Source: Rhodopseudomonas palustris (lineage in GTDB: Bacteria; Pseudomonadota; Alphaproteobacteria; Rhizobiales; Xanthobacteraceae). From it: DNA of 64,000 bases. This document shows positions 1-64,000 of the stretch, piece by piece (within the stretch, counting starts at the first letter, position 1; every line of letters starts with the position of its first letter). A program made the translations under genes and the position numbers. Location: assembly GCF_013415845.1 (NCBI RefSeq), contig NZ_CP058907.1, positions 4,774,001-4,838,000 of the forward strand, written 5' to 3'. The notes under the pieces are model-generated. The model made no database searches. It saw nothing but the letters and a program-made list of their open reading frames with translations, and was not told the DNA's origin.

Positions 1-522
1 CAGCGCGAACACCCGCATCACCGCATCGTCGAGCTGAATGCGGATCTCGACCAGGCTGGAGCGGCCGACGGTATCGATCCAGAACGGCCGCGCGATCTGC
101 CGGCTGATCTGCTTGCTGATCGACTGGTCGAGCAGCGAGAAGAACGGCTTCGGCCCGGGCGGCGGCATTTCGCCGGGCCCAAGGAAGTCGACCACCAACC
201 CGAGCCGGGTCTGCGCTATCCGCCGCAGCACCGCGCGGTCCTTGTCCTGCGGATAGCTTTTGTAAACGTCGATCAGCGTCGCGATGTCCTGCACCACCGC
301 CGCTGACAGCCGCTGCGTCACCGTGTTCCAGTGCCGCTCCATGAACACGAAGGCGATCACCGACTGCAGCAGCACCATCGGCACGATGATGATCAGCAGC
401 GCGCGGGCATACAGCCCCTTCGGCATGAAGTCGTTGAAGCGCTGGCCCAGATAACCATTGGCCGCCGACACCCGCCCATAGGCAGAGCGGATCAGCGTCA
501 GCCCGGTATCGAGCGTGCTCAT
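1..522 (-). CDS. Sensor histidine kinase, N-terminal fragment (cut by window edge)
   Basis: The frame opens with ATG at 522 and runs off the left edge without a stop, giving 174 codons. Translation shows a short cytoplasmic N-terminus, a membrane segment near residues 38-60 (LLIIIVPMVLLQSVIAFVFM), then a soluble stretch that should be the periplasmic sensor region. The HAMP, HisKA and ATPase parts lie outside the window, so the kinase call rests on the membrane/sensor layout and on its place downstream of an OmpR-type response regulator on the same strand. It probably phosphorylates that regulator as an EnvZ-like partner. The 278-bp gap between the two genes is occupied by a palindromic repeat. 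Confidence 0.7.
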   Translation of the reverse strand, partial: MSTLDTGLTLIRSAYGRVSAANGYLGQRFNDFMPKGLYARALLIIIVPMVLLQSVIAFVFMERHWNTVTQRLSAAVVQDIATLIDVYKSYPQDKDRAVLRRIAQTRLGLVVDFLGPGEMPPPGPKPFFSLLDQSISKQISRQIARPFWIDTVGRSSLVEIRIQLDDAVMRVFAL

Positions 523-605
523 GACGAAGACTGCCCAAATGCGCGAGCGCCGTCCCTTTCAGCGCCAATGCTGAAAGCAATGCCCTCGCCAAAAGCACGG
601 CGAGC

Positions 606-753
606 CCCCTCTCCCCGCCCTTGCGGGGAGAGGGTTGGGGTGAGGGGCTGCGGCGTATCCACCAGTGCCAACGTCTGCGATGAACGTCGTGCCAAGCCCC
701 TCACCCGCCGCGCCGAAGCGCGGCGACCTCTCCCCGCGCAGGGCGGGGAGAGG
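606..753. repeat. Intergenic palindromic repeat, family A
   Basis: Two hairpins lie about 95 bp apart. The first (606-633) has CCCTCTCCCCGC arms and the second (727-753) has CCTCTCCCCGC arms, joined by ggtgaggggc / gcccctcaccc complementary blocks. The whole unit can fold into one long imperfect stem. Similar units recur at 3579, 5616, 39116 and 44088. This kind of intergenic repeat is common in Rhodopseudomonas and Bradyrhizobium genomes. Nothing codes for a protein between 523 and 800. Confidence 0.75.
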
Positions 754-800
754 TTGCGTCGTGCATGGTGAAAGGCCGTGCTCATGTTCGGAGGCCCGGC

Positions 801-1523
801 CTACGGCGCCGCCACCAGGCGATAGCCGATGCCGCGGACGGCTTGCAGGAACAGCGGGTTGGCGGGGTCGCGTTCGATCTTGCGGCGGAGGCGATTGATC
901 TGGACGTCGACCGCGCGCTCATTGGCATTGCCGGCGCCGCTGAGATCGCCGCGTGGCACCGTCTCGCCGGGCGCCGCCGCCAGCATCCGCAGCATGTCGC
1001 GCTCGCGGTCGGTCAGGTGAACGATCTCGTCACCCTGGCGCAGTTCGCCGCGCTCGATGTGAAACACGTAAGGCCCGAACGCCACCGTCTCGGCCTTGGC
1101 GGCCGGCGCCGGCGCGGTGCGCTTGAGGATATTGCCGATCCGCAGCAGCAGTTCGCGCGGCTCGAACGGCTTGGCGACGTAGTCGTCAGCGCCGATCTGC
1201 AGCCCCTCGATCCGGCTCTCCGCCTCGTGCCGGGCGGTGAGCATCACGATCGGTACGTCGGAGGTTTCGCGGATCGAGCGGGCGAGATCGAAGCCGGTCT
1301 CGCCCGGCATCATCACGTCGAGGATCAACAGATCGAAATCGAGCCCGGCGAGCTTGGCGCGGGCGTCGCGCACGCTCTGCGCGGTGGTCACGCGATAGCC
1401 CTCGGAGGCGAGAAACCGCGACAGCAGATCGCGGATCCGGCGATCGTCGTCGACCAGCAGCAGATGCGGCGCATCGTCGGCGGGGCGGATCGGTTTCTTC
1501 GCCAGTGTTGCGAGCTGGATCAC
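801..1523 (-). CDS. petR: OmpR-family response regulator, PetR-like
   Basis: A 240-aa two-domain DNA-binding response regulator. The receiver domain covers about residues 19-130, with the acidic pocket LLLVDDD, the phospho-acceptor Asp69 in LLILDVMMP and the conserved Lys in VAKPFEP. A winged-helix output domain ends in VRGIGYRLV. The start is a GTG at 1523 that overlaps the stop of the upstream MarR gene by four bases (GTGA), so the two are translationally coupled. A MarR-OmpR pair in this order matches petP-petR of Rhodobacter capsulatus, known to be needed for cytochrome bc1 gene expression. The symbol is by analogy; the target here is unknown. Confidence 0.8.
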   Translation of the reverse strand: MIQLATLAKKPIRPADDAPHLLLVDDDRRIRDLLSRFLASEGYRVTTAQSVRDARAKLAGLDFDLLILDVMMPGETGFDLARSIRETSDVPIVMLTARHEAESRIEGLQIGADDYVAKPFEPRELLLRIGNILKRTAPAPAAKAETVAFGPYVFHIERGELRQGDEIVHLTDRERDMLRMLAAAPGETVPRGDLSGAGNANERAVDVQINRLRRKIERDPANPLFLQAVRGIGYRLVAAP

Positions 1524-2071
1524 GTCACGTCCTTTGCGGTGGTGCCGCCGTGCAGGATGGTCTGGAGCACCTTGTCCGGATCGTCCCGATCGATCATGGC
1601 GCGCAGGAATTTGGCGACCGCCTCGGCGCCACCGGGAGCGAGGTCGCGCAACGCGCGATCGATCCGCTCGGTCTGCAGCCGGGCCAGTTTCTCCACCAGC
1701 GCCTCGCCCTTTGCGGTGGCGAAAAGAAGGCGCTGGCGGCGGTCGCTGTCGCCGGCCTTCTGCACGATGTAGCCCTCGTCGAGCAGCTGCTTCAGCACCC
1801 GGCTCAGCGACTGCTTGGTGATCCGCAGCACGTCGAGCAGATCTGCCACCGTCAGGCCGGGATAGCGGCAGACGAAATGCACCACCCGGTGATGGGCGCG
1901 GCCGAAGCCGAACGCCTCCAGCACATGGTCGGCGTCGCCGACGAAGTCCCGATAGGCGAAGAACAGCAGTTCGATGATGTCCCAGCGCGGCGGGCATGCA
2001 TCGGCGCCGGCCGGTTCCGCGGAGCGGTCGCCGGACGGCCGGATCATCTCGTTGAAATTTATGTCAGCCAT
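1520..2071 (-). CDS. petP: MarR-family transcriptional regulator, PetP-like
   Basis: A 183-aa protein with a winged helix-turn-helix of MarR type. The recognition region LRITKQSLSRVLKQLLDEG is followed by the wing DSDRRQRLLFATAKG, where the DxR motif is typical of the family. It overlaps the response-regulator gene by four bases and so forms an operon with it and probably with the kinase further on. It is divergent from ilvE across 282 bp. An inverted repeat spans its start codon, suggesting autoregulation. Order and partner fit petP of Rhodobacter capsulatus; no ligand can be read from the sequence. Confidence 0.82.
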   Translation of the reverse strand: MADINFNEMIRPSGDRSAEPAGADACPPRWDIIELLFFAYRDFVGDADHVLEAFGFGRAHHRVVHFVCRYPGLTVADLLDVLRITKQSLSRVLKQLLDEGYIVQKAGDSDRRQRLLFATAKGEALVEKLARLQTERIDRALRDLAPGGAEAVAKFLRAMIDRDDPDKVLQTILHGGTTAKDVT

Positions 2072-2079
2072 GTTGACAT
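2061..2079. promoter_or_regulatory. Candidate MarR/PetP operator
   Basis: ATGTCAGCCATGTTGACAT contains the inverted repeat ATGTCA / TGACAT with a 7-bp spacer. It overlaps the ATG of the MarR gene (2069-2071) on the opposite strand. MarR proteins usually bind such palindromes at their own promoters. Binding is inferred. Confidence 0.4.
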
Positions 2080-2353
2080 ATCAGGTCTTTATGTTACAAA
2101 ACCGCCGACCAAGACGAAATAAACGACTATTCCGCTTGCGACCCGTGCCCGCGCAGTCCGATAAAGGAAGCTGCCCGGCGGCCTGCATGCGATGGTCGGA
2201 CGGCTCGGCCGAAACATTAGCGGAGTTCGGCAATTCCGCCAAAACATCTCCCGGCGACCACCGGGACCGACAACCACCCTTGCGGCCGGCTTGCGTAGCC
2301 CGGTCCGCCACAACCACGGCCACCCGCAGGCGCGCCGATCGAGGAGAAGATCG

Positions 2354-3466
2354 ATGGGAGTTTCGTTCGACAAGATGGACGGCTCGCTCTGGCTGGATTT
2401 CGACGTGCAGCCGACCGCCAGCCCGACGCCGGACGCCGATCGCGCCGCCAAGCTGGAAAATCCGGGCTTCGGCCGGGTGTTTACCGACCACATGGCCGTG
2501 GTCCGCTATGACCAGACCAATGGCTGGCACGCTGCGCGCGTCGAGGCTCGTGCCAATTTCCCGCTGCACACCGCGACCGCCGTGCTGCACTACGCGCAGG
2601 AAATCTTCGAGGGCCTGAAGGCTTACAAGCGCGAGGACGGCGGCGTGAACCTGTTCCGCCCCGACGCCAACGCCAAGCGCTTCCGCGACTCGGCCGATCG
2701 CATGGCGATGGCGCCGCTTCCGGAAGCGGTGTTCATCGAAGCGGTCGAGCAGGTCGTCAAGATCGACCGCAACTGGATTCCGGGCGGCGAAGGCAGCCTG
2801 TATCTGCGCCCGTTCATGATCGCCAGCGAAGTGTTCCTCGGCGTCAAGCCGTCGGCGGAATACATCTTCGCGGTGATCGCCTCGCCGGTCGGCTCGTACT
2901 TCAAGGGCGGCCCGGCCCCGGTGTCGATCTGGGTGTCGGAAACCTACACCCGCGCGGCGATCGGCGGCACCGGCGGCGTCAAATGCGGCGGCAACTACGC
3001 GGCGTCGTTGCGCGCGCAGGCCGAGGCGATCGAGCGCGGCTGCGATCAGGTGGTGTTCCTCGACGCGATCGAGCGCCGCTACGTCGAAGAACTCGGCGGC
3101 ATGAACGTGTTCTTCGTGTTCGAGGACGGTTCGCTGTCGACGCCGCCGCTCGGCACCATCCTGCCCGGCATCACCCGCGACTCGATCATCGCGCTGGCCC
3201 GCGAGGCCGGCCGCACGGTGCGCGAGGAGGCTTACACCATCGATCAGTGGCGCGCCGATGCGGCCAGCGGCAAGCTCAAGGAAGCGTTCGCCTGCGGCAC
3301 CGCCGCGGTGATCTCGCCGATCGGCAAGGTGTGCTCGAACCACGGCGACTTCGTCATCAACGGCGGCCAGGCCGGCGAAGTGGCGATGGGCCTGCGCAAG
3401 CAGCTCGTCGACATCCAATACGGCCGCGCCGCCGACACCCACGGCTGGATCAAGAAGGTGTTCTGA
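2354..3466 (+). CDS. ilvE: Branched-chain amino acid aminotransferase
   Basis: A 370-aa fold-type IV PLP enzyme that performs the last step of valine, leucine and isoleucine synthesis (and the first step of their breakdown), moving the amino group from glutamate to branched-chain 2-oxoacids. The likely PLP lysine is Lys210 in GGVKCGGNYAAS, and the motif EELGGMNVFFVF is also typical. The length and the 'VKCGGNYAAS' form match the longer class-II BCATs found in alphaproteobacteria. The ATG at 2354 is preceded by GAGGAGAAGA, a clear ribosome-binding site; longer in-frame starts upstream lack one. It is monocistronic and divergent from the petP-like gene. Confidence 0.93.
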   Translation: MGVSFDKMDGSLWLDFDVQPTASPTPDADRAAKLENPGFGRVFTDHMAVVRYDQTNGWHAARVEARANFPLHTATAVLHYAQEIFEGLKAYKREDGGVNLFRPDANAKRFRDSADRMAMAPLPEAVFIEAVEQVVKIDRNWIPGGEGSLYLRPFMIASEVFLGVKPSAEYIFAVIASPVGSYFKGGPAPVSIWVSETYTRAAIGGTGGVKCGGNYAASLRAQAEAIERGCDQVVFLDAIERRYVEELGGMNVFFVFEDGSLSTPPLGTILPGITRDSIIALAREAGRTVREEAYTIDQWRADAASGKLKEAFACGTAAVISPIGKVCSNHGDFVINGGQAGEVAMGLRKQLVDIQYGRAADTHGWIKKVF

Positions 3467-3505
3467 GGCGTACGCACCTCACTAACCGGCGTGCCTCACA
3501 ACGAG

Positions 3506-3545
3506 TCATTCCGGGGCGCTCACGACGTGAGCGAACCCGGAATCT
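3506..3545. repeat. Half unit of palindromic repeat, family B
   Basis: The stretch carries GTCATTCCGGGGCGC, then tcacgacgtgagc (a small hairpin) and AACCCGGAATC. It looks like one half of the full family B element at 20934-21050. It lies downstream of ilvE and may end its transcript. Confidence 0.6.
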
Positions 3546-3578
3546 CTTGCTAACAACCTCGATCCGACTGCCGGGTAA

Positions 3579-3703
3579 CCTCTCCCGCTTGCGGGAGAGG
3601 TCGACGCGCGAAGCGCGGCGGGTGAGGGCACTCCTCTCCGCGAGTTGCTTAGTCAGCACCTGGGGCGCCCTCACCCCAACCCGCTCCCGCAAGCGGGAGA
3701 GGG
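3579..3703. repeat. Intergenic palindromic repeat, family A
   Basis: Left hairpin CCTCTCCCGC tt GCGGGAGAGG (3579-3600) and right hairpin CTCCCGCAAGCGGGAG (within 3683-3703) flank a spacer carrying gcgggtgagggc and gccctcacccc, which are complementary. It sits between the convergent ilvE and mutL genes. No protein gene is seen between 3467 and 3752. Confidence 0.75.
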
Positions 3704-3752
3704 AGTGCATTGCGCTCGGGGCGCAGGAAATGCGCGGACGCACAGATAACAA

Positions 3753-5540
3753 CTACCTCCGCCCGAACAGCTTCTCGATATCGGCAAGCGTCAGCTCGAC
3801 ATAGGTCGGGCGGCCGTGGTTGCATTGGCCGGAATTCGGCGTCGCTTCCATCTCACGTAGCAGCGCGTTCATCTCTTCCGGCTTGAGCACGCGCCCCGCC
3901 CGCACCGAGCCATGGCACGCCATGGTGGCGGCGACGTGCATCAGGCGGCGCTCCAGCGGCAGCGCTTCGTCCCACTCGGCCATGTGCTCTGCGAGATCGC
4001 GGAGCAGACCTGACGCATCGGTCTTGCCGAGCAGCGACGGCGTCTCACGCACCGCCACCGCGCCGGGGCCGAAGCTTTCGATGACGAGGCCGAACTTCGC
4101 CAGCTCCTCGGCGCGCGCGACCAGACGCTCGACCGTCGCTTCGTCCATCTCGACGATGTCGGGGATCAGCAGGATCTGGCGCTGCACGCCGTTGGCTTCG
4201 AGCGAGGCTTTGAGCCGCTCATAGACGATCCGCTCATGCGCGGCGTGCTGATCGATGAAGATCAAGCCGTCGCGGGTCTGCGACACGATGTAGGTCTCGT
4301 GGATCTGGGTGCGCGCAGCTCCAAGCGGCCGGTCGAGCAGATCCGGCGTCACCTCCTGCGGACGAATATCTGCACTCGGCGCGCCGACATCGAACGCCGC
4401 CTGCGCGCGCTCGGCGAAGGACGGCGCCGCGCTGCCGCCGACCGGATAGGACGGCGAACTGCGCCAGTCCCAATTTGCCGGTGGCATCGAGGCGGGACGA
4501 AACGTCGAGATCACGCTGCTGGCGCTGTTGGCCGCGGTACGACGGCCTTCGCGCGCCAGCCCATCCTTGAGCGCATGCACGATCAGGGCGCGGACGAGAC
4601 CGGAATTGCGGAAGCGCACCTCGGTCTTGGCCGGATGCACGTTGGCATCGACCTCGCGCGCATCCAGCGTGACGAACAGCGCCACCACCGGATGACGGTC
4701 GCGCGGCAAGTAGTCCGAATAGGCGGCGCGCACCGCCCCGAGGATCAGCTTGTCGCGCACCGGACGGCCGTTGACGAACAGATACTGGCCGAGCGCATTG
4801 GCCTTGGTCAGCGACGGCGCCGCGGCGAAGCCTTCGACCACCACGCCCTCGCGCTCGGCACGGACTTCGATGGCGTTGGCGCGGAAATCCGCGCCGAGAA
4901 TGTCGCCGAGCCGGATCAATTGCCCCGGCGCGCCGGGCAGCGCCGCCGCCCAGGTCACCGGCGCGCGTTCCTCGCCAGCCAGCGTGAAGGCAATGTCGGG
5001 CCGCGCCATCGCCAGCCGCCGCACCACTTCGCGGATCGCCTCGGCCTCGGTGCGATCGGTCTTGAGAAACTTCAGCCGCGCCGGCGTGGCAAAGAACAGA
5101 TCGGCGACTTCAACGCGAGTGCCTTGGGTCAGCGCGGCCGGCGCGATCGGGGTCTTGTCGCCGCCCTCGACGCGCAGGCTCCAGGCGTGCGGCTCGGCGG
5201 CGTGGCGCGTCGTGATCGACAGCCGCGCCACCGCGCCGATCGACGGCAGCGCCTCGCCGCGAAACCCGAGGGTGCGGATCTGCAGCAAATCCTCATCGTC
5301 GAGCTTGGAGGTGGCGTGACGATCGACCGCGAGCGCGAGATCGGCCTGCGTCATGCCGGAGCCGTCGTCGGCAATCACGATCTTCCGCCGCCCGCCGCCG
5401 TCGCTGAAGATGTCGATCCGGCTGGCGCCGGCGTCGATCGCGTTCTCGACCAGCTCCTTCACCACACTCGCCGGCCGCTCCACCACCTCGCCGGCAGCGA
5501 TGCGGTTGACGATGGTTTCGGGAAGCTGGCGGACGGGCAT
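3753..5540 (-). CDS. mutL: DNA mismatch repair protein MutL
   Basis: A 595-aa GHKL ATPase that couples mismatch recognition by MutS to strand removal. N-terminal motifs are all present: ENAIDAG, DDGSGM, TLGFRGEAL and GTRVEVADLFFATPAR. The C-terminal dimer domain keeps the endonuclease motif DQHAAHERIVYE at about residue 430, plus ACHGSVRAG (about 541) and CNHGRP (about 573). These metal-site motifs are found in MutL proteins of bacteria that lack MutH, so this MutL is expected to nick DNA itself. It starts at ATG 5540 and lies downstream of arfB across a family A repeat. Confidence 0.95.
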   Translation of the reverse strand: MPVRQLPETIVNRIAAGEVVERPASVVKELVENAIDAGASRIDIFSDGGGRRKIVIADDGSGMTQADLALAVDRHATSKLDDEDLLQIRTLGFRGEALPSIGAVARLSITTRHAAEPHAWSLRVEGGDKTPIAPAALTQGTRVEVADLFFATPARLKFLKTDRTEAEAIREVVRRLAMARPDIAFTLAGEERAPVTWAAALPGAPGQLIRLGDILGADFRANAIEVRAEREGVVVEGFAAAPSLTKANALGQYLFVNGRPVRDKLILGAVRAAYSDYLPRDRHPVVALFVTLDAREVDANVHPAKTEVRFRNSGLVRALIVHALKDGLAREGRRTAANSASSVISTFRPASMPPANWDWRSSPSYPVGGSAAPSFAERAQAAFDVGAPSADIRPQEVTPDLLDRPLGAARTQIHETYIVSQTRDGLIFIDQHAAHERIVYERLKASLEANGVQRQILLIPDIVEMDEATVERLVARAEELAKFGLVIESFGPGAVAVRETPSLLGKTDASGLLRDLAEHMAEWDEALPLERRLMHVAATMACHGSVRAGRVLKPEEMNALLREMEATPNSGQCNHGRPTYVELTLADIEKLFGRR

Positions 5541-5615
5541 GCGGCGACTCGAAGTTGGGCGTGAAGTTTAAGCGACCTTGGCAGTGATGGCGATGCGGCC
5601 GCCAACCAGAGCCGT

Positions 5616-5769
5616 CTTCACCCTCCCCTTGAGGGGGAGGGTCGGCGGGTGGCGCGCGAAGCGCGGTACACGCCGGGGTGGGGTGCGCCGCGGCACGGGA
5701 GATGAACTCTTCGCCACCCCACCCCGCTCGCTAAAGCGAGCAACCCTCCCCCTCCAGGGGAGGGTGAAG
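5616..5769. repeat. Family A repeat with 13-bp terminal inverted repeats
   Basis: The unit starts CTTCACCCTCCCC and ends GGGGAGGGTGAAG, exact reverse complements. Inside, ggggtggggtg and caccccacccc pair, as do gcgaagcgc and gctaaagc. It is the best-bounded copy of the family in the window (about 154 bp) and has the size and terminal structure of a MITE-like element. It fills the arfB-mutL gap. Confidence 0.75.
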
Positions 5770-5773
5770 GGGC

Positions 5774-6193
5774 TCAATCGTCGAAGCTCTTGCCGCTCCG
5801 CCCGGCCTTGATGTCGCCGCGGCGCTTTTTGCCTTCGAGGCGGCGTTTCTTGGAGCCGAGCGTCGGCCGGGTGGCGCGGCGCGGGATCGGGCGCACCAGC
5901 GAAGCCTTCAGCAATTCTTCGAGACGCTCCAGCGCATCGGCGCGGTTGCGCTCCTGAGTGCGATAGCGGTCGGCGCGGATGACGATGACGCCGTCTTTGG
6001 TCATGCGCTGGCCGGCGAGCCCGACCAGCCGCGCGGCGGCATCCTCCGGCAACGCAATCTTGGCCGTATCGAACCGAAGCTGTGCCGCGGTCGAGAGCTT
6101 GTTGACGTTCTGCCCGCCCGGCCCCGAGGCGCGGATGAAGCTGATCTCGATGTCGTCGTCCTCGATGACGAGGTTGCGGCTGATCCGCAGCAT
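5774..6193 (-). CDS. arfB: Alternative ribosome-rescue peptidyl-tRNA hydrolase ArfB (YaeJ)
   Basis: A 139-aa class-I release-factor-like protein. The catalytic GGQ lies in RASGPGGQNVNK at about residues 22-33, and the lysine/arginine-rich C-terminal tail (GSKKRRLEGKKRRGDIKAG) is the part that enters the empty mRNA channel of stalled ribosomes. There is no codon-recognition domain, which separates ArfB from RF1/RF2. The start MLRISRNLV at 6193 matches the usual family N-terminus; an upstream in-frame ATG at 6229 would add 12 unlikely residues. The protein frees stalled ribosomes without tmRNA. Confidence 0.92.
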   Translation of the reverse strand: MLRISRNLVIEDDDIEISFIRASGPGGQNVNKLSTAAQLRFDTAKIALPEDAAARLVGLAGQRMTKDGVIVIRADRYRTQERNRADALERLEELLKASLVRPIPRRATRPTLGSKKRRLEGKKRRGDIKAGRSGKSFDD

Positions 6194-6268
6194 GGGGCAC
6201 CAAAGCGGTTGATGCCGCGCGGACCGCACGGCGGCCTGCTGTTTAGCACGGTCGAGCCGCGTGCGCCC

Positions 6269-6292
6269 CCTCTCCCCGCCTGCGGGGAGAGG
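6269..6292. repeat. Single family A hairpin
   Basis: CCTCTCCCCGC ct GCGGGGAGAGG is a lone hairpin of the family A type between arfB and the M16 gene. A further ggggagagg follows at about 6307-6315. Confidence 0.6.
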
Positions 6293-6343
6293 TTCGGTCG
6301 TGCTCGGGGAGAGGTTTAGGCGAATGCGAGTCTGATCGTGATG

Positions 6344-7777
6344 CTAATTGGCCCGCGGCGCGGGCGGAGCGCCGGCTGGTTTGACAGCGGCCGGCTGGGC
6401 TGCGGCCTGGGGCTGGCGGCCGACCACCACGGTGAGCAGGCCGTTCGACCACAGCCGCTGTGCGACGCGCTTGGCATCTGCCAGCGTCACCGCGTTGACC
6501 ACTTCGCTGCGCTTGTCGATGTAATCGATCGGCAGGCCGTCGTTCTGATACTGCAGCAGCGCCTGCGCCAGCTTGGCCGAGGTGTCGAGCGACAGCATTT
6601 GCGAACCGTTGATGTAGGACTTCGCCTCGGCGAGTTCCTGCTCGCTCGGCCCCTGCTCGCCGATCCGCTTCACCTCGGCGGTGATGGCGTCGATCGTCTC
6701 GGTGGCACGGTCGGCGCGGGTACCGGTCGAGCCGATGAACAGCGCCGAATGCTGCATCCACAGCAGCTGCTCGTAGATCGAATACGCCAGCCCGCGCTTC
6801 TCACGCACTTCGCGGTACAGCCGCGACGACAGCGAACCGCCGCCGAGGATGTGATTGACCACATAGGCGGCCATGAAATCCGGATCGTCGCGCTTGATGC
6901 CTGGTCCGCCGAACATCACCACGGTCTGCGGCACGTCCAGCGTGACGTTGGTCCGCTGCGGCGGCTTGGCGGCGGCGACGTCCGGCACCGGCGTCAGCTG
7001 CGCCTTGGCCGGTAGGCTGCCGAAAGTGTCGTCGAGCAGCTTGGCGAGCGTGGCGGCGTCGACGTCACCGACCACCGCGATCTTCAGCGTATCCTTCGCC
7101 AGCACCCTGCCGACATAGGCATTCATGTCCTCGATCGTGACCTTGGGCAGGCTTTCCGGCGTGCCGGTCGAAGGCCGGCCATAGGGGTGATCGCCGAACG
7201 CAACCTCGAGAAACTTGCGGCTGGCGAGGTTGTTCGGATCGAGCGCCTGGCGACGCAGCGTCGACAACAGCTGCGCGCGGATCCGCTCGACGTCCTTCGG
7301 CTCGAACCGCGCCTGGGTCATCGAGGTGTGCAACAGACCGAACGCCTCGTTGCGGTCGTCCTTCAGCATCCGCAGCGAGCCGCGGAAGTAATCGCGAGTC
7401 ACCGAGTAGGACAACTGAATGGCGCGGCGATCCAGCCGCTCATGGAACGTCGCCGAGTCCATGTCGCCGGAGCCTTCGTCGAGCAGGTTGGCGACCATGT
7501 GGCCGACGCCCGGCTTGTCGGCCGGATCCTGACTGGCGCCGCCGTCGAACGAGTACTCCATCGAGATCAGCGGCACGGTGGCGTCCTGCACGAACCACGC
7601 GACCAGACCGCCCGGCGTCACCAGCCGCTGGATCTTGGCGGCGGCATGAGACGGCACGGCCGACAGCGCGACGGCGAGGCCGACGCAGGCGGCGAGCGCG
7701 AGCCGCTGAGCAAAACCGGCGCGGGTCACGACGACAGCAGCGGTCACGCGCCGCGCCGACAACAGATCGATGCTCAC
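6344..7777 (-). CDS. M16-family peptidase-like protein, zinc motif missing
   Basis: A 477-aa secreted M16 (pitrilysin/PqqL-like) protein with a signal peptide ending near SHAAA. The usual HxxEH zinc motif is replaced by HMVAN in GVGHMVANLLDEG, so it should be catalytically dead. The C-terminal half keeps the M16 substrate-binding features, for example GGGSLSSRLYREVREKRGLAYS. The start is GTG at 7777, overlapping the stop of the preceding M16 gene by four bases. Paired active and inactive M16 subunits, as in mitochondrial MPP and some bacterial M16B enzymes, form heterodimers, so this is likely the partner of the upstream gene. The substrate is unknown; a periplasmic peptide is likely. Confidence 0.88.
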   Translation of the reverse strand: MSIDLLSARRVTAAVVVTRAGFAQRLALAACVGLAVALSAVPSHAAAKIQRLVTPGGLVAWFVQDATVPLISMEYSFDGGASQDPADKPGVGHMVANLLDEGSGDMDSATFHERLDRRAIQLSYSVTRDYFRGSLRMLKDDRNEAFGLLHTSMTQARFEPKDVERIRAQLLSTLRRQALDPNNLASRKFLEVAFGDHPYGRPSTGTPESLPKVTIEDMNAYVGRVLAKDTLKIAVVGDVDAATLAKLLDDTFGSLPAKAQLTPVPDVAAAKPPQRTNVTLDVPQTVVMFGGPGIKRDDPDFMAAYVVNHILGGGSLSSRLYREVREKRGLAYSIYEQLLWMQHSALFIGSTGTRADRATETIDAITAEVKRIGEQGPSEQELAEAKSYINGSQMLSLDTSAKLAQALLQYQNDGLPIDYIDKRSEVVNAVTLADAKRVAQRLWSNGLLTVVVGRQPQAAAQPAAVKPAGAPPAPRAN

Positions 7778-9177
7778 GAGCGCTTCTCCTCCTGCTTGGC
7801 GGCGGGTCCGGTGACCAGATAGCCGGTCGCCGAGCGGTTGCGGTCGAGCCACTGCTTGGCGGCGGCACGCACATCATCGGACGTGACGGCGCGGATGCGG
7901 TCGGGCCAGCTCTGCACGTCCTGGACGCTGAGACCGGTGGTCAGCGCCTGGCCGTACCAGCGCGCCAGAGTCGCCTGATTGTCCTGCGCATAGACCGCGG
8001 CGGCGATCAGCTGGGTCTTGACGCGCTCCAGGTCCTCGGAGCGAACCGGGTTGGCGACGACGTCGGCGATCACTTCGTCGATCTTCTTCTCGATCGCCGC
8101 AAAATCGACACCCGGCTTCGGCGTGCCGGCGACGATGAAGTAGCTGTCGTCGAGCGCATTGCCCTGGTAGTTGGCCCCCACCGTGATCGCCAGCGGATTG
8201 TCGATCACCAGCGCGCGGTACAGATACGAATTGCTGCCATGGCCGAGCAGTTGCGCCAGCACTTCCAGCGCGGCGCTGTCGCCCTTGGCGCCGGTGTGGG
8301 CCGACGGCACCAGGTAATAGCGCCGCACCGCCGGTTGTTCGACGCGCGGATCGGCGAGCGTCACCGTGCGCGGCCCCGCCGGCGTCGGCTCCTGCGGGCG
8401 GATGCGCTGCGGCGGGATCGCCGGCTGCGGCGGGATCGTTCCATAGATCCGCTCGGCGAGCGGGCGAACCTCATCGGCCTCGATATCGCCGGCGATCACC
8501 AACGTGGCGTTGTTGGGCGCGTAGAACCGGCGATAGAACGCCAGGGCATCCTCACGATCGAGCTTGGCGATTTCCTGATGCCAGCCGATCACCGGCCGGC
8601 CGTAGGGATGGTTGAGATATAGCGCCGCCATGATCTGCTCGGTCAGCCGCGCGTCCGGATCGTTGGCGACCCGCATGTTGTACTCTTCGAGCACGACGTC
8701 GCGCTCCGGCAACACGTTCTCGTCCTTCAGCACCAGGCCGGTCATGCGATCGGCCTCGAACGTCATCATCTGTTCGAGGTGGGACCGCGGCACGCGCTGG
8801 AAGTAGCCGGTGAAGTCGTAGGAGGTGAACGCGTTCTCGTTACCGCCGATCTTCAGCACGGTCTGCGAGAACTCGCCGGCCGGATGCTTCTCGGTGCCCT
8901 TGAACATCAGATGTTCGAGGAAATGCGCCAGCCCCGACTTGCCGGGCGTCTCATCCGCGGAGCCGACCTTGTACCAGATCATCTGGGTCACCACCGGCGT
9001 ACGGTGATCCGGAATCACCACCACCCGAAGTCCGTTCTGCAGCGTGAAGGTCGCGGGCGGCGCGGCAGTGACGGTCTGCGCCGCAGCGGGCGTTCCCACC
9101 ACCACGGCGGCAAGGACGGCGAGCGCGGCGAGCGGGCGACGGCGCAAGACGGCGGATGCGGTCATATCAGGCATCAT
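7774..9177 (-). CDS. M16-family zinc metallopeptidase, catalytic subunit
   Basis: About 467 aa. A signal peptide (LAALAVLAAVVVGTPAAAQ) is followed by the N-terminal M16 domain with the inverted zinc motif HFLEH at about residues 85-89; the third ligand Glu should lie in the ERDVVLEEYNMR region. The C-terminal M16 domain carries GHGSNSYLYRALV. Several start codons are possible; ATG 9177 (or ATG 9165 in the same MMPDM run) puts the signal peptide at the N-terminus, whereas earlier codons would bury it. It is translationally coupled to the inactive M16 gene downstream and follows a small secreted protein and lspA on the same strand. Confidence 0.88.
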   Translation of the reverse strand: MMPDMTASAVLRRRPLAALAVLAAVVVGTPAAAQTVTAAPPATFTLQNGLRVVVIPDHRTPVVTQMIWYKVGSADETPGKSGLAHFLEHLMFKGTEKHPAGEFSQTVLKIGGNENAFTSYDFTGYFQRVPRSHLEQMMTFEADRMTGLVLKDENVLPERDVVLEEYNMRVANDPDARLTEQIMAALYLNHPYGRPVIGWHQEIAKLDREDALAFYRRFYAPNNATLVIAGDIEADEVRPLAERIYGTIPPQPAIPPQRIRPQEPTPAGPRTVTLADPRVEQPAVRRYYLVPSAHTGAKGDSAALEVLAQLLGHGSNSYLYRALVIDNPLAITVGANYQGNALDDSYFIVAGTPKPGVDFAAIEKKIDEVIADVVANPVRSEDLERVKTQLIAAAVYAQDNQATLARWYGQALTTGLSVQDVQSWPDRIRAVTSDDVRAAAKQWLDRNRSATGYLVTGPAAKQEEKRS

Positions 9178-9333
9178 CCAGGCTGGAGGACGGATCAGGC
9201 CGAGCGCCTGTCCGAAGGCAAGGCGCAAGCCATCGGCAGCGGCACTGACGTGCACGCTTGTCGACGGAACGAGAGATGGGAATGCCGCGCGATGCGGCCG
9301 GCCGTGGTGAAGCGGGACGGACGGCAACCAGGC

Positions 9334-10050
9334 TCAATTGCTGGTTTCTTTGCCCGACATGATGTCCATCCGCTTGCTGCCGAGGGCTTCCTTCGGTCCG
9401 GTGCCGTAGGCGAAGTTCGGCGACGGCGTCTGGTAGCCGGACGGCGGCTGGGTCAGGTTCTCACGCGTCGGCTCGCTGGTGAAGGTCGCGGTTTCGGTCT
9501 TGCTGCCGCCGAACACGTTCCACAGTGAGCCGTTGAAGCCGAGCTGAGACGGGCTCAGCATCGGATTGTTCTGCTGGTTGCCGGGCTGCATCGGATCGTT
9601 GCCGCCCTTGGCGGCGTCGGCGCGGACCGATTTGAGCTGCGACGGCGTCAGCGGCTGGGCCGATTCCCACGGATTCGGCTTGGCCTTGGCTTCGGCTGCC
9701 TTGATTTCCTTGCGGCGCTGCAGATCGGCGTCCTTCGGCCAGTTCGGCGCCGGCGCGGCTGCGGCGGTGGCTTCCGGCGGCGGCAGTTCGAGCTTCGGCG
9801 GCACGACAAGCGGCGAGCGCTCGCGATAGTCGATGCCGGAATTGTCCATGTTGGTGGCGCCGATACCGGACATCAGACCCTTGATCACCTTCTCTTCGAA
9901 GGTGCTGTCGTCCTCGTCGTCCTGGGCGCGGGCCACACCTGCGGAGAGCACCAGCCCAATCCCGAGCGCGACGGCGGTCAGCCGGGCGGTGCGGAGCAGC
10001 GCGGCGGTGGACGTTTCCAGCTTCGGAAGGCGGCTGTCGGTCTGGCGCAT
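9334..10050 (-). CDS. Secreted protein of unknown function, DUF3035-like
   Basis: A 238-aa protein with a signal peptide (about residues 20-42, ending GVARAQ), then an acidic stretch DDEDD, a segment ERSPLVVPPKLELPPP resembling the DUF3035 family signature, and a low-complexity Pro/Gln/Asn-rich C-terminal half. I do not know its function. The ATG at 10050 has an AGGA eight bases upstream; a GTG at 10068 is an alternative. It lies between lspA and the two M16 peptidases, on the same strand, and could act with them in the periplasm. Confidence 0.7.
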   Translation of the reverse strand: MRQTDSRLPKLETSTAALLRTARLTAVALGIGLVLSAGVARAQDDEDDSTFEEKVIKGLMSGIGATNMDNSGIDYRERSPLVVPPKLELPPPEATAAAAPAPNWPKDADLQRRKEIKAAEAKAKPNPWESAQPLTPSQLKSVRADAAKGGNDPMQPGNQQNNPMLSPSQLGFNGSLWNVFGGSKTETATFTSEPTRENLTQPPSGYQTPSPNFAYGTGPKEALGSKRMDIMSGKETSN

Positions 10051-10131
10051 GGCGTTGATCCTATTCACGTCTTGCGATCGGGCCGCAACCCGGAAGCAGG
10101 CCCAATTCCGCGCGGTCGGTATCGGCCGGGA

Positions 10132-10632
10132 TCAGGGCGCTTTTGCGGCGGGTAGCCCTATCAGGGAGTCATACAGCAGGGCCGCCACCCCGACAACAAT
10201 CGCCACGTCGGCGATGTTGAACACGTACCAATTGTAGATTTTACCGCCGATTTCAGCGTGAAGCAGGGCAAAATCGACCACCGCGCCATAGGCCAGCCGG
10301 TCGATCGCATTGCCGATCGCCCCGCCGATGATCAGACCGAGACCGATGGTCGCAAGCCTCGTGGTTGAGCGCGCCATCCAGATCGCCAGCGCCACGATCG
10401 CCACCGCCTTGAACGCCAGCATCAAGATCTGGCCTGTCGGTCCCTGCCCGGAAAACCAGCCGTAGGAGATCCCGGTGTTCCAGGCCAGCACCAGGTCGAA
10501 GAACGGCAGCACCTGCACCACGCCCTTCCGCGCCAGCTCGAACCCATACAGCAGCCAGAGCTTGGTGACCTGATCGAGCACCAGAGCGACGATGCCGGCG
10601 AGGACGCCGAGACGGGCGGGGGTCATGCGCAT
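10132..10632 (-). CDS. lspA: Lipoprotein signal peptidase (signal peptidase II)
   Basis: About 166 aa with four membrane segments. It cleaves signal peptides of diacylglyceryl-modified prolipoproteins in the inner membrane. The two catalytic aspartates are visible in the family motifs GNAIDRLAYGAVVDF and FNIADVAI; an early DQVTK motif is also present. The start is one of two close ATGs (10632 or 10626), chosen because upstream codons run into the palindromic repeat at 10657. It lies downstream of ileS, the usual ileS-lspA order in proteobacteria. Confidence 0.94.
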   Translation of the reverse strand: MRMTPARLGVLAGIVALVLDQVTKLWLLYGFELARKGVVQVLPFFDLVLAWNTGISYGWFSGQGPTGQILMLAFKAVAIVALAIWMARSTTRLATIGLGLIIGGAIGNAIDRLAYGAVVDFALLHAEIGGKIYNWYVFNIADVAIVVGVAALLYDSLIGLPAAKAP

Positions 10633-10656
10633 GAGCTCGCGGCACGACGAGGCGTC

Positions 10657-10676
10657 GTCCCCGCGCAGGCGGGGAC
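10657..10676. repeat. Short palindrome between ileS and lspA
   Basis: GTCCCCGC gcag GCGGGGAC, perfect 8-bp arms with a 4-nt loop, within the 156-bp ileS-lspA gap. It resembles the family C intergenic repeats seen at 35275 and 53084. The gap may weaken co-transcription of lspA with ileS. Confidence 0.5.
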
Positions 10677-10788
10677 CCATACGCCGTGTCGGTCATGTTG
10701 AGACGAGGCATCGGTCATCGGCTTGGCCTTGCCGCACTCACTGGCGTCAAGCCCGGCCATAACGGGCGTGGGTGAGGATGCACGCCGC

Positions 10789-13700
10789 TCAAGCCGCTGC
10801 GCCCCCCAGCGCCTTCCACTCCCGCAGCGCCTGGGCGTCGCGGGGGGAGACGTCGGGATATTCGGCGTCGGAACCGACGCTGGAGAGGATCTTCCAGGAC
10901 CGTGCGCATTTGGTGCCCTGCGCCCGCTCGACCACCACGGCGACGTCGGCCAGCTCCGGCAGCCGGAAGGCGTCCGCCGGCGGCGTGTCGTTGCCGCGCA
11001 GGATCTCGACCATCGCGTTCGAGGTGATGCAGATCTCCGCCCAGTCGACGTCGAAGATATCGCCCATGAATGCTTCCGGCAGATAGATCATCGGCGAGGC
11101 TTCGAGCGACGATCCGATCCGCTTGGCGGCGCGTTCGACTTCCAGTGCGCCGGTGACGACGCGGCGCACCGCGCGGATCAGCGTCCATTTCTTCGCCAGC
11201 GCGTCGTCGCGATATTCGCCGAGGTCGAGCGGGAACAGCGTCAGGTGAACGCTCGGCTCGGCGTCGGGCCGGTACATGCTCCAGGCTTCGTCCGCGGTGA
11301 ACGACAGCACCGGCGCCAGCCATTTCAGGATCGCATCGCAGATGATGTCGATCGTGGTCAGCGCCGCCTTGCGGGCCAGCGACGACGGCGGGTCGCAATA
11401 CAGCGTGTCCTTGCGGATGTCGAAATAGAACGCCGACAGCTCGGTGTTCATGAACGCCGCGAGCGACGCCACCACGGTCTTGTAGTCGAACTCGGCGTAG
11501 GCGGCCCGCACCGTCGCACTCTGCTCGGCGAGCTGATGCAGCATCAACCGCTCCAGCTCCGGCATGTCGGCGAACGCCACCGCTTCGTCGCGCTTATAGT
11601 GATGCAGCGTGCCGAGCATCCAGCGGATCGAGTTGCGCAGCTTGCGATAGGTCTCGACCACGTTCTTGAGGATCTCGGGGCCGATGCGCTGATCGTCGGC
11701 GTAGTCGGTGGCGCACACCCACAGCCGCAGGATGTCGGCGCCGGACGACGCGATCACCTTGGCCGGATCGGTGGTGTTGCCGAGCGACTTCGACATCTTG
11801 CGGCCCTGCTCGTCGAGCGTGAAGCCGTGGGTCAGCACGACATCATAGGGCGCGCGGCCGCGGGTGCCGCAGCTCTCCAGCAGCGACGAATGGAACCAGC
11901 CGCGATGCTGGTCCGAGCCTTCGAGATACATCACCGTGTCGGCGCCGCCGTCGACCTTGCGGCGGATGCCGGCGAGGCCGGGGAAGTTCTGCGCGTCTTC
12001 GAGCACGAACGCATGGGTCGAACCGGAATCGAACCAGACGTCGAGAATGTCGTCGACCTTGCGCCAGCCTTCGGCCGCGCGATCGCCGAGGAAGCGCTCG
12101 GCGGCACCTTCGGCGTACCAGGCGTCGGCGCCTTCCTGCATGAAAGCTTCGGCGATGCGCTGGTTGACGATCTCGTCCTGCAGGATGTCGACCGAGCCGT
12201 CGCCCTTGTCCTTGATGAACACCGCGATCGGCACGCCCCAGGCGCGCTGCCGCGAGATCACCCAGTCGGGGCGGCCGGAGATCATGCCGTTGATGCGGTT
12301 CTGGCCGGCCGGCGGCACCCATTGGGTGACCGAGATCGCCTGCAGCGCGCGGGCCCGCAGCGTGTCGCCGGGTTTCGCCACACCGTCATCGACGATGTCC
12401 TTGTCCATCGCGATGAACCATTGCGGCGTGTTGCGGAAGATCACCGGCTTCTTCGAGCGCCACGAATGCGGATACTGGTGCTTCAGCTTGCCGCGCGCCA
12501 GCAGCGCGCCGCGCGCGATCAGGGCCTGGATCACCGCCTCGTTGGCGTCGCCCTTCTCGCCCTTGTCGTTGATCACCCGCTTGCCGGTGAACCCCGGCGC
12601 CTGCTCGGTGAGCGCGCCGTTCTCATCGACGGTGTAGGGAATGACCGACGAAATGCCGCGCGCTTCCAGAGCGCGGGCGTTGTGCATCCAGATATCGAAG
12701 TCCTCGCGGCCGTGGCCCGGCGCGGTGTGGACGAAGCCGGTGCCGGTGTCGTCGGTGACGTGATCACCGTCGAGCAGCGGCACGGTGAACTCATAACCGC
12801 CGGCGAGTCCCTGCAGCGGATGCGCGCACTCGCTTGCTTTCAGCACGTCGGCACCGACGTCCGAGACCTTCTCGTACGCCACGACGCGCGCCTGCTTGAA
12901 CACACTCTCGGCGAGCCCATCGGCGAGGATCAGCAGGTCGCCGGTCTTGGCCCAATTATCAGCCGGCGCATCGGTGACTTTGTACAGGCCATAACCGATC
13001 TTCGACGAGAAGCTGATCGCGCGGTTGCCCGGCAGCGTCCAGGGCGTCGTGGTCCAGATCACGACGCTGGCGTCCTTGGTCGACGCATCGCCGGTCTTGA
13101 CCGGAAACTTCACCCACACCGTATCCGAGGTGTAGTCCTCGTACTCGACCTCGGCCTCGGCGAGCGCGGTCTTCTCGACCACGCTCCACATCACCGGCTT
13201 ACTGCCGCGATACAGCGTGCCGTTGGCGGCGAACTTCATCAGTTCGCGGGCGATCTGCGCCTCGGCGGCGTAGTTCATCGTGGCGTAGGGATGATCCCAG
13301 TCGCCGATCACGCCGAGCCGCTTGAACTCCTCGCGCTGCACGTTCAGCCATTTGTCGGCGTAGGCGCGGCACTCCTTGCGGAACGCGATGATCGCGGCCG
13401 AATCCTTGAAGTTCGGCTTCGGCTTGCCCTTGGAGCGGTAGTTCTCTTCCTCGATCTTCCACTCGATCGGCAGGCCGTGGCAGTCCCAGCCGGGCACGTA
13501 GTTGGAGTCGAACCCGAGCATCTGCTGGCTCTTGGTCACGACGTCCTTCAGGATCTTGTTCAGCGCATGCCCGATATGGATGTTGCCGTTGGCATAGGGC
13601 GGGCCGTCGTGCAGCACGAATTTGGCGCGGCCGCGGGCGCTTTCGCGCAGCTTGCCGTAGAGGTCCATCTCCTCCCAGCGCTTGAGCAGCTCCGGCTCGC

Positions 13701-13806
13701 GCTGCGGCAACCCGGCGCGCATCGGAAATTCCGTCTGCGGCAGGAAGAGCGTTTTGGAATAGTCGTTACCGCTCTGGGCGGCGTCGGTCTTGGGCTTGTC
13801 GGACAT
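10789..13806 (-). CDS. ileS: Isoleucyl-tRNA synthetase
   Basis: A 1005-aa class-I aminoacyl-tRNA synthetase that charges tRNA-Ile. The ATP motif HIGH is at residues 77-80 ([11 protein letters not shown]) and KMSKS at about 670 ([10 protein letters not shown]). The CP1 editing domain lies between them, with the typical [14 protein letters not shown] motif. The C-terminal zinc-finger region keeps only a single Cys (KCARSWKIL) where E. coli IleS has two CxxC pairs, so the zinc site looks lost. It sits between the acetyltransferase/ribF pair and lspA on the same strand. Confidence 0.97.
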
Positions 13807-13988
13807 GGAAGCTCTGGGTCAAGAGGCGCTGACGCGATCGATCGCGATGATAGTGAGACGGGTCCCGGTCTTGCGCCGAACTCAAAGCTCAGGCGGAAGC
13901 CGGGCCGATAATGCTGATGATGGCGCGCCGTGCAGACATGCGGGCATTCATTAGCAGGCGGTCGCAGGATCGCAAAGCCCCGCGGCGG

Positions 13989-14561
13989 TCATCCTTGCGT
14001 CTGGCCGCCCTTCCCCAGCGGCTTGGCCGGGTTGCCGCCGACGATGGCATGGGGGGCGACGTCGCGGGTCACCACGCTGCCGGCACCGATCACGGCGCCG
14101 TCGCCGATGCTGATGCCGGGCAGGATGATGGCACCGCCGCCGATCCAGACGTCGTTGCCGATCGTCACCGGCCGGCCGAATTCCAGGCCATCGCGGCGGG
14201 TGGCGGCGTCGCGCGGGTGGTCGGCCGCATAGATCTGCACCGCCGGGCCGATCTGGGTGCGGTCGCCGATCCGGACCGGCATGATGTCCAGGATCACGCA
14301 GTTGAAATTGAGGAAGACGTTGTCGCCGACGAAGATGTTGTAGCCGCAGTCGCAGAAGAACGGCGGCCGCACCACCGCGCCCTTGCCGACATGGCCGAAA
14401 TGCTCCGTCAGCAGCGCATGCCGCTCCGCCACCGGCTGCGCACCGGAAGCATTGTAGCGGGCGATCCAGGCCTTGTTGGCGGCCTCGTCGGCGGCGAGCT
14501 CCGGGCTGCCGGGGCGATACAGCTCGCCCGCCAGCATCTTTTCCTTCTCGGTCCGGTTCAT
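13989..14561 (-). CDS. Maltose/sugar O-acetyltransferase (hexapeptide-repeat family)
   Basis: A 190-aa acetyl-CoA-dependent O-acetyltransferase of the Maa/NodL/LacA group. An N-terminal Mac domain (about residues 5-55, KEKMLAGELY) is followed by left-handed beta-helix hexapeptide repeats such as IGNDVWIGGGAIILPGISIG and VIGAGSVVTRDV; the catalytic His is probably in AADHPRD. The ATG at 14561 overlaps the ribF stop by four bases (ATGA), so it is coupled to ribF. The acceptor sugar cannot be told from sequence; NodL-type acetylation of an oligosaccharide is possible. A 182-bp gap with no visible gene separates it from ileS. Confidence 0.88.
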   Translation of the reverse strand: MNRTEKEKMLAGELYRPGSPELAADEAANKAWIARYNASGAQPVAERHALLTEHFGHVGKGAVVRPPFFCDCGYNIFVGDNVFLNFNCVILDIMPVRIGDRTQIGPAVQIYAADHPRDAATRRDGLEFGRPVTIGNDVWIGGGAIILPGISIGDGAVIGAGSVVTRDVAPHAIVGGNPAKPLGKGGQTQG

Positions 14562-15526
14562 CGCAGCGCGCCGAGCTTGGGGAACGCACCGTGGTCGGCG
14601 GCGAGTGCCGCGCGGGCGCGGGCGGAATCGTCGTCCATTTGCCGGATCAGCGCCTCGATGCTCTCGAACTTCTCCTCGTCGCGGATGAAGGCGATGAAGG
14701 CGACGTCGAGCGTCTCGCCGTACAGCGGCTCGTTGAAATCGAACACGAACACTTCGAGCAGCGGCGCGCCGTTGTCGAAGGTCGGCCGGCGGCCGAAATT
14801 CGCCACCGCGTCGTAGTGCCTACCGCCGCGGCCGACCCGCACCGCATAGATGCCGTGCTTCAGGCTGCATTGCGGATCGAGCCGGATATTGGCAGTGGGG
14901 TAGCCGAGGTCGCGGCCGCGCTTGTCGCCATGGATCACCTCGCCGGTGACAAACCACGGCCCACCGAGCATCTCGGTCGCGGCTGCGATGTGGCCCTCCT
15001 CCAGGCACTTGCGGATCGCGCTCGACGACACCGGATGGTCGCCGAAATCGACATGCGGCTGGACGTCGACCTCGATCCCGAGCGACGGCGCCTCGGCCAC
15101 CAGCATCGACGGCGAGCCGCCGCGGCCCTTGCCGAAGTGGAAATCGTAGCCGATCGCGATGCCCTGCACCCCGAGCCGGCCGATCAGCTCATGCTGGATG
15201 AAATCATGCGCCGTGGTGGACGCGCGACGGGCGTCGAAGCTGAGGATCACTGCGCCATCGAGCCCGGTCCCCGCCAGCAGCCGTAGCTTGGCGGTCTCGT
15301 CGGTGAGCCGGAATTGCGGGACGTCGGGGCTGAAGAACTTGCGCGGATGCGGCTCGAACGTCACCGCCAGAGCGGGCGCCTTCTTGGTCCGCGCCATGTC
15401 CAGGCAGGCGCCGATCACGGCGCGATGGCCGCGGTGGACGCCGTCGAAATTGCCCATCGCCACCACCGCGCCCTTGGGGATCACGGCCGTCGGCGTATCG
15501 TCGCGGATTACGGCAAAGCCTGTCAT
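14558..15526 (-). CDS. ribF: Bifunctional riboflavin kinase / FAD synthetase
   Basis: A 322-aa enzyme that phosphorylates riboflavin to FMN and adenylates FMN to FAD. The N-terminal nucleotidyltransferase part has GNFDGVHRGH (about residues 25-34) and SSSAIRKCLEEG. The C-terminal riboflavin kinase domain has GDKRGRDLGYPTANI, where the PTAN motif binds ATP and magnesium. Its place upstream of ileS and lspA matches the conserved ribF-ileS-lspA order, here interrupted by the acetyltransferase gene. Confidence 0.95.
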   Translation of the reverse strand: MTGFAVIRDDTPTAVIPKGAVVAMGNFDGVHRGHRAVIGACLDMARTKKAPALAVTFEPHPRKFFSPDVPQFRLTDETAKLRLLAGTGLDGAVILSFDARRASTTAHDFIQHELIGRLGVQGIAIGYDFHFGKGRGGSPSMLVAEAPSLGIEVDVQPHVDFGDHPVSSSAIRKCLEEGHIAAATEMLGGPWFVTGEVIHGDKRGRDLGYPTANIRLDPQCSLKHGIYAVRVGRGGRHYDAVANFGRRPTFDNGAPLLEVFVFDFNEPLYGETLDVAFIAFIRDEEKFESIEALIRQMDDDSARARAALAADHGAFPKLGALR

Positions 15527-15648
15527 TTGGGATTCAGTTCATCGCATTCAGGAGGGACCCGGACCGTGACGCGGAGCCGCGCGCGGTGTCAAGCCATCGT
15601 GCGGCCTGGGACACCTTCGGGGACTGCCTGAAGCGAGGCGCCGTGGGC

Positions 15649-16344
15649 TCAGCCGCCGCGCAGCGGCGGCACTTCGAGCTGGTCGCGGCGGCAGGCGCGG
15701 CGATCGATTTCCTCGCAGGCCCGGAATTGCAGATCCTTGCTCATGCAGATCCGCACTTCGCTGAGCCGCTTGCGGTCGCACATCACCGCAATCGCCGAGT
15801 TCGACAAGCCCGGATTGACCTTGATGAAGGCGGCCTCGACCTCGTCGGCCGTGACGGTGCGCGGCTCCTTGGCATCGATGAAATCCGGCGGGATCCGGAC
15901 CGCGGCGCGGGCCTTGCGGATCTGCTCGAAATAGCTGCGCTGCGACAGCCCTGCGCAGGTGCCGTGCTTGTCCCACTCGTTGTAGATCAGCCCCGGCGCC
16001 GGCATCAGGTCGAGCATCGAGTCGACGATGCGGCGATCGAGCCGCGGCGCCGGACGCTCGCAATATTCGGGGAAGCCGCGCTCGTATTGCGGCCACAGCC
16101 CGTGCACCACGAAAGCGAACGGACGCCCGCCGCACTGCAGCTGCTGCGACCGGCCGCTGAGGCCGCGTTCGGACGCCTGCTCGCAATAAGACGGCGACCA
16201 CGACAGCGCCAGTAAATAGAAATCGAACGCGCCGGGCGCATTCTGGCGACGGTCCTGAGCCTCGGCTCCGGCCGAGGTGAACAGAGCCCCGACCACCGCG
16301 CAGGCGGCGATCAGCGACCGTCGTCGACGTCGAAATCCAAGCAT
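15649..16344 (-). CDS. Secreted ribonuclease T2
   Basis: A 231-aa protein with a signal peptide (ending near SAGAEAQ). Both conserved active-site segments of the T2 family are present: FVVHGLWP with His81 and Trp84, and NEWDKHGTC with Glu123, Lys126 and His127. Such enzymes cut single-stranded RNA without base preference through a 2',3'-cyclic phosphate. Several cysteines suggest disulfides and periplasmic action. It is upstream of ribF, separated by 122 bp, and probably transcribed alone. Confidence 0.93.
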   Translation of the reverse strand: MLGFRRRRRSLIAACAVVGALFTSAGAEAQDRRQNAPGAFDFYLLALSWSPSYCEQASERGLSGRSQQLQCGGRPFAFVVHGLWPQYERGFPEYCERPAPRLDRRIVDSMLDLMPAPGLIYNEWDKHGTCAGLSQRSYFEQIRKARAAVRIPPDFIDAKEPRTVTADEVEAAFIKVNPGLSNSAIAVMCDRKRLSEVRICMSKDLQFRACEEIDRRACRRDQLEVPPLRGG

Positions 16345-16448
16345 GTGACAGGGCCCTGCTGCTGGAGGTGCGAAAAGCCTACCAGGACTCAGGAACGTTT
16401 CAAGAACGCAAATGGTCGATGGCGCTGCGGTTCAGCGCGGCACGCCGC

Positions 16449-16910
16449 TCAGGGCTTGGCGGCCTTGCAGACCGGATTGAACGCCCAGTTGCGATCGACG
16501 CCGACGACGCAGAATTCGACGCCATCCACGAAGCCGGCCAGACCGCCGTCTTCGATGATCGAGAAGTACACCGGGTGGGTCTTGCCGTCGTTCAACAGCG
16601 CGTCGGCGGCACAAAAGCGGCGCGGAATGTTGTCGCTCTGCCAGGGGCGGAACGCGACGTCGCGGATCTTGGCATAGGCGGTGATGCGCAGATCCGAATT
16701 CCAGAAGTTGCCTTCCTTCTCGGCGAACTGGTGGGTGATCGACGGCAGCGCCGCTTCGCACGGCGGCAGGTTGCCGTCATAGCGCGGGCCCGACAGCCAG
16801 AAGTTCATCTCGAGCGGATTGGCCGCCTGAGCGGTGGGTGCCAGCGCGAACAGGCCGAGCAGGGCCGCGACCGCGGCGACGGGCGTTTTCAACGTCGAAA
16901 TGAATCGCAT
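16449..16910 (-). CDS. Small secreted protein of unknown function
   Basis: A 153-aa protein with a signal peptide (about residues 1-29, ending PTAQAA). The mature part is about 124 aa with four cysteines, including CEAALP and VCKAAKP, and looks like a compact disulfide-bonded fold (SDLRITAYAKIRDVAFRPW). I do not recognise a family. It is transcribed on its own, upstream of the RNase T2 gene and divergent from the next secreted proteins. Confidence 0.7.
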   Translation of the reverse strand: MRFISTLKTPVAAVAALLGLFALAPTAQAANPLEMNFWLSGPRYDGNLPPCEAALPSITHQFAEKEGNFWNSDLRITAYAKIRDVAFRPWQSDNIPRRFCAADALLNDGKTHPVYFSIIEDGGLAGFVDGVEFCVVGVDRNWAFNPVCKAAKP

Positions 16911-17076
16911 GGCTCATCCACCGGAATTCGATGCGGCGGACGGTGCCGCGAAGCCATGCCGAGGTCAAGTGCGGGCCGGCCACACCTCGGCAGAACCCCA
17001 CGCGGAACGCGGCCGTGTTCTTTCCATTCTCATGGCGGCGTTCTAGACTCGAATACATCGAGAGAGGGAGACGACG

Positions 17077-17367
17077 ATGCGATTGATGGGGGCTGCCGGC
17101 TTGGCCGTTCTGGGTGCGGTGCTGGCGAGCACGGCGGCGCGCGCCGATTATGTGCCGCCGTTCAAGGGCAATGATACCGGCGGGATCATCTCCACCAATC
17201 TGATCGGCCATGCCGACGTCCGCGCCATGGCGGTCGATCACTGCGCCCGTTACGGCAAGGTGGTGAAGCTGCTCGGCGTGCAGGCCAATTACGGCGGCTA
17301 CATCTCGTTCGCGTGCCGCTGGGTGCCGTATGGCGCCGACGAGCGGCCGCTGCGGACCAAGTACTGA
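17077..17367 (+). CDS. Small secreted protein of unknown function
   Basis: A 96-aa protein with a signal peptide (AVLGAVLASTAARA, cut near residue 23). The mature 73 residues contain two cysteines (HCARYG and FACRW) likely to be paired. A ribosome-binding site GAGAGAGGGAG lies seven bases before the ATG. It is followed after nine bases by the DUF3617 gene, so the two form an operon. The function is unknown. Confidence 0.72.
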   Translation: MRLMGAAGLAVLGAVLASTAARADYVPPFKGNDTGGIISTNLIGHADVRAMAVDHCARYGKVVKLLGVQANYGGYISFACRWVPYGADERPLRTKY

Positions 17368-17376
17368 GCCACGCCG

Positions 17377-17910
17377 ATGAGGCTCCGCCGCGCCATCTGG
17401 CTGTGTGCGTTGCCGCTGCTGCTGCCCGCGGCGGCGGGGGCAATCGAGCTGCCGACCCGCAAGGCCGGCCTGTGGGAATTGAAGATGGCGCGGCCGGGTG
17501 GCGGCGCCGCATCCGACATCACCATCCTGCATTGCACCGATGAGGCGACCGACAAGCGGATGACCTCCTCGTTGCAGCCGATGGCGAACGAGACCTGCTC
17601 CAAGCAGGAGACCCAGAAGACCGCCACCGGCTACGTCACCGACTCGGTGTGCGACATCGCCGGCATGAACACCACGTCTCACGCCGTGGTCACCGGCGAC
17701 TTCAATTCCGCCTATACGGTCGAGGTCACCTCGAACACCGACAAGCCGCTGCCGGGCCTGCCGAAAGAGGGCCACATGACGCTGCAGGCGAAGTGGCTGA
17801 GCCCGTGCAAGGAAGGCCAGAAGCCGGGCGACATCGTCATGCCGGGCGGTCTGAAGATGAACATCGTCGACATCGAAAAGCTCAAGGCGCTGCTGCTCAA
17901 GAGCAAATGA
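17377..17910 (+). CDS. DUF3617 family periplasmic protein
   Basis: A 177-aa secreted protein with a signal peptide (LPLLLPAAAGA). The mature N-terminus RKAGLWELKM is the hallmark of DUF3617 proteins. Four cysteines are present (LHCTDE, ETCSKQ, SVCDIA, SPCKEG), suggesting two disulfides. The family is widespread in proteobacteria but without a known function. It follows the preceding small secreted protein by nine bases and ends directly at a strong hairpin. Confidence 0.8.
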   Translation: MRLRRAIWLCALPLLLPAAAGAIELPTRKAGLWELKMARPGGGAASDITILHCTDEATDKRMTSSLQPMANETCSKQETQKTATGYVTDSVCDIAGMNTTSHAVVTGDFNSAYTVEVTSNTDKPLPGLPKEGHMTLQAKWLSPCKEGQKPGDIVMPGGLKMNIVDIEKLKALLLKSK

Positions 17911-17911
17911 G

Positions 17912-17944
17912 ACGACTTGCTCGGCCAATGGCCGAGCAAGTCGT
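17912..17944 (+). terminator. Hairpin terminator after the DUF3617 gene
   Basis: ACGACTTGCTCGGCC aat GGCCGAGCAAGTCGT, perfect 15-bp arms with a 3-nt loop, starting one base after the stop codon. There is no T-run, so it may act as an mRNA 3' stabiliser rather than a textbook intrinsic terminator. Confidence 0.65.
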
Positions 17945-18008
17945 GCGCAAAAGCCACACCCGGGCGGCCATTCGCGGCAGCTCCGTTGACAGTGCGGCGT
18001 CTTCCCGC

Positions 18009-18026
18009 AATGTTACTTTATAACAT
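18009..18026. promoter_or_regulatory. Zur box (candidate)
   Basis: AATGTTACTTTATAACAT is a near-perfect palindrome (ATGTTA / TAACAT) of the form known for the zinc repressor Zur in alphaproteobacteria (GTTATA-n-TATAAC type). It lies 45 bp before the first DUF2946 gene and is well placed to repress it and the ZnuD-like receptor when zinc is plentiful. Binding is inferred from the match. Confidence 0.6.
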
Positions 18027-18071
18027 CGGCTGAGCGGGGACACGCCGCCGATGCGAGGGGCTTCGGCGGGC

Positions 18072-18431
18072 ATGGATTGGGTGCGGACGAATATCCGGTG
18101 GGGCGCGCGGCTGGCGTTGATCGCGCTCGCCCTGCAGTTCGCCGCCGCGTTCGGTCACTTCCACGGCTTCGAACCGCCGACGCTACAGATTGCCCAGGCC
18201 GGCTCGGCCAATGGCCCAGCCGAACCTGATACCGACCATCACCATCCCGGTGCCGATCTCTGCGCCATCTGCGCGGTCGTCTCGATGGCGAGCCTGGCGC
18301 TGGCCGCGACACCGCCGGCGCTGCCACCGCAGCAGGCGCATTCCTTCCACTACCGCCTCGCCGTCCTCGACGACGCCGAACTGTCGTCACCGCCCGCCGG
18401 TTTTCAGCCGCGCGGCCCTCCTTTGTCCTGA
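18072..18431 (+). CDS. DUF2946 family small membrane protein (copy 1)
   Basis: About 119 aa. One N-terminal membrane segment (RLALIALALQFAAAFGHFHG) is followed by a histidine-rich linker (DTDHHHPGADLCAICAVV) with a CxxC pair, then a hydrophobic stretch. The His cluster and CxxC suggest a metal site. DUF2946 genes are often found beside TonB-dependent metal receptors, as here. The start is set at the ATG of MDWVRTNIRWG, the same N-terminus as the second copy at 21113; an ATG 21 bases upstream is less likely. With the Zur box before it, a role in zinc handling is inferred. Confidence 0.75.
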   Translation: MDWVRTNIRWGARLALIALALQFAAAFGHFHGFEPPTLQIAQAGSANGPAEPDTDHHHPGADLCAICAVVSMASLALAATPPALPPQQAHSFHYRLAVLDDAELSSPPAGFQPRGPPLS

Positions 18432-18550
18432 CCGCCGATCCCTTGTGAATGCCGCGCCAAGCCGGTCCCCGGCGGCGCGCGGACCAACGTGATCGATCTG
18501 CGTCGCCGCAGATCCCGGCTCCGCTGCGAGCCGGCAGTCAGGACAGAACC

Positions 18551-20902
18551 ATGTCATCTCGCCTCAAGACCGGGCTGCTGCTCGGCACCGCAACGCTCGC
18601 CGTCTGCAGCCCCGGCGCTCCAAGCGCGCGCGCCCAAACCGCCCTGCCCGAAGTCACCGTCACTGCGCCGAGCCCGATCCAGCGCCGCCCGCACACCGAG
18701 ACCAAGCCACGCCCGGCGCCCCGCGTCGCCGCTTCAGCTCGGCAGCGCGGCCCCGCACCGGAGACGCCGCCGGTGGCGCAGGCCACCCCGGCACCGCAGC
18801 CCGGCATCCTGCCGATCGTCACCGACCAGTTCGCCACCGTCACGGTGGTGCCGAATGAGGAAATCCGCCGCAGCGGCGGCGGCACGCTCGGCGACCTGCT
18901 CGCCAACAAGCCCGGCATCACCGGCTCGGCCTACGCGCCCGGCGGCTCCAGCCGCCCGATCATCCGCGGCCTCGACGTCAACCGCGTCAGCATCATCGAG
19001 AACGGCACCGGCAGTAACGGCGCGTCCGACCTCGGCGAAGACCACTTCGTGCCGGTCGATCCACTCTCCACCAATCAGGTCGAAGTGATCCGCGGTCCGG
19101 CGACGCTGCGCTACGGCTCGACCGCGATCGGCGGCGTGGTCAGCGCCACCAACAACCGGATCCCCGACGCGCTGCCGCCCTGCGCGCAGCCGTTTCAGAG
19201 CTATGGCCTGGCGAAGCCGCAGACGCTGTTCGGCGGCACCGGCTGCATGAACGGCGAAGTCCGCAGCGCCGTCAGCTCGGTCGATCGCGGCGTCGAAGGC
19301 GCGGTGCTGCTCGATGCCGGCGGCAACAACGTCGCGGTCCATGCCGACGTCTATGGCCGCAATGCCGGCGACTACAATGTGCCGAGCTATCCGTATGCGG
19401 CGCCTGGCATGCCGTTCAACGGCCGCCAGCCGAATTCCGCCGCGACGGCGGCGGGCGCCTCGGTCGGCGGTTCGTATCTGTTCGACGGCGGCTTCATCGG
19501 CGCGTCGATCACCCAGAACAATTCGCTGTATCACATCCCCGGCGTCGAAGGCTCGCAGAACGGCACGCGGATCGACGCCAAGCAGACCAAGTTCAACGTC
19601 AAGGGCGAGTATCGCCCGGATGCGGCCGCGATCGACGCGATCCGGTTCTGGGTCGGCGCTACCGACTACAAGCACAACGAAGTCGGTCAGGCCACGGCCG
19701 GCGACCCGACCACCGATGGCGTGCGCCAGACCTTCACCAATCGCGAGCAGGAAGGCCGGCTCGAAGTCCAGCTGGCGCCTTTCAACGCCGGCTTTGCGGC
19801 GATCACCACCGCGGTCGGCGTGCAGGCCAGCCATCAGGAATTGACGGCGCCGAGCCCGGACGATCCGGGCAGCCCGCTGAACGGCCTGTTCGATCCGAAC
19901 AAGAACACCAAGGCGGCGGGCTACGTGTTCAACGAGTTGCAGTTCACCCGCACCACCAAGGCGCAGGTCGCCGGCCGCATCGAGCATGTCGAACTGTCCG
20001 GCACCACGCCGGCGTTCGTGCCCGAGATCTTCGACCTCAACAATGATCCGAGCGCGATCGGTCCTGCGACCCAGCGCAATCTGTCGTTCACGCCGAAGAG
20101 CTTCAGCGTCGGCCTGATCCAGGCGCTGCCGTGGGATCTGTCGGCCAGCATCACCGGACAATATGTCGAGCGGGCGCCGAAACCGGCAGAACTGTTCTCG
20201 CGCGGCGGCCACGACGCCACCGCCACCTTCGACATCGGCAATCCCAACCTGAAGATCGAAACCGCCAAGTCGGTCGAGGTCGGGCTGCGCCGCGCCACCG
20301 GACCGTTCCGGTTCGAGATCACCGCTTACTACACGCAGTTCAGCGGCTTCATCTATCGGCGCCTGACCGGCAACACCTGTGAAGACGGCTCCTGCGTCGA
20401 TCCGGGCACCGGCACGCTGGAATTGAACCAGGCGATCTACTCGCAGCGTGACGCCACCTTCAAAGGCGGCGAATTCCAGAGCCAGCTCGACGTCGCCCAG
20501 ATCTATGGCGGCACCTTCGGCATCGAGAACCAGTTCGACATCGTGCGGGCGACTTTCGCGGACGGCACCAACGTGCCGCGGATTCCGCCGATGCGGGTCG
20601 GCGGCGGCCTGTTCTGGCGTGACGCCAACTGGCTGATGAAGGTCAACCTGCTGCACGCCTTCGCACAGAACGACGTAGCACCGATCGCCGAAACCACGAC
20701 GCCCGGCTACAATCTGCTGAAGGCCGAAGTCAGCTACCGGACCAAGCTCGATCCCAACGCCTGGGGCGCGCGCGAGATGCTGGTCGGTATCGTCGGCAAC
20801 AATCTGCTCAACGAGGACATCCGGATCGCGACGTCCTACAGCAAGGACAACGTGCTGATGCCCGGCATCGGCGTGCGGGCGTTCGCGAACCTGAAGTTCT
20901 GA
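18551..20902 (+). CDS. znuD: TonB-dependent receptor, ZnuD-like
   Basis: A 783-aa outer-membrane receptor. A signal peptide (to about residue 29, ARAQ) is followed by a TonB-box-like LPEVTVTAP, a Pro/Arg-rich linker, the plug domain (about 85-220) and a 22-strand barrel ending in Phe (RAFANLKF). The plug motifs SRPIIRG, GEDHFVPVDPL and QVEVIRGPATLRYGS are close to those of ZnuD zinc receptors of Neisseria. Two cysteines in the extracellular region (PPCAQPF, GTGCMNG) may close a loop. It follows the Zur box and first DUF2946 gene. Zinc as substrate is inferred; heme or another metal is possible. Confidence 0.8.
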   Translation: MSSRLKTGLLLGTATLAVCSPGAPSARAQTALPEVTVTAPSPIQRRPHTETKPRPAPRVAASARQRGPAPETPPVAQATPAPQPGILPIVTDQFATVTVVPNEEIRRSGGGTLGDLLANKPGITGSAYAPGGSSRPIIRGLDVNRVSIIENGTGSNGASDLGEDHFVPVDPLSTNQVEVIRGPATLRYGSTAIGGVVSATNNRIPDALPPCAQPFQSYGLAKPQTLFGGTGCMNGEVRSAVSSVDRGVEGAVLLDAGGNNVAVHADVYGRNAGDYNVPSYPYAAPGMPFNGRQPNSAATAAGASVGGSYLFDGGFIGASITQNNSLYHIPGVEGSQNGTRIDAKQTKFNVKGEYRPDAAAIDAIRFWVGATDYKHNEVGQATAGDPTTDGVRQTFTNREQEGRLEVQLAPFNAGFAAITTAVGVQASHQELTAPSPDDPGSPLNGLFDPNKNTKAAGYVFNELQFTRTTKAQVAGRIEHVELSGTTPAFVPEIFDLNNDPSAIGPATQRNLSFTPKSFSVGLIQALPWDLSASITGQYVERAPKPAELFSRGGHDATATFDIGNPNLKIETAKSVEVGLRRATGPFRFEITAYYTQFSGFIYRRLTGNTCEDGSCVDPGTGTLELNQAIYSQRDATFKGGEFQSQLDVAQIYGGTFGIENQFDIVRATFADGTNVPRIPPMRVGGGLFWRDANWLMKVNLLHAFAQNDVAPIAETTTPGYNLLKAEVSYRTKLDPNAWGAREMLVGIVGNNLLNEDIRIATSYSKDNVLMPGIGVRAFANLKF

Positions 20903-20933
20903 GCAGCCATAGGGCGCAGGGCCTGCCCCACCA

Positions 20934-21050
20934 CGTCATTCCGGGGCGCCCGCCCTTGCGGGCGACCCCGGAATCCAGAAGTTGTGGAAACGCTCCCCGT
21001 CTCCACCTCGAGATTCCGGGTTCGTCGCTACGCGACGCCCCGGAATGACG
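20934..21050. repeat. Family B palindromic repeat with 15-bp terminal inverted repeats
   Basis: The unit begins CGTCATTCCGGGGCG and ends CGCCCCGGAATGACG, exact reverse complements. Inside are gcccgcccttgcgggc and gtcgctacgcgac hairpins and a central gattccggg / ccccggaatc pair. It lies between the two receptor modules and may separate their transcripts. Confidence 0.75.
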
Positions 21051-21112
21051 AACCACAGATCTTAAATTGCCGGCACGCGAGCGAAAACACGCCGCCGGAC
21101 TCGGATGAAACC

Positions 21113-21469
21113 ATGAACTGGGTACGGACGCATATCCGACTGGGAACGCGGCTGGCGCTGATCGCGCTGGCGCTGCACTTCGTCGTAGCGTTCGGTCACT
21201 TCCACCAGATCGTCACCCAGTCGGCGGTGCTCGCGCTCACGGCCGCCGATCCGGCCACGCCCGATAGCGATCCTCAGTCCGACGAGGACGGCGACGGTTG
21301 TACGATCTGCGCCGTGATGGCGATGGCCGATGCGATGCTCGGCGCATCGCCGCCCTCGTTGCCGCTACGGCAAGCGACCGCGTTCGTGCACAGCGTCCCG
21401 GATCTCCTTCTGATCCGTTCGAACGGCATCCGCGCCGCCTTCAATCCTCGCGCTCCTCCCGCCTGCTGA
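21113..21469 (+). CDS. DUF2946 family small membrane protein (copy 2)
   Basis: A 118-aa paralogue of the protein at 18072. The N-terminus MNWVRTHIRLGTRLALIALALHF matches copy 1 at most positions, GHFH is kept, and the CxxC motif reads GCTICAVMAMAD. The His-rich linker of copy 1 is replaced by an acidic one (DSDPQSDEDGDG). It again precedes a TonB-dependent receptor. The ATG was chosen by alignment with copy 1; the upstream in-frame stretch lies in a repeat. Function is unknown, probably metal-related. Confidence 0.72.
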   Translation: MNWVRTHIRLGTRLALIALALHFVVAFGHFHQIVTQSAVLALTAADPATPDSDPQSDEDGDGCTICAVMAMADAMLGASPPSLPLRQATAFVHSVPDLLLIRSNGIRAAFNPRAPPAC

Positions 21470-21615
21470 CATCGATCCCTGTGAGCCAGAGATCGCGCCA
21501 TGCCGCGCGGTCTCGATGTCAGCCAAGCCCGTCGGCCATCGACGGCAAGCCATCGCCCGCACCCAGCGGCGACGATCAGCGTCGCCCGCGCACGCATGGC
21601 TTCGAGGAGCCCCCC

Positions 21616-23889
21616 ATGCTTTGTCACATCAAACGCGGCCTTGCGGCGTCGAGCTCTGCCACGCTGCTGTTCGCCGCTCTGAGTTCACCAAGTCTGGCGC
21701 AAAGCGCTGCGCCGGCCAGCCACGGCGCGACACCACTTCCGGAAATCGACGTGATCCAGCCGCAGCGTGCGCCCCACCCGGCTCGACGCCCGAAGACTCA
21801 AACCGCAGCCCGGGCGCGCCGCGGGGCAGCGACAGCCTCGCCGCAGCACGACGCCCAAACGCCTGCGCAAACTGCGGCACAAGCCGTCGCGGCCAAACAT
21901 GCGGGCTTCGATGCTGCGCGGCAGACGATCTTTGCGCCGAATGGCGCGAGCGCCTTCGACGTCAATCATGAGGCCATCCTGGCACTGCCGCAGGGCGCCA
22001 ATGCGACGCTCGACAAGGTGCTGCTGCAGGCACCGGGCGTGTCGCAGGACTCCGCCGCCAGCGGCGATCTGCACGTCCGCAACGAGCACGCCAATGTGCA
22101 GTACCGGATCAACGGCATCGCGCTGCCCGACGGCGTCAGCGGCTTCGGCCAGATGCTCGACACCTCGCTGGTCGGGCGACTGACGCTGCTCACCGGGGCA
22201 CTGCCGGCGCAATACGGCCTCCGCACCGCCGGCGTCGTCGACATCACCACGCGCACCGACGCGTTCAACAACAGCGGCACCGTCAGCGTCTATGGCGGCA
22301 GCCGCCAGACCATCACGCCGAGCGTCGAATATGGCGGCACGGCCGGCGAGACTCAGTACTTCGTCTCCGGCCGTTATTTCGGGACGGGGCTTGGCCTCGA
22401 GAACCCGACCTCGTCGCCGAACGCGATCCATGACGATTCCCAGCAGGGCAGAGGCTTCGCCTATCTGTCGACCGTGATCGACGACACGACGCGGCTGACC
22501 TTTATCGGCGGCGGTTCGGCCAACAACTACCAGATCCCCAACAACCCGGGCCAGACGCCCGGCTTCACGGCGTTCGGCGTGTCGAATTTCGACTCGGCGC
22601 AGCTCAACGAAACTCAGCAGGAGCGCAACGGCTTCGGCGTGCTGGCGCTGCAGAAGTCGATCAACGGCCTCGACCTGCAGCTGTCGGCGTTCTCGCGCTA
22701 CAGCACGCTGCACTTCATGCCCGACACGGTCGGCGATCTGGTGTTCAACGGCGTCGCCTCGGACGTCTATCGCAAGAGCGTCGCCAGCGGCATCCAGGCC
22801 GACGGCTCGTACCGGCTCAGCGATGCGCATACGCTGCGCGGCGGCTTCCAGGTCACCGCCGAGCAAAGCCGGGTGACCAACTCCTCGGTGGTGCTGCCGC
22901 TCGACGACAGCGGCAACCCGCTGGACGCGCCGTTCAGCGTGGTCGATTCCAGCAGCAAGCTCGGCTGGCTGTTCAGCACCTATCTGCAGGACGAATGGCG
23001 GGTCACCAACACGGTGACGCTGAACTCCGGCCTGCGCTTTGATCAAATGAACGAATACACCAACGCCAATCAGCTCAGCCCGCGCATCAGCCTGACCTGG
23101 AAGCCGACCGAGGACACCACCTTCCACGCCGGCTATTCGCGTAATTTCACGCCGCCCGCGCAGGTGCTGGCGGCGCCGACCAATCTGGCGCTGGTGCAGA
23201 ACACCACGCAGCAGCCCGCCGTCAACGCCAACAGCCCGGTGCTGCCGGAGCGGTCGAACGTGTTTGATGTCGGCGTCACGCAGAAGCTGCTGCCCGGCCT
23301 CGAGGTCGGCGTCGACACCTACTACAAGACCGCGCGCGATCTGCTCGACGATGGCCAGTTCGGCGCCGCCTATGTGCTGTCGGCGTTCAACTACGACCGC
23401 GCCGAGAATGTCGGCATCGAGTTCAAGGGCGCGTACACCAACGGCAACTTCCGGATCTACGGCAATCTGGCGCTGGCGCGGCAGATCGCCACCAAGGTTG
23501 TCTCGAACCAGTATTTGTTCGATCCGGACGAGCTCGCCTACATCGCCAGCAACTACATCTACACCGACCACGCGCAGCTGGTGACGGCGTCAGCCGGCGC
23601 ATCGTATCGCTGGCACGATACCAATTTCAGCGCGTCGATGATCTATGGCAGCGGATTGCGCTCTGGCTTTGCCAATATCGGATCGCTGCCGTCCTACACC
23701 CAGGTCAATCTGGGCGTATCGCACGACTTCTATCTGGTGAGCGCGACCAAGCCGACCACGGTGCGGTTCGACGTCGTCAACCTGTTCGACAGCGTGTACG
23801 AAATCCGCGACGGCTCGGGGATCGGCGTGTTCGCGCCGCAATACGGTCCGCGGCGCGGCTTCTATGTCGGCGTGGCGCAGAAGTTCTGA
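21616..23889 (+). CDS. TonB-dependent outer-membrane receptor
   Basis: A 757-aa receptor with a signal peptide (SATLLFAALSSPSLAQ), a TonB-box-like LPEIDVIQP, an unusual 60-residue Ala/Arg/Gln-rich linker, a plug domain (about 105-225; LHVRNEHANVQYRINGIALP, LTGALPAQYGLRTAGVVDI) and a beta-barrel ending in VGVAQKF. GAGGAGC lies just upstream of the ATG. The sequence differs clearly from the ZnuD-like protein, so it is not a recent copy, yet it shares the DUF2946 neighbour. Its substrate cannot be told; a metal chelate is the first guess. Confidence 0.82.
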   Translation: MLCHIKRGLAASSSATLLFAALSSPSLAQSAAPASHGATPLPEIDVIQPQRAPHPARRPKTQTAARARRGAATASPQHDAQTPAQTAAQAVAAKHAGFDAARQTIFAPNGASAFDVNHEAILALPQGANATLDKVLLQAPGVSQDSAASGDLHVRNEHANVQYRINGIALPDGVSGFGQMLDTSLVGRLTLLTGALPAQYGLRTAGVVDITTRTDAFNNSGTVSVYGGSRQTITPSVEYGGTAGETQYFVSGRYFGTGLGLENPTSSPNAIHDDSQQGRGFAYLSTVIDDTTRLTFIGGGSANNYQIPNNPGQTPGFTAFGVSNFDSAQLNETQQERNGFGVLALQKSINGLDLQLSAFSRYSTLHFMPDTVGDLVFNGVASDVYRKSVASGIQADGSYRLSDAHTLRGGFQVTAEQSRVTNSSVVLPLDDSGNPLDAPFSVVDSSSKLGWLFSTYLQDEWRVTNTVTLNSGLRFDQMNEYTNANQLSPRISLTWKPTEDTTFHAGYSRNFTPPAQVLAAPTNLALVQNTTQQPAVNANSPVLPERSNVFDVGVTQKLLPGLEVGVDTYYKTARDLLDDGQFGAAYVLSAFNYDRAENVGIEFKGAYTNGNFRIYGNLALARQIATKVVSNQYLFDPDELAYIASNYIYTDHAQLVTASAGASYRWHDTNFSASMIYGSGLRSGFANIGSLPSYTQVNLGVSHDFYLVSATKPTTVRFDVVNLFDSVYEIRDGSGIGVFAPQYGPRRGFYVGVAQKF

Positions 23890-23911
23890 AGTCGCCACAC
23901 AGCAAGGCGCG

Positions 23912-24424
23912 TCAGCGCGCCTTGCTCCAATCCGGGCGGATCGCGCCGCCGACGCCTTCGAACGCGCCCTCGGCGAGTTCGAGCACCAGCAGGCGGGCCG
24001 CATCGACAGGGCCGGGCATGGTGACGCGGCCTTTCGGAATCCGCTTGAAGCCGACCCGGCTGTAATACGGTTCGTCGCCGACCAGAACGATCAGCTTGTG
24101 GCCTTGGGCCCGCGCATCCGAGATCGCGCGATCGAGCAGCAGGCGGCCGACTCCGCGCGAGCGGAACGGCGGCTCCACCGTCAGCGGCCCGAGCAGCAGC
24201 GCCGGTGTGTCGCCGACCAGGATCGGCAACTGCCTCACCGAACCGACCAGCAGCGTGCCGATCCAGGCGGTGAACGACAGTTCGGGGAGATGGTCGACAT
24301 GCTCGCGCAGCCGATAGGCGCTGAGCACGAAGCGGCCAGGCCCGAAGGTACGCTCGTGCAGCCGCTCGATGGCCTGCGCGTCGTTCGGGGATTCGGGCAG
24401 AATGGTGAGTTTCAGATCGGACAT
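23912..24424 (-). CDS. GNAT-family N-acetyltransferase (YhbS-like)
   Basis: About 170 aa. The acetyl-CoA binding loop is visible as RSRGVGRLLLDRAI (Q/RxxGxG/A type) and the region GDEPYYSRVGFKRI matches the C-terminal part of YhbS-like acetyltransferases. The start at ATG 24424 (MSDLKLTILPES) gives a normal domain edge; the ATG at 24463 would add 13 residues. It is convergent with the TonB receptor and downstream of the MscS gene on the same strand by 46 bp. The acceptor is unknown. Confidence 0.85.
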   Translation of the reverse strand: MSDLKLTILPESPNDAQAIERLHERTFGPGRFVLSAYRLREHVDHLPELSFTAWIGTLLVGSVRQLPILVGDTPALLLGPLTVEPPFRSRGVGRLLLDRAISDARAQGHKLIVLVGDEPYYSRVGFKRIPKGRVTMPGPVDAARLLVLELAEGAFEGVGGAIRPDWSKAR

Positions 24425-24470
24425 GACGGAGGCGAAATAGCACCGCCTCCGCATCAGGTCCATTGCCAGG

Positions 24471-26174
24471 CTAGACCCGCTCCGGGATCCCGCCCCTCAC
24501 CTTGGCACCGTCCGATGCGGTGCCCGGCGCATCTTCATCGCCGCCCTGCCGCTGGGCGGCGCCTTTGGCGCGCGCCACATAGACAGTCTGCGAGCCGGCC
24601 GCAAAGCCTGTCCCGGCCGCTTCGACCAGCTCCAGGATCTTCAGCATCAGATCTTCCTGCACTTCCAGGAAGGTGTCGCCGTCGACCGCGTGCACATAGG
24701 CGAAGATCTCGACCTTGAGGGCGGCCGGAGCCAGCCCGATCAGCCGCACCCGTGCCGGATCGTTATCGACGTCCGGATGGTCGAGCAGCATTTCCCGCAG
24801 CGAAGCCAGCAACGTGCGGATCTGCTCGGAGGAGGTCTCGTAACGCAGCTCCAGAATCGGGTGAAACCAGAACTTGTCGCGGCGGCTGAAATTTTCGATC
24901 TGCAGCGCCGCAAGCGCGCCGTTCGGCACCGTCACGACCGTGCGATCGAGGGTGCGAACACGGGTCGATCGCATCCCGATGTCCTCGATGGTGCCGGAAG
25001 TGTCGCCGAACTTGCAGAAATCGCCGACCCGCATCGGCTGGTCGGTGACCAGAGTCAAACTGCCGACCAGATGTTCGATGGTCTTCTGCGCACCCAGAGC
25101 GATCGCGATACCGCCGATGCCGAGGGCGGCGAGGCCGGCGGTGACGTTGTAGCCGAGAGCGTTGAAGCCGACGATGATCGCAAACGCGATGATCACGAAC
25201 TTGACGCTGCGGCGGATGAAGGTGACCGCCGACAGCATCGACAGCCGGCCGCGCAACGTCATGCGATCGATCGCGAACGCCGCCAGCGAGTCCACGACGC
25301 GCCAAATGATCCACGACAGCGCGACCCAGCCGAGCAGTTCGATGGCGCCGGACAGATGCTGCCGCGCCACGATCGCGACGCCGGCGAGCGTCATCGCGAT
25401 CCGCAGCGCCCAGGCGGTAAGCAACAGCCGCACCGGCAGCGCCGAGGCTTCGAGCACGCGCCTGATCCGCGAGTCGCCGGTCGAGCGCCGCAACCTGAGG
25501 ATGATGAAGCCGATCGCGCCGGTGATCAGCCAGACCGCGCCGAAGCACACGAACGCCAGCACGATCACCGCGATCCAGTGGCCGATCGGTACGCCGGCGA
25601 AGCGATATTCGTCGCGCAGCGCATAGGGCAGGAGCTTGTCGACCGAGCTCGACACCACGGTACGGGACAGCTCAGGCAGTTCGGAAACCGTGCGGGCGGA
25701 AACCAGCCAGATCTTGACGCCGTCCTTGCCTTCGACGCGCTGCGCGATCAGATCCACCGTGCCGTGGTCGGTGCGCACCATGCCGAACTTCTCTTGCTCG
25801 GGCGGCAGGCTGTCATCCTGGTCGCCCTGCGGTTCGGTGCTCAGCCGCAGCCGCGAATACACCACGCCGCCGCGGTCGAGGATGCGCTGGAGCTGCTGTG
25901 CGACGCTCGGGCCCCAGGCGTCTTTTTCCTGGCTGAGGTCGAGATACATCGCGGCGCGTTCGTAGTTCTGCTCGGCGGCGGCGGCGATGAAGCCTGCCAC
26001 CATGCCGGCCGGCGTCTCGCGGCCAAGCGGGTCGGTCGGCGCCGCCGGTTGTGCGGGTGCCGCTCCGTTGCCGTTGGTACCGGGGATCTGAGCGAAGGCA
26101 GAACTCGCGACCACAAGGGTCATGGTCGCGACCAGGATCAGGGCTCGAAACAACGCGCGTGCAGATGACGTCAA
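24471..26174 (-). CDS. MscS-family mechanosensitive channel with N-terminal periplasmic domain
   Basis: About 567 aa. A signal peptide (RALILVATMTLVVASSAFAQ), a periplasmic domain of about 170 residues, then four to five membrane segments and the MscS pore helix (GLAALGIGGIAIALGAQKTIEHLVGS), which has the Gly/Ala pattern of MscS TM3. The beta domain follows (VGDFCKFGDTSGTIEDIGM, TVVTVPNGAL). It would release solutes under membrane tension. I place the start at TTG 26174, seven bases after AGGAG; the first in-frame ATG further in would cut the signal peptide. It is larger than MscS (286 aa), so more like YbdG/YnaI types. Confidence 0.85.
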   Translation of the reverse strand: MTSSARALFRALILVATMTLVVASSAFAQIPGTNGNGAAPAQPAAPTDPLGRETPAGMVAGFIAAAAEQNYERAAMYLDLSQEKDAWGPSVAQQLQRILDRGGVVYSRLRLSTEPQGDQDDSLPPEQEKFGMVRTDHGTVDLIAQRVEGKDGVKIWLVSARTVSELPELSRTVVSSSVDKLLPYALRDEYRFAGVPIGHWIAVIVLAFVCFGAVWLITGAIGFIILRLRRSTGDSRIRRVLEASALPVRLLLTAWALRIAMTLAGVAIVARQHLSGAIELLGWVALSWIIWRVVDSLAAFAIDRMTLRGRLSMLSAVTFIRRSVKFVIIAFAIIVGFNALGYNVTAGLAALGIGGIAIALGAQKTIEHLVGSLTLVTDQPMRVGDFCKFGDTSGTIEDIGMRSTRVRTLDRTVVTVPNGALAALQIENFSRRDKFWFHPILELRYETSSEQIRTLLASLREMLLDHPDVDNDPARVRLIGLAPAALKVEIFAYVHAVDGDTFLEVQEDLMLKILELVEAAGTGFAAGSQTVYVARAKGAAQRQGGDEDAPGTASDGAKVRGGIPERV

Positions 26175-26384
26175 AATCGCTCCTCTTGAACGGACGGGCG
26201 CAGGATCAGGACGAATCGTCCACTTGGGCTCCACCCTCTCCGGCGGCGCCCTGCAATCCCGGGGCAAAATGCTTCGGCCGCACCGATAATCACGAAATGG
26301 GCCATCTCTGTGGTCTCGGGTGACCAGCAACACGAGGGAACCCGGATGGTCAAGTTCGGGCCGACGCCCAGCACTTCGGCGATT

Positions 26385-26873
26385 TTACCGCCAGGTCGCG
26401 ATCGGGGGCCGGCCCTCGAGCACTTCGGCGATCCGCAGCCGGGTGCCCGGCGTGGTTTCGGCGGGCAGCGCGTCGGCGGCGAAGAAGCCGCTGGCGATGA
26501 TTTCGTGGTTCGGCTCCGGCGGCCGATCTTGTTGGTATTGACGCACCACATAGACGGCGACGTGGTCGCGCGGCGACACGTGGCTGTTGAAGAAGATGCC
26601 GTGCAGCGCCGGCGCCCCCGTCAGCGCGATGCGGCCCTCCTCCATCAGCTCGCGGGTCAGAGCATCGACGAAGCTCTCGCCGACCTCGACCCCGCCGCCC
26701 GGCAGATGCCAGCCGCCGACATACGAGTGCTGGATCAGGAACACCCGATCCTCAGCGTCCAGCACCACGCCGCGCGCGCCCAGCGTCATGCCGCGGGCGA
26801 ACCGCCAGTACAGATGAAACATCCGGGTCAGCGCCGGCTCGAACTTCAACCGTAGGTTCTGAACAGCGGTCAC
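26385..26873 (-). CDS. Nudix hydrolase
   Basis: A 162-aa protein with an intact Nudix box, starting GGVEVGESFVDALTREL and ending MEEGRI, fitting Gx5Ex7REUxEExGU with the metal-binding REUxEE helix. Nudix enzymes hydrolyse nucleoside diphosphates linked to another group; the substrate here is unknown. The start codon is GTG at 26873, and no strong ribosome-binding site is seen. The 210-bp space between it and the MscS gene shows no other gene. It is divergent from the metallophosphoesterase. Confidence 0.85.
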   Translation of the reverse strand: MTAVQNLRLKFEPALTRMFHLYWRFARGMTLGARGVVLDAEDRVFLIQHSYVGGWHLPGGGVEVGESFVDALTRELMEEGRIALTGAPALHGIFFNSHVSPRDHVAVYVVRQYQQDRPPEPNHEIIASGFFAADALPAETTPGTRLRIAEVLEGRPPIATWR

Positions 26874-27007
26874 CGCCGGTGGCCCTCGCGCGAAGGCGCA
26901 GCGGAGGCTTGCGCCGTTCCGGGCAACTTGCCAAAACCGCAGAGGTTTTCACAGGCGGCAGTTCGCGACCGGCTCGCAGGGGCGCGGCGTCGCGACAGGA
27001 TCGGGCG

Positions 27008-27889
27008 ATGACCGAATTCACTCTGGCGCATCTGTCCGACCCACATCTGCCGCTGCCGCCGAAGACCAGCCTGCGCCACCTCGCCTCCAAGCGCGCGCTC
27101 GGCTACCTCAACTGGCGGCGCAACCGCCATTTGATCCACCGCCGCGACATCCTCGATACGCTGGTCGCCGACCTGCAGGCGCAGCAGCCCGACCACATCG
27201 CGGTCACCGGCGACCTCGTCAATATCGCGCTGGTCAACGAATTCGCTCCGGCGCGGCAATGGCTGGAGAGCGTCGGCCCGGCCGACCGGGTCAGCCTGGT
27301 GCCGGGCAATCACGACGCCTACGTCCGCTCCACCGCGCATCGCTTCGCCGAAACGTTTCCGGACTACATCAGCGGCGACGACGCTACCCCGGGCTTTCCA
27401 TATCTGCGCCGCCGCGAGGCAATCGCGATCATCGGGGTGTCGAGCGCGGTGCCGACCGCGCCGCTGCGCGCCACCGGCTGGCTCGGCGCGACCCAGCGTG
27501 CCGCGCTGGAGGCGCTGCTGCAGAGCCTTGCCGGCGAGCGCGTGTTCAAGGTGCTGCTGATCCATCATCCGCTGCAGTCGCGCTCGCGGCACAAACGGCT
27601 GACCGACGCCGCCGACCTGATTGCCCTGCTGCAGCGGCATCCGGTCGATCTGGTGCTGCACGGCCACGATCACGTCCACGCCACGGTCCGGATCGAGACG
27701 CCATTCGGCGCGATTCCCGTCGTCGGCGTGCCATCGGCCTCAGCGATGAACGATCACCACCGGCCGTCGGCCGCCTACAACCTGTTCAAGATCAGCGAAG
27801 GCAATGACGGCTGGCGCTGCGAGCACCGCATCCGCGGCTTCCAGGCCAGCGAACAGATCGTCGACGTGCGCCCGCCCGAGATGCTGTAG
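27008..27889 (+). CDS. Calcineurin-like metallophosphoesterase
   Basis: A 293-aa phosphoesterase with all five metal-site motifs: LSDPHL (DxH) near the N-terminus, TGDLVN (GD), PGNHDAY (GNHD), LLIHHPL (H) and HGHDHVH (GHxH) near the C-terminus. The class includes cAMP phosphodiesterases of the CpdA type and other phosphodiesterases. No signal peptide is present, so it is cytoplasmic. The ATG at 27008 directly begins MTEFTLAHLSDPH, the usual N-terminus. It is convergent with the next gene. The substrate is not determined by sequence. Confidence 0.9.
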   Translation: MTEFTLAHLSDPHLPLPPKTSLRHLASKRALGYLNWRRNRHLIHRRDILDTLVADLQAQQPDHIAVTGDLVNIALVNEFAPARQWLESVGPADRVSLVPGNHDAYVRSTAHRFAETFPDYISGDDATPGFPYLRRREAIAIIGVSSAVPTAPLRATGWLGATQRAALEALLQSLAGERVFKVLLIHHPLQSRSRHKRLTDAADLIALLQRHPVDLVLHGHDHVHATVRIETPFGAIPVVGVPSASAMNDHHRPSAAYNLFKISEGNDGWRCEHRIRGFQASEQIVDVRPPEML

Positions 27890-27933
27890 CGCTCGGGTTG
27901 CCCGCGCACCGCGTCCCCGCGCAACCAGAAGCG

Positions 27934-28482
27934 TCAGGAAATCCGCAGCGCCGCGAACAGCGCGAGCGCAAAGAGCGCCAGCGCGCCGGCAACGAAGCCG
28001 AGCACGAAGGTCCACAGCCCATTGCGGCGCGGCGGCGCTGGCGGCGGAGCGGCTTGGACCGGCGGCAACGACAGCGCTCGCTCGCGCTCGACCAGCCGGC
28101 GGGCCACATAGCTCGTCACCGCATCGGCGATCTTGGCCGCCTCGTGGGATTCGGCCAGCACGATCCGGCCATAGGCGGTGTCCTGGACGAAGCGGTACAT
28201 CCGCTTGTCGCGCCCCATCACCACATGGGCGACGACATCGATCCACAGCCGCGGCGTGTCGCCCTGGGTGATGCCGCGATCGAACAGCTCGACTCCGGCC
28301 GGGATCTCGGCGAACAGCGGGTCGAGCGCTTCATTGAGGATTTCGAGCCGGGCGATCTCGGCATCGCGCAGGTCGACGACCACGCCGGTGCGGTCGGCGG
28401 CCTCGATCCGGGCCTGCCGCAACGCATCCTTCAGCCGCATCGGCCTCGCCGCCGTGCTTACGGAGTTCTGAGCGTCCGCCAT
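27934..28482 (-). CDS. Membrane-anchored protein of unknown function
   Basis: A 182-aa protein with a long soluble N-terminal domain (about 1-140) and a single C-terminal membrane segment (LWTFVLGFVAGALALFALALFAALRI), after a Pro-rich linker (PPPAPPRR). It looks tail-anchored with the bulk in the cytoplasm. The N-terminal domain (GVVVDLRDAEIARLEILNEAL) does not match a family I recognise. It is convergent with the metallophosphoesterase and separated from DUF4170 by a 260-bp structured spacer. Confidence 0.68.
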   Translation of the reverse strand: MADAQNSVSTAARPMRLKDALRQARIEAADRTGVVVDLRDAEIARLEILNEALDPLFAEIPAGVELFDRGITQGDTPRLWIDVVAHVVMGRDKRMYRFVQDTAYGRIVLAESHEAAKIADAVTSYVARRLVERERALSLPPVQAAPPPAPPRRNGLWTFVLGFVAGALALFALALFAALRIS

Positions 28483-28743
28483 TCTCGACTTCAGCCTCGT
28501 GCTTGCCTGAGCCCGCCGCCGATTAACCTATCAGTAACCCTTCGGCCGCGAAAGCCGATTGCGGATCAACCAGTTGGCTCATCCACGGCAGTCTGACGGA
28601 CGTTCCACCATCCGGCCGAAGGGGCCCAAAACGACGATGGCGGCCCTGACGGGTTGCCCCGACAGGACCGCCAAAGTCCTTGGACGTCTTCTATCTCGTC
28701 AGCTCGCCGGGCGGCGCGTGCGCCGCCGCGGCTCAGGAGCGCA
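28483..28743. other. Gene-free spacer with hairpins
   Basis: No coding frame with family support is seen. A stable stem-loop, GGCGGCGCGTGCGCCGCC (about 28712-28729), follows the DUF4170 stop on the minus strand and may end its transcript. Another possible stem, ggcggccctg with caggaccgcc, lies at about 28640-28672. The segment could hold a small RNA, but no promoter is evident. Confidence 0.35.
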
Positions 28744-28959
28744 TCAGGCCGGGGTAACGGCCCGGTTCGGCTCTTCCACGATCGAGAACCGCACGCCTGC
28801 GCGATGGCGATTCTCTTCGGAAAGGACCTTCCAGGCCTCTTCGGCCTCCTTGCGCGTCTTGAAGGGACCCTTCACCTGGGCCGACCCTTCGACGAGCTTG
28901 TGGAAGTTCATCGAACCGAACTCGCCACCGATCACCCAGAAGTTGCTGCCCGTTGTCAT
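28744..28959 (-). CDS. DUF4170 domain protein
   Basis: A 71-aa soluble protein with the pattern FWVIGGEFGSMNFHKLVEG then GPFKTRKEAEEAWKVLSEE, which is the DUF4170 layout found in alphaproteobacteria. AGGAG lies seven bases upstream of the ATG. It is 24 bp downstream of aceA on the same strand, so it is probably co-transcribed with isocitrate lyase. Function is unknown. Confidence 0.8.
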   Translation of the reverse strand: MTTGSNFWVIGGEFGSMNFHKLVEGSAQVKGPFKTRKEAEEAWKVLSEENRHRAGVRFSIVEEPNRAVTPA

Positions 28960-28983
28960 GGTCCTTCTCCTGCTTCTTTCCGT

Positions 28984-30618
28984 TTAGCTGAACTGGTTCA
29001 TCGTGTTGTGTTCGCCGCCGGCCTTCAGAGCCGCGTCGCCGGCGAAGTATTCCTTGTGATCGTCGCCGATGTCCGAGCCGGCCATGTTCTGGTGCTTCAC
29101 ACAGGCGATGCCCTGACGGATTTCCTGGCGCTGCACGTTCTTAACATAACCCAGCATGCCCTGGTCGCCGAAATATTCGCGGGCCAGGTTGTCGGTCGAC
29201 AGCGCAGCCGTGTGGTAGGTCGGCAGCGTGATCAGGTGGTGGAAGATGCCGGCGCGCTTGGCCGAATCCGCCTGGAAGGTGCGGATGCGGGCGTCGGCTT
29301 CGATCGCCAGCGGGGTTTCGTCGTATTCGGCCTTCATCAGCTCGGCGCGGTTGTACTTGCTGACGTCCTTGCCCTCTTCCTTCCAGGCGTCATAGACCTG
29401 CCAGCGGAAGTTGAGCGTCCAGTTGAACGACGGGGAGTTGTTGTAGGCCAGCTTGGCGTTCGGCACGACTTCGCGGATCCGATCGACCATCGAGGCGATC
29501 TGCTCGATATGCGGCTTCTCGGTTTCGATCCACAGCAGGTCGGCGCCGTTCTGCAGCGAGGTGATGCAGTCCAGCACGCAGCGGTCCGCGCCGGTGCCCG
29601 GACGGAACTGGTACAGGTTGCTCGGCAGGCGCTTCGGACGCAGCAGCTTGCCGTTGCGGCTGATGATCACGTCGCCGTTGCCGATCTTGCTGGCATCGAC
29701 TTCCTCGCAATCCAGGAAGCTGTTGTACTGGTCGCCGATGTCACCCGGCTGATGGCTGACGGCGATCTGCTGGGTCAGGCCGGCGCCGAGCGAGTCGGTG
29801 CGGGTGACGATGATGCCGTCTTCCACGCCCATCTCGAGGAAGGCGTGACGGATCGCGCGAACCTTGGCGATGAACACGTCGTGCGGCACGGTGACCTTGC
29901 CGTCCTGGTGGCCGCACTGCTTCTCGTCCGAGACCTGGTTCTCGATCTGCAGCGCGCAGGCGCCCGCTTCGATCATCTTCTTGGCGAGCAGATAGGTCGC
30001 CTCGGCGTTACCGAAGCCGGCGTCGATGTCGGCGATGATCGGCACGACGTGGGTCTGGAAATTGTCGATCTGGTCGATGATCGCGGTTTCCTTGGCCTTG
30101 TCGCCGGCCTCGCGGGCCTTGTCGAGCTGGCGGAACAGGTCGTTCAGCTCGCGCGAATCCGCCTGGCGCAGGAAGGTGTAGATCTCTTCGATCAGCGCCG
30201 GCACCGAGGTCTTCTCGTGCATCGACTGGTCGGGCAGCGGACCGAACTCCGAGCGCAGCGCCGCGATCATCCAGCCCGACAGGTAGATGTAACGACGGTC
30301 GGTGCGGCCACCGCCGTGCTTCTTGATCGAGATCAGCTTCTGCTGCGCGATGAAGCCGTGCCAGCAGCCCAGCGACTGGGTGTACTTGGTCGGGTCGGCG
30401 TCATACGCCGCCATGTCGGCGCGCATCTGGGCCGCGGTGTAACGGGCGATGTCCAGACCGGTCTTGAAGCGGTTCTGCAGGCGCATCCTAGCCACGGCCT
30501 CGGCGGTGACGCCATTCCAGGTCGGCTTGTCCTTGAGGAGAGCTTCGGCCGCTTCGATCTCGCTCTTGTAGGAGGTCGGAGCGTGGATGGCGCTGATGCC
30601 GCGTGGCTGGAAGTTCAT
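28984..30618 (-). CDS. aceA: Isocitrate lyase
   Basis: A 544-aa enzyme that splits isocitrate into succinate and glyoxylate, the first step of the glyoxylate shunt, used for growth on acetate or fatty acids. The active-site cysteine lies in the signature DEKQCGHQDGK; most ICLs have KKCGH, and the KQCGH form together with the greater length is typical of the long ICL subfamily of alphaproteobacteria. Other conserved parts are LQIENQVSD, IVTRTDSLGAG and NSPSFNW. It is divergent from scfR, whose product is the expected regulator, and is followed by DUF4170. Confidence 0.96.
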   Translation of the reverse strand: MNFQPRGISAIHAPTSYKSEIEAAEALLKDKPTWNGVTAEAVARMRLQNRFKTGLDIARYTAAQMRADMAAYDADPTKYTQSLGCWHGFIAQQKLISIKKHGGGRTDRRYIYLSGWMIAALRSEFGPLPDQSMHEKTSVPALIEEIYTFLRQADSRELNDLFRQLDKAREAGDKAKETAIIDQIDNFQTHVVPIIADIDAGFGNAEATYLLAKKMIEAGACALQIENQVSDEKQCGHQDGKVTVPHDVFIAKVRAIRHAFLEMGVEDGIIVTRTDSLGAGLTQQIAVSHQPGDIGDQYNSFLDCEEVDASKIGNGDVIISRNGKLLRPKRLPSNLYQFRPGTGADRCVLDCITSLQNGADLLWIETEKPHIEQIASMVDRIREVVPNAKLAYNNSPSFNWTLNFRWQVYDAWKEEGKDVSKYNRAELMKAEYDETPLAIEADARIRTFQADSAKRAGIFHHLITLPTYHTAALSTDNLAREYFGDQGMLGYVKNVQRQEIRQGIACVKHQNMAGSDIGDDHKEYFAGDAALKAGGEHNTMNQFS

Positions 30619-30745
30619 GACATGATCCCTTCGGTACGAATAATTCGCAGCGCGACATTCGTGACAATCGCGCCTTGAAACGTGCCGAGAGATAAACGCG
30701 AGATGACAGAAGACGTACAGACCTCTTGCGAACGAATGGTGATGT

Positions 30746-30795
30746 CATGTAACTTCAGTACATGTAACAATTGTTATTTTGTAAATTTTGTAAAA
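30746..30795. promoter_or_regulatory. Candidate ScfR operator cluster between aceA and scfR
   Basis: Three ordered motifs sit in the 213-bp divergent region: CATGTAAC twice (30746 and 30761, spaced 15 bp), the perfect palindrome TAACAATTGTTA (30765-30776), and TTTTGTAAA repeated head to tail (30777-30785, 30786-30794). The last resembles the AAA/TTT-flanked sites of RamB-type regulators. The AT-rich stretch stands out from the GC-rich surroundings. Which motif the protein binds is inferred. Confidence 0.5.
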
Positions 30796-30831
30796 CGCGA
30801 TATCTGGGGCGGAATCTGAAAGGACCCTGCA

Positions 30832-32274
30832 ATGGCCGGTGATTCCGGTAAAAAACTGTTCGTGGGCCCCCGCTTCCGCCGCATCCGGCAGCAGCTCGGG
30901 CTATCGCAAACCCAGATCGCCGAAGGTTTGGGCATTTCTCCCAGCTACGTCAACCTGATTGAGCGCAACCAGCGCCCGGTGACCGCCCAGATCCTGCTGC
31001 GGCTGGCCGAGACCTATGATCTCGACCTGCGCGACCTGGCGACCGCCGACGAGGACCGGTTCTTCGCCGAACTCAACGAGATCTTCTCCGATCCCTTGTT
31101 CCGGCAGATCGACCTGCCCAAGCAGGAACTGCGCGACCTCGCCGAGCTCTGCCCCGGCGTCACCCATTCGCTGCAGCGGCTGTATGCCGCCTATACCGAG
31201 GCGCGCCGCGGCGAGACCATGGTGGCGGCGCAGATGGCCGACCGCGAACAGATCCGCTACGAGGCCAATCCGATCGAGCGGATCCGCGACCTGATCGAGG
31301 CCAACCGCAATTATTTCCCCGAACTGGAGCAGGCCGCCGAGGCGGTGCGCGACGAGCTCAATATCGGCTCGCAGGAGATGTTCGGCGCACTGAGCGACCG
31401 GCTGCGCGAGCGCCATTCGATTACCACCCGGATCATGCCGGTCGACGTGATGCGCGAAACGCTGCGCCGGTTCGACCGCCACCGCCGGCAATTGCTGATC
31501 TCCGAACTGATCGACGGCCCCGGCCGCGCCTTCCAGGTCGCGTTCCAGACCGGGCTGACCGAGCATGGCGGCGTCATGGACGCGATCGTGCACCGCGCCG
31601 GCGGGCTCGAAGACCAGGCGCGGCGGCTGTATCGCATCACGCTCGGCAACTACTTCGCCGCCGCGGTGATGATGCCCTACGCGGCGTTCCACGCCGCCGC
31701 CGAGCAGCTCTCCTACGACGTCAACGTGCTGGCGCAGCGTTTCAACGCCGGCTTCGAACAGGTCTGCCACCGCCTCACCACGCTGCAGCGGCCGAACGCG
31801 CGCGGCGTGCCGTTCTTCATGCTGCGGGTCGACAACGCCGGCAACGTCTCCAAGCGGTTCTCCTCCGGCACCTTCCCGTTCTCGAAATTCGGCGGCACCT
31901 GCCCGCTGTGGAACGTGCACTCGACCTTCGATACGCCGGACCGGCTGCTCAAGCAGGTGATCGAACTGCCCGACGGCAGCCGCTACTTCTCGATCGCCCA
32001 GATGGTCCGCCGCCCGATCGCGCCGCATCCGCAGCCGCAGCCGCGTTTCGCGATCGGCCTGGGGTGCGAAATCCGCCACGCCTCGAAACTGATCTACGCC
32101 GCCGGCATGGACCTGGAGAAAGCCGAAGGCACCCCGATCGGCGTCAACTGCCGCCTCTGCGAGCGCGAACATTGCTCGCAAAGAGCGGAGCCGCCGATCA
32201 CCAGGACGCTGATCCTCGACGAGAACACACGGCGGGCCAGCAGCTTTGCGTTTAGTAATGCGCGGGAGTTATAG
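30832..32274 (+). CDS. scfR: ScfR/RamB-type XRE regulator of short-chain fatty acid metabolism
   Basis: A 480-aa regulator. The N-terminal XRE helix-turn-helix (about residues 12-70; LGLSQTQIAEGLGISPSYVN) is followed by a peptidase-like domain of IrrE/DUF2083 type without an HExxH motif, and a C-terminal domain with a Cys cluster, NCRLCEREHCSQ (CxxCx4C). This layout is that of RamB of Corynebacterium (represses aceA/aceB) and ScfR of alphaproteobacteria. Divergence from aceA supports direct control of the glyoxylate shunt by an acyl-CoA signal. Its last 238 bp are repeated at 34349-34576, at the far edge of the inserted cassette. Confidence 0.85.
   Translation: MAGDSGKKLFVGPRFRRIRQQLGLSQTQIAEGLGISPSYVNLIERNQRPVTAQILLRLAETYDLDLRDLATADEDRFFAELNEIFSDPLFRQIDLPKQELRDLAELCPGVTHSLQRLYAAYTEARRGETMVAAQMADREQIRYEANPIERIRDLIEANRNYFPELEQAAEAVRDELNIGSQEMFGALSDRLRERHSITTRIMPVDVMRETLRRFDRHRRQLLISELIDGPGRAFQVAFQTGLTEHGGVMDAIVHRAGGLEDQARRLYRITLGNYFAAAVMMPYAAFHAAAEQLSYDVNVLAQRFNAGFEQVCHRLTTLQRPNARGVPFFMLRVDNAGNVSKRFSSGTFPFSKFGGTCPLWNVHSTFDTPDRLLKQVIELPDGSRYFSIAQMVRRPIAPHPQPQPRFAIGLGCEIRHASKLIYAAGMDLEKAEGTPIGVNCRLCEREHCSQRAEPPITRTLILDENTRRASSFAFSNAREL
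32037..32274 (+). repeat. Direct repeat, copy 1: 3' end of scfR
   Basis: These 238 bp encode the last part of ScfR including the Cys cluster and stop. They match 34349-34576 with scattered, mostly third-position changes and one in-frame 9-bp gap. Homology stops abruptly at the stop codon on the right. The two copies bracket the cassette of 32317-34253. Confidence 0.85.
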
Positions 32275-32316
32275 GGGACGCCTACAGCAAGGCTTGTATT
32301 GCCACGGGGTTGTTAC

Positions 32317-33513
32317 TCAGTCTCGCCTAGTAAACGAAACCACCTCGCCCATTTCTGCACCGTCAGACACTCGTCCCGGACTCGGTTTAAGACGAACGAC
32401 CATAGCAGCCTCATGAGCGAACCAGCCTGGCGGCAATCCCGTTAGATTCTCAACATCACCCGCCGGAATTGTAAATTCGAGCGCCAACAGATCTGACTTC
32501 GACCGAACACCTCCATCAACAATCAAATGAAGAGCATCTCGAAGCAATCGGGGTTCGCCGGGTATCCATTGGCGATCGAACGGCTCCTCCTTTGTCCACC
32601 CCTTAGCAGAATACAGCTTGTAGAGGTGTGTAGCAAAGTCACCAGGAATAACATCGAGATCCGCCAACCGTTTGATTTGTGCCTTGATCGACACCCGCCA
32701 ACGCTCCTTCGCGGTCACCATACTTGCGAGCGAGGGGAAACGCATCTCGACTGGATAGGTAGTCGAAGGAAGCAAGAAAGCACTAGCTAGCCGGAACGCC
32801 TGCGTCTCTATCAGCTTTAGGTCTCGTTTGAGCTGTTCTTCGGACACGTCGCGATGGAGAATCGCATGCGCCATTTCATGCGCAGCATCCATTTGGCGCC
32901 GAGCGAACGACATTTTATCACTCGCAAGCAGTATATGCGGTCTATCGTCGCCTGGCGACCAACTGCACAATCCGTCGAGCTTCACCGTCCCCATTTCAAT
33001 GACGGCCACAACGAAACCGAGCCGCTCGAGCAACGGCACCATATCGCCGCACGGGCCTTCGCCAAGTTCCCAATGTCGCCGCAGATCTAGCGCGATCTGC
33101 TCAAGGTCTTCGTCACGAAGCTGGTGGTAACTGGCACCCGCCATCACGTCTGGAATGTTGACGGGGGGCAGATCAACATAGTGTTCGACAGCATTGCTGA
33201 TCTCTTGGAGCCACCGCATTTGCGCGCTCTGATACTGCAGATCCCGAACTAATGTGGACGAAAGTGAACGAAGGAACGTCGGCCGTGCTGAAACGCGCTC
33301 GGGCCGAAAGAAGAACTCCGGTCGAACCTGCAAAAATCCGGCCAATCGGGTTAGAGTCTCGGGATCAGGGGCCGAACTTCCATCTTCCCAACGCGAGACA
33401 GTACTGGGATTCAAACTCATCGCCCGCGCAAGAGCGGACATACTTGGAATCCTCCTAGCAGCCCTGACCTCCGTCAGGCGACCTGGCACGAAGCCTGGTG
33501 TACCAATTGGCAT
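32317..33513 (-). CDS. XRE helix-turn-helix plus ImmA/IrrE metallopeptidase
   Basis: A 398-aa fusion protein. The N-terminal XRE domain (about residues 12-66; MSALARAMSLNPSTVSRWE) is joined to a zinc peptidase domain of the ImmA/IrrE type with HEMAH at residues 212-216. ImmA-type peptidases cleave phage repressors and IrrE/DdrO-type repressors; XRE-ImmA fusions occur in mobile elements, toxin-antitoxin-like pairs and stress circuits. It is eight bases downstream of the 243-aa gene, so the two form an operon. The DNA looks less GC-rich and its codon use differs from neighbours (codons such as TTA, AGA and ATA appear), consistent with transfer. Its target is unknown. Confidence 0.85.
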   Translation of the reverse strand: MPIGTPGFVPGRLTEVRAARRIPSMSALARAMSLNPSTVSRWEDGSSAPDPETLTRLAGFLQVRPEFFFRPERVSARPTFLRSLSSTLVRDLQYQSAQMRWLQEISNAVEHYVDLPPVNIPDVMAGASYHQLRDEDLEQIALDLRRHWELGEGPCGDMVPLLERLGFVVAVIEMGTVKLDGLCSWSPGDDRPHILLASDKMSFARRQMDAAHEMAHAILHRDVSEEQLKRDLKLIETQAFRLASAFLLPSTTYPVEMRFPSLASMVTAKERWRVSIKAQIKRLADLDVIPGDFATHLYKLYSAKGWTKEEPFDRQWIPGEPRLLRDALHLIVDGGVRSKSDLLALEFTIPAGDVENLTGLPPGWFAHEAAMVVRLKPSPGRVSDGAEMGEVVSFTRRD

Positions 33514-33521
33514 GTCCGTAC

Positions 33522-34253
33522 TTAACCTGATGGGTTGTCGGTTGCGTCGTCCGAATCCGGCTTCTCCGGAGGCCTGAAAGCCCTGGGAGACGTCTTGAGC
33601 GTGACGAGCGGCTGACCTCCTGACGAGGGCTCTGTTGAATTCGGAGGCGGAGCATACGCCTCCATCAACAGCTCAACAGTCCTATATTCAAGGAATCCGT
33701 TATACTCGGCATCGATAACGCCAACTGCAACCTCATTAAGGCGGCCGCCCCGCGAGGGATCACGAGCGAAGAGGAAGAGGACGAAAATGTCGCCCGGCTT
33801 GGCTCTTCCCTTGCCTCCTTCCAAGTCCAGACGCGGCGTGAGAAGGTAGTTCAAGGTCACGCCCACGAGCCTAGACTTGTTCTTTGTTGGCAGCTCTCTC
33901 GGTGCCGGCATCGAGGCCAATCCCAGCAGTACCCCCGGTTTATCGCCCCCAAACCGCATGAATGGTTGAAAGTACTGCAGATCGGTCCCGGGGATCACGT
34001 CCCCTTCCAGCCTCATCCCTCCATGACGTTCGCACACATCCTGAAAACCCTTCTCCATCAGACGGAAGCGAGCTTGCCCTTCCAGCCCTCGCGCACTTCG
34101 CCCGGTCAGGTCAGTGTTGTCGCGAATAAGTTCGTGAGCCTGACGCGCCCGCGACTCGGCGGCATCCAGAAGGTCGATCAGCAGATCGCGACGCAAAGTC
34201 GCGACGATACGCGCACCAATTTCATCCTCGGACATTTCAGAGCCCCGAATCAT
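33522..34253 (-). CDS. Uncharacterised protein, first gene of the XRE-ImmA cassette
   Basis: A 243-aa soluble protein I do not recognise. The N-terminal third (MSEDEIGARIVATLRRDLLI) is predicted helical, the middle (GVLLGLASMPAPRE, LVGVTLNYLLTPRLDLEGGK) looks beta-rich, and the C-terminal 50 residues are disordered and Pro/Ser/Asp-rich. No catalytic motif is visible. It starts at ATG 34253 or 34235. It is the upstream partner of the XRE-ImmA gene, so a substrate, toxin or sensor role beside the peptidase is possible. It is probably carried in with the cassette. Confidence 0.7.
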   Translation of the reverse strand: MIRGSEMSEDEIGARIVATLRRDLLIDLLDAAESRARQAHELIRDNTDLTGRSARGLEGQARFRLMEKGFQDVCERHGGMRLEGDVIPGTDLQYFQPFMRFGGDKPGVLLGLASMPAPRELPTKNKSRLVGVTLNYLLTPRLDLEGGKGRAKPGDIFVLFLFARDPSRGGRLNEVAVGVIDAEYNGFLEYRTVELLMEAYAPPPNSTEPSSGGQPLVTLKTSPRAFRPPEKPDSDDATDNPSG

Positions 34254-34348
34254 TGCGCCAGACCTGATTATCTACCGATATTTTTGCACAAACAAGGAAT
34301 AATGCTACGAAGGTATCTTGAAAACCGTTGTCGGTCGCAGTTCCTTTG

Positions 34349-34576
34349 CAGCCACGCTTAGCCATGGGCTTTGGGTGCCACGCCTCGAAACTGATCCACA
34401 CCGCCGCCATGGAGCTTGAGAAAGCCGAAGGCACCCCGATCGGCGTCAACTGCCGCCTGTGCGAGCGCGAACACTGCTCGCAAAGAGCGGAGCCGCCGAT
34501 CACAAGAACGCTGATCCTGGACGAGAACACGCGGCGGGCCAGCAGCTTTGCGTTTAGTAACGCGCGGGAGCTGTGA
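34349..34576 (+). pseudogene. Remnant copy of the scfR 3' end (direct repeat, copy 2)
   Basis: The frame encodes ASKLIHTAAMELEKAEG, the Cys cluster NCRLCEREHCSQ and the same C-terminus as ScfR. It lacks the other 400 residues and has no ribosome-binding site. Compared with copy 1 it has a 9-bp in-frame deletion before HASKL and many silent changes. It is best read as the displaced or imported end of scfR left when the cassette entered. Confidence 0.85.
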
Positions 34577-34586
34577 GCTGGTTGGC

Positions 34587-34604
34587 GTAACGCAAACGTG
34601 TTAC
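34587..34604. promoter_or_regulatory. Candidate operator of the RelB/YafQ module
   Basis: GTAAC gcaaacgt GTTAC is an inverted repeat (5-bp arms, 8-bp spacer) ending nine bases before the antitoxin ATG. RelB-type antitoxins repress their own promoter at such sites. The arms are short, so support is weak. Confidence 0.3.
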
Positions 34605-34612
34605 AGTGAAGT

Positions 34613-34966
34613 ATGACGGCGAAGACCCAAACCAAAACAGCTCGTTCTCCCGCGAAGCGGGACGGGAAGACTGCGGGCAAGACGGCCGCCCGTAAGCCGG
34701 TCAAGAGCGGCTACATCAACGCGCGTGTCGAGCCGAAGCTGAAGAAGAGCGCCGAGGCGGTGCTCGACAAGATCGGGCTGTCGACCACCGATGCGGTGAC
34801 GATGTTTCTCAAACAGGTCGTCGCCCATAAAGGCATGCCGTTTCCGGTGAAGGTTCCTAACAAGGAGACCATCCGCGCCTTACGCAATGCCGAACGCGGG
34901 CGGGTCACGCGATTCAGCGGCACGACCGAAGAGTTCTTCGCCCATCTGGATAAGACAACCCGCTGA
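34613..34966 (+). CDS. RelB/DinJ-family antitoxin with basic N-terminal extension
   Basis: A 117-aa protein. Residues about 32-75 form a ribbon-helix-helix of RelB/DinJ type (YINARVEPKLKKSAEAVLD, LSTTDAVTMFLKQVV), with the usual AHKGMPFPVKVPN segment after it. The first 31 residues are an added Lys/Arg/Ala/Thr tail (SPAKRDGKTAGKTAARKPVK), which normal DinJ (86 aa) lacks. It neutralises the downstream toxin and represses the operon. It begins 37 bp after the scfR remnant and so borders the inserted region. Confidence 0.85.
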   Translation: MTAKTQTKTARSPAKRDGKTAGKTAARKPVKSGYINARVEPKLKKSAEAVLDKIGLSTTDAVTMFLKQVVAHKGMPFPVKVPNKETIRALRNAERGRVTRFSGTTEEFFAHLDKTTR

Positions 34967-34976
34967 ACGGGGTGTC

Positions 34977-35249
34977 ATGAAGGAGCTGGACCATACTGGC
35001 TCATTCAAGCGCGACTACAAGCGGATCAAGAAGCGCGGTTATGACCTGTCGAAATTGTCGGCGGTCATCGACCTTCTGCGACGGGACCTACCTCTGCCCG
35101 CCTCCAATCGGCCGCACGCCCTCAAAGGCAGATGGCGCGGCTTTCTGGAATGTCACGTCGAGCCGGATTGGCTGCTGATCTATCAGACCGACGCACACAG
35201 CGTGCTGCTGGCGCGAACCGGCACCCACTCCGACCTGTTCGACGAGTGA
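34977..35249 (+). CDS. YafQ/RelE-family mRNA interferase toxin
   Basis: A 90-aa toxin, 10 bp after the antitoxin gene. The C-terminal part LIYQTDAHSVLLARTGTHSDLF fits the YafQ pattern in which His residues (HALKG, HVEPDW, TGTHSDLF) act in ribosome-dependent mRNA cleavage. It starts at ATG 34977. The pair makes a complete type II toxin-antitoxin system. Confidence 0.88.
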   Translation: MKELDHTGSFKRDYKRIKKRGYDLSKLSAVIDLLRRDLPLPASNRPHALKGRWRGFLECHVEPDWLLIYQTDAHSVLLARTGTHSDLFDE

Positions 35250-35274
35250 CCGCAGCGTGATCTCTCCCATCGGG

Positions 35275-35362
35275 CGTCGTTGCCGGGCTTGACCCGGCAC
35301 CCCATCCCGCCAAGACTCGTCGTCTGATTTGATGGATCGCCGGGTCGAGCCCGGCGATGACG
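35275..35362. repeat. Palindromic repeat, family C
   Basis: The unit runs from CGTCGTTGCCGGGCTTGACC to GGTCGAGCCCGGCGATGACG, which are nearly exact reverse complements. The centre is caagactcgtcgtctga. It fills the gap between the toxin and the transglycosylase gene; an earlier in-frame ATG of the latter lies inside it and is rejected. Confidence 0.7.
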
Positions 35363-35376
35363 TTGGTGAGGTGGCG

Positions 35377-36735
35377 ATGCTGCGGCTTGGTTCGACGGTT
35401 CGAGACGTGCGCGCTCTTGCTCGCGGGCTGCGCATGGCTTGTGCGGCGGCAGCGATCTCCGCAGCCACAGTGCTCTCCTCCCCCGCCCTCGCCCAGCGCG
35501 GTGCCTCGTGTCATGGCGGGCAGAGCTTTCCGCAGTTCCTCGCCGGCCTGAAACAGAAAGCCGTTGCGGCTGGCGTATCGCAAAGCGCGATCGCGGAAGC
35601 CTCGCCGTATCTGGTGTACGATCAGGGCATCGTCAATCGCGACCGCGGGCAGCGGGTGTTCGGGCAGATCTTCACGGTGTTCGCCGGACGGATGGCGTCG
35701 GAGGGACGGCGCGTCAAAGGCCAGCAACTGATCAAGCAATACGCGCAGGCGTTCGCGCGGGCCGAGAAGGAGTACGGCGTGCCGCCCGCGGTGATCGCGG
35801 CGTTCTGGGCGCTGGAGAGTGACTTCGGGGCGATCCAGGGCAACCTGTCGACGCTGCGCTCGCTGGTATCGCTCGCCTATGACTGCCGTCGCTCCGAGAT
35901 GTTCCAGGACGAGACCATCGCGGCGCTGAAGATCATCGACCGCGGCGACCTGACGCCGGGCGAGATGATCGGCTCCTGGGCCGGCGAACTCGGTCAGACG
36001 CAATTCCTGCCGCGGCATTATTACGACTACGCGGTCGATTATGACGGCGACGGCCACCGCGACCTGCTGCACAGCGCGCCCGACGTGATCGGCTCGACCG
36101 CGCACTACATCGCGGCCGGCCTGAAATGGCGACGCGGCGAGCCGTGGCTGCAGGAGGTGCGCGTTCCTGAGAACCTGCCGTGGGATCAGGCAGATCTCAC
36201 CGTGAAGCATCCGCGCTCGCAATGGGCGCAGTGGGGCGTGACCAACGCGGACGGCCGGCCGCTGTCCAACGACGCGCTGCCGGCCTCGCTGCTGCTGCCG
36301 ATGGGGCGGCACGGCCCGGCGTTCCTCGCCTATGCGAACTTCGCCGCCTACACCGAGTGGAACAACTCGCTGATCTATTCGACCACCGCGGCCTATCTCG
36401 CCACCCGCATCGCCGGAGCCGGGCCGATGCAGAAGCCGCGCGCCGCAGTCGCTCAGCTGTCGTTCAACGAGATGAAACAGCTGCAGCAGCTTCTGGTGCG
36501 CGCCGGCTTCGATGTCGGCAAGGTCGACGGTGTGCTCGGCCAGCAGACCCGCAGCGCGGTGAAGACCATGCAGCTCAAATACGGCCTGCCGGCGGATTCC
36601 TGGCCGACCGCCGAACTGCTCACCCGCATGGGCGGCAGCGCTGCGCCGGCACCTTCGGCTTCTGCAGAATCGATGCAGCCGACCGAGCCGCGGCGCGCCA
36701 AACGCGCCCGTCCGCCAGCACCGCTGCCGCAATAG
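35377..36735 (+). CDS. Lytic murein transglycosylase, MltB family, with peptidoglycan-binding domain
   Basis: About 452 aa. A signal peptide (MACAAAAISAATVLSSPALAQ) is followed by an SLT_2 (MltB-like) domain from about residue 45 to 350, with the catalytic Glu in FWALESDFGAIQG and the motif GELGQTQFLP. A C-terminal PG_binding_1 domain (LQQLLVRAGFDVGKVDGVLG) and a Pro/Ala-rich tail end the protein. It cleaves the MurNAc-GlcNAc bond to leave 1,6-anhydroMurNAc. No lipobox is present, so it is soluble in the periplasm. Confidence 0.93.
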   Translation: MLRLGSTVRDVRALARGLRMACAAAAISAATVLSSPALAQRGASCHGGQSFPQFLAGLKQKAVAAGVSQSAIAEASPYLVYDQGIVNRDRGQRVFGQIFTVFAGRMASEGRRVKGQQLIKQYAQAFARAEKEYGVPPAVIAAFWALESDFGAIQGNLSTLRSLVSLAYDCRRSEMFQDETIAALKIIDRGDLTPGEMIGSWAGELGQTQFLPRHYYDYAVDYDGDGHRDLLHSAPDVIGSTAHYIAAGLKWRRGEPWLQEVRVPENLPWDQADLTVKHPRSQWAQWGVTNADGRPLSNDALPASLLLPMGRHGPAFLAYANFAAYTEWNNSLIYSTTAAYLATRIAGAGPMQKPRAAVAQLSFNEMKQLQQLLVRAGFDVGKVDGVLGQQTRSAVKTMQLKYGLPADSWPTAELLTRMGGSAAPAPSASAESMQPTEPRRAKRARPPAPLPQ

Positions 36736-36816
36736 CGGAAAAATCCGTCCCGCGGCTTTTCAAATTCCGCCGACTTGCTCTAGGCTGCGACGCAATAATA
36801 TCCTGGAGGAAACGAC

Positions 36817-38001
36817 GTGCGTCATCTGTTGATTATGACAGCCACGGCTGTCGCGCTGGCTACCACCGCGGTCCATGCCGCCGACGACCTCAAGATCGCG
36901 CTGATCTACGGCAAGACCGGCCCGCTCGAAGCCTACGCCAAGCAGACCGAGACCGGCCTGATGATGGGGCTGGAATACGCCACCAAGGGCACGATGACGC
37001 TCGACGGCCGCAAGATCGTGGTGATCACCAAGGACGATCAGAGCAAGCCGGACCTCTCCAAAGCCGCACTCGCCGAAGCCTATCAGGATGACGGCGCCGA
37101 CATCGCGATCGGTACCTCGTCGTCGGCTGCGGCGCTCGCCGATCTGCCGGTCGCCGAAGAGAACAAGAAGATCCTGATCGTCGAGCCGGCCGTGGCCGAC
37201 CAGATCACCGGCGAGAAGTGGAACCGCTATATCTTCCGCACCGGCCGCAACTCCTCGCAGGACGCGATCTCCAACGCGGTCGCGATCGGCAAGCAGGGCG
37301 TGACCATCGCGACGCTGGCGCAGGACTACGCATTCGGCCGCGACGGCGTCGCAGCCTTCAAGGAGGCGCTCGCCAAGACCGGCGCGACGCTCGCAGCCGA
37401 AGAATATGTCCCGACCACCACCACCGACTTCACCGCGGTCGGCCAGCGGTTGTTCGATGCGCTGAAGGACAAGCCCGGCAAGAAAATCATCTGGGTGATC
37501 TGGGCCGGCGGCGGCGATCCGCTCACCAAGCTGCAGGACATGGACCCGAAGCGCTACGGCATCGAGCTGTCGACCGGCGGCAACATCCTCCCCGCGCTCG
37601 CCGCCTATAAGCGCCTGCCCGGCATGGAAGGCGCGACCTATTACTACTACGACATCCCCAAGAACCCGATCAACGAGTGGCTGGTGACCGAGCACCAGAA
37701 GCGCTTCAACGCGCCGCCGGACTTCTTCACCGCCGGCGGCTTCTCGGCCGCGATGGCCGTGGTCACCGCCGTGCAGAAGGCGAAGTCGACCGACACCGAG
37801 AAGCTGATCGCCGCGATGGAGGGCATGGAGTTCGACACCCCGAAGGGCAAGATGGTGTTCCGCAAGGAAGACCATCAGGCGCTGCAGAGCATGTATCACT
37901 TCAAGGTCAAGGTCGACCCGGCCGTCGCCTGGGCGGTGCTGGAGCCGGTGCGCGAATTGAAGATCGAGGAGATGGAGATCCCGATCAAGAACAAGAAGTA
38001 G
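36817..38001 (+). CDS. Branched-chain amino-acid-type ABC transporter, substrate-binding protein
   Basis: A 394-aa periplasmic binding protein of the Leu/Ile/Val family (Peripl_BP_6). The signal peptide ends at VHAAD, then the first lobe opens with LKIALIYGKTGPLEAY. The start is GTG at 36817 with CTGGAGGA seven bases upstream. It leads the cluster with livG, livF, livH and livM-type genes, so it feeds that importer. The ligand is not clear: such systems also carry amides, urea and aromatic acids. A palindromic repeat separates it from livG. Confidence 0.88.
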   Translation: MRHLLIMTATAVALATTAVHAADDLKIALIYGKTGPLEAYAKQTETGLMMGLEYATKGTMTLDGRKIVVITKDDQSKPDLSKAALAEAYQDDGADIAIGTSSSAAALADLPVAEENKKILIVEPAVADQITGEKWNRYIFRTGRNSSQDAISNAVAIGKQGVTIATLAQDYAFGRDGVAAFKEALAKTGATLAAEEYVPTTTTDFTAVGQRLFDALKDKPGKKIIWVIWAGGGDPLTKLQDMDPKRYGIELSTGGNILPALAAYKRLPGMEGATYYYYDIPKNPINEWLVTEHQKRFNAPPDFFTAGGFSAAMAVVTAVQKAKSTDTEKLIAAMEGMEFDTPKGKMVFRKEDHQALQSMYHFKVKVDPAVAWAVLEPVRELKIEEMEIPIKNKK

Positions 38002-38045
38002 CTCGGCTCCGGATTTGGTGCGCGTCGCCATCCTCATTCACAAAC

Positions 38046-38148
38046 GTCACCACCCGCGAAAGCGGGTGGCCCAGTATCCCAGAGCGTCGGTGAAACGACC
38101 GCAACGCTGCGGCGTACTGGATCCTCCGCCTTCGCGGAGGATGACGGC
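38046..38148. repeat. Palindromic repeat, family C-like
   Basis: Hairpin CCACCCGCgaaaGCGGGTGG (38050-38069) and hairpin ATCCTCCGCcttcGCGGAGGAT (38120-38141) flank complementary blocks (cccagtatcc / gtactggat). The unit is of the type repeated through Bradyrhizobiaceae genomes. It occupies most of the 259-bp gap before livG; no gene is seen there. Confidence 0.7.
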
Positions 38149-38260
38149 GTGCTGGGGGGCAGCGCGGTGGACCACACTGCCGCTCGATGTCGTGTAAGCG
38201 GCCGCCCGCTTCACAACTGCTTCGAGGACGCTCAGACTCAATGATGATAACGCGGATCTC

Positions 38261-39025
38261 ATGACCACCCTCGAAACCCAATCCCTCACCATCCGGTTCG
38301 GCGGCCATGTGGCGGTCGATGCGGTGAGTTGTGCGTTTCGCCCCGGTGAGCTGACCGCGATCGTCGGGCCGAACGGCGCCGGCAAGACGACGTATTTCAA
38401 TCTGATCTCCGGGCAGCTCCGCCCAAGCGGCGGCCGCATCCTGTTCGACGGCGCGGACATCACCAAGATGACCGCGCCGCTGCGGACCCGCGCCGGGCTC
38501 GGCCGCGCGTTCCAGCTCACCAATCTGTTTCCAAATCTGTCCGTCGAAGAGAACGTCCGCCTCGCCGTGCAGGCGCACAGCGGCACGCATTACGACATGC
38601 TGCGGCCGTGGCGGACGCGGCGCGACCTGATCGAACGCGCTGACGCCATTCTCGACAGCGTTGCGCTGGGTGCCCGCCGCAGCGTCGCGGCCACCGCGCT
38701 GTCGCACGGCGACCAGCGCAAGCTCGAAGTCGCGCTGATGATGGCGCTGGAGCCGAAGGTGTACATGTTCGACGAGCCGACCGCCGGCATGAGCGTCGAC
38801 GAGGTGCCGGTGGTGCTCGACCTGATCGCGCGGCTGAAGACCGATCCCAGCAAGATCATCCTGTTGGTCGAACACAAGATGGACGTCGTCCGCTCGCTCG
38901 CCGACCGCATCATCGTGCTCCACCACGGCAAGCTCGTCGCCGACGGCAAGCCCGCCGAAGTGATCGCCTCGCCGATCGTGCAGGAAGCCTATCTCGGCAT
39001 CGCGCCGGGCAAGAGTGCGGCGTGA
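38261..39025 (+). CDS. livG: ABC transporter ATP-binding protein, LivG type
   Basis: A 254-aa ATPase of a branched-chain-type importer. Walker A is GPNGAGKTT (about residues 36-44), the signature is LSHGDQRKLEV (the LSHGDQ form is usual for LivG), Walker B is VYMFDEPTAG and the H-loop is LVEHKMD. The ATG at 38261 gives a normal length. It should pair with the LivF-type ATPase at 39249, from which it is separated by a 223-bp gap with an inserted repeat. Confidence 0.92.
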   Translation: MTTLETQSLTIRFGGHVAVDAVSCAFRPGELTAIVGPNGAGKTTYFNLISGQLRPSGGRILFDGADITKMTAPLRTRAGLGRAFQLTNLFPNLSVEENVRLAVQAHSGTHYDMLRPWRTRRDLIERADAILDSVALGARRSVAATALSHGDQRKLEVALMMALEPKVYMFDEPTAGMSVDEVPVVLDLIARLKTDPSKIILLVEHKMDVVRSLADRIIVLHHGKLVADGKPAEVIASPIVQEAYLGIAPGKSAA

Positions 39026-39115
39026 GGGTGATGATGAAGATGTCGAATGCTTCGATGCTGGAGACGCCCGCTTCTGCGATGTTGGTCGCACCATCTCCCC
39101 TTGCGCCGGCGAGCT

Positions 39116-39217
39116 CCCTCTCCCGCCTGCGGGAGAGGGTTGGGGTGAGGGCGACGCGAGGATGGCATCCCGTTGTGGCCCCCCACCCCCGCCCCCTCCC
39201 CGCAGGGGGGAGGGGAG
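39116..39217. repeat. Family A repeat inside the liv operon
   Basis: CCCTCTCCCGC ct GCGGGAGAGGG (39116-39139) and CCCCTCCCCGCAGGGGGGAGGGG (about 39193-39215), with gggtgaggg / cccacccc between. It lies between livG and livF, which in most such clusters abut, so a repeat has entered the operon. It carries no gene. Confidence 0.72.
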
Positions 39218-39248
39218 TAGGCTTGGCTTCGGGGAAAGTTCACGCCAG

Positions 39249-39971
39249 ATGACCGACCTCCTCACGCTTTCCGGCGTGCATACCAATATCGGGCGCTATC
39301 ACATTCTGCAGGGCGTCGATTGCGTGGTGCCGGAAGGGCAGACCACGATGCTGCTCGGCCGCAACGGCGCCGGCAAGACCACGACGCTGCGTACCATCAT
39401 GGGGCTGTGGCCGGCGTCGCGTGGCACGATTACCCTCGGCGGCCGTCGCATCGAGGCGCTGGCGACGCCGGACATCGCCCGGCTCGGCGTCGGCTACGTG
39501 CCGGAGACGATGGCGGTGTTCTCCGATCTCACCGTGAAGGAAAACCTGATCCTCGCGGCGCGCGACGGCGAGATGGATGCAGGGCGCCTCGACTGGATCT
39601 TCGGCTTCTTTCCTGCCTTGCGAAAGTTCTGGCTGTCGCGCGCCGGCTCATTGTCGGGCGGACAGAAGCAGATGTTGTCGATCGCCCGCGCGGTGATCGA
39701 ACCGCGGCAATTGCTGCTGATCGACGAGCCGACCAAGGGGCTGGCGCCGGCGATCATCGGCGCGCTGATCGACTGCTTCGCCGAGATCAAGCGCAGCGGC
39801 GCCACCATCCTGCTGGTCGAGCAGAACTTTCACGTCGCGCAGCAGATCGGCGACAGCGTGCTGGTGATGGACAACGGCATGATCGTGCACCGCGGCGCGA
39901 TGGCCGAGCTGGCCGCCGACGTGCCGCTGCAGGAACGCCTGCTCGGCCTCAGCCTGGAGGCGCATCAGTGA
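39249..39971 (+). CDS. livF: ABC transporter ATP-binding protein, LivF type
   Basis: A 240-aa ATPase with Walker A GRNGAGKTT, signature LSGGQKQML, Walker B LLLIDEPTKGLAP and H-loop LVEQNFH (Gln-Asn form common in LivF). The start ATG 39249 opens MTDLLTLSGVHTNIG; longer frames run into the repeat. Its stop overlaps the next gene's GTG start by three bases (GTGA), so livF and livH are coupled. Confidence 0.92.
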   Translation: MTDLLTLSGVHTNIGRYHILQGVDCVVPEGQTTMLLGRNGAGKTTTLRTIMGLWPASRGTITLGGRRIEALATPDIARLGVGYVPETMAVFSDLTVKENLILAARDGEMDAGRLDWIFGFFPALRKFWLSRAGSLSGGQKQMLSIARAVIEPRQLLLIDEPTKGLAPAIIGALIDCFAEIKRSGATILLVEQNFHVAQQIGDSVLVMDNGMIVHRGAMAELAADVPLQERLLGLSLEAHQ

Positions 39972-40993
39972 CCACCACCGACATCCCCACCCCGTCCGCG
40001 TCCGATCCGCTGCCGCAGGCCAAGCGCGATCTTCTTCCCGTGCTGCTGCCGGCGATCCTGGCGCTCTTGATGCTGCCGCTGGTCGGCTCGTTCTCCTCGT
40101 GGGTGACGCTGACGGTCGCCAGCCTAGCGATGGGCATGATGATCTTCATCATGGCGTCCGGTCTGACGCTGGTGTTCGGACTGATGGACGTGCTGAATTT
40201 CGGCCACGGCGCGTTCATCGCGGTCGGCGCCTATGTGGCGACGCTGGTGCTGCTGCCGCTCGCGGCGATGTCGGGCGCGGATTCGCTGCTGACCAATCTC
40301 GCCGTGCTGGTGCCGGCGGTGCTGGCCGCGATGGCGGTGTCCGGCGCGCTCGGCGTGGTGGTCGAGCGGGTGCTGATCCTCCCCGTGTATGGCCAGCATC
40401 TGAAGCAGATCCTGATGACCACCGGCGGGCTGATCGTCGCCGAGCAGGCGCTGTATGCGCTGTGGGGGCCGCAGATCATCCCGCTGCCGCTGCCGACGTC
40501 GCTGCGCGGCTCGTTCATCATCGGCGACATCGCGATCGCCAAATATCGCCTGCTGGTGATGCTGGTCGGCCTCGTGGTGTTCGTCGGCATCCAGCTGACG
40601 CTGAACCGCACCAAGATCGGCCTTCTGATCCGCGCCGGCGTCGAGAACCGCGAGATGGTCGAAGCGCTCGGCTATCACGTCAAGCGGCTGTTCCTCGGCG
40701 TGTTCATGGTCGGCTCGGCGCTGGCCGGGCTCGGCGGCGTGATGTGGGCGCTGTACCGCGAGCAGGTGCACGCCTCGATGGGCAACGAGCTCACGGTGCT
40801 GATTTTCATCGTGGTGATCATCGGCGGGCTCGGTTCGGTCGGCGGCTGCTTCATCGGCGCGCTCTTGGTGGCGATGGTCGCCAATTACGGCGGCTTCCTG
40901 GTGCCGAAGCTGGCGCTGGTTTCCAACATCCTCTTGATGGTCGCGATCCTGATGTGGCGGCCGCGCGGGCTCTATGCGGTGACAAGTCGATGA
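39968..40993 (+). CDS. livH: Branched-chain-type ABC transporter permease, LivH
   Basis: A 341-aa inner-membrane permease with about eight hydrophobic segments. It carries the family motif GLTLVFGLMDVLNFGHGAF near residue 65 and the cytoplasmic coupling loop (about residues 225-240, RAGVENREMVEALGY). The start is GTG at 39968, overlapping the livF stop. It forms the channel with LivM. The N-terminal 20 residues are hydrophilic. Confidence 0.92.
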   Translation: MTTTDIPTPSASDPLPQAKRDLLPVLLPAILALLMLPLVGSFSSWVTLTVASLAMGMMIFIMASGLTLVFGLMDVLNFGHGAFIAVGAYVATLVLLPLAAMSGADSLLTNLAVLVPAVLAAMAVSGALGVVVERVLILPVYGQHLKQILMTTGGLIVAEQALYALWGPQIIPLPLPTSLRGSFIIGDIAIAKYRLLVMLVGLVVFVGIQLTLNRTKIGLLIRAGVENREMVEALGYHVKRLFLGVFMVGSALAGLGGVMWALYREQVHASMGNELTVLIFIVVIIGGLGSVGGCFIGALLVAMVANYGGFLVPKLALVSNILLMVAILMWRPRGLYAVTSR

Positions 40994-42057
40994 TGATCCT
41001 GTCGGGCGACCCGCCGCGCAGCCGGGTGCTGTCGCTGCTGCTGATCACGATCGTGGTGGTGCTGGCGATCACCCCGTTCGTGTTTCCCGGCGCCAAGCCG
41101 CTCAACGTCGCCGCCAAGATCTGCATCTTCGCGGCCCTGGTGGCGTCCTACGACCTGCTGCTCGGCTACACCGGCACGGTGTCGTTCGCCCACACCATGT
41201 TCTACGGCATCGGCTCGTATGCTGTGGCGATCGCGCTGTACGGGATGGGGCCGAGCTGGGCCGCGGTCGGCGCCGGCGTGCTGATCGGCCTGCCGCTGGC
41301 CGCGCTCTTGGCGCTCGTCATCGGGCTGTTCTCGCTGCGGGTCGAGGCGATCTTCTTTGCGATGATCACGCTGGCGGTCGCCTCCGCCTTCCTGGTGCTG
41401 GCGTCGCAGCTGTCGTGGCTGACCGGCGGCGAGGATGGCCGCAGCTTCAGCCTGCCGGAGCTGCTGCGGCCCGGCACGGTGTTTATCAAGGATCTGTTCG
41501 GGGTGCGGATCAACGGCCGCATCCTGACCTACTACATCATCCTGGTCGGCTGCGCCGGCATGATCCTGGCGCTGCTGCGGGTGGTGAACTCGCCATTCGG
41601 CCGCGTGCTGCAGGCGGTCCGCGAGAACCGCTTCCGCGCCGAGGCGCTCGGCTATCGCACCGTGTTTCATCTGACTTACGCCAATGTGCTGGCCGCGCTG
41701 GTCGCCGCCGCCGCCGGCGTGCTGAATGCGATGTGGCTACGCTATGCCGGGCCGGACACCTCGCTGAGCTTCTCGATCATGCTGGACATCCTGCTGATGG
41801 TGGTGATCGGCGGCATGGGCACGATCTACGGCGCCATCATCGGCGCCACCATCTTCATCCTGGCGCAAAACTATCTGCAGGCGCTGATGGGCGCAGCCTC
41901 GGGCGCCGCCGCCGACGCGGGGCTCCCGCTGCTGCCGAACCTATTACATCCGGACCGCTGGCTGCTGTGGCTCGGGCTGCTGTTCGTCGCCAGCGTCTAC
42001 TTCTTCCCGACCGGAATCGTCGGCCGATTGCGCGGGGCGCCGAAGGCCGCCGACTAG
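40990..42057 (+). CDS. livM: Branched-chain-type ABC transporter permease, LivM
   Basis: A 355-aa inner-membrane permease, the second channel subunit. Motifs include LLLGYTGTVSFAHTMFYGIG and the coupling loop AVRENRFRAEALGY (about residues 208-221). Two ATGs in a row (40990, 40993) start it, the first overlapping the livH stop by four bases (ATGA). It ends the operon, and a good terminator follows at 42090. Confidence 0.92.
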   Translation: MMILSGDPPRSRVLSLLLITIVVVLAITPFVFPGAKPLNVAAKICIFAALVASYDLLLGYTGTVSFAHTMFYGIGSYAVAIALYGMGPSWAAVGAGVLIGLPLAALLALVIGLFSLRVEAIFFAMITLAVASAFLVLASQLSWLTGGEDGRSFSLPELLRPGTVFIKDLFGVRINGRILTYYIILVGCAGMILALLRVVNSPFGRVLQAVRENRFRAEALGYRTVFHLTYANVLAALVAAAAGVLNAMWLRYAGPDTSLSFSIMLDILLMVVIGGMGTIYGAIIGATIFILAQNYLQALMGAASGAAADAGLPLLPNLLHPDRWLLWLGLLFVASVYFFPTGIVGRLRGAPKAAD

Positions 42058-42089
42058 CTCGACGAAAGTCGTAGGAGGCGCGCATCGGC

Positions 42090-42126
42090 GCCGGATCGTT
42101 CGAACGATTCCAGGCTCCGGCTTTTT
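42090..42126 (+). terminator. Intrinsic terminator after livM
   Basis: GCCGGA and TCCGGC form the outer stem around the palindrome ATCGTTCGAACGAT (42095-42108), followed by TTTTT (42122-42126). It is 33 bp after the livM stop and suits an end to the liv operon. Confidence 0.65.
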
Positions 42127-42428
42127 AGTGCCGCTTTTCACCCCCCAGAGGTTGATGGCGGAAAATCGCTCAGCGCATGAGTGCGGGATTTAGGTATTAA
42201 AATGCCTGTTCGCGTCCTGCGATACCTCTCGGGCGACTACCCGCGCCGGTAAAATAAGAAGCAGTTTCTGCGCTCGATCAACATCGTTTGCAGCGCACAA
42301 AGTATCCTGTTGCCGCTGAACAGGCGCCCTCCCATAGTCCGCGCCTTTGTCGACCTAGGACATTCTCCCTACTCCAGCACCATCTTCACGGTGCGGCAGG
42401 GGAGCGTCCGACCAAACAGGAAGTTGGA
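42127..42428. other. Gene-free spacer before the small membrane protein
   Basis: About 300 bp without a credible frame. GGTAT / ATACC ends bound a stretch at about 42194-42227, and CACCatcttcacGGTG forms a small stem at about 42379-42394. It is more AT-rich than the flanks (tattaaaatg, gtaaaataagaag), so it likely holds the promoter of the next gene. No known RNA motif is recognised. Confidence 0.3.
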
Positions 42429-42737
42429 ATGATGCTGCTCTTGGTCCTTACCGCGATCGCCTTCGTCGCCACCGCCGTGGTTGCGCGTGTGCTGGCCGCC
42501 TCCGCGCCGGAAGGCAAATTGTACTGCCAGGCGGCCGGTGCCGCTTCGATGGTGGTCGGGCCGTTCATCACGCTGGTCGCCGCCTTCGTGCTCGGCAAGG
42601 CCGGCATCGGCGGCGAAGTGCTCGACGCCACCGCGATGCTGCGGGTCGCCGCGCTGCCGGCGTTCGGCACGCTGTTCGTTGGCCCGATCGTGTTCTGGTT
42701 CTTCCGCCGCCAGCGCCGCACGGTTGCGGCCGCCTGA
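42429..42737 (+). CDS. Small inner-membrane protein of unknown function
   Basis: A 102-aa protein with three predicted membrane segments (LLLVLTAIAFVATAVVARVL, AASMVVGPFITLVAAFVLG, GTLFVGPIVFWFF) and a basic C-terminus RRQRRTVAAA on the cytoplasmic side. The start is ATG 42429, directly after AGGAAGTTGGA. No family is recognised. It stands alone, followed by a strong hairpin. Confidence 0.62.
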   Translation: MMLLLVLTAIAFVATAVVARVLAASAPEGKLYCQAAGAASMVVGPFITLVAAFVLGKAGIGGEVLDATAMLRVAALPAFGTLFVGPIVFWFFRRQRRTVAAA

Positions 42738-42770
42738 GGGCGCGCAACGAGCGCGCGATAGCGAAGACAG

Positions 42771-42796
42771 GTTCGGCGGCGCTCTCGCCGCCGAAC
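42771..42796 (+). terminator. Hairpin after the small membrane protein
   Basis: GTTCGGCGGCG ctct CGCCGCCGAAC has perfect 11-bp arms and a 4-nt loop, 33 bp past the stop. No T-run follows. A smaller stem GCGCGC aacga GCGCGC precedes it at 42740-42756. Confidence 0.5.
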
Positions 42797-42980
42797 TGCG
42801 GACCGGCAGGAATCATCCCGGCCTCGCGTTATTTCCGGCAAATCTCTTCCCTCTTGAACGGCATTTTGGAAACCGCGCTCCAAAGTTTCATGCGGACGCA
42901 TCTATTTTCGGCAAAGCCATTGTGTTTCGGGAGCCGCGCCCCAAGTTCCAGGCATCCGTAACTGTCCAGGACGGCCCCTC

Positions 42981-44081
42981 ATGTCGAATTCCAAGCTTTT
43001 CGAGCCCACTAAGCTCGGCCCGATCACCCTTGCCAATCGCGTCGTGATGGCGCCGCTGACCCGCAACCGCGCGGTCCCCGAGGGCCTCGTCCCGAGCCCG
43101 CTGGCGGCCGAGTATTACGGCCAGCGCGCCAGCGCCGGACTGCTGATTACCGAGGCCAGCCAGGTCTCGCAGCAGGGCCAGGGCTATCAGGACACGCCCG
43201 GCATCTACTCGCAGGCCCAGGTCGAAGGCTGGCGCAAGGTCACAGGCGAGGTGCACAAGCGCGGCGGCAAGATCTTCATCCAGCTCTGGCATGTCGGCCG
43301 GATCTCCCATGTCGACCTGCAGCCGAACCACGGCGCCCCGGTCGCGCCCTCGGCGATCCGCGCCAACACCAAGACCTTCGTGGGCGGTCAATTCGCCGAC
43401 GTCTCCGAGCCGCGCGCGCTCGAGCTCTCCGAAATCCCCGGCATCATCGAGGACTTCCGTAAAGCAGCCGCCAATGCGATCGCAGCCGGCTTCGACGGCG
43501 TCGAAATCCACGGCGCCAACGGCTATCTGCTCGACCAGTTCGCCCGCGACAGCAGCAACAAGCGCACCGACGAATATGGCGGCTCGATCCAGAACCGCGC
43601 GCGGCTGATGCTGGAAGTCGCCGCAGCGGTGGCCAAGGAGATCGGACCGGAGCGGACCGGCATCCGGATTTCGCCGGTGACCCCGGCCAACGACGTCTCC
43701 GACTCCAACCCGCAGGCGCTGTTCGACTACATCGTCGACGAACTCAACAAGCTGAAGCTGGTCTATATCCACGTCATCGAAGGCGCCACCGGCGGCCCGC
43801 GCGACATTGCGCCGTTCGACTACGCGAGTTTGCGCAAGCGCTTCAGCGGCAGCTATATCGGCAACAACGCCTACGACCTCGCGCTTGCCAACAAGCAGCT
43901 CGACGCCGGTGCGGCCGACCTGATCGCATTCGGCAAGCCGTTCATCTCGAACCCGGACCTCGTCGAGCGCCTGAAGCGGAATGCTCCCCTGAACGAGCCC
44001 GACAAGTCGACATTCTACGGCGGCGGCGCCAAGGGCTACACCGACTACCCGACGCTGGAGACGGCACAGGCTGCGCAGTAG
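42981..44081 (+). CDS. nemA: Old Yellow Enzyme family alkene reductase (NemA-like)
   Basis: A 366-aa FMN-dependent ene-reductase that reduces activated C=C bonds and often N-ethylmaleimide or nitrate esters. It has the OYE N-terminus LFEPTKLGPITLANRVVMAPLTR, the substrate-binding pair in FDGVEIHGANGYLLDQF, and the FMN region ADLIAFGKPFISNPDLVERL. The His-Asn pair that binds the carbonyl is represented by HGAN. It stands alone; a NemR-type regulator is not seen next to it. Confidence 0.92.
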   Translation: MSNSKLFEPTKLGPITLANRVVMAPLTRNRAVPEGLVPSPLAAEYYGQRASAGLLITEASQVSQQGQGYQDTPGIYSQAQVEGWRKVTGEVHKRGGKIFIQLWHVGRISHVDLQPNHGAPVAPSAIRANTKTFVGGQFADVSEPRALELSEIPGIIEDFRKAAANAIAAGFDGVEIHGANGYLLDQFARDSSNKRTDEYGGSIQNRARLMLEVAAAVAKEIGPERTGIRISPVTPANDVSDSNPQALFDYIVDELNKLKLVYIHVIEGATGGPRDIAPFDYASLRKRFSGSYIGNNAYDLALANKQLDAGAADLIAFGKPFISNPDLVERLKRNAPLNEPDKSTFYGGGAKGYTDYPTLETAQAAQ

Positions 44082-44087
44082 TTGTTA

Positions 44088-44228
44088 CCTCTCCCCGCGT
44101 GCGGGGAGAGGTCGACCGGCATCGCGTAGCGAAGCCGGTCGGGTGAGGGGGCGTTTCCACGCGGCCGAGACTCAGTGCTCGCCTCGCCCCTCACCCCAAC
44201 CCTCCCCCCGCAAGAGCGGGGCGAGGGA
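44088..44228. repeat. Intergenic palindromic repeat, family A
   Basis: Left hairpin CCTCTCCCCGC gt GCGGGGAGAGG (44088-44111) and right block CCCTCCCCCCGCAAGAGCGG pair across gcatcgcgtagcgaagccgg and gggtgaggggg / cccctcacccc. It lies between the convergent nemA and glpV genes. Confidence 0.72.
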
Positions 44229-44276
44229 GCGCGCTCACAGCGCGGCGACCTCAGCGGATCAATTCACCTTCAGCAA

Positions 44277-44306
44277 TGAAAAAGGCCGGGATCGCTCCCG
44301 GCCTTT
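44277..44306 (-). terminator. Intrinsic terminator of the glycerol operon
   Basis: On the minus strand the stem GGCCGGGAGCGATCCCGGCC is followed by TTTTTCATT, the textbook intrinsic-terminator form. The AAAGGCCGGG / CCCGGCCTTT arms are perfect. It is 30 bp past the glpV stop. A weaker T-run on the plus strand would let it also serve nemA. Confidence 0.85.
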
Positions 44307-44335
44307 CGCGTTCTTTGTTGCTTGTTCGGCGAAGC

Positions 44336-46126
<1,791 letters not shown>

Positions 46127-46198
46127 CGTTCGTTTCCTCCGTTGAGCGACACCATTCAGGTCCGGGTTGATCCCGGATCTGTTCCTCTTTCGCCGGGA

Positions 46199-46528
46199 TC
46201 AGACGGTGCGGAAGATCGCAACGGCCGAGACCAACGACAGCAGCGTGGCGAGCCACAGGCTCGACACTTCGAGTCCTTCTCCGATCGGCAGCGTCAGCAG
46301 CGGATCGGTCCCGACCACCGCGATCCAGACCAGATGGATCACCGCGGCCAGGATCAGCGACAGAAACAGCCGGTCGCCGCGCGTCGTCGGAATCCGCAGG
46401 ATGCCGACGCGCTCGACCTCGGGATCAACCACCGCGAGCCAGGTCATGGTCGCGAGCGTGCCGGCGAGCGCGACGAAGAACGCCGCGGTCGGCGAGGTCC
46501 ACGCCATCCATGCGAAGGATTCCATCAT
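46199..46528 (-). CDS. DUF2160 small membrane protein of the glycerol transporter
   Basis: A 109-aa protein with three membrane segments (SPTAAFFVALAGTLATMTWL, LFLSLILAAVIHLVWIAVVG, LWLATLLSLVSAVAIF). Members of this family lie between glpQ and glpV in rhizobial glycerol operons, as here, but their role is not known; an accessory subunit of the importer is a fair guess. It is seven bases after glpQ and starts at one of two adjacent ATGs (46528, 46525). Confidence 0.85.
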   Translation of the reverse strand: MMESFAWMAWTSPTAAFFVALAGTLATMTWLAVVDPEVERVGILRIPTTRGDRLFLSLILAAVIHLVWIAVVGTDPLLTLPIGEGLEVSSLWLATLLSLVSAVAIFRTV

Positions 46529-46535
46529 GGCCCCC

Positions 46536-47341
46536 TTACACCCGGCCGAGCGCGAAGCCGCGCGCGATGTAGTTGCGGACGAACCAGATCACCAGCGCAC
46601 CCGGAATGATGGTGAGCACGCCGGCGGCGGCGAGCAGGCCCCAATCCATGCCGGCGGCCGACACGGTGCGGGTCATCACCGCCGAGATCGGCTTGGCGTT
46701 GACCGAGGTCAGGGTGCGAGCCAGCAGCAGTTCGACCCATGAGAACATGAAGCAGAAGAACGCCGCGACGCCGATGCCCGAGGCGATCAGCGGCATCAGG
46801 ATCTTCACGAAGAACCGCGGGAACGAGTAGCCGTCGAGGAACGCGGTTTCGTCGATCTCCTTCGGCACGCCGGAGACGAAGCCCTCCAGGATCCACACCG
46901 CCAGCGGCACGTTGAACAGGCAGTGCGCCAGCGCCACCGCCCACGGCGTATCGAACAGGTTGAGCGCGGAATACAGATTGAAGAACGGCAGCGCATAGAC
47001 CGCGGCCGGCGCCATGCGGTTCGACAGCAGCCAGAAGAACAGGTGCTTGTCGCCGAGGAAGCGATAACGCGAGAAAGCGTAAGCAGCCGGCAGTGCGAAC
47101 GAGATCGACAGCACGGTGTTGATGACGACGTATTGCAGCGAGTTGATGTAGCCCGAATACCAGCTCGGATCGGTGAAGATCGTCCGGTAGTTCTCCAGCG
47201 TCGGCTGGTGCGGCCACAGCGTCATGGTCGAGACGATCTCGCCATTGGTCTTGAAGCTCATGTTGACGAGCCAATAGATCGGCAACATCAGGAACAACAG
47301 ATACAGCGCCATGACGATGCGGCGGCCGGGGATCGAATGCA

Positions 47342-47342
<1 letters not shown>
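46536..47342 (-). CDS. glpQ: Glycerol ABC transporter permease GlpQ
   Basis: A 268-aa MalG/carbohydrate-type permease with six membrane segments. The EAA coupling loop reads PKEIDETAFLDGYSFPRFFV in the usual place (about residue 175). The start is ATG 47342, sharing one base with the glpP stop (TGATG), so the two are coupled. GlpP and GlpQ form the channel. Two other starts upstream overlap glpP and are not needed. Confidence 0.92.
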
Positions 47343-48243
<901 letters not shown>

Positions 48244-48244
<1 letters not shown>

Positions 48245-49344
48245 CAGGCGACCTGCTCCAGTGAGCTGCCTTCGACGATTTCGCTGTCGGCATAGACGTG
48301 GATGCGCGACGGCTCGAACCGCAGCGCGGCTTCGTCTCCGCTGGGCGAGAAGCCATCCGGGACGCGCGCGGCGAACTTGACGTCGCCGACCCACACTGAG
48401 GCAAAGCGAATGCGCCCCAGGTCGTCGATCCGCTCGACGCGGCCCGTCATCAGGCCCGGCGCCTTGGCGGTGAGGTGGACGAATTCCGGCCGCACCCCGA
48501 TCTCGATCTTGCCGGAGGGGAGCTTGTCGTAGCTGCGGGCGAGCGGCACGCGATGGCCGGCGACCAGCGCCTCGCGCCCTTTCACCTCGGCCGGCACAAT
48601 GTTCATGCCCGGCGAGCCGATGAAATAGCCGACGAAGGTGTGGGCGGGACGTTCGAACAGTTCTTCCGGCGTGCCGCTCTGCACCACACGTCCGTCATGC
48701 ATCACCACCACGGTGTCGGCGAAGGTCAGCGCTTCGGTCTGGTCGTGGGTGACGTAGATCATCGTGAGATCCAGCGCGCGGTGCAGCGCCTTGAGCTTGG
48801 AGCGCAGCTCCCACTTCAAATGTGGGTCGATTACCGTCAGCGGCTCGTCGAACAGGATCGCAGCGACGTCGTTGCGCACCAGGCCGCGGCCGAGCGAGAT
48901 CTTCTGCTTGGCGTCGGCGGTGAGCCGCGTCGCCTTGCGGTTCAGGTTCGGCGTCAGGTCGAGAAGATCGGCGATCTCGGCGACGCGCCTCGCGATGTCC
49001 GCCTTCGGCACGCCGCGGTTCTTCAGCGGAAACGCCAGATTCTCGCGCACCGTCATGGTGTCGTAGATCACCGGAAACTGGAACACCTGCGCGATGTTGC
49101 GCTCGCGGGTGGACAGCTCGGTGACGTCCTGGCCGTCGAACAGGATCTTGCCGCGCGACGGCGTGACGATCCCCGAGATGATGTTGAGCAGCGTGGTCTT
49201 GCCACAGCCCGACGGGCCGAGCAGCGCATAGGCACCGCCCTGCCGCCAGGTCATCGACACCGGCTTCAGCGCATAGGCCTGCGGTGGCAGGTCGTCACCG
49301 ACCAGATAGGAGTGAGCAAGATCGACGAGATCGATGCGTGCCAT
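48244..49344 (-). CDS. glpT: Glycerol ABC transporter ATPase GlpT, degenerate signature motif
   Basis: A 366-aa CUT1-type ATPase with a C-terminal TOBE domain. Walker A is GPSGCGKTT (43-51), Q-loop QFPVIYD, Walker B ILFDEP and H-loop YVTHDQTEA with His200. The signature motif, normally LSGGQ, reads LTADAKQ (141-147), so its signature half is degenerate. The partner GlpS has the opposite defect (see its entry). The name follows the rhizobial glycerol importer; this is not the glycerol-3-phosphate antiporter GlpT of E. coli. Confidence 0.92.
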
Positions 49345-49356
49345 CGGGCTGTCCCC

Positions 49357-50436
49357 TCAGATCGGCTTCGGCGCGGCGACGAGGCGATCGGCCGCGTCGA
49401 ACACGAACAGATTGGCGGGGTCGAGGATGGCGTCGAGCGTCTGGCCCGGTTCGAACTCGTGGATGCCGTGCAGCACCGCGACCCAATAGTCGTCGCCGCG
49501 CTTCAGATGCACGAAGCTCTCAGAGCCGGTGATCTCGGTGACCGCCACGGTCGCCTGGAACGCATGGCGCTCCGGATCGGCGCTCTTCACCTCGATCTGA
49601 TGCGCACGGAAGCCGACGCGATAGGCGCCATCGGAAAGGCTCGCGAATACACCAGTCGCGGGCGCGGTGACGCCGCCGGAGTAATGCACGGTGCCGGCCT
49701 TCTTCTCGGCGCCGACGATGTTCAGCGGCGGATCGGAGAACACCTGCGCCACCCGCATGGTGTCGGGCTTGCGATACACCTGCGGGGTCGGCCCGACCTG
49801 CAGCGCCTGCCCCTCCCACATGCAGATGGTGCGGCCGCCGAGCAGCAGCGCTTCGGAAGGCTCGGTGGTGGCGTAAACGAAGATCGCGCCGGAGGCCTCG
49901 AAGATCTTCGGCAGCTCGGTGCGCAGTTCTTCGCGCAGTTTGTAGTCGAGATTGGCGAGCGGCTCGTCGAGCAACACCAGATCGGCACCCTTGACCAGCG
50001 CGCGGGCGATCGCGGTGCGCTGCTGCTGGCCGCCGGAAAGCTGCAACGGCGTGCGTTGCAGATACGGCTCGAGCTTGAGCAGCTTGGCCGCCTCCTGAAC
50101 GCGCTGCTCGATCTCGGCGCGCGACTTGCGCTGCACGCGCAGCGGCGAGGCGATGTTCTCGTATACGGTCAGCGACGGGTAGTTGATGAACTGCTGATAC
50201 ACCATCGCCACCGAGCGGGTGCGTACATCGGCGCCGGTGACGTCCTTGCCGTCGACCAGCACACGACCGGTGGTCGGCTTGTCGAGACCGGCGAGCAGCC
50301 GCATGATCGAGGTCTTGCCGGACAGGGTTGGTCCGAGCAGCACGCTGAGCGTACCGCGTTCCAGCGTCAGCGATACGTTGCGGATCGCCGGAACGCCGTC
50401 CAGCACCCTGGTGACATTCTCCAGGCTGACGCTCAT
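49357..50436 (-). CDS. glpS: Glycerol ABC transporter ATPase GlpS, H-loop histidine missing
   Basis: A 359-aa CUT1-type ATPase with TOBE domain. Walker A is GPTLSGKTS (35-43), signature LSGGQQQR (133-140) and Walker B LVLLDEP, all intact. The switch (H) loop reads FVYATTEPSEAL, with Thr191 where His is expected, so its own ATP site should hydrolyse poorly. The ATG at 50436 overlaps the glpD stop by four bases (ATGA). It should pair with GlpT in a heterodimer whose two ATP sites are unequal. Confidence 0.92.
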   Translation of the reverse strand: MSVSLENVTRVLDGVPAIRNVSLTLERGTLSVLLGPTLSGKTSIMRLLAGLDKPTTGRVLVDGKDVTGADVRTRSVAMVYQQFINYPSLTVYENIASPLRVQRKSRAEIEQRVQEAAKLLKLEPYLQRTPLQLSGGQQQRTAIARALVKGADLVLLDEPLANLDYKLREELRTELPKIFEASGAIFVYATTEPSEALLLGGRTICMWEGQALQVGPTPQVYRKPDTMRVAQVFSDPPLNIVGAEKKAGTVHYSGGVTAPATGVFASLSDGAYRVGFRAHQIEVKSADPERHAFQATVAVTEITGSESFVHLKRGDDYWVAVLHGIHEFEPGQTLDAILDPANLFVFDAADRLVAAPKPI

Positions 50437-51968
50437 GCCCGGCCTCCCGCTTGCTGCTGGGGCTTCTCGGCGGCGCGGTGGACGATGACCCATTCGTCGA
50501 GCGCGGCGACCGCGGCCGGTGTCAGCCGCAAACCGAGCTTGGATCGCCGCCAGACGATGTCGTCCGCGCTGCAGGCCCATTCGCGGCTCATCAGATAGCG
50601 GACCTCGGCCTCCGTCAATGTGGCGCCGAAGTCGCGGCCGAGGTCGGCCGCCGACTTGGCCGAGCCGAGCACGTCACGCGCCCGGGTGCCGTAGGCGTGC
50701 ACCAGACGCGAGGCATGCGCGGAGGCCAGGAACGGATACTCGCGCAGCAGGTCGCCGATCAGCGCCGGACCGCCGTCGACCGGGAAGTCGCCGCCGGGCA
50801 ACGGCTGATGCGCGGTCCAGCCCTGCTTGGCCGTTCCGCCCTTCAGGTAGGACGACAGCTTCTCCAGCGCCTCTTCGGCGAGCCGGCGATAAGTGGTGAT
50901 CTTGCCACCATAGATCGACAGCAGCGGCGCGCCGCCCGGGGTGTCGAGCTCGAACACGTAGTCGCGGGTCGCCGCCTTGGCTTCGCTGGCGCCGTCGTCA
51001 TACAGCGGCCGCACGCCCGAGAACGTCCACACCACATCGGCCGGCGTCACGGGCTTGGCGAAATAGCCGCTCACCGCCTTGCACAGATAATCGATTTCCT
51101 CCGGCGTCGCTTTCACCTGCGACGGATCGCCGTGATAGTCGCGGTCGGTGGTGCCGATCAGGGTGAAGTCGCCCTGATAGGGAATCGCGAACACGATGCG
51201 ACCGTCGGCATTCTGGAAGATGTAGGCGCGATCGTGGTCGTAAAGCTTACGTGTGACGATGTGCGAGCCCTGCACCAGCCGCACCTTGTAGCGGGCATCG
51301 ACCCCGGCGCCGGAGCGGAGCACGCCTTCGACCCAGGGGCCGGCGGCGTTGACCAATGCCCGCGCCTGGATCGTGCTGCGGGCGCCGCTACCAACATCTT
51401 CCAGCGTCACCTGCCAGATGCCGCCCTGCTGGCTGACCTGGACTGCGCGGGTGCGGGTGCGGATTTCGGCGCCGCGCTCGGCCGCGTCGCGTGCAGTGAG
51501 TACCACCAGCCGCGCGTCGTCGACAAAGCAATCGGAATACTCGAAGCCTTTGGTGTAGCGACCGGGGATCAGGGGCTTGCCGACTTCGTCATGCGCCAGA
51601 TCGACCGAGCGGGTCGGCGGCAGCAGCTTCCGGCCGCCAAGATAATCGTACATGAACAAGCCGAGCCGCAGCCGCCAGGCCGGACGCAGGCCGTCGTGAT
51701 GCGGCAGCACGAAACGCAGTGGCCCGATGATATGCGGCGCGATCTGCCACAGCCGCTCGCGCTCGATCAGCGCCTCGCGCACCAAACGAAACTCGAAATA
51801 TTCGAGATAGCGCAGGCCACCATGGATCAGCTTGGTCGACCACGACGAGGTGCCGCTGGCGAGGTCGTTCATCTCGCACAGGAACACGGAATGTCCGCGG
51901 CCCGCCGCATCGCGCGCGATGCCGCAGCCGTTGATCCCGCCCCCGATGATCGCGAGGTCGTACACCAT
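50433..51968 (-). CDS. glpD: Aerobic glycerol-3-phosphate dehydrogenase
   Basis: About 511 aa. An N-terminal FAD-binding fold (YDLAIIGGGINGCGIARDAAG) and the family motifs SSWSTKLIHGGLRYLE and SGVRPLYDD are present, then a C-terminal helical domain. It oxidises sn-glycerol-3-phosphate to dihydroxyacetone phosphate at the inner membrane and reduces quinone. No glycerol kinase gene lies in the window. The ATG at 51968 or a GTG at 51974 may start it; GAGGAG lies upstream. It is the first structural gene after glpR. Confidence 0.94.
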   Translation of the reverse strand: MVYDLAIIGGGINGCGIARDAAGRGHSVFLCEMNDLASGTSSWSTKLIHGGLRYLEYFEFRLVREALIERERLWQIAPHIIGPLRFVLPHHDGLRPAWRLRLGLFMYDYLGGRKLLPPTRSVDLAHDEVGKPLIPGRYTKGFEYSDCFVDDARLVVLTARDAAERGAEIRTRTRAVQVSQQGGIWQVTLEDVGSGARSTIQARALVNAAGPWVEGVLRSGAGVDARYKVRLVQGSHIVTRKLYDHDRAYIFQNADGRIVFAIPYQGDFTLIGTTDRDYHGDPSQVKATPEEIDYLCKAVSGYFAKPVTPADVVWTFSGVRPLYDDGASEAKAATRDYVFELDTPGGAPLLSIYGGKITTYRRLAEEALEKLSSYLKGGTAKQGWTAHQPLPGGDFPVDGGPALIGDLLREYPFLASAHASRLVHAYGTRARDVLGSAKSAADLGRDFGATLTEAEVRYLMSREWACSADDIVWRRSKLGLRLTPAAVAALDEWVIVHRAAEKPQQQAGGRA

Positions 51969-51992
51969 CCCCACCGACGCTCCTCACCGCAC

Positions 51993-52069
51993 TGCAGCAT
52001 TTTGCTGCAATGCACTTTCGCTTCTGTCGATTTACGCTGGAAAACGAATAAAGCACAAACCAAAACGAA
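51993..52069 (-). promoter_or_regulatory. glpD promoter region: GlpR-like operators and leader hairpin
   Basis: On the minus strand TTCGTTTT occurs twice exactly 21 bp apart (plus-strand AAAACGAA at 52041 and 52062), about two helical turns, and an inverted CTTTCGC lies at 52015-52021. GlpR of E. coli binds TTCG-centred sites of this sort. A perfect stem TGCAGCA ttt TGCTGCA (51993-52009) lies in the leader just before the glpD ribosome-binding site. The spacer 51969-52163 holds no gene. Confidence 0.5.
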
Positions 52070-52163
52070 AGCAACTGCGATCTGCAAAAGCATCGCGTTT
52101 CCCGGCGCGAAATCGCGCCCGGGCGCTGGGAGACAGGCACAACTGACGATGTGGAGAGGCGGT

Positions 52164-52961
52164 TTAGGCCGCGGACTCGTCGAGATCGGGTTTCGCCGGG
52201 AAGGCTTCGATTACCTCGATACCATTCGTATCGCAGATCGCCTGCAGCGAGGGCGGCAGCGCCCGGTCGGTGACGAAGGTCTGGATCTGGCTGAGATGGG
52301 CGATGCGCACCGGCGCGTTGCGCTCCAGCTTGGTCGAATCCGCCACCAGCATCACGCTGCGGGCATTGGCGATGATCGCCTGCGAGGCCTGGACTTCGCG
52401 ATAATCGAAATCGAGCAGCGCGCCCTCTTCGTCGATCGCCGAAGCGCCGATGATCGCGTAGTCGACCTTGAACTGGCCGATCAGGCTGGTGGCGGTGGAG
52501 CCGATCACCGCACCATCGGCACGCCGCACGGTACCGCCGGCGACGATCACCTCGATCCGCGGATGCCGGTACAGCAGCATCGCGACGTTGAGATTGTTGG
52601 TGATCACCAACAGATCCTGATGCGCCGACAGCGCGCTGGCGACCTCCTCGGTGGTGGTGCCGATGTTGATGAACAGCGAGCAGCCGTTGGGAATCTGCGC
52701 CGCCGCCGCGGCCCCGATCGCCTTCTTTTCTTCGGCGGCGACGAAGCGGCGCGCTTCATAAGCGAGGTTGGCGACGCCGGAGGCGATGATCGCGCCACCG
52801 TGGATTCGCGTCAGCGAGCGCTGGTCGCACAGATCGTTGAGATCCTTGCGAATGGTCTGTGCCGACACTTCGAAGCGCCGCACCAGATCCTCGACCATCA
52901 CCCGGCCCGAGGCGCGGGCGAGGTTGAGGATTTCAGACTGGCGATGGGTCAGAGCCGTCAC
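52164..52961 (-). CDS. glpR: DeoR-family repressor of the glycerol operon
   Basis: A 265-aa DeoR-type repressor. The N-terminal helix-turn-helix reads VMVEDLVRRFEVSAQTIRKD (about 17-36), and the C-terminal sugar-phosphate sensor domain has FINIGTTTEEVASAL and VADSTKLER. GlpR proteins are released from DNA by glycerol-3-phosphate. I place the start at GTG 52961, five bases after AAGGTG, giving the usual N-terminus VTALTHRQSEIL; a TTG at 52976 is possible. It lies 195 bp upstream of glpD on the same strand. Confidence 0.88.
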   Translation of the reverse strand: MTALTHRQSEILNLARASGRVMVEDLVRRFEVSAQTIRKDLNDLCDQRSLTRIHGGAIIASGVANLAYEARRFVAAEEKKAIGAAAAAQIPNGCSLFINIGTTTEEVASALSAHQDLLVITNNLNVAMLLYRHPRIEVIVAGGTVRRADGAVIGSTATSLIGQFKVDYAIIGASAIDEEGALLDFDYREVQASQAIIANARSVMLVADSTKLERNAPVRIAHLSQIQTFVTDRALPPSLQAICDTNGIEVIEAFPAKPDLDESAA

Positions 52962-53083
52962 GCACGCACCTTGCAACGTTGATGCGCCATGGTGCGGCTG
53001 TTCGCGCGTCAGGTCAACGCGCCGGGCGAGACGGCTGCGCTCCGTTAGCTGCAGCTCCGATGCTGCGCACTGCCGCTCCCCTG

Positions 53084-53112
53084 GTCATGCCCGGGCTCGT
53101 CCCGGGCATGAC
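53084..53112. repeat. Perfect palindrome, family C type
   Basis: GTCATGCCCGGG ctcgt CCCGGGCATGAC has perfect 12-bp arms and a 5-nt loop. It sits between the flavin reductase stop and glpR and may end the former's transcript. Confidence 0.6.
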
Positions 53113-53148
53113 GTAAGCGAAGTCCTTTGCTGGAGTTGGGAAAGCCGT

Positions 53149-53766
53149 TCAGGCCGGCCGCACCATCTCGAACATCGCGTCGGGGCGAATCTCGAAATAG
53201 TCGCCGCGCCGGCCGGCGCGCACGATCGGCCGCGCCGCAGCCGTTTGATAGACGCCGTCTTCGATCAGGCGCTTGTCGATATGCACCATCACCACTTCGC
53301 CGATCGTCAGCCAGGCATCGACCTCGACGCCATCGGCGCCCTTGAGCCGGATGATTTCCGACAGCTTGCATTCGAACGACACCGGGCTCTCGGCGACCCG
53401 CGGCGGCTTCACCAGCTCGCTCTCGAGCTTGGTGAGATTACCGAGCGAGAACTCATCGACCTCGTGCGGCACGCTGGCGGAGGTGGCATTCATCGCCTGC
53501 GCCAGATCCATCGTCACCAGATTCCAGACGAACTCACCGGTGCGCTGGATGTTGGCGACGGTGTCCTTCCAGGTGGTGGAGGAGAACCCGATCAGCGGCG
53601 GGTGGTAGTTGAAGGCGTTGAAGAAGCTGTAGGGCGCGAGGTTGACACGGCCCTCGGCGTCGCAGGACGAAATCCACCCGATCGGCCGCGGCGCGATGAT
53701 GGCGTTGAACGGGTCGTGCTTGAGGCCGTGGCCCTTCGCCGGCTGGTAGGAATGCAGATCAGTCAC
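53149..53766 (-). CDS. Flavin reductase-like domain protein
   Basis: A 205-aa protein of the DIM6/NTAB (FMN-binding split-barrel) family, with the opening PFNAIIAPRPIGWISS and the motif GRVNLAPYSFFNAFNYHPP typical of the group. It probably binds FMN; partners in the group reduce flavin for monooxygenases. The start is GTG 53766, eight bases after AAGGA. It is 17 bp downstream of the TetR gene and could be the last gene of the efflux operon. Its substrate is unknown. Confidence 0.85.
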   Translation of the reverse strand: MTDLHSYQPAKGHGLKHDPFNAIIAPRPIGWISSCDAEGRVNLAPYSFFNAFNYHPPLIGFSSTTWKDTVANIQRTGEFVWNLVTMDLAQAMNATSASVPHEVDEFSLGNLTKLESELVKPPRVAESPVSFECKLSEIIRLKGADGVEVDAWLTIGEVVMVHIDKRLIEDGVYQTAAARPIVRAGRRGDYFEIRPDAMFEMVRPA

Positions 53767-53783
53767 GCGGGATATCCTTGTTG

Positions 53784-54398
53784 TTATTGCGCGTCGGCGC
53801 GCCGGCCGGCGCCGAGCGCCGCCAGCACGAAATCGATCATGTCCTCGAGGGTCGGCCGCTCCTTGTTGAAGCTCTGCGCGATCATCTGCGGGTGGAAGAA
53901 CCGGATCATCGCGGCGCAGGTGCAGCTCGCCGCCTGCGGCACGTCAAGGACCTTGAACTCGCCGCTCGCCACGCCCTGGACGATCACCTCGCCGATCGTG
54001 CCGGTGATGAACTCCATATGGGCGATGCAGACGTCCCAGTTCTCCTCCATCGCGATCGCCACCATCTCGTGCAGCTTGGCGTCGCCGATGTAGCGTTCGC
54101 AATTCATCCGGTGCACGGTGGTGAGCAGATCGCGCAGCCGCTGCACGGCGGGACCGGGCGCGTGGACGATCGCGATCGCCGCCTGCTCGACCTCCGCCAT
54201 CAGATGCCGCGCCACGCCCTTGTGGATCGCCTTCTTCGAATCGAAGAAGCGATAGACGTTGGCCGGGCTCATCTGCAGCAGCTTGGCGATGTCGGCCACC
54301 GTGGTCTTCTGGTAGCCGATCTCACGGAACAGGCGTTCGGCCACCACCAGGATGCGGTGCCGCATGTCGGCTTCGGTATTCTCGGAAAGCAGCGTCAT
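53784..54398 (-). CDS. TetR-family regulator of the RND efflux operon
   Basis: A 204-aa regulator. Its helix-turn-helix region is TTVADIAKLLQMSPANVYRFF (about 31-51), followed by an all-helical ligand domain with cysteines at SCTCAAM. The ATG at 54398 (MTLLSENTEAD) was chosen because earlier frames overlap the RND gene. It is 17 bp downstream of the RND pump gene, in the same operon, and likely binds the palindrome at 58718 to repress the operon. Confidence 0.87.
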   Translation of the reverse strand: MTLLSENTEADMRHRILVVAERLFREIGYQKTTVADIAKLLQMSPANVYRFFDSKKAIHKGVARHLMAEVEQAAIAIVHAPGPAVQRLRDLLTTVHRMNCERYIGDAKLHEMVAIAMEENWDVCIAHMEFITGTIGEVIVQGVASGEFKVLDVPQAASCTCAAMIRFFHPQMIAQSFNKERPTLEDMIDFVLAALGAGRRADAQ

Positions 54399-54415
54399 CG
54401 GGCCAAGATATTGAA

Positions 54416-57400
54416 TTATTCCGCCGCGTCGGCAAGCGGAAAGGCGTTCGGCGCGGCGCCGCCGTGTTGCGGCGCGAGATCGGGCTCCTCGGCCTTCCCC
54501 CGTTCGTCCAGGCTGTTGCGGAACCACAGCGCATACAGGCCGGGCAGATAGAACAGCGTCAGGAAGGTGGCGACGAACAGGCCGCCCATGATGGTGATCG
54601 CCATCGGCCCCCAGAACGCCGAGCGCGACAGCGGGATCATCGCCAGGATCGCCGCCAGCGCGGTCAGCACCACCGGCCGCGCCCGGCGCACCGTCGCCTC
54701 GACGATCGCCTCACGCCGGGGCGAACCGTGCGCGACATCGCTCTCGATCTGGTCGACCAGGATCACCGCATTGCGCATGATCATGCCGGCGAGCGCGATC
54801 AGGCCGAGCAGCGCCACGAAGCCGAACGGCGCCGAGGCGACGTTGAGCCCGAGCGAGGCGCCGATGATGCCGAGCGGCGCGGTGAGAAACACCAGCAGCA
54901 GCCGCGGGAAGCTTTGCAGCTGGATCATCAGCAGCGCCAGCATCGCAATCACCATCACCGGAAACAGGATGAAGATCGAGGCATTGCCTTTGGTGGACTC
55001 CTCGATCGCGCCGCCGGTCTCGATCCGGTAGGCCGGCTGCAGATTGGCGCGGATGTTCTCGAGCTGCGGCCAGATCGCGTTGGTGACGTCCGGCGCCTGC
55101 ACGCCGTCGACGACGTCGCCGCGCACGGTGATCGCCATGTCGCGATTGCGCCGCCACAGGATCGGCTCCTCGTGCGAATACTCGACCTTGGCGACCTGCG
55201 ACAGCGGCACCGCCATGCCGTTGCGGGCCGTAATGGTGAGTTCGCCGATCCGGGCGAGATCGAGCCGCTCGTTCGGCACCGCGCGCGCGACCACGCCGAT
55301 CTTTTCGACGCCGTCCCGCACGGTCGTGACTTGCGCACCGGAGATCAGCATCGCCAGCGCCTGCGAGACGTCCTGCGGCGTCAGGCCGAGTGCGCGGGCA
55401 CGCGACTGGTCGACAACCAATTTGAGATACGGCGACTGCTCGTTCCAATCGAGATGCGGATCGACGACGTTCGCGTTCTTCTTCACGACGTCCCGGACCT
55501 GATAGGCGATCTCGCGGACCTTGGCGGTGTCCGGACCGATCACCCGGAACTGCACCGGGAAGCCGACCGGTGGGCCGAAGTTGAAGCGGTCGACACGCAC
55601 CCGCGCCGCCGCGAGCCGGCCGCTATGCGCAGCCTGCTCGATCCGCGCCTTGATCCGCTCGCGCGCCGCGACGTCCTTGGCGACGACCACGATCTCGGCA
55701 AACGACTCGGTCGGAAGCTGCGGATTGAGGCCGAGCCAGAACCGCGGCGAGCCCTTGCCGACGTAAGCGGTGTAGGTCGCGATATCGCCGTCGTCCTTCA
55801 GCAGCGTCTCGGCTTCCTTCACCGACTTCATGGTGACGTCGAACGCGGTGCCTTCGGGCAGGCGGAGCTGCAGGAACAGTTCAGGCCGTTCCGACAGCGG
55901 GAAGAACTGCTGCTGGACGTGGCCGAAGCCGACCACCGCGGCGATGAAGATGCCGACCGTCGCCGTCACCACCGTGCCGCGCCAGCGCACGCACCAGGTG
56001 ACCGCGGCGCGGAGCGCGCGATAGATCCGGGTGTGATACACCTCGTCCGGATTGTGGCCCTTCTTGCCGGCGAAGTCCGGCAGCAGCTTGACGCCGATAT
56101 AGGGCGTGAAGATCACCGCCACGAACCACGAGGCGATCAGCGCGATCGCCACGATCCAGAAGATGCCGCCGGCATATTCGCCGACGCCGGAGTTCGCGAA
56201 GCCGATCGGCAGGAAACCGGCGGCGGTCACCAGCGTGCCGGTGAGCATCGGAAACGCCGTCGACTCCCAGGCGAACGACGCTGCCTTGGCGCGGTCCCAG
56301 CCCTGCTCCATCTTCACCACCATCATCTCCACCGCGATGATGGCGTCATCGACCAGAAGACCGAGCGCGATGATGAGCGCACCGAGCGTGATCCGGTGCA
56401 GATCGATCGCCATCACGTTCATGACGATGAACACGATCGCGAGCACCAATGGCACCGACAGTGCCACCACGATGCCGGTGCGCCAGCCGAGCGCCAGGAA
56501 CGACACGAACAGCACGATCACCAGCGCCTCGACGAACGAGCGCATGAACTCGCCGACCGCGTGCTTCACCACTTCGGGCTGGTCGGCGATCTGTTCGATG
56601 TCGATGCCCTGCGGCACGTCGGCCATGAACGACGTGGTCGCCGCACTGACCTGCTCGCCGAGCTGCGGGATGTTGGCGCCCTTGGCGGTGACGACGCCGA
56701 TGCCGATCGCCGGCTTGCCCTTCTGGCGCACCTGATAATCGGTCGGGTCGACATAACCATGCCGGATCTCGGCGACGTCGCCGAGCCGAAATACCCGGCC
56801 GCCGCTTTCGACCGGCGTCTCCGCCACCGCCTGCGCACCATCGAGCGCGCCGGTGACGCGCAGCGGCACACGCTGGGACGAAGTCTCGACCGTGCCGGCC
56901 GGCACCACCGCGTTCTGCTTGGCGAGCGAGTCGAAGATCGCCTGCGGCGTCAGCCCGAGCGTCGCCAGCTTGGCGTGCGAGAACTCGACATAGATCTTCT
57001 CGTCCTGGGTACCGTAGATGTTGACCTTGGAAACGCCCGCGACCTTGAGCAGCCGCTGCCGCAATCCTTCGGCGGCCTTCTTGAGCTGCGCGTAGCTCGC
57101 GCCGTCGCCGGTCATCATGTAGAGGATCGAATCGACGTCGCCGTATTCATCATTGATCGACGGGCCGATCAAATTGCTCGGCAGCTGCGGCGCGACATCC
57201 CACAGCTTCTTGCGCAGCAGATAGAACAGGTGCGGCACTTCGGACGGCGGCGTCGAGTCGCGGAACGTCACCTGCATCGCGGTGAACGACGCTTTCGAAT
57301 AGGTCTGCACCTTTTCGAAGTAAGGCAGCTCCTGCAGCTTCTTCTCGATCGGGTCGGCGACCTGTTCCTGCATCTCCTTGGCGGTGGCGCCGGGCCAGAT

Positions 57401-57553
57401 CGCCGACACCACCGCGACCTTGACGGTGAATGACGGATCTTCGCCGCGGCCGAGCCGCTGATACGAATAGATGCCGGTGAAGCCGAGCGCGCAGATCAGA
57501 AACAGGATCAGCGCCGGATGTCGGACCGCCCAGGCCGACAGATTGAAACGCAT
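54416..57553 (-). CDS. RND-family efflux pump, inner-membrane subunit
   Basis: A 1045-aa proton-driven pump with twelve membrane segments and two large periplasmic loops in the usual RND layout. The TM4 proton-relay pair is seen in GLLVDDAIIAVEMMVVKMEQG (residues about 400-420). It begins MRFNLSAWAVRHPALILF. It partners the MFP of the next gene by 21 bp; no outer-membrane factor is encoded here, so a TolC-type protein from elsewhere would be needed. The drug or metabolite exported is not known. Confidence 0.93.
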   Translation of the reverse strand: MRFNLSAWAVRHPALILFLICALGFTGIYSYQRLGRGEDPSFTVKVAVVSAIWPGATAKEMQEQVADPIEKKLQELPYFEKVQTYSKASFTAMQVTFRDSTPPSEVPHLFYLLRKKLWDVAPQLPSNLIGPSINDEYGDVDSILYMMTGDGASYAQLKKAAEGLRQRLLKVAGVSKVNIYGTQDEKIYVEFSHAKLATLGLTPQAIFDSLAKQNAVVPAGTVETSSQRVPLRVTGALDGAQAVAETPVESGGRVFRLGDVAEIRHGYVDPTDYQVRQKGKPAIGIGVVTAKGANIPQLGEQVSAATTSFMADVPQGIDIEQIADQPEVVKHAVGEFMRSFVEALVIVLFVSFLALGWRTGIVVALSVPLVLAIVFIVMNVMAIDLHRITLGALIIALGLLVDDAIIAVEMMVVKMEQGWDRAKAASFAWESTAFPMLTGTLVTAAGFLPIGFANSGVGEYAGGIFWIVAIALIASWFVAVIFTPYIGVKLLPDFAGKKGHNPDEVYHTRIYRALRAAVTWCVRWRGTVVTATVGIFIAAVVGFGHVQQQFFPLSERPELFLQLRLPEGTAFDVTMKSVKEAETLLKDDGDIATYTAYVGKGSPRFWLGLNPQLPTESFAEIVVVAKDVAARERIKARIEQAAHSGRLAAARVRVDRFNFGPPVGFPVQFRVIGPDTAKVREIAYQVRDVVKKNANVVDPHLDWNEQSPYLKLVVDQSRARALGLTPQDVSQALAMLISGAQVTTVRDGVEKIGVVARAVPNERLDLARIGELTITARNGMAVPLSQVAKVEYSHEEPILWRRNRDMAITVRGDVVDGVQAPDVTNAIWPQLENIRANLQPAYRIETGGAIEESTKGNASIFILFPVMVIAMLALLMIQLQSFPRLLLVFLTAPLGIIGASLGLNVASAPFGFVALLGLIALAGMIMRNAVILVDQIESDVAHGSPRREAIVEATVRRARPVVLTALAAILAMIPLSRSAFWGPMAITIMGGLFVATFLTLFYLPGLYALWFRNSLDERGKAEEPDLAPQHGGAAPNAFPLADAAE

Positions 57554-57574
57554 CGCCGCACTCCCCAGCGCAGA

Positions 57575-58681
57575 TCAGAACGTCAGAGCCGACACCACCC
57601 GCACCTTTTCGGCAGGATCGAGTTTCTGCACACCGAGCGTGACGATCTGATCGCCTTCGTCGACGCCCTCGGTAATCACCACGTCGTCGGTCTCGTATGA
57701 CTTCACGGCGACTCGCTTCAGCTTCACCTCGCCGCTGCCGTGGACGACGTAAAGCGACGGCTGGCCGCCCTGGTTGAACAGCGCCGACAGCGGCACCCGG
57801 GCGACGCGGACCTTGTCGGGATCGGTCAGCGTCAGCGTCGCAGTCATGCCGAGCACGACCCGGTCGTCGGCATCCGGCAGCGAGAACTTGGCCAGGAACG
57901 TACGGGTTGCGGGATCGGCGAGCGGCGCCACCTCGCGCAGCTTGGCCACATAGTGCCGGCCGGGCTCGGACCACAGCGTGACGTCGGCCAGCCCCTTGGT
58001 GGCGCGGGTGATCAGCGTTTCGGGGATCGCCACCACTGCTTCCTTCTCGCCGATGCGGGCGAGGCGGAACGCGGCCTGACCGGCCGCGACCACCTGCCCA
58101 GGTTCGACCAGCGCGGATGCCACGACACCGTGACTGTCGGCTTCGAGCGTTGCGTAGGACAGCGAGTTGCGGGTCAGCTCGACCGAGCGCTCGGCGCGGG
58201 CAAAGCGGGCGCGGGCCTCGTCCGCGGTGGCGCGCGCCTGATCCATTTGGGCTTCGGTCGCCCAGCCCTTGGCGCGCAACTCCTTGGCGCGGTTTTCGGA
58301 CGCGATTGCCTGCGCCAGCACGCCCTTAGCGGCGCTGTGCTCGGCCTCTGCCTGTTCGGCCTGCAGCTTCAGATCGGTCTGATCGAGCAGCGCCAGCTTC
58401 TGGCCGACCTCAACGGTGTCGCCGACTTCGACGAGGCGCTTGGCCACCTTGCCGGTGACCCGGAAGCCGACGTCGGTTTCGGTGCGGGGCTTGATCGTGC
58501 CGACGAAGCTGCGCTCGGGCGCCTGCGGGGCGTAATGCACCGCGGTGACCAGGACCGGGCGCTTGGAGAGCTCCTGTTTGGCGTCCTTGCCGTCGCAGCC
58601 CGCCAAGCCAAGGATCGCAACGGCAAGCAGGGCACCCGCTAACAGCCTGAAAAACCCGTCGAAAGCAGAAATCGCACGCAT
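57575..58681 (-). CDS. RND efflux periplasmic adaptor (membrane fusion protein), lipoprotein
   Basis: A 368-aa HlyD/AcrA-type adaptor. The signal sequence has a lipobox LGLAGC, with Cys29 as lipid site. Lipoyl, alpha-hairpin (coiled coil about residues 100-165), beta-barrel (IKPRTETDVGFRVTGKVAKRL) and membrane-proximal domains follow. It connects the pump to an outer-membrane channel. It is the first gene of the MFP-RND-TetR operon and lies downstream of the 14-bp palindrome at 58718. Confidence 0.92.
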   Translation of the reverse strand: MRAISAFDGFFRLLAGALLAVAILGLAGCDGKDAKQELSKRPVLVTAVHYAPQAPERSFVGTIKPRTETDVGFRVTGKVAKRLVEVGDTVEVGQKLALLDQTDLKLQAEQAEAEHSAAKGVLAQAIASENRAKELRAKGWATEAQMDQARATADEARARFARAERSVELTRNSLSYATLEADSHGVVASALVEPGQVVAAGQAAFRLARIGEKEAVVAIPETLITRATKGLADVTLWSEPGRHYVAKLREVAPLADPATRTFLAKFSLPDADDRVVLGMTATLTLTDPDKVRVARVPLSALFNQGGQPSLYVVHGSGEVKLKRVAVKSYETDDVVITEGVDEGDQIVTLGVQKLDPAEKVRVVSALTF

Positions 58682-58717
58682 CGGCAGCCTCCCTTGCGTT
58701 CAAGGGAACTGTCGACT

Positions 58718-58751
58718 GATCTCTGACGATTGTCAATAATCGTCAGAGATC
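58718..58751. promoter_or_regulatory. TetR operator of the efflux operon (candidate)
   Basis: GATCTCTGACGATT gtcaat AATCGTCAGAGATC: perfect 14-bp arms with a 6-bp centre. A smaller palindrome TGAC gatt GTCA is nested in the left half. It lies 37-70 bp upstream of the MFP start, exactly where a TetR repressor would act. Confidence 0.7.
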
Positions 58752-58800
58752 ATCAGTTCGTGACGGAGGCGTCGCCTGCTTTCCAAGCTCACGGGCTCGC

Positions 58801-59280
58801 CTACACGCCCTCGTACGCTCGCTGCAGGGCGCCGACGTCGAGCTTCACCATCTGCATCATCGCCTGTATGGCGCGCTTGGCGCCCTCACGGTTCGAACCA
58901 GCGAACAGCTTGAGCGCGCCGACGGGGACGATCTGCCAGGACAGGCCGTAGCGGTCGCGCAGCCAGCCGCACGCCACCGGCTCGCCGCCCTCCGCCAGCA
59001 GCGCATCCCACAGCCGATCGACCTCGGCCTGATCGACGCAATCGATCTTGAACGACACCGCGTGATTGAACGGCAGCGGCGTGCCGCCGTTCAGCGCCAT
59101 GAACGGCTGACCGGCCACCGTGAACTCGACAACCAGCACCGAGCCCTCGGGTCCGCCCGGGGTGTCGACGACGCTGCGCTGGATGTTGTCGATCCGCGAG
59201 CCCGGCAGCAGCGACACGTAGAATTGGGCCGCCTGTTCGGCTTCGCCGGCAAACCACAAGCAAGGAACGATCTTCGACAT
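58801..59280 (-). CDS. VOC superfamily protein, PhnB/3-demethylubiquinone methyltransferase-like
   Basis: A 159-aa glyoxalase-fold (VOC) protein. It begins MSKIVPCLWFAGEAEQAAQF and has the motif GLSWQIVPVGALKL typical of the PhnB/YdcE-like group, often annotated as 3-demethylubiquinone-9 methyltransferase without biochemical proof. GGGAGG lies nine bases upstream of ATG 59280; a further ATG at 59289 is a weaker choice. It is divergent in function from its neighbours and probably monocistronic. Confidence 0.82.
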   Translation of the reverse strand: MSKIVPCLWFAGEAEQAAQFYVSLLPGSRIDNIQRSVVDTPGGPEGSVLVVEFTVAGQPFMALNGGTPLPFNHAVSFKIDCVDQAEVDRLWDALLAEGGEPVACGWLRDRYGLSWQIVPVGALKLFAGSNREGAKRAIQAMMQMVKLDVGALQRAYEGV

Positions 59281-59386
59281 TTCGCGCATCCTCCCGCACA
59301 ACGCATCTGCATTGTGCCGAGGACGATCGAAGGCGCCGCCGGCCGACAGCCGAGGTCGGATTCTAAGAAGCAATCAGGATCGAACT

Positions 59387-62008
59387 TCAGCTCGCCAGCT
59401 TCAGGCTGCCTTCGCATTGCCGGCGCAGCTCTATCAGCGCCTTGTTGAGCTGACCGGTGAACAGATCGAGCGCCTCGGGCGAGATCGATCCCGCTTCGCG
59501 CTCGATCGAACGTGCGATCTCGGCGATCGGGTGGAAGCCGAGTGTGCGGGCCCCGCCCTTGAGCGAATGCGCCTCGACCTCAAGGTTTTGGCGGTCCATG
59601 TGTTCGGCAAAGCGCCGGAACAGCGCAATCCGCCGCTCGGTTTCGGCGAAGAACAGCGCCACCATCTCGTTCACCTGATCCTGGCCGATCTCAGCGGTGA
59701 GTTCGGCGAGCGTGTCGAGATCGACCAGCATCGGCGGCGACGGCATCGTCACCGGTGTCGATGCGCCGCGCAGCGCCCGCAGCACGGCCGCAACCAGCGC
59801 CGGCTTGCGCAGCGGCTTTGCCAGGAAGTCATTCATGCCGGCGTCGCGGCAAACTTTGACGTCGTCGGGGAAGGCGTTCGCGGTGAGCGCGATGATCGGC
59901 AGTTTGGCAAGCGCGCCGCCCTTGCCGCGGATCGCCCGGGTGGCGGCGAGGCCGTCCATGTTGGGCATCCGCACGTCCATCAGTACGACGTCGAACTCGC
60001 CCTCGCCTGCCGTCTGCACCGCGTCCGTGCCGTCGGACACCACGGTGATTTCGGCGGCGAATTCCTGCAGCATCTTCATCACCACCATCTGGTTGGTGGA
60101 GTCGTCTTCGGCGATCAGCACGCGTAGCGGCCGTCCCAGCATCGCGATGCGGGTGCGGAGATCGTCGCTGCCGAGCCGGTCGAGCCGGTGGTCGGCAATC
60201 CACGCATTGCTCCACGGCAGATCGAGGCTGAAGCGGAAGGTCGAACCCTCGCCTTCGCGGGAGGTGACGGCGATATCGCCGCCCATCTGTTCGACGATCC
60301 GCCGGCTGATCGCGAGCCCAAGCCCGGTGCCGCCGAACCGGCGATTGATCGAGACATCGGCCTGGGCAAAGTCGGTGAACAGGCTGCCGACACGATCCGG
60401 CGAAATGCCGATGCCGGTATCGGTCACCTGCCACTCGACGGTGGCGTGGCTGTCGTTGCGTTTCACGCACGTCAGCACGATGGCAATCGAGCCTTGCTCG
60501 GTGAACTTCACCGCGTTCGCAGCGAGGTTGAGCAGCACCTGGCGGATTCGTGCCGCGTCACCGTTCAACGATGGCGGTAGCCGCGGATCGATATCGACCT
60601 TCAGTTCGATGCCCTTGCCTCGAACTTCCGGCTCGATAATCGCGCGGACCGACTCGACCAGGGTGGTGGGCGAGAAGTCGGCCTGCTCGAACTCCAGCCG
60701 GCCGGCCTCGAGTTTCGACAGATCGAGGATATCGTTGAGGATGCGCAGCAGGTCGTCACCGGAATCGCGGATCGTGGTAACGGCCTGTTGCTGCTCGGGA
60801 TCGAGCTTGGTTTCGAGCAGTGAGTTGGCGAGGCCCAGCACACCGTTCATCGGCGTACGGATCTCGTGACTCATCATCGCCAGGAAGCTGGACTTGGCGC
60901 GGTTCTCGGCCTCGGCCTGCTCGGCGCGCCAGCGCTCGGTGACGTCACGGCCGACGCCGCGATAGCCGGCGAACTCGCCGGCCGCATCGAGCATCGGCTT
61001 GGCGGTGAGCGACCACAGCCGCGGCGTGCCGCCGATCACCACATGCACCACAAGATCGTTCATCGGCTCCCGCTGCGCCATCTTCGCAGCGACACCCATG
61101 GCGCAGCGGCCATCCTCCGGGCACAGCATGCCGATCACGTCCGCGAGCGGCGCCCCGATCAGCAGCGACGGCGGCAGCTTGGCGACTTCGACGAAGCGCT
61201 CCGGCACATGCACCAGCCGGCCATGGGCATCGGTCTGCCACAGCCAGTCGCTGGCGTTGGCCTGGAAATCCTTCAGCAGCAGCGAGATGATTTCAGTCTG
61301 CCGTTCGAGTTCGAACTTCGCCCGCAAATTGTCGAAGAACATCTCGCCGTGCGAGATCAGGTTGCGCGACATGAACACCGAGTACAGCACCAGGAAGGCC
61401 GCGGTGATGCGGTAAGCTATGCCATCGCACAGCGCCAGCGACAGCGCCGATCCAGCCGCCAGTGACCAAGTATAAGCGAGGCCGGCGCGTGGCACCGTGG
61501 ACAGCGTAAACGCGCCGCCGGAGATCATGCCGGCCGCCACGCAGGCGACGATCAACTGATCACCCGGATCGGCCTTGACGAACACCATCACGGGCATCGC
61601 GCCCCAGATCAATCCGAGCAGCAACGCGTGCAGCGTCATCCGCCGGATCGCATGGGCGGAGGCCTCGAGCCGGGGCTCGAAGCGGTTGCGCAGCCACGAC
61701 TGAACCGCCGATCCCGCCGCGAACACGATCATCGCCGTCCACGCCAGCAGTTGCGGGCGGGCGTCGTTGTCCCAGAAGGTGAACAGGATCAGCGCAGCGT
61801 TGGCGACGTTGATACTCATCGTCACCGGCGTCAGCCGGGTGACGCTGTTGATCTGCGCGGCGCGGATCCGCCGCATTTCCTGCTCGTCGATATCGGTGTT
61901 CGCGATCAGCGTGCCGGCGCCGCGGCCGCCGAGCCAGAAGTCGAGCAGAGCCGACCGATCGGTTCGGGACATCCAGGCCGTTGTCATCGATTGCCACAGG
62001 CCGGACAT
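59387..62008 (-). CDS. Hybrid sensor histidine kinase with receiver and Hpt domains
   Basis: An 873-aa multidomain kinase. The N-terminus has about six membrane segments (residues 60-215; [27 protein letters not shown]). A PAS-like domain follows (about 245-360), then HisKA with the phospho-His in [13 protein letters not shown] (about 379), the HATPase domain with DTGIGISPD and [11 protein letters not shown], a receiver domain with Asp at about 674 ([10 protein letters not shown]), and a C-terminal Hpt domain with [12 protein letters not shown] (about 813). All four relay steps are thus in one chain. The output regulator is not seen; no cognate response regulator lies nearby. Confidence 0.93.
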
Positions 62009-62216
62009 CTCGAAACGCTCTCTCGGCCGTCCTCAGATCCAGGTCGTCGCTGTGTCATGCGCGGCCCCGCATGCACAGTTTAGCCGCCCGAGAGGATCAA
62101 GTCTTCCTTTCGTACGACAGCGCCGGAGGCCACCATTCCCATGGTCGTCCGCCGGTCAGGTGATAGGCGATCGACCATGCGGCGGGCGGGCTTCACGACC
62201 GTTAACTCGACCGCCG

Positions 62217-62320
62217 AACCTCGGCCGCAACGGCCGCCTCGGTTAATAATCCGCCAAATGGACTAATCGACGGTAATTCAGTAGTTATCAATTGCACCAA
62301 AAACGTGCAATTATCTTTTT
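62217..62320 (+). ncRNA. Candidate small RNA with 3' terminator in the kinase-csbD spacer
   Basis: The 391-bp divergent region (62009-62399) has no gene but two stem-loops. The first pairs AACC..CGGCCG caa CGGCCG..GGTT (62217-62244). The second, AATTGCAC caaaaac GTGCAATT (62290-62312), is followed by ATCTTTTT, an intrinsic-terminator form. No plus-strand gene lies upstream, so the terminator would serve an unannotated short transcript. No promoter is evident and the second stem is AT-rich, so support is modest; it may instead be an operator. Confidence 0.25.
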
Positions 62321-62338
62321 CACAATCAAACACCCTGA

Positions 62339-62363
62339 GGAACATCCGAGGAGCCTGCCGGTT
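62339..62363 (+). promoter_or_regulatory. EcfG-type (general stress) promoter of csbD
   Basis: GGAAC, 16 bases, then GGTT (62339-62343 and 62360-62363) is one base off the alphaproteobacterial general-stress consensus GGAAC-N16/17-CGTT. It lies 37 bp upstream of the csbD ATG, giving a plausible short leader. Confidence 0.55.
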
Positions 62364-62399
62364 GTCTCCACGAAGCTCACAAAGTGAAGGAGACATTCA

Positions 62400-62615
62400 A
62401 TGGGTAGCACGATGGACAAGATCAAGGGTCAGGCCAACGAGCTCGCGGGCAAGGCCAAGCAGGGCATCGGTGAAGCCACCGGCTCTGACAAGCTGAAGGG
62501 CGAAGGCGCGATCCAGGAAGCCAAGGGCCACGGTCAGCAGGCGCTCGGCAATGCCAAGGACGCGGTCAAGGATACGGCCGACAAGGTCGCCGGCGCTGCG
62601 CACAAGAATCTCTGA
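62400..62615 (+). CDS. CsbD-family stress-response protein
   Basis: A 71-aa hydrophilic, Lys/Ala/Gly-rich protein starting [20 protein letters not shown]. The motifs [19 protein letters not shown] and [13 protein letters not shown] match the CsbD repeat pattern. CsbD proteins are made in stress and stationary phase in many bacteria; their biochemical role is unknown. GAAGGAGA lies seven bases before the ATG. The EcfG-like promoter upstream fits this use. Confidence 0.9.
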
Positions 62616-62657
62616 TCTACCTTACTGATAGCCGCCGAGGCGGTCGTCAGTAGGTGC

Positions 62658-62681
62658 AAGACCGGCCCTCGGGCCGGTCTT
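62658..62681. terminator. Hairpin between csbD and the gamma-glutamyltransferase
   Basis: AAGACCGGCCC tc GGGCCGGTCTT has perfect 11-bp arms with a 2-nt loop and lies between convergent genes. No strong T-run follows on either strand. It probably ends csbD transcription. Confidence 0.55.
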
Positions 62682-62720
62682 CGCATGTCTGGAAGAGCCG
62701 CTTTTTATAAGGGCCGTGTA

Positions 62721-64000
62721 TCAGTAACCGAGCGCGCAACCATCCTTGCGCGGGTCGGAGCCGCCGGTCAGCGTGCCCTTGTCCCAATCGATCCAAATTC
62801 CCTGCCCGCCGCCGTGGGGCGTGCCGATCGGCACGACCTTGTGACCGAGCGCCTTGAGCCCCTCGACGGTTGCCGCCGGCACACCATCCTCGAGCTGATA
62901 GACGTCCTCGTAGTGCAGGCCGCGCGGCAGATCGATCGCTTCCTGCATATCGAGCCCGTAGTCGAGCACGTTGGTCAGCACGTGAACCTGACCGACCGGC
63001 TGATATTGACCGCCCATCACGCCCCACGACATCCGGGCCCGGCCGTTCTCGGTCGCAAGAGCCGGAATGATGGTGTGCAGCGGGCGCTTCTTCGGCGCGA
63101 TGCAGTTCGGGTGGCCGGGCTGAATCCGGAAGCCGGCGCCGCGGTTCTGCAGCAGCACGCCGGTCTTATTCGACACGATCGCAGAGCCGAAGGAATGCGC
63201 GATCGAATTGATGAACGAGCAGACATTACGCTCCTCGTCGACCACGGTAATGTACACGGTCGACGGATTCATCGGCGGCGACACCACCGGCAGATCGAGC
63301 AGCTTGTCGAGCGCGATCTGGCTGTAATGCTCCTCGGCAAATTCCTTCGCCAGAATACGCAGCACGTCGACATCGACATGCTGCGGGTCGCCGATGTGCT
63401 GCTCGCGGATCATGTAGGCGATGCGGGTCGCCTCGGCTTCCAGATGGAAGCGCTCGACGCTGAGCGGGCCGAACTTGGTGAGATCGAACCGGCTGAGAAT
63501 GTTCAGCATCACCAGCATGGTGATGCCCGGGCCGTTCGGCGGGCACTGCCAGACGTCCAGGCCCTTGTAGATCGTGCCGATCGGCGAAGTCGTTTCGGTG
63601 CGGTGCTCGGCGAAGTCTTCCAGCGTGTGCAGACCGCCGAGGCCGCGCAGCGTCTCGACCATGTCTTCGGCGACCGCGCCCTTGTAGAAGCCGTCCGGCC
63701 CCTTGTCGGCGATCAGCTTCAGCGTGTTGGCGAGTTCCGGCTGAGTAATGACATCGCCGGTCTTGGCGGCTTCGCCGTGCGGCAGCAGATAGCGCTCGGT
63801 GTTGGCGCCCTTCTTCAGCTTGTTGAAGCCGTTGGCCCAGTCGAACGCGATGCGCGGTGCCACCACGTAGCCTTCCGCCGCCGCCCTGATCGCCGGCTGC
63901 AGCACCTTGTCGAGACCGAACCGGCCGTGATCACGCAGGATCGTCGCCCAGGCGTCGATCGCACCGGGGACCGTCACCGAATGCGGGCTGGTCAGCGGGA
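62721..64000 (-). CDS. Gamma-glutamyltransferase family protein, C-terminal part (cut by window edge)
   Basis: At least 425 codons are visible, and the frame continues past 64000, so the N-terminus and any signal peptide are missing. The fragment opens near SPHSVTVPGAIDAW. The Ntn-hydrolase cleavage and nucleophile site is at NPSTVYITVVDEERNVCS, with Thr as nucleophile; standard GGTs read TTHFSVVD, so this may be a GGT-like acylase. IQPGHPNC and RMSWGVMGGQYQPVGQ, near the C-terminus, support the family. Its substrate, glutathione or another gamma-glutamyl or acyl compound, is open. Confidence 0.88.
   Translation of the reverse strand, partial: PLTSPHSVTVPGAIDAWATILRDHGRFGLDKVLQPAIRAAAEGYVVAPRIAFDWANGFNKLKKGANTERYLLPHGEAAKTGDVITQPELANTLKLIADKGPDGFYKGAVAEDMVETLRGLGGLHTLEDFAEHRTETTSPIGTIYKGLDVWQCPPNGPGITMLVMLNILSRFDLTKFGPLSVERFHLEAEATRIAYMIREQHIGDPQHVDVDVLRILAKEFAEEHYSQIALDKLLDLPVVSPPMNPSTVYITVVDEERNVCSFINSIAHSFGSAIVSNKTGVLLQNRGAGFRIQPGHPNCIAPKKRPLHTIIPALATENGRARMSWGVMGGQYQPVGQVHVLTNVLDYGLDMQEAIDLPRGLHYEDVYQLEDGVPAATVEGLKALGHKVVPIGTPHGGGQGIWIDWDKGTLTGGSDPRKDGCALGY

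Follow-up and report, generated by a model that had tools for sequence, protein, structure and literature searches.

What is the two-gene cassette that sits behind the regulator gene scfR in Rhodopseudomonas palustris, and does it represent a system that has so far escaped description? An initial annotation, made from the letters of the window alone (the whole analysed stretch of 64,000 nucleotides, contig NZ_CP058907.1), had described a 243-aa protein of no recognised family next to an XRE/ImmA-IrrE metallopeptidase, and had proposed the two as a candidate undescribed system. New this system is not: both proteins match RosmerTA profiles of the PADLOC collection, and RosmerTA is already in print. 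Judging from these matches, the gene pair is a member of the known RosmerTA toxin-antitoxin family, which is linked to defence against viruses. Later literature attributes the system to Millman et al. 2022, where it was reportedly first described. Because it has been described before, the pair is a new RosmerTA copy rather than a new system, and its presence in a defence-gene catalogue closes what would have been a false lead.

We consider it very probable that these two genes constitute a RosmerTA unit gained by horizontal transfer, composed of the toxin gene rmrT and of rmrA, which would encode a two-domain antitoxin/repressor, and that the unit would mediate a phage- or stress-triggered growth arrest. 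The initial annotation had also suggested that the genes are mobile and act as a toxin-antitoxin or in phage defence, and this idea is supported by profile matches over nearly the whole length of both proteins and by recurrence at varied loci. To the family, the locus contributes a further chromosomal copy next to scfR, a promoter element that recurs among relatives, and a hypothesis on the fold of the toxin.

Identity of the gene pair

The two open reading frames are confirmed as a tight operon on the minus strand, separated by 8 nt:

33522..34253, minus strand: rmrT, putative RosmerTA toxin gene, 243 aa as listed (PADLOC RmrT PDLC03942)
32317..33513, minus strand: rmrA, putative antitoxin/regulator gene, 398 aa, XRE helix-turn-helix (HTH) plus M78 (ImmA/IrrE) metallopeptidase (PADLOC RmrA PDLC03956)
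32866..32880, minus strand: codons of the predicted HExxH zinc site of RmrA (H212, E213, H216), placed by alignment of RmrA proteins

The 243-aa protein matches the RmrT profile PDLC03942 with 313 bits (E 3.2e-94), its residues 9-241 aligning to positions 2-236 of the 238 in the profile, and RmrA matches PDLC03956 with 671 bits (E 1.6e-202). The affiliation extends to the relatives of RmrT, since nine of the ten that were scanned against the PADLOC toxin profiles hit PDLC03942 at E 2.6e-34 or better; the tenth, L037, has its best match in PDLC03934. Pfam, NCBIfam and PHROGs hold no match to the 243-aa protein at E 1, and this explains why it had been assigned to no recognised family, a statement that is correct for those three collections but not for PADLOC. 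A reader without PADLOC-type models may for the same reason rediscover the pair. The native start of rmrT is probably Met7 at 34235, which would yield a protein of 237 aa, because L002 and L003 start there in the alignment. For RmrA, the assignment as an XRE/ImmA-IrrE metallopeptidase is borne out by HTH_3 and Peptidase_M78 domains that both exceed their Pfam cut-offs, and H212, E213 and H216, together with E236, are invariant across all 13 aligned RmrA proteins. A search of PDB sequences with RmrA returned no match at E 0.01.

RmrA has been described as an antitoxin with an ImmA protease domain that is partnered by different toxins, and phage defence has been reported for a phage-borne RosmerTA member (available sections of PMC10440598). 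By homology, RmrA of the window would be the antitoxin and the repressor of its operon, and RmrT the toxin. The pair shares with RosmerTA an antitoxin built from HTH and M78 domains, the two-gene organisation, and relatives in mobile or defence-gene surroundings. We found nothing that breaks membership; the window holds an additional, chromosomal copy beside scfR in which the toxin gene comes first. The RosmerTA pair of Gordonia phage Kita, as far as the accessible text of PMC10440598 describes it, likewise combines an ImmA-domain antitoxin with a toxin, RmrT D5, that lacks Pfam relatives. A defence role is nevertheless not certain for each RosmerTA member, because two tested homologues were inefficient against most phages and narrow in their activity (PMC12322248, in the parts available), and because work on RipAB, a pneumococcal Rosmer pair, addressed the control of competence rather than phage defence (PMC12795458, in the parts available).

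Recurrence of the pair

Is the pairing of rmrT with rmrA peculiar to this site? Relatives of RmrT were found at four loci in genome contigs, at 12 among 72,556 plasmid records and on one viral contig, and in none of 50,697 phage records at E 1e-5; the viral contig was found with alignment A1 as query, and scans of the viral contigs with the single protein or with the distant RmrT of L037 returned none. At all 16 loci from genomes and plasmids, an intact rmrA comes directly after rmrT on the same strand, 12-83 nt away, and the order is the same at four further loci (L037, L051, L052 and L069); two additional Pantoea matches, H14 and H15, are left out of these counts. When the viral contigs were searched with RmrA first, an RmrT-like gene was located directly upstream in four of four cases, one of them cut by the contig end. 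Recurrent pairing at varied loci, which the initial annotation had named as its own test, is therefore seen on plasmids, chromosomes and viral contigs.

A sample of genomes from the same taxonomic family was examined as well. Of 20 loci retrieved from it by a match to the RmrA profile, one is the window's own; this locus and the three strongest of the rest (>370 bits) carry an adjoining RmrT, although the RmrT of one of these three, L083, reads exactly as that of L003, so that the two probably stem from one genome. The 16 loci below 300 bits have no adjoining RmrT of the window's kind at E 0.01. Upstream of the RmrA-like genes of L085, L087 and L088 lie partner frames of 234-241 aa that resemble each other by eye; the RmrT profile misses them at E 0.01, and they may constitute another RmrT class.

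Relatives on plasmids have as neighbours genes for VapC, HigA, AbiE, an Abi-family protein, Fic, BsuBI-type restriction-modification enzymes and integrases, as well as IS21. RmrT itself appears to be rare: other genomes contain it in one of 384 (class draw), one of 396 (order draw) and none of 397 cases (phylum draw), counts that are rough because the samples are draws from larger groups and only the seven best candidates were scored in many genomes. The window's own genome has one copy, and none was found in 15 other members of the genus.

Two individual loci deserve a remark. On one viral contig (L073, 2258-4146), the RosmerTA pair directly follows a gene that reads by eye as a phage terminase large subunit, which is a phage-borne cargo position. 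On a plasmid of Rhizobium sp. TCK (L046), the annotation shows RmrA only as an ImmA/IrrE peptidase of reduced length; since the frame that covers both HTH and peptidase is intact, the annotated start is probably wrong.

Predicted promoter element and proposed regulation

How might expression of the pair be controlled? Upstream of rmrT lies a candidate control region:

34254..34295, minus strand: predicted promoter/operator of rmrTA, with two boxes and direct repeats

The boxes read TTGTTT (34295-34290) and GATAAT (34272-34267) and are separated by a 17-nt spacer. Around the -10-like box, the window has direct repeats, GCAA (from 34287) and GCA (34256-34254), 31 nt apart. The pattern GCAAWW followed by GCA after 30-32 nt occurs in 13 of 23 upstream regions against 0.14 expected from mononucleotide shuffles, an expectation that overstates the contrast, since the pattern was picked with these data in view and the regions are interrelated. 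The repeats lie 31 nt apart in every one of the 13 regions except L004, where the distance is 30 nt, and they flank a -10-like box in 11 of them, being located elsewhere in L043 and L046. The remaining ten regions lack the strict pattern (L042, L045, L047, L048, L049, L069, L037, L052, L072 and L073). Its background rate, taken over 16 loci on both strands and with the promoters counted in, corresponds to 0.015 per region. Five loci lie outside the discovery set; L081 carries the pattern at 31 nt, and L084, L085, L087 and L088 lack it in its strict form. A perfect palindromic operator was considered as well and discarded, as it is present in two of 19 upstream regions and not in the window; the recurrent element is the direct repeat.

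The direct repeats would fit binding of the RmrA HTH at its own promoter. We envision a scenario whereby, in the uninfected cell, RmrA holds RmrT silent and keeps the promoter low, its XRE domain probably repressing the operon via the direct repeats that flank the -10 box. A signal derived from a phage or from stress might then disturb RmrA and free RmrT, and the freed toxin would stop growth before phage release. Toxicity, its neutralisation and phage defence are attributed to the window pair by analogy with published RosmerTA systems, and the same analogy suggests that phage would trigger the release of RmrT.

Conceivable activities of RmrT

By what activity might RmrT arrest growth? We found no mechanism in the open-licence literature for the RmrT proteins of the models PDLC03942, PDLC03934 and PDLC03937. 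One possible, albeit tentative, answer is that RmrT is a nuclease-fold toxin of the PD-(D/E)XK-like type, which would bind or attack DNA or RNA. Two RmrT structure models bear a weak resemblance to PD-(D/E)XK nucleases and lack a canonical active site. The conserved catalytic signature of this superfamily is D...(D/E)xK, and inspection of alignments A5 and A2 by eye revealed no invariant set of this kind. Other entries in the VIA-align lists for the two models, beyond PD-(D/E)XK proteins, are Rep15, CysQ, SAL1 and PRORP. Foldseek gave no confident fold, neither for the window's RmrT model against the PDB (best match Rep15, E 0.026) nor for either RmrT model against viral models, and the RmrT profile A1 yielded three matches among PDB sequences, at E 0.21 or worse. 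From an abstract perspective, the RmrTs of PDLC03942, PDLC03934 and PDLC03937 might all belong to one PD-(D/E)XK-like superfamily whose active site has been lost or rewired, many of them expressed under a common promoter layout with RmrA-bound direct repeats about three helical turns apart. We regard this generalisation as rather doubtful; if true, it would provide a structural handle on the RosmerTA toxin class.

Alternatively, the target blocked by RmrT may be a protein of the replication machinery, for instance the sliding clamp, as is the case for RipA. RipAB (Spr1630/Spr1629) resembles the window pair in combining a toxin with an XRE plus ImmA-like antitoxin; its authors place it in the Rosmer family, and its toxin acts on DnaN (PMC12795458, as far as its available text goes). 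RmrA does score on NCBIfam NF052239, the model of the spr1629 antitoxin family to which the RipAB antitoxin belongs, but its 134 bits fall far under the equivalog cut-off of 335. Moreover, no conserved clamp-binding peptide was seen in the RmrT alignment, as judged by eye, and we deem this activity unlikely.

Depolarisation of membranes has been reported for the RosmerTA toxin of phage Kita, D5, whose C-terminal region is predicted to reside in the membrane (PMC10440598, accessible portions), whereas RmrT of the window has no hydrophobic segment, its highest 19-residue Kyte-Doolittle mean being 0.80, so that we reject a membrane toxin here as highly improbable.

Finally, the pair might be no toxin-antitoxin system at all and instead operate as an induction switch of a mobile element, comparable to ImmA/ImmR. 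Such a switch teams a peptidase with an HTH repressor that is a protein of its own, and with an integrase, and the insert does not hold this set: M78 is indeed the family of ImmA-type peptidases, and some relatives are found near integrases or in viral contigs, but in RmrA the HTH is fused to the peptidase, RmrT has no Pfam match, the ORF list of the 2.3-kb insert, read by eye, contains nothing integrase-like, and both proteins match RosmerTA profiles, all of which leaves the switch with very little credit.

Insertion behind scfR

If the pair is an acquired RosmerTA unit, how is it placed within its host chromosome? The surrounding features are as follows:

30832..32274, plus strand: gene for an scfR/RamB-type regulator, an intact host gene that holds copy 1 of the scfR 3' end (Pfam ScfRs, Peptidase_M78 and HTH_3)
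34348..34576, plus strand: copy 2 of the scfR 3' end, 5'-truncated and apparently decayed, at the far border of the insertion and in what looks like the native scfR-relB context
34613..34966, plus strand: RelB-family antitoxin gene (PF04221, E 8.9e-16), a resident of the site in other genus members and outside RosmerTA
34977..35249, plus strand: YafQ-family toxin gene (PF15738, E 1e-33), outside RosmerTA

ScfR and RmrA have XRE and Peptidase_M78 domains in common, and ScfR in addition possesses the ScfRs C-terminal domain, which RmrA lacks; the two are neighbours through insertion and do not form one unit. The initial description of the pair as antisense to scfR is accurate with respect to the strand but not with respect to overlap, as scfR and rmrA are convergent and 42 nt separate the ends of their stop codons. 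Its observation that the pair sits between two copies of the scfR 3' end is sound: positions 32075-32268 and 34377-34570 form a repeat of 194 nt with 94% identity that flanks both genes and is by far the longest in the 7 kb searched, and the scfR homology of copy 2 begins near 34348. The atypical codon use noted at the same time is equally evident. With third-position GC as the sole codon measure, rmrA reaches 0.55 and rmrT 0.63, against 0.77-0.91 in six neighbouring genes (aceA, scfR and the SBP gene 0.88-0.91, the transglycosylase gene 0.83, relB/yafQ 0.77-0.78), and the GC content of the insert is 0.53-0.60; the composition of rmrTA is foreign. A search for structured RNA in 32000-35400 gave no Rfam match at the gathering threshold.

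Comparison with the genus is consistent with an insertion into a resident scfR-relB arrangement. The scfR orthologues of 15 genus mates are 88-99% identical. None of 16 relatives contains a match to the insert downstream of scfR, with 0.7 kb readable in G004; G013, whose contig stops at this point, was left out of the comparison. Directly behind scfR, G015 and G008 have a RelB/YafQ pair with 93.7% and 85.9% identity, respectively, to 34613-35249; this pair matches partially in G001, G002 and G012, is present in G006 and has no match in the other relatives. The sequence right after copy 2 of the window matches the scfR-relB junction of G015. In our interpretation, the native scfR 3' end was displaced and persists as copy 2, and the functional gene is now completed by copy 1. 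In a tree of scfR ends, the branch of copy 2 measures 0.063 and that of copy 1 0.005, and copy 2 has the look of a remnant in decay; the same tree joins the two window copies with weak support (86/46).

Other genomes harbour different cargo at the same position. Behind scfR, G006 has a low-GC insert (L056 700-1987) with an antisense ORF of 308 aa that shows a sub-threshold DUF4238 match, followed by a fragment resembling the transglycosylase gene, a 48-nt remnant of the scfR end and then relB-yafQ; this insert was apparently acquired independently at the same position. G003 has yet another low-GC insert after scfR (L054 614-1648), which carries an ORF of 344 aa without a Pfam or PADLOC match at E 0.1. 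The 3' flank of scfR thus varies across the genus and seems to have acquired accessory genes repeatedly.
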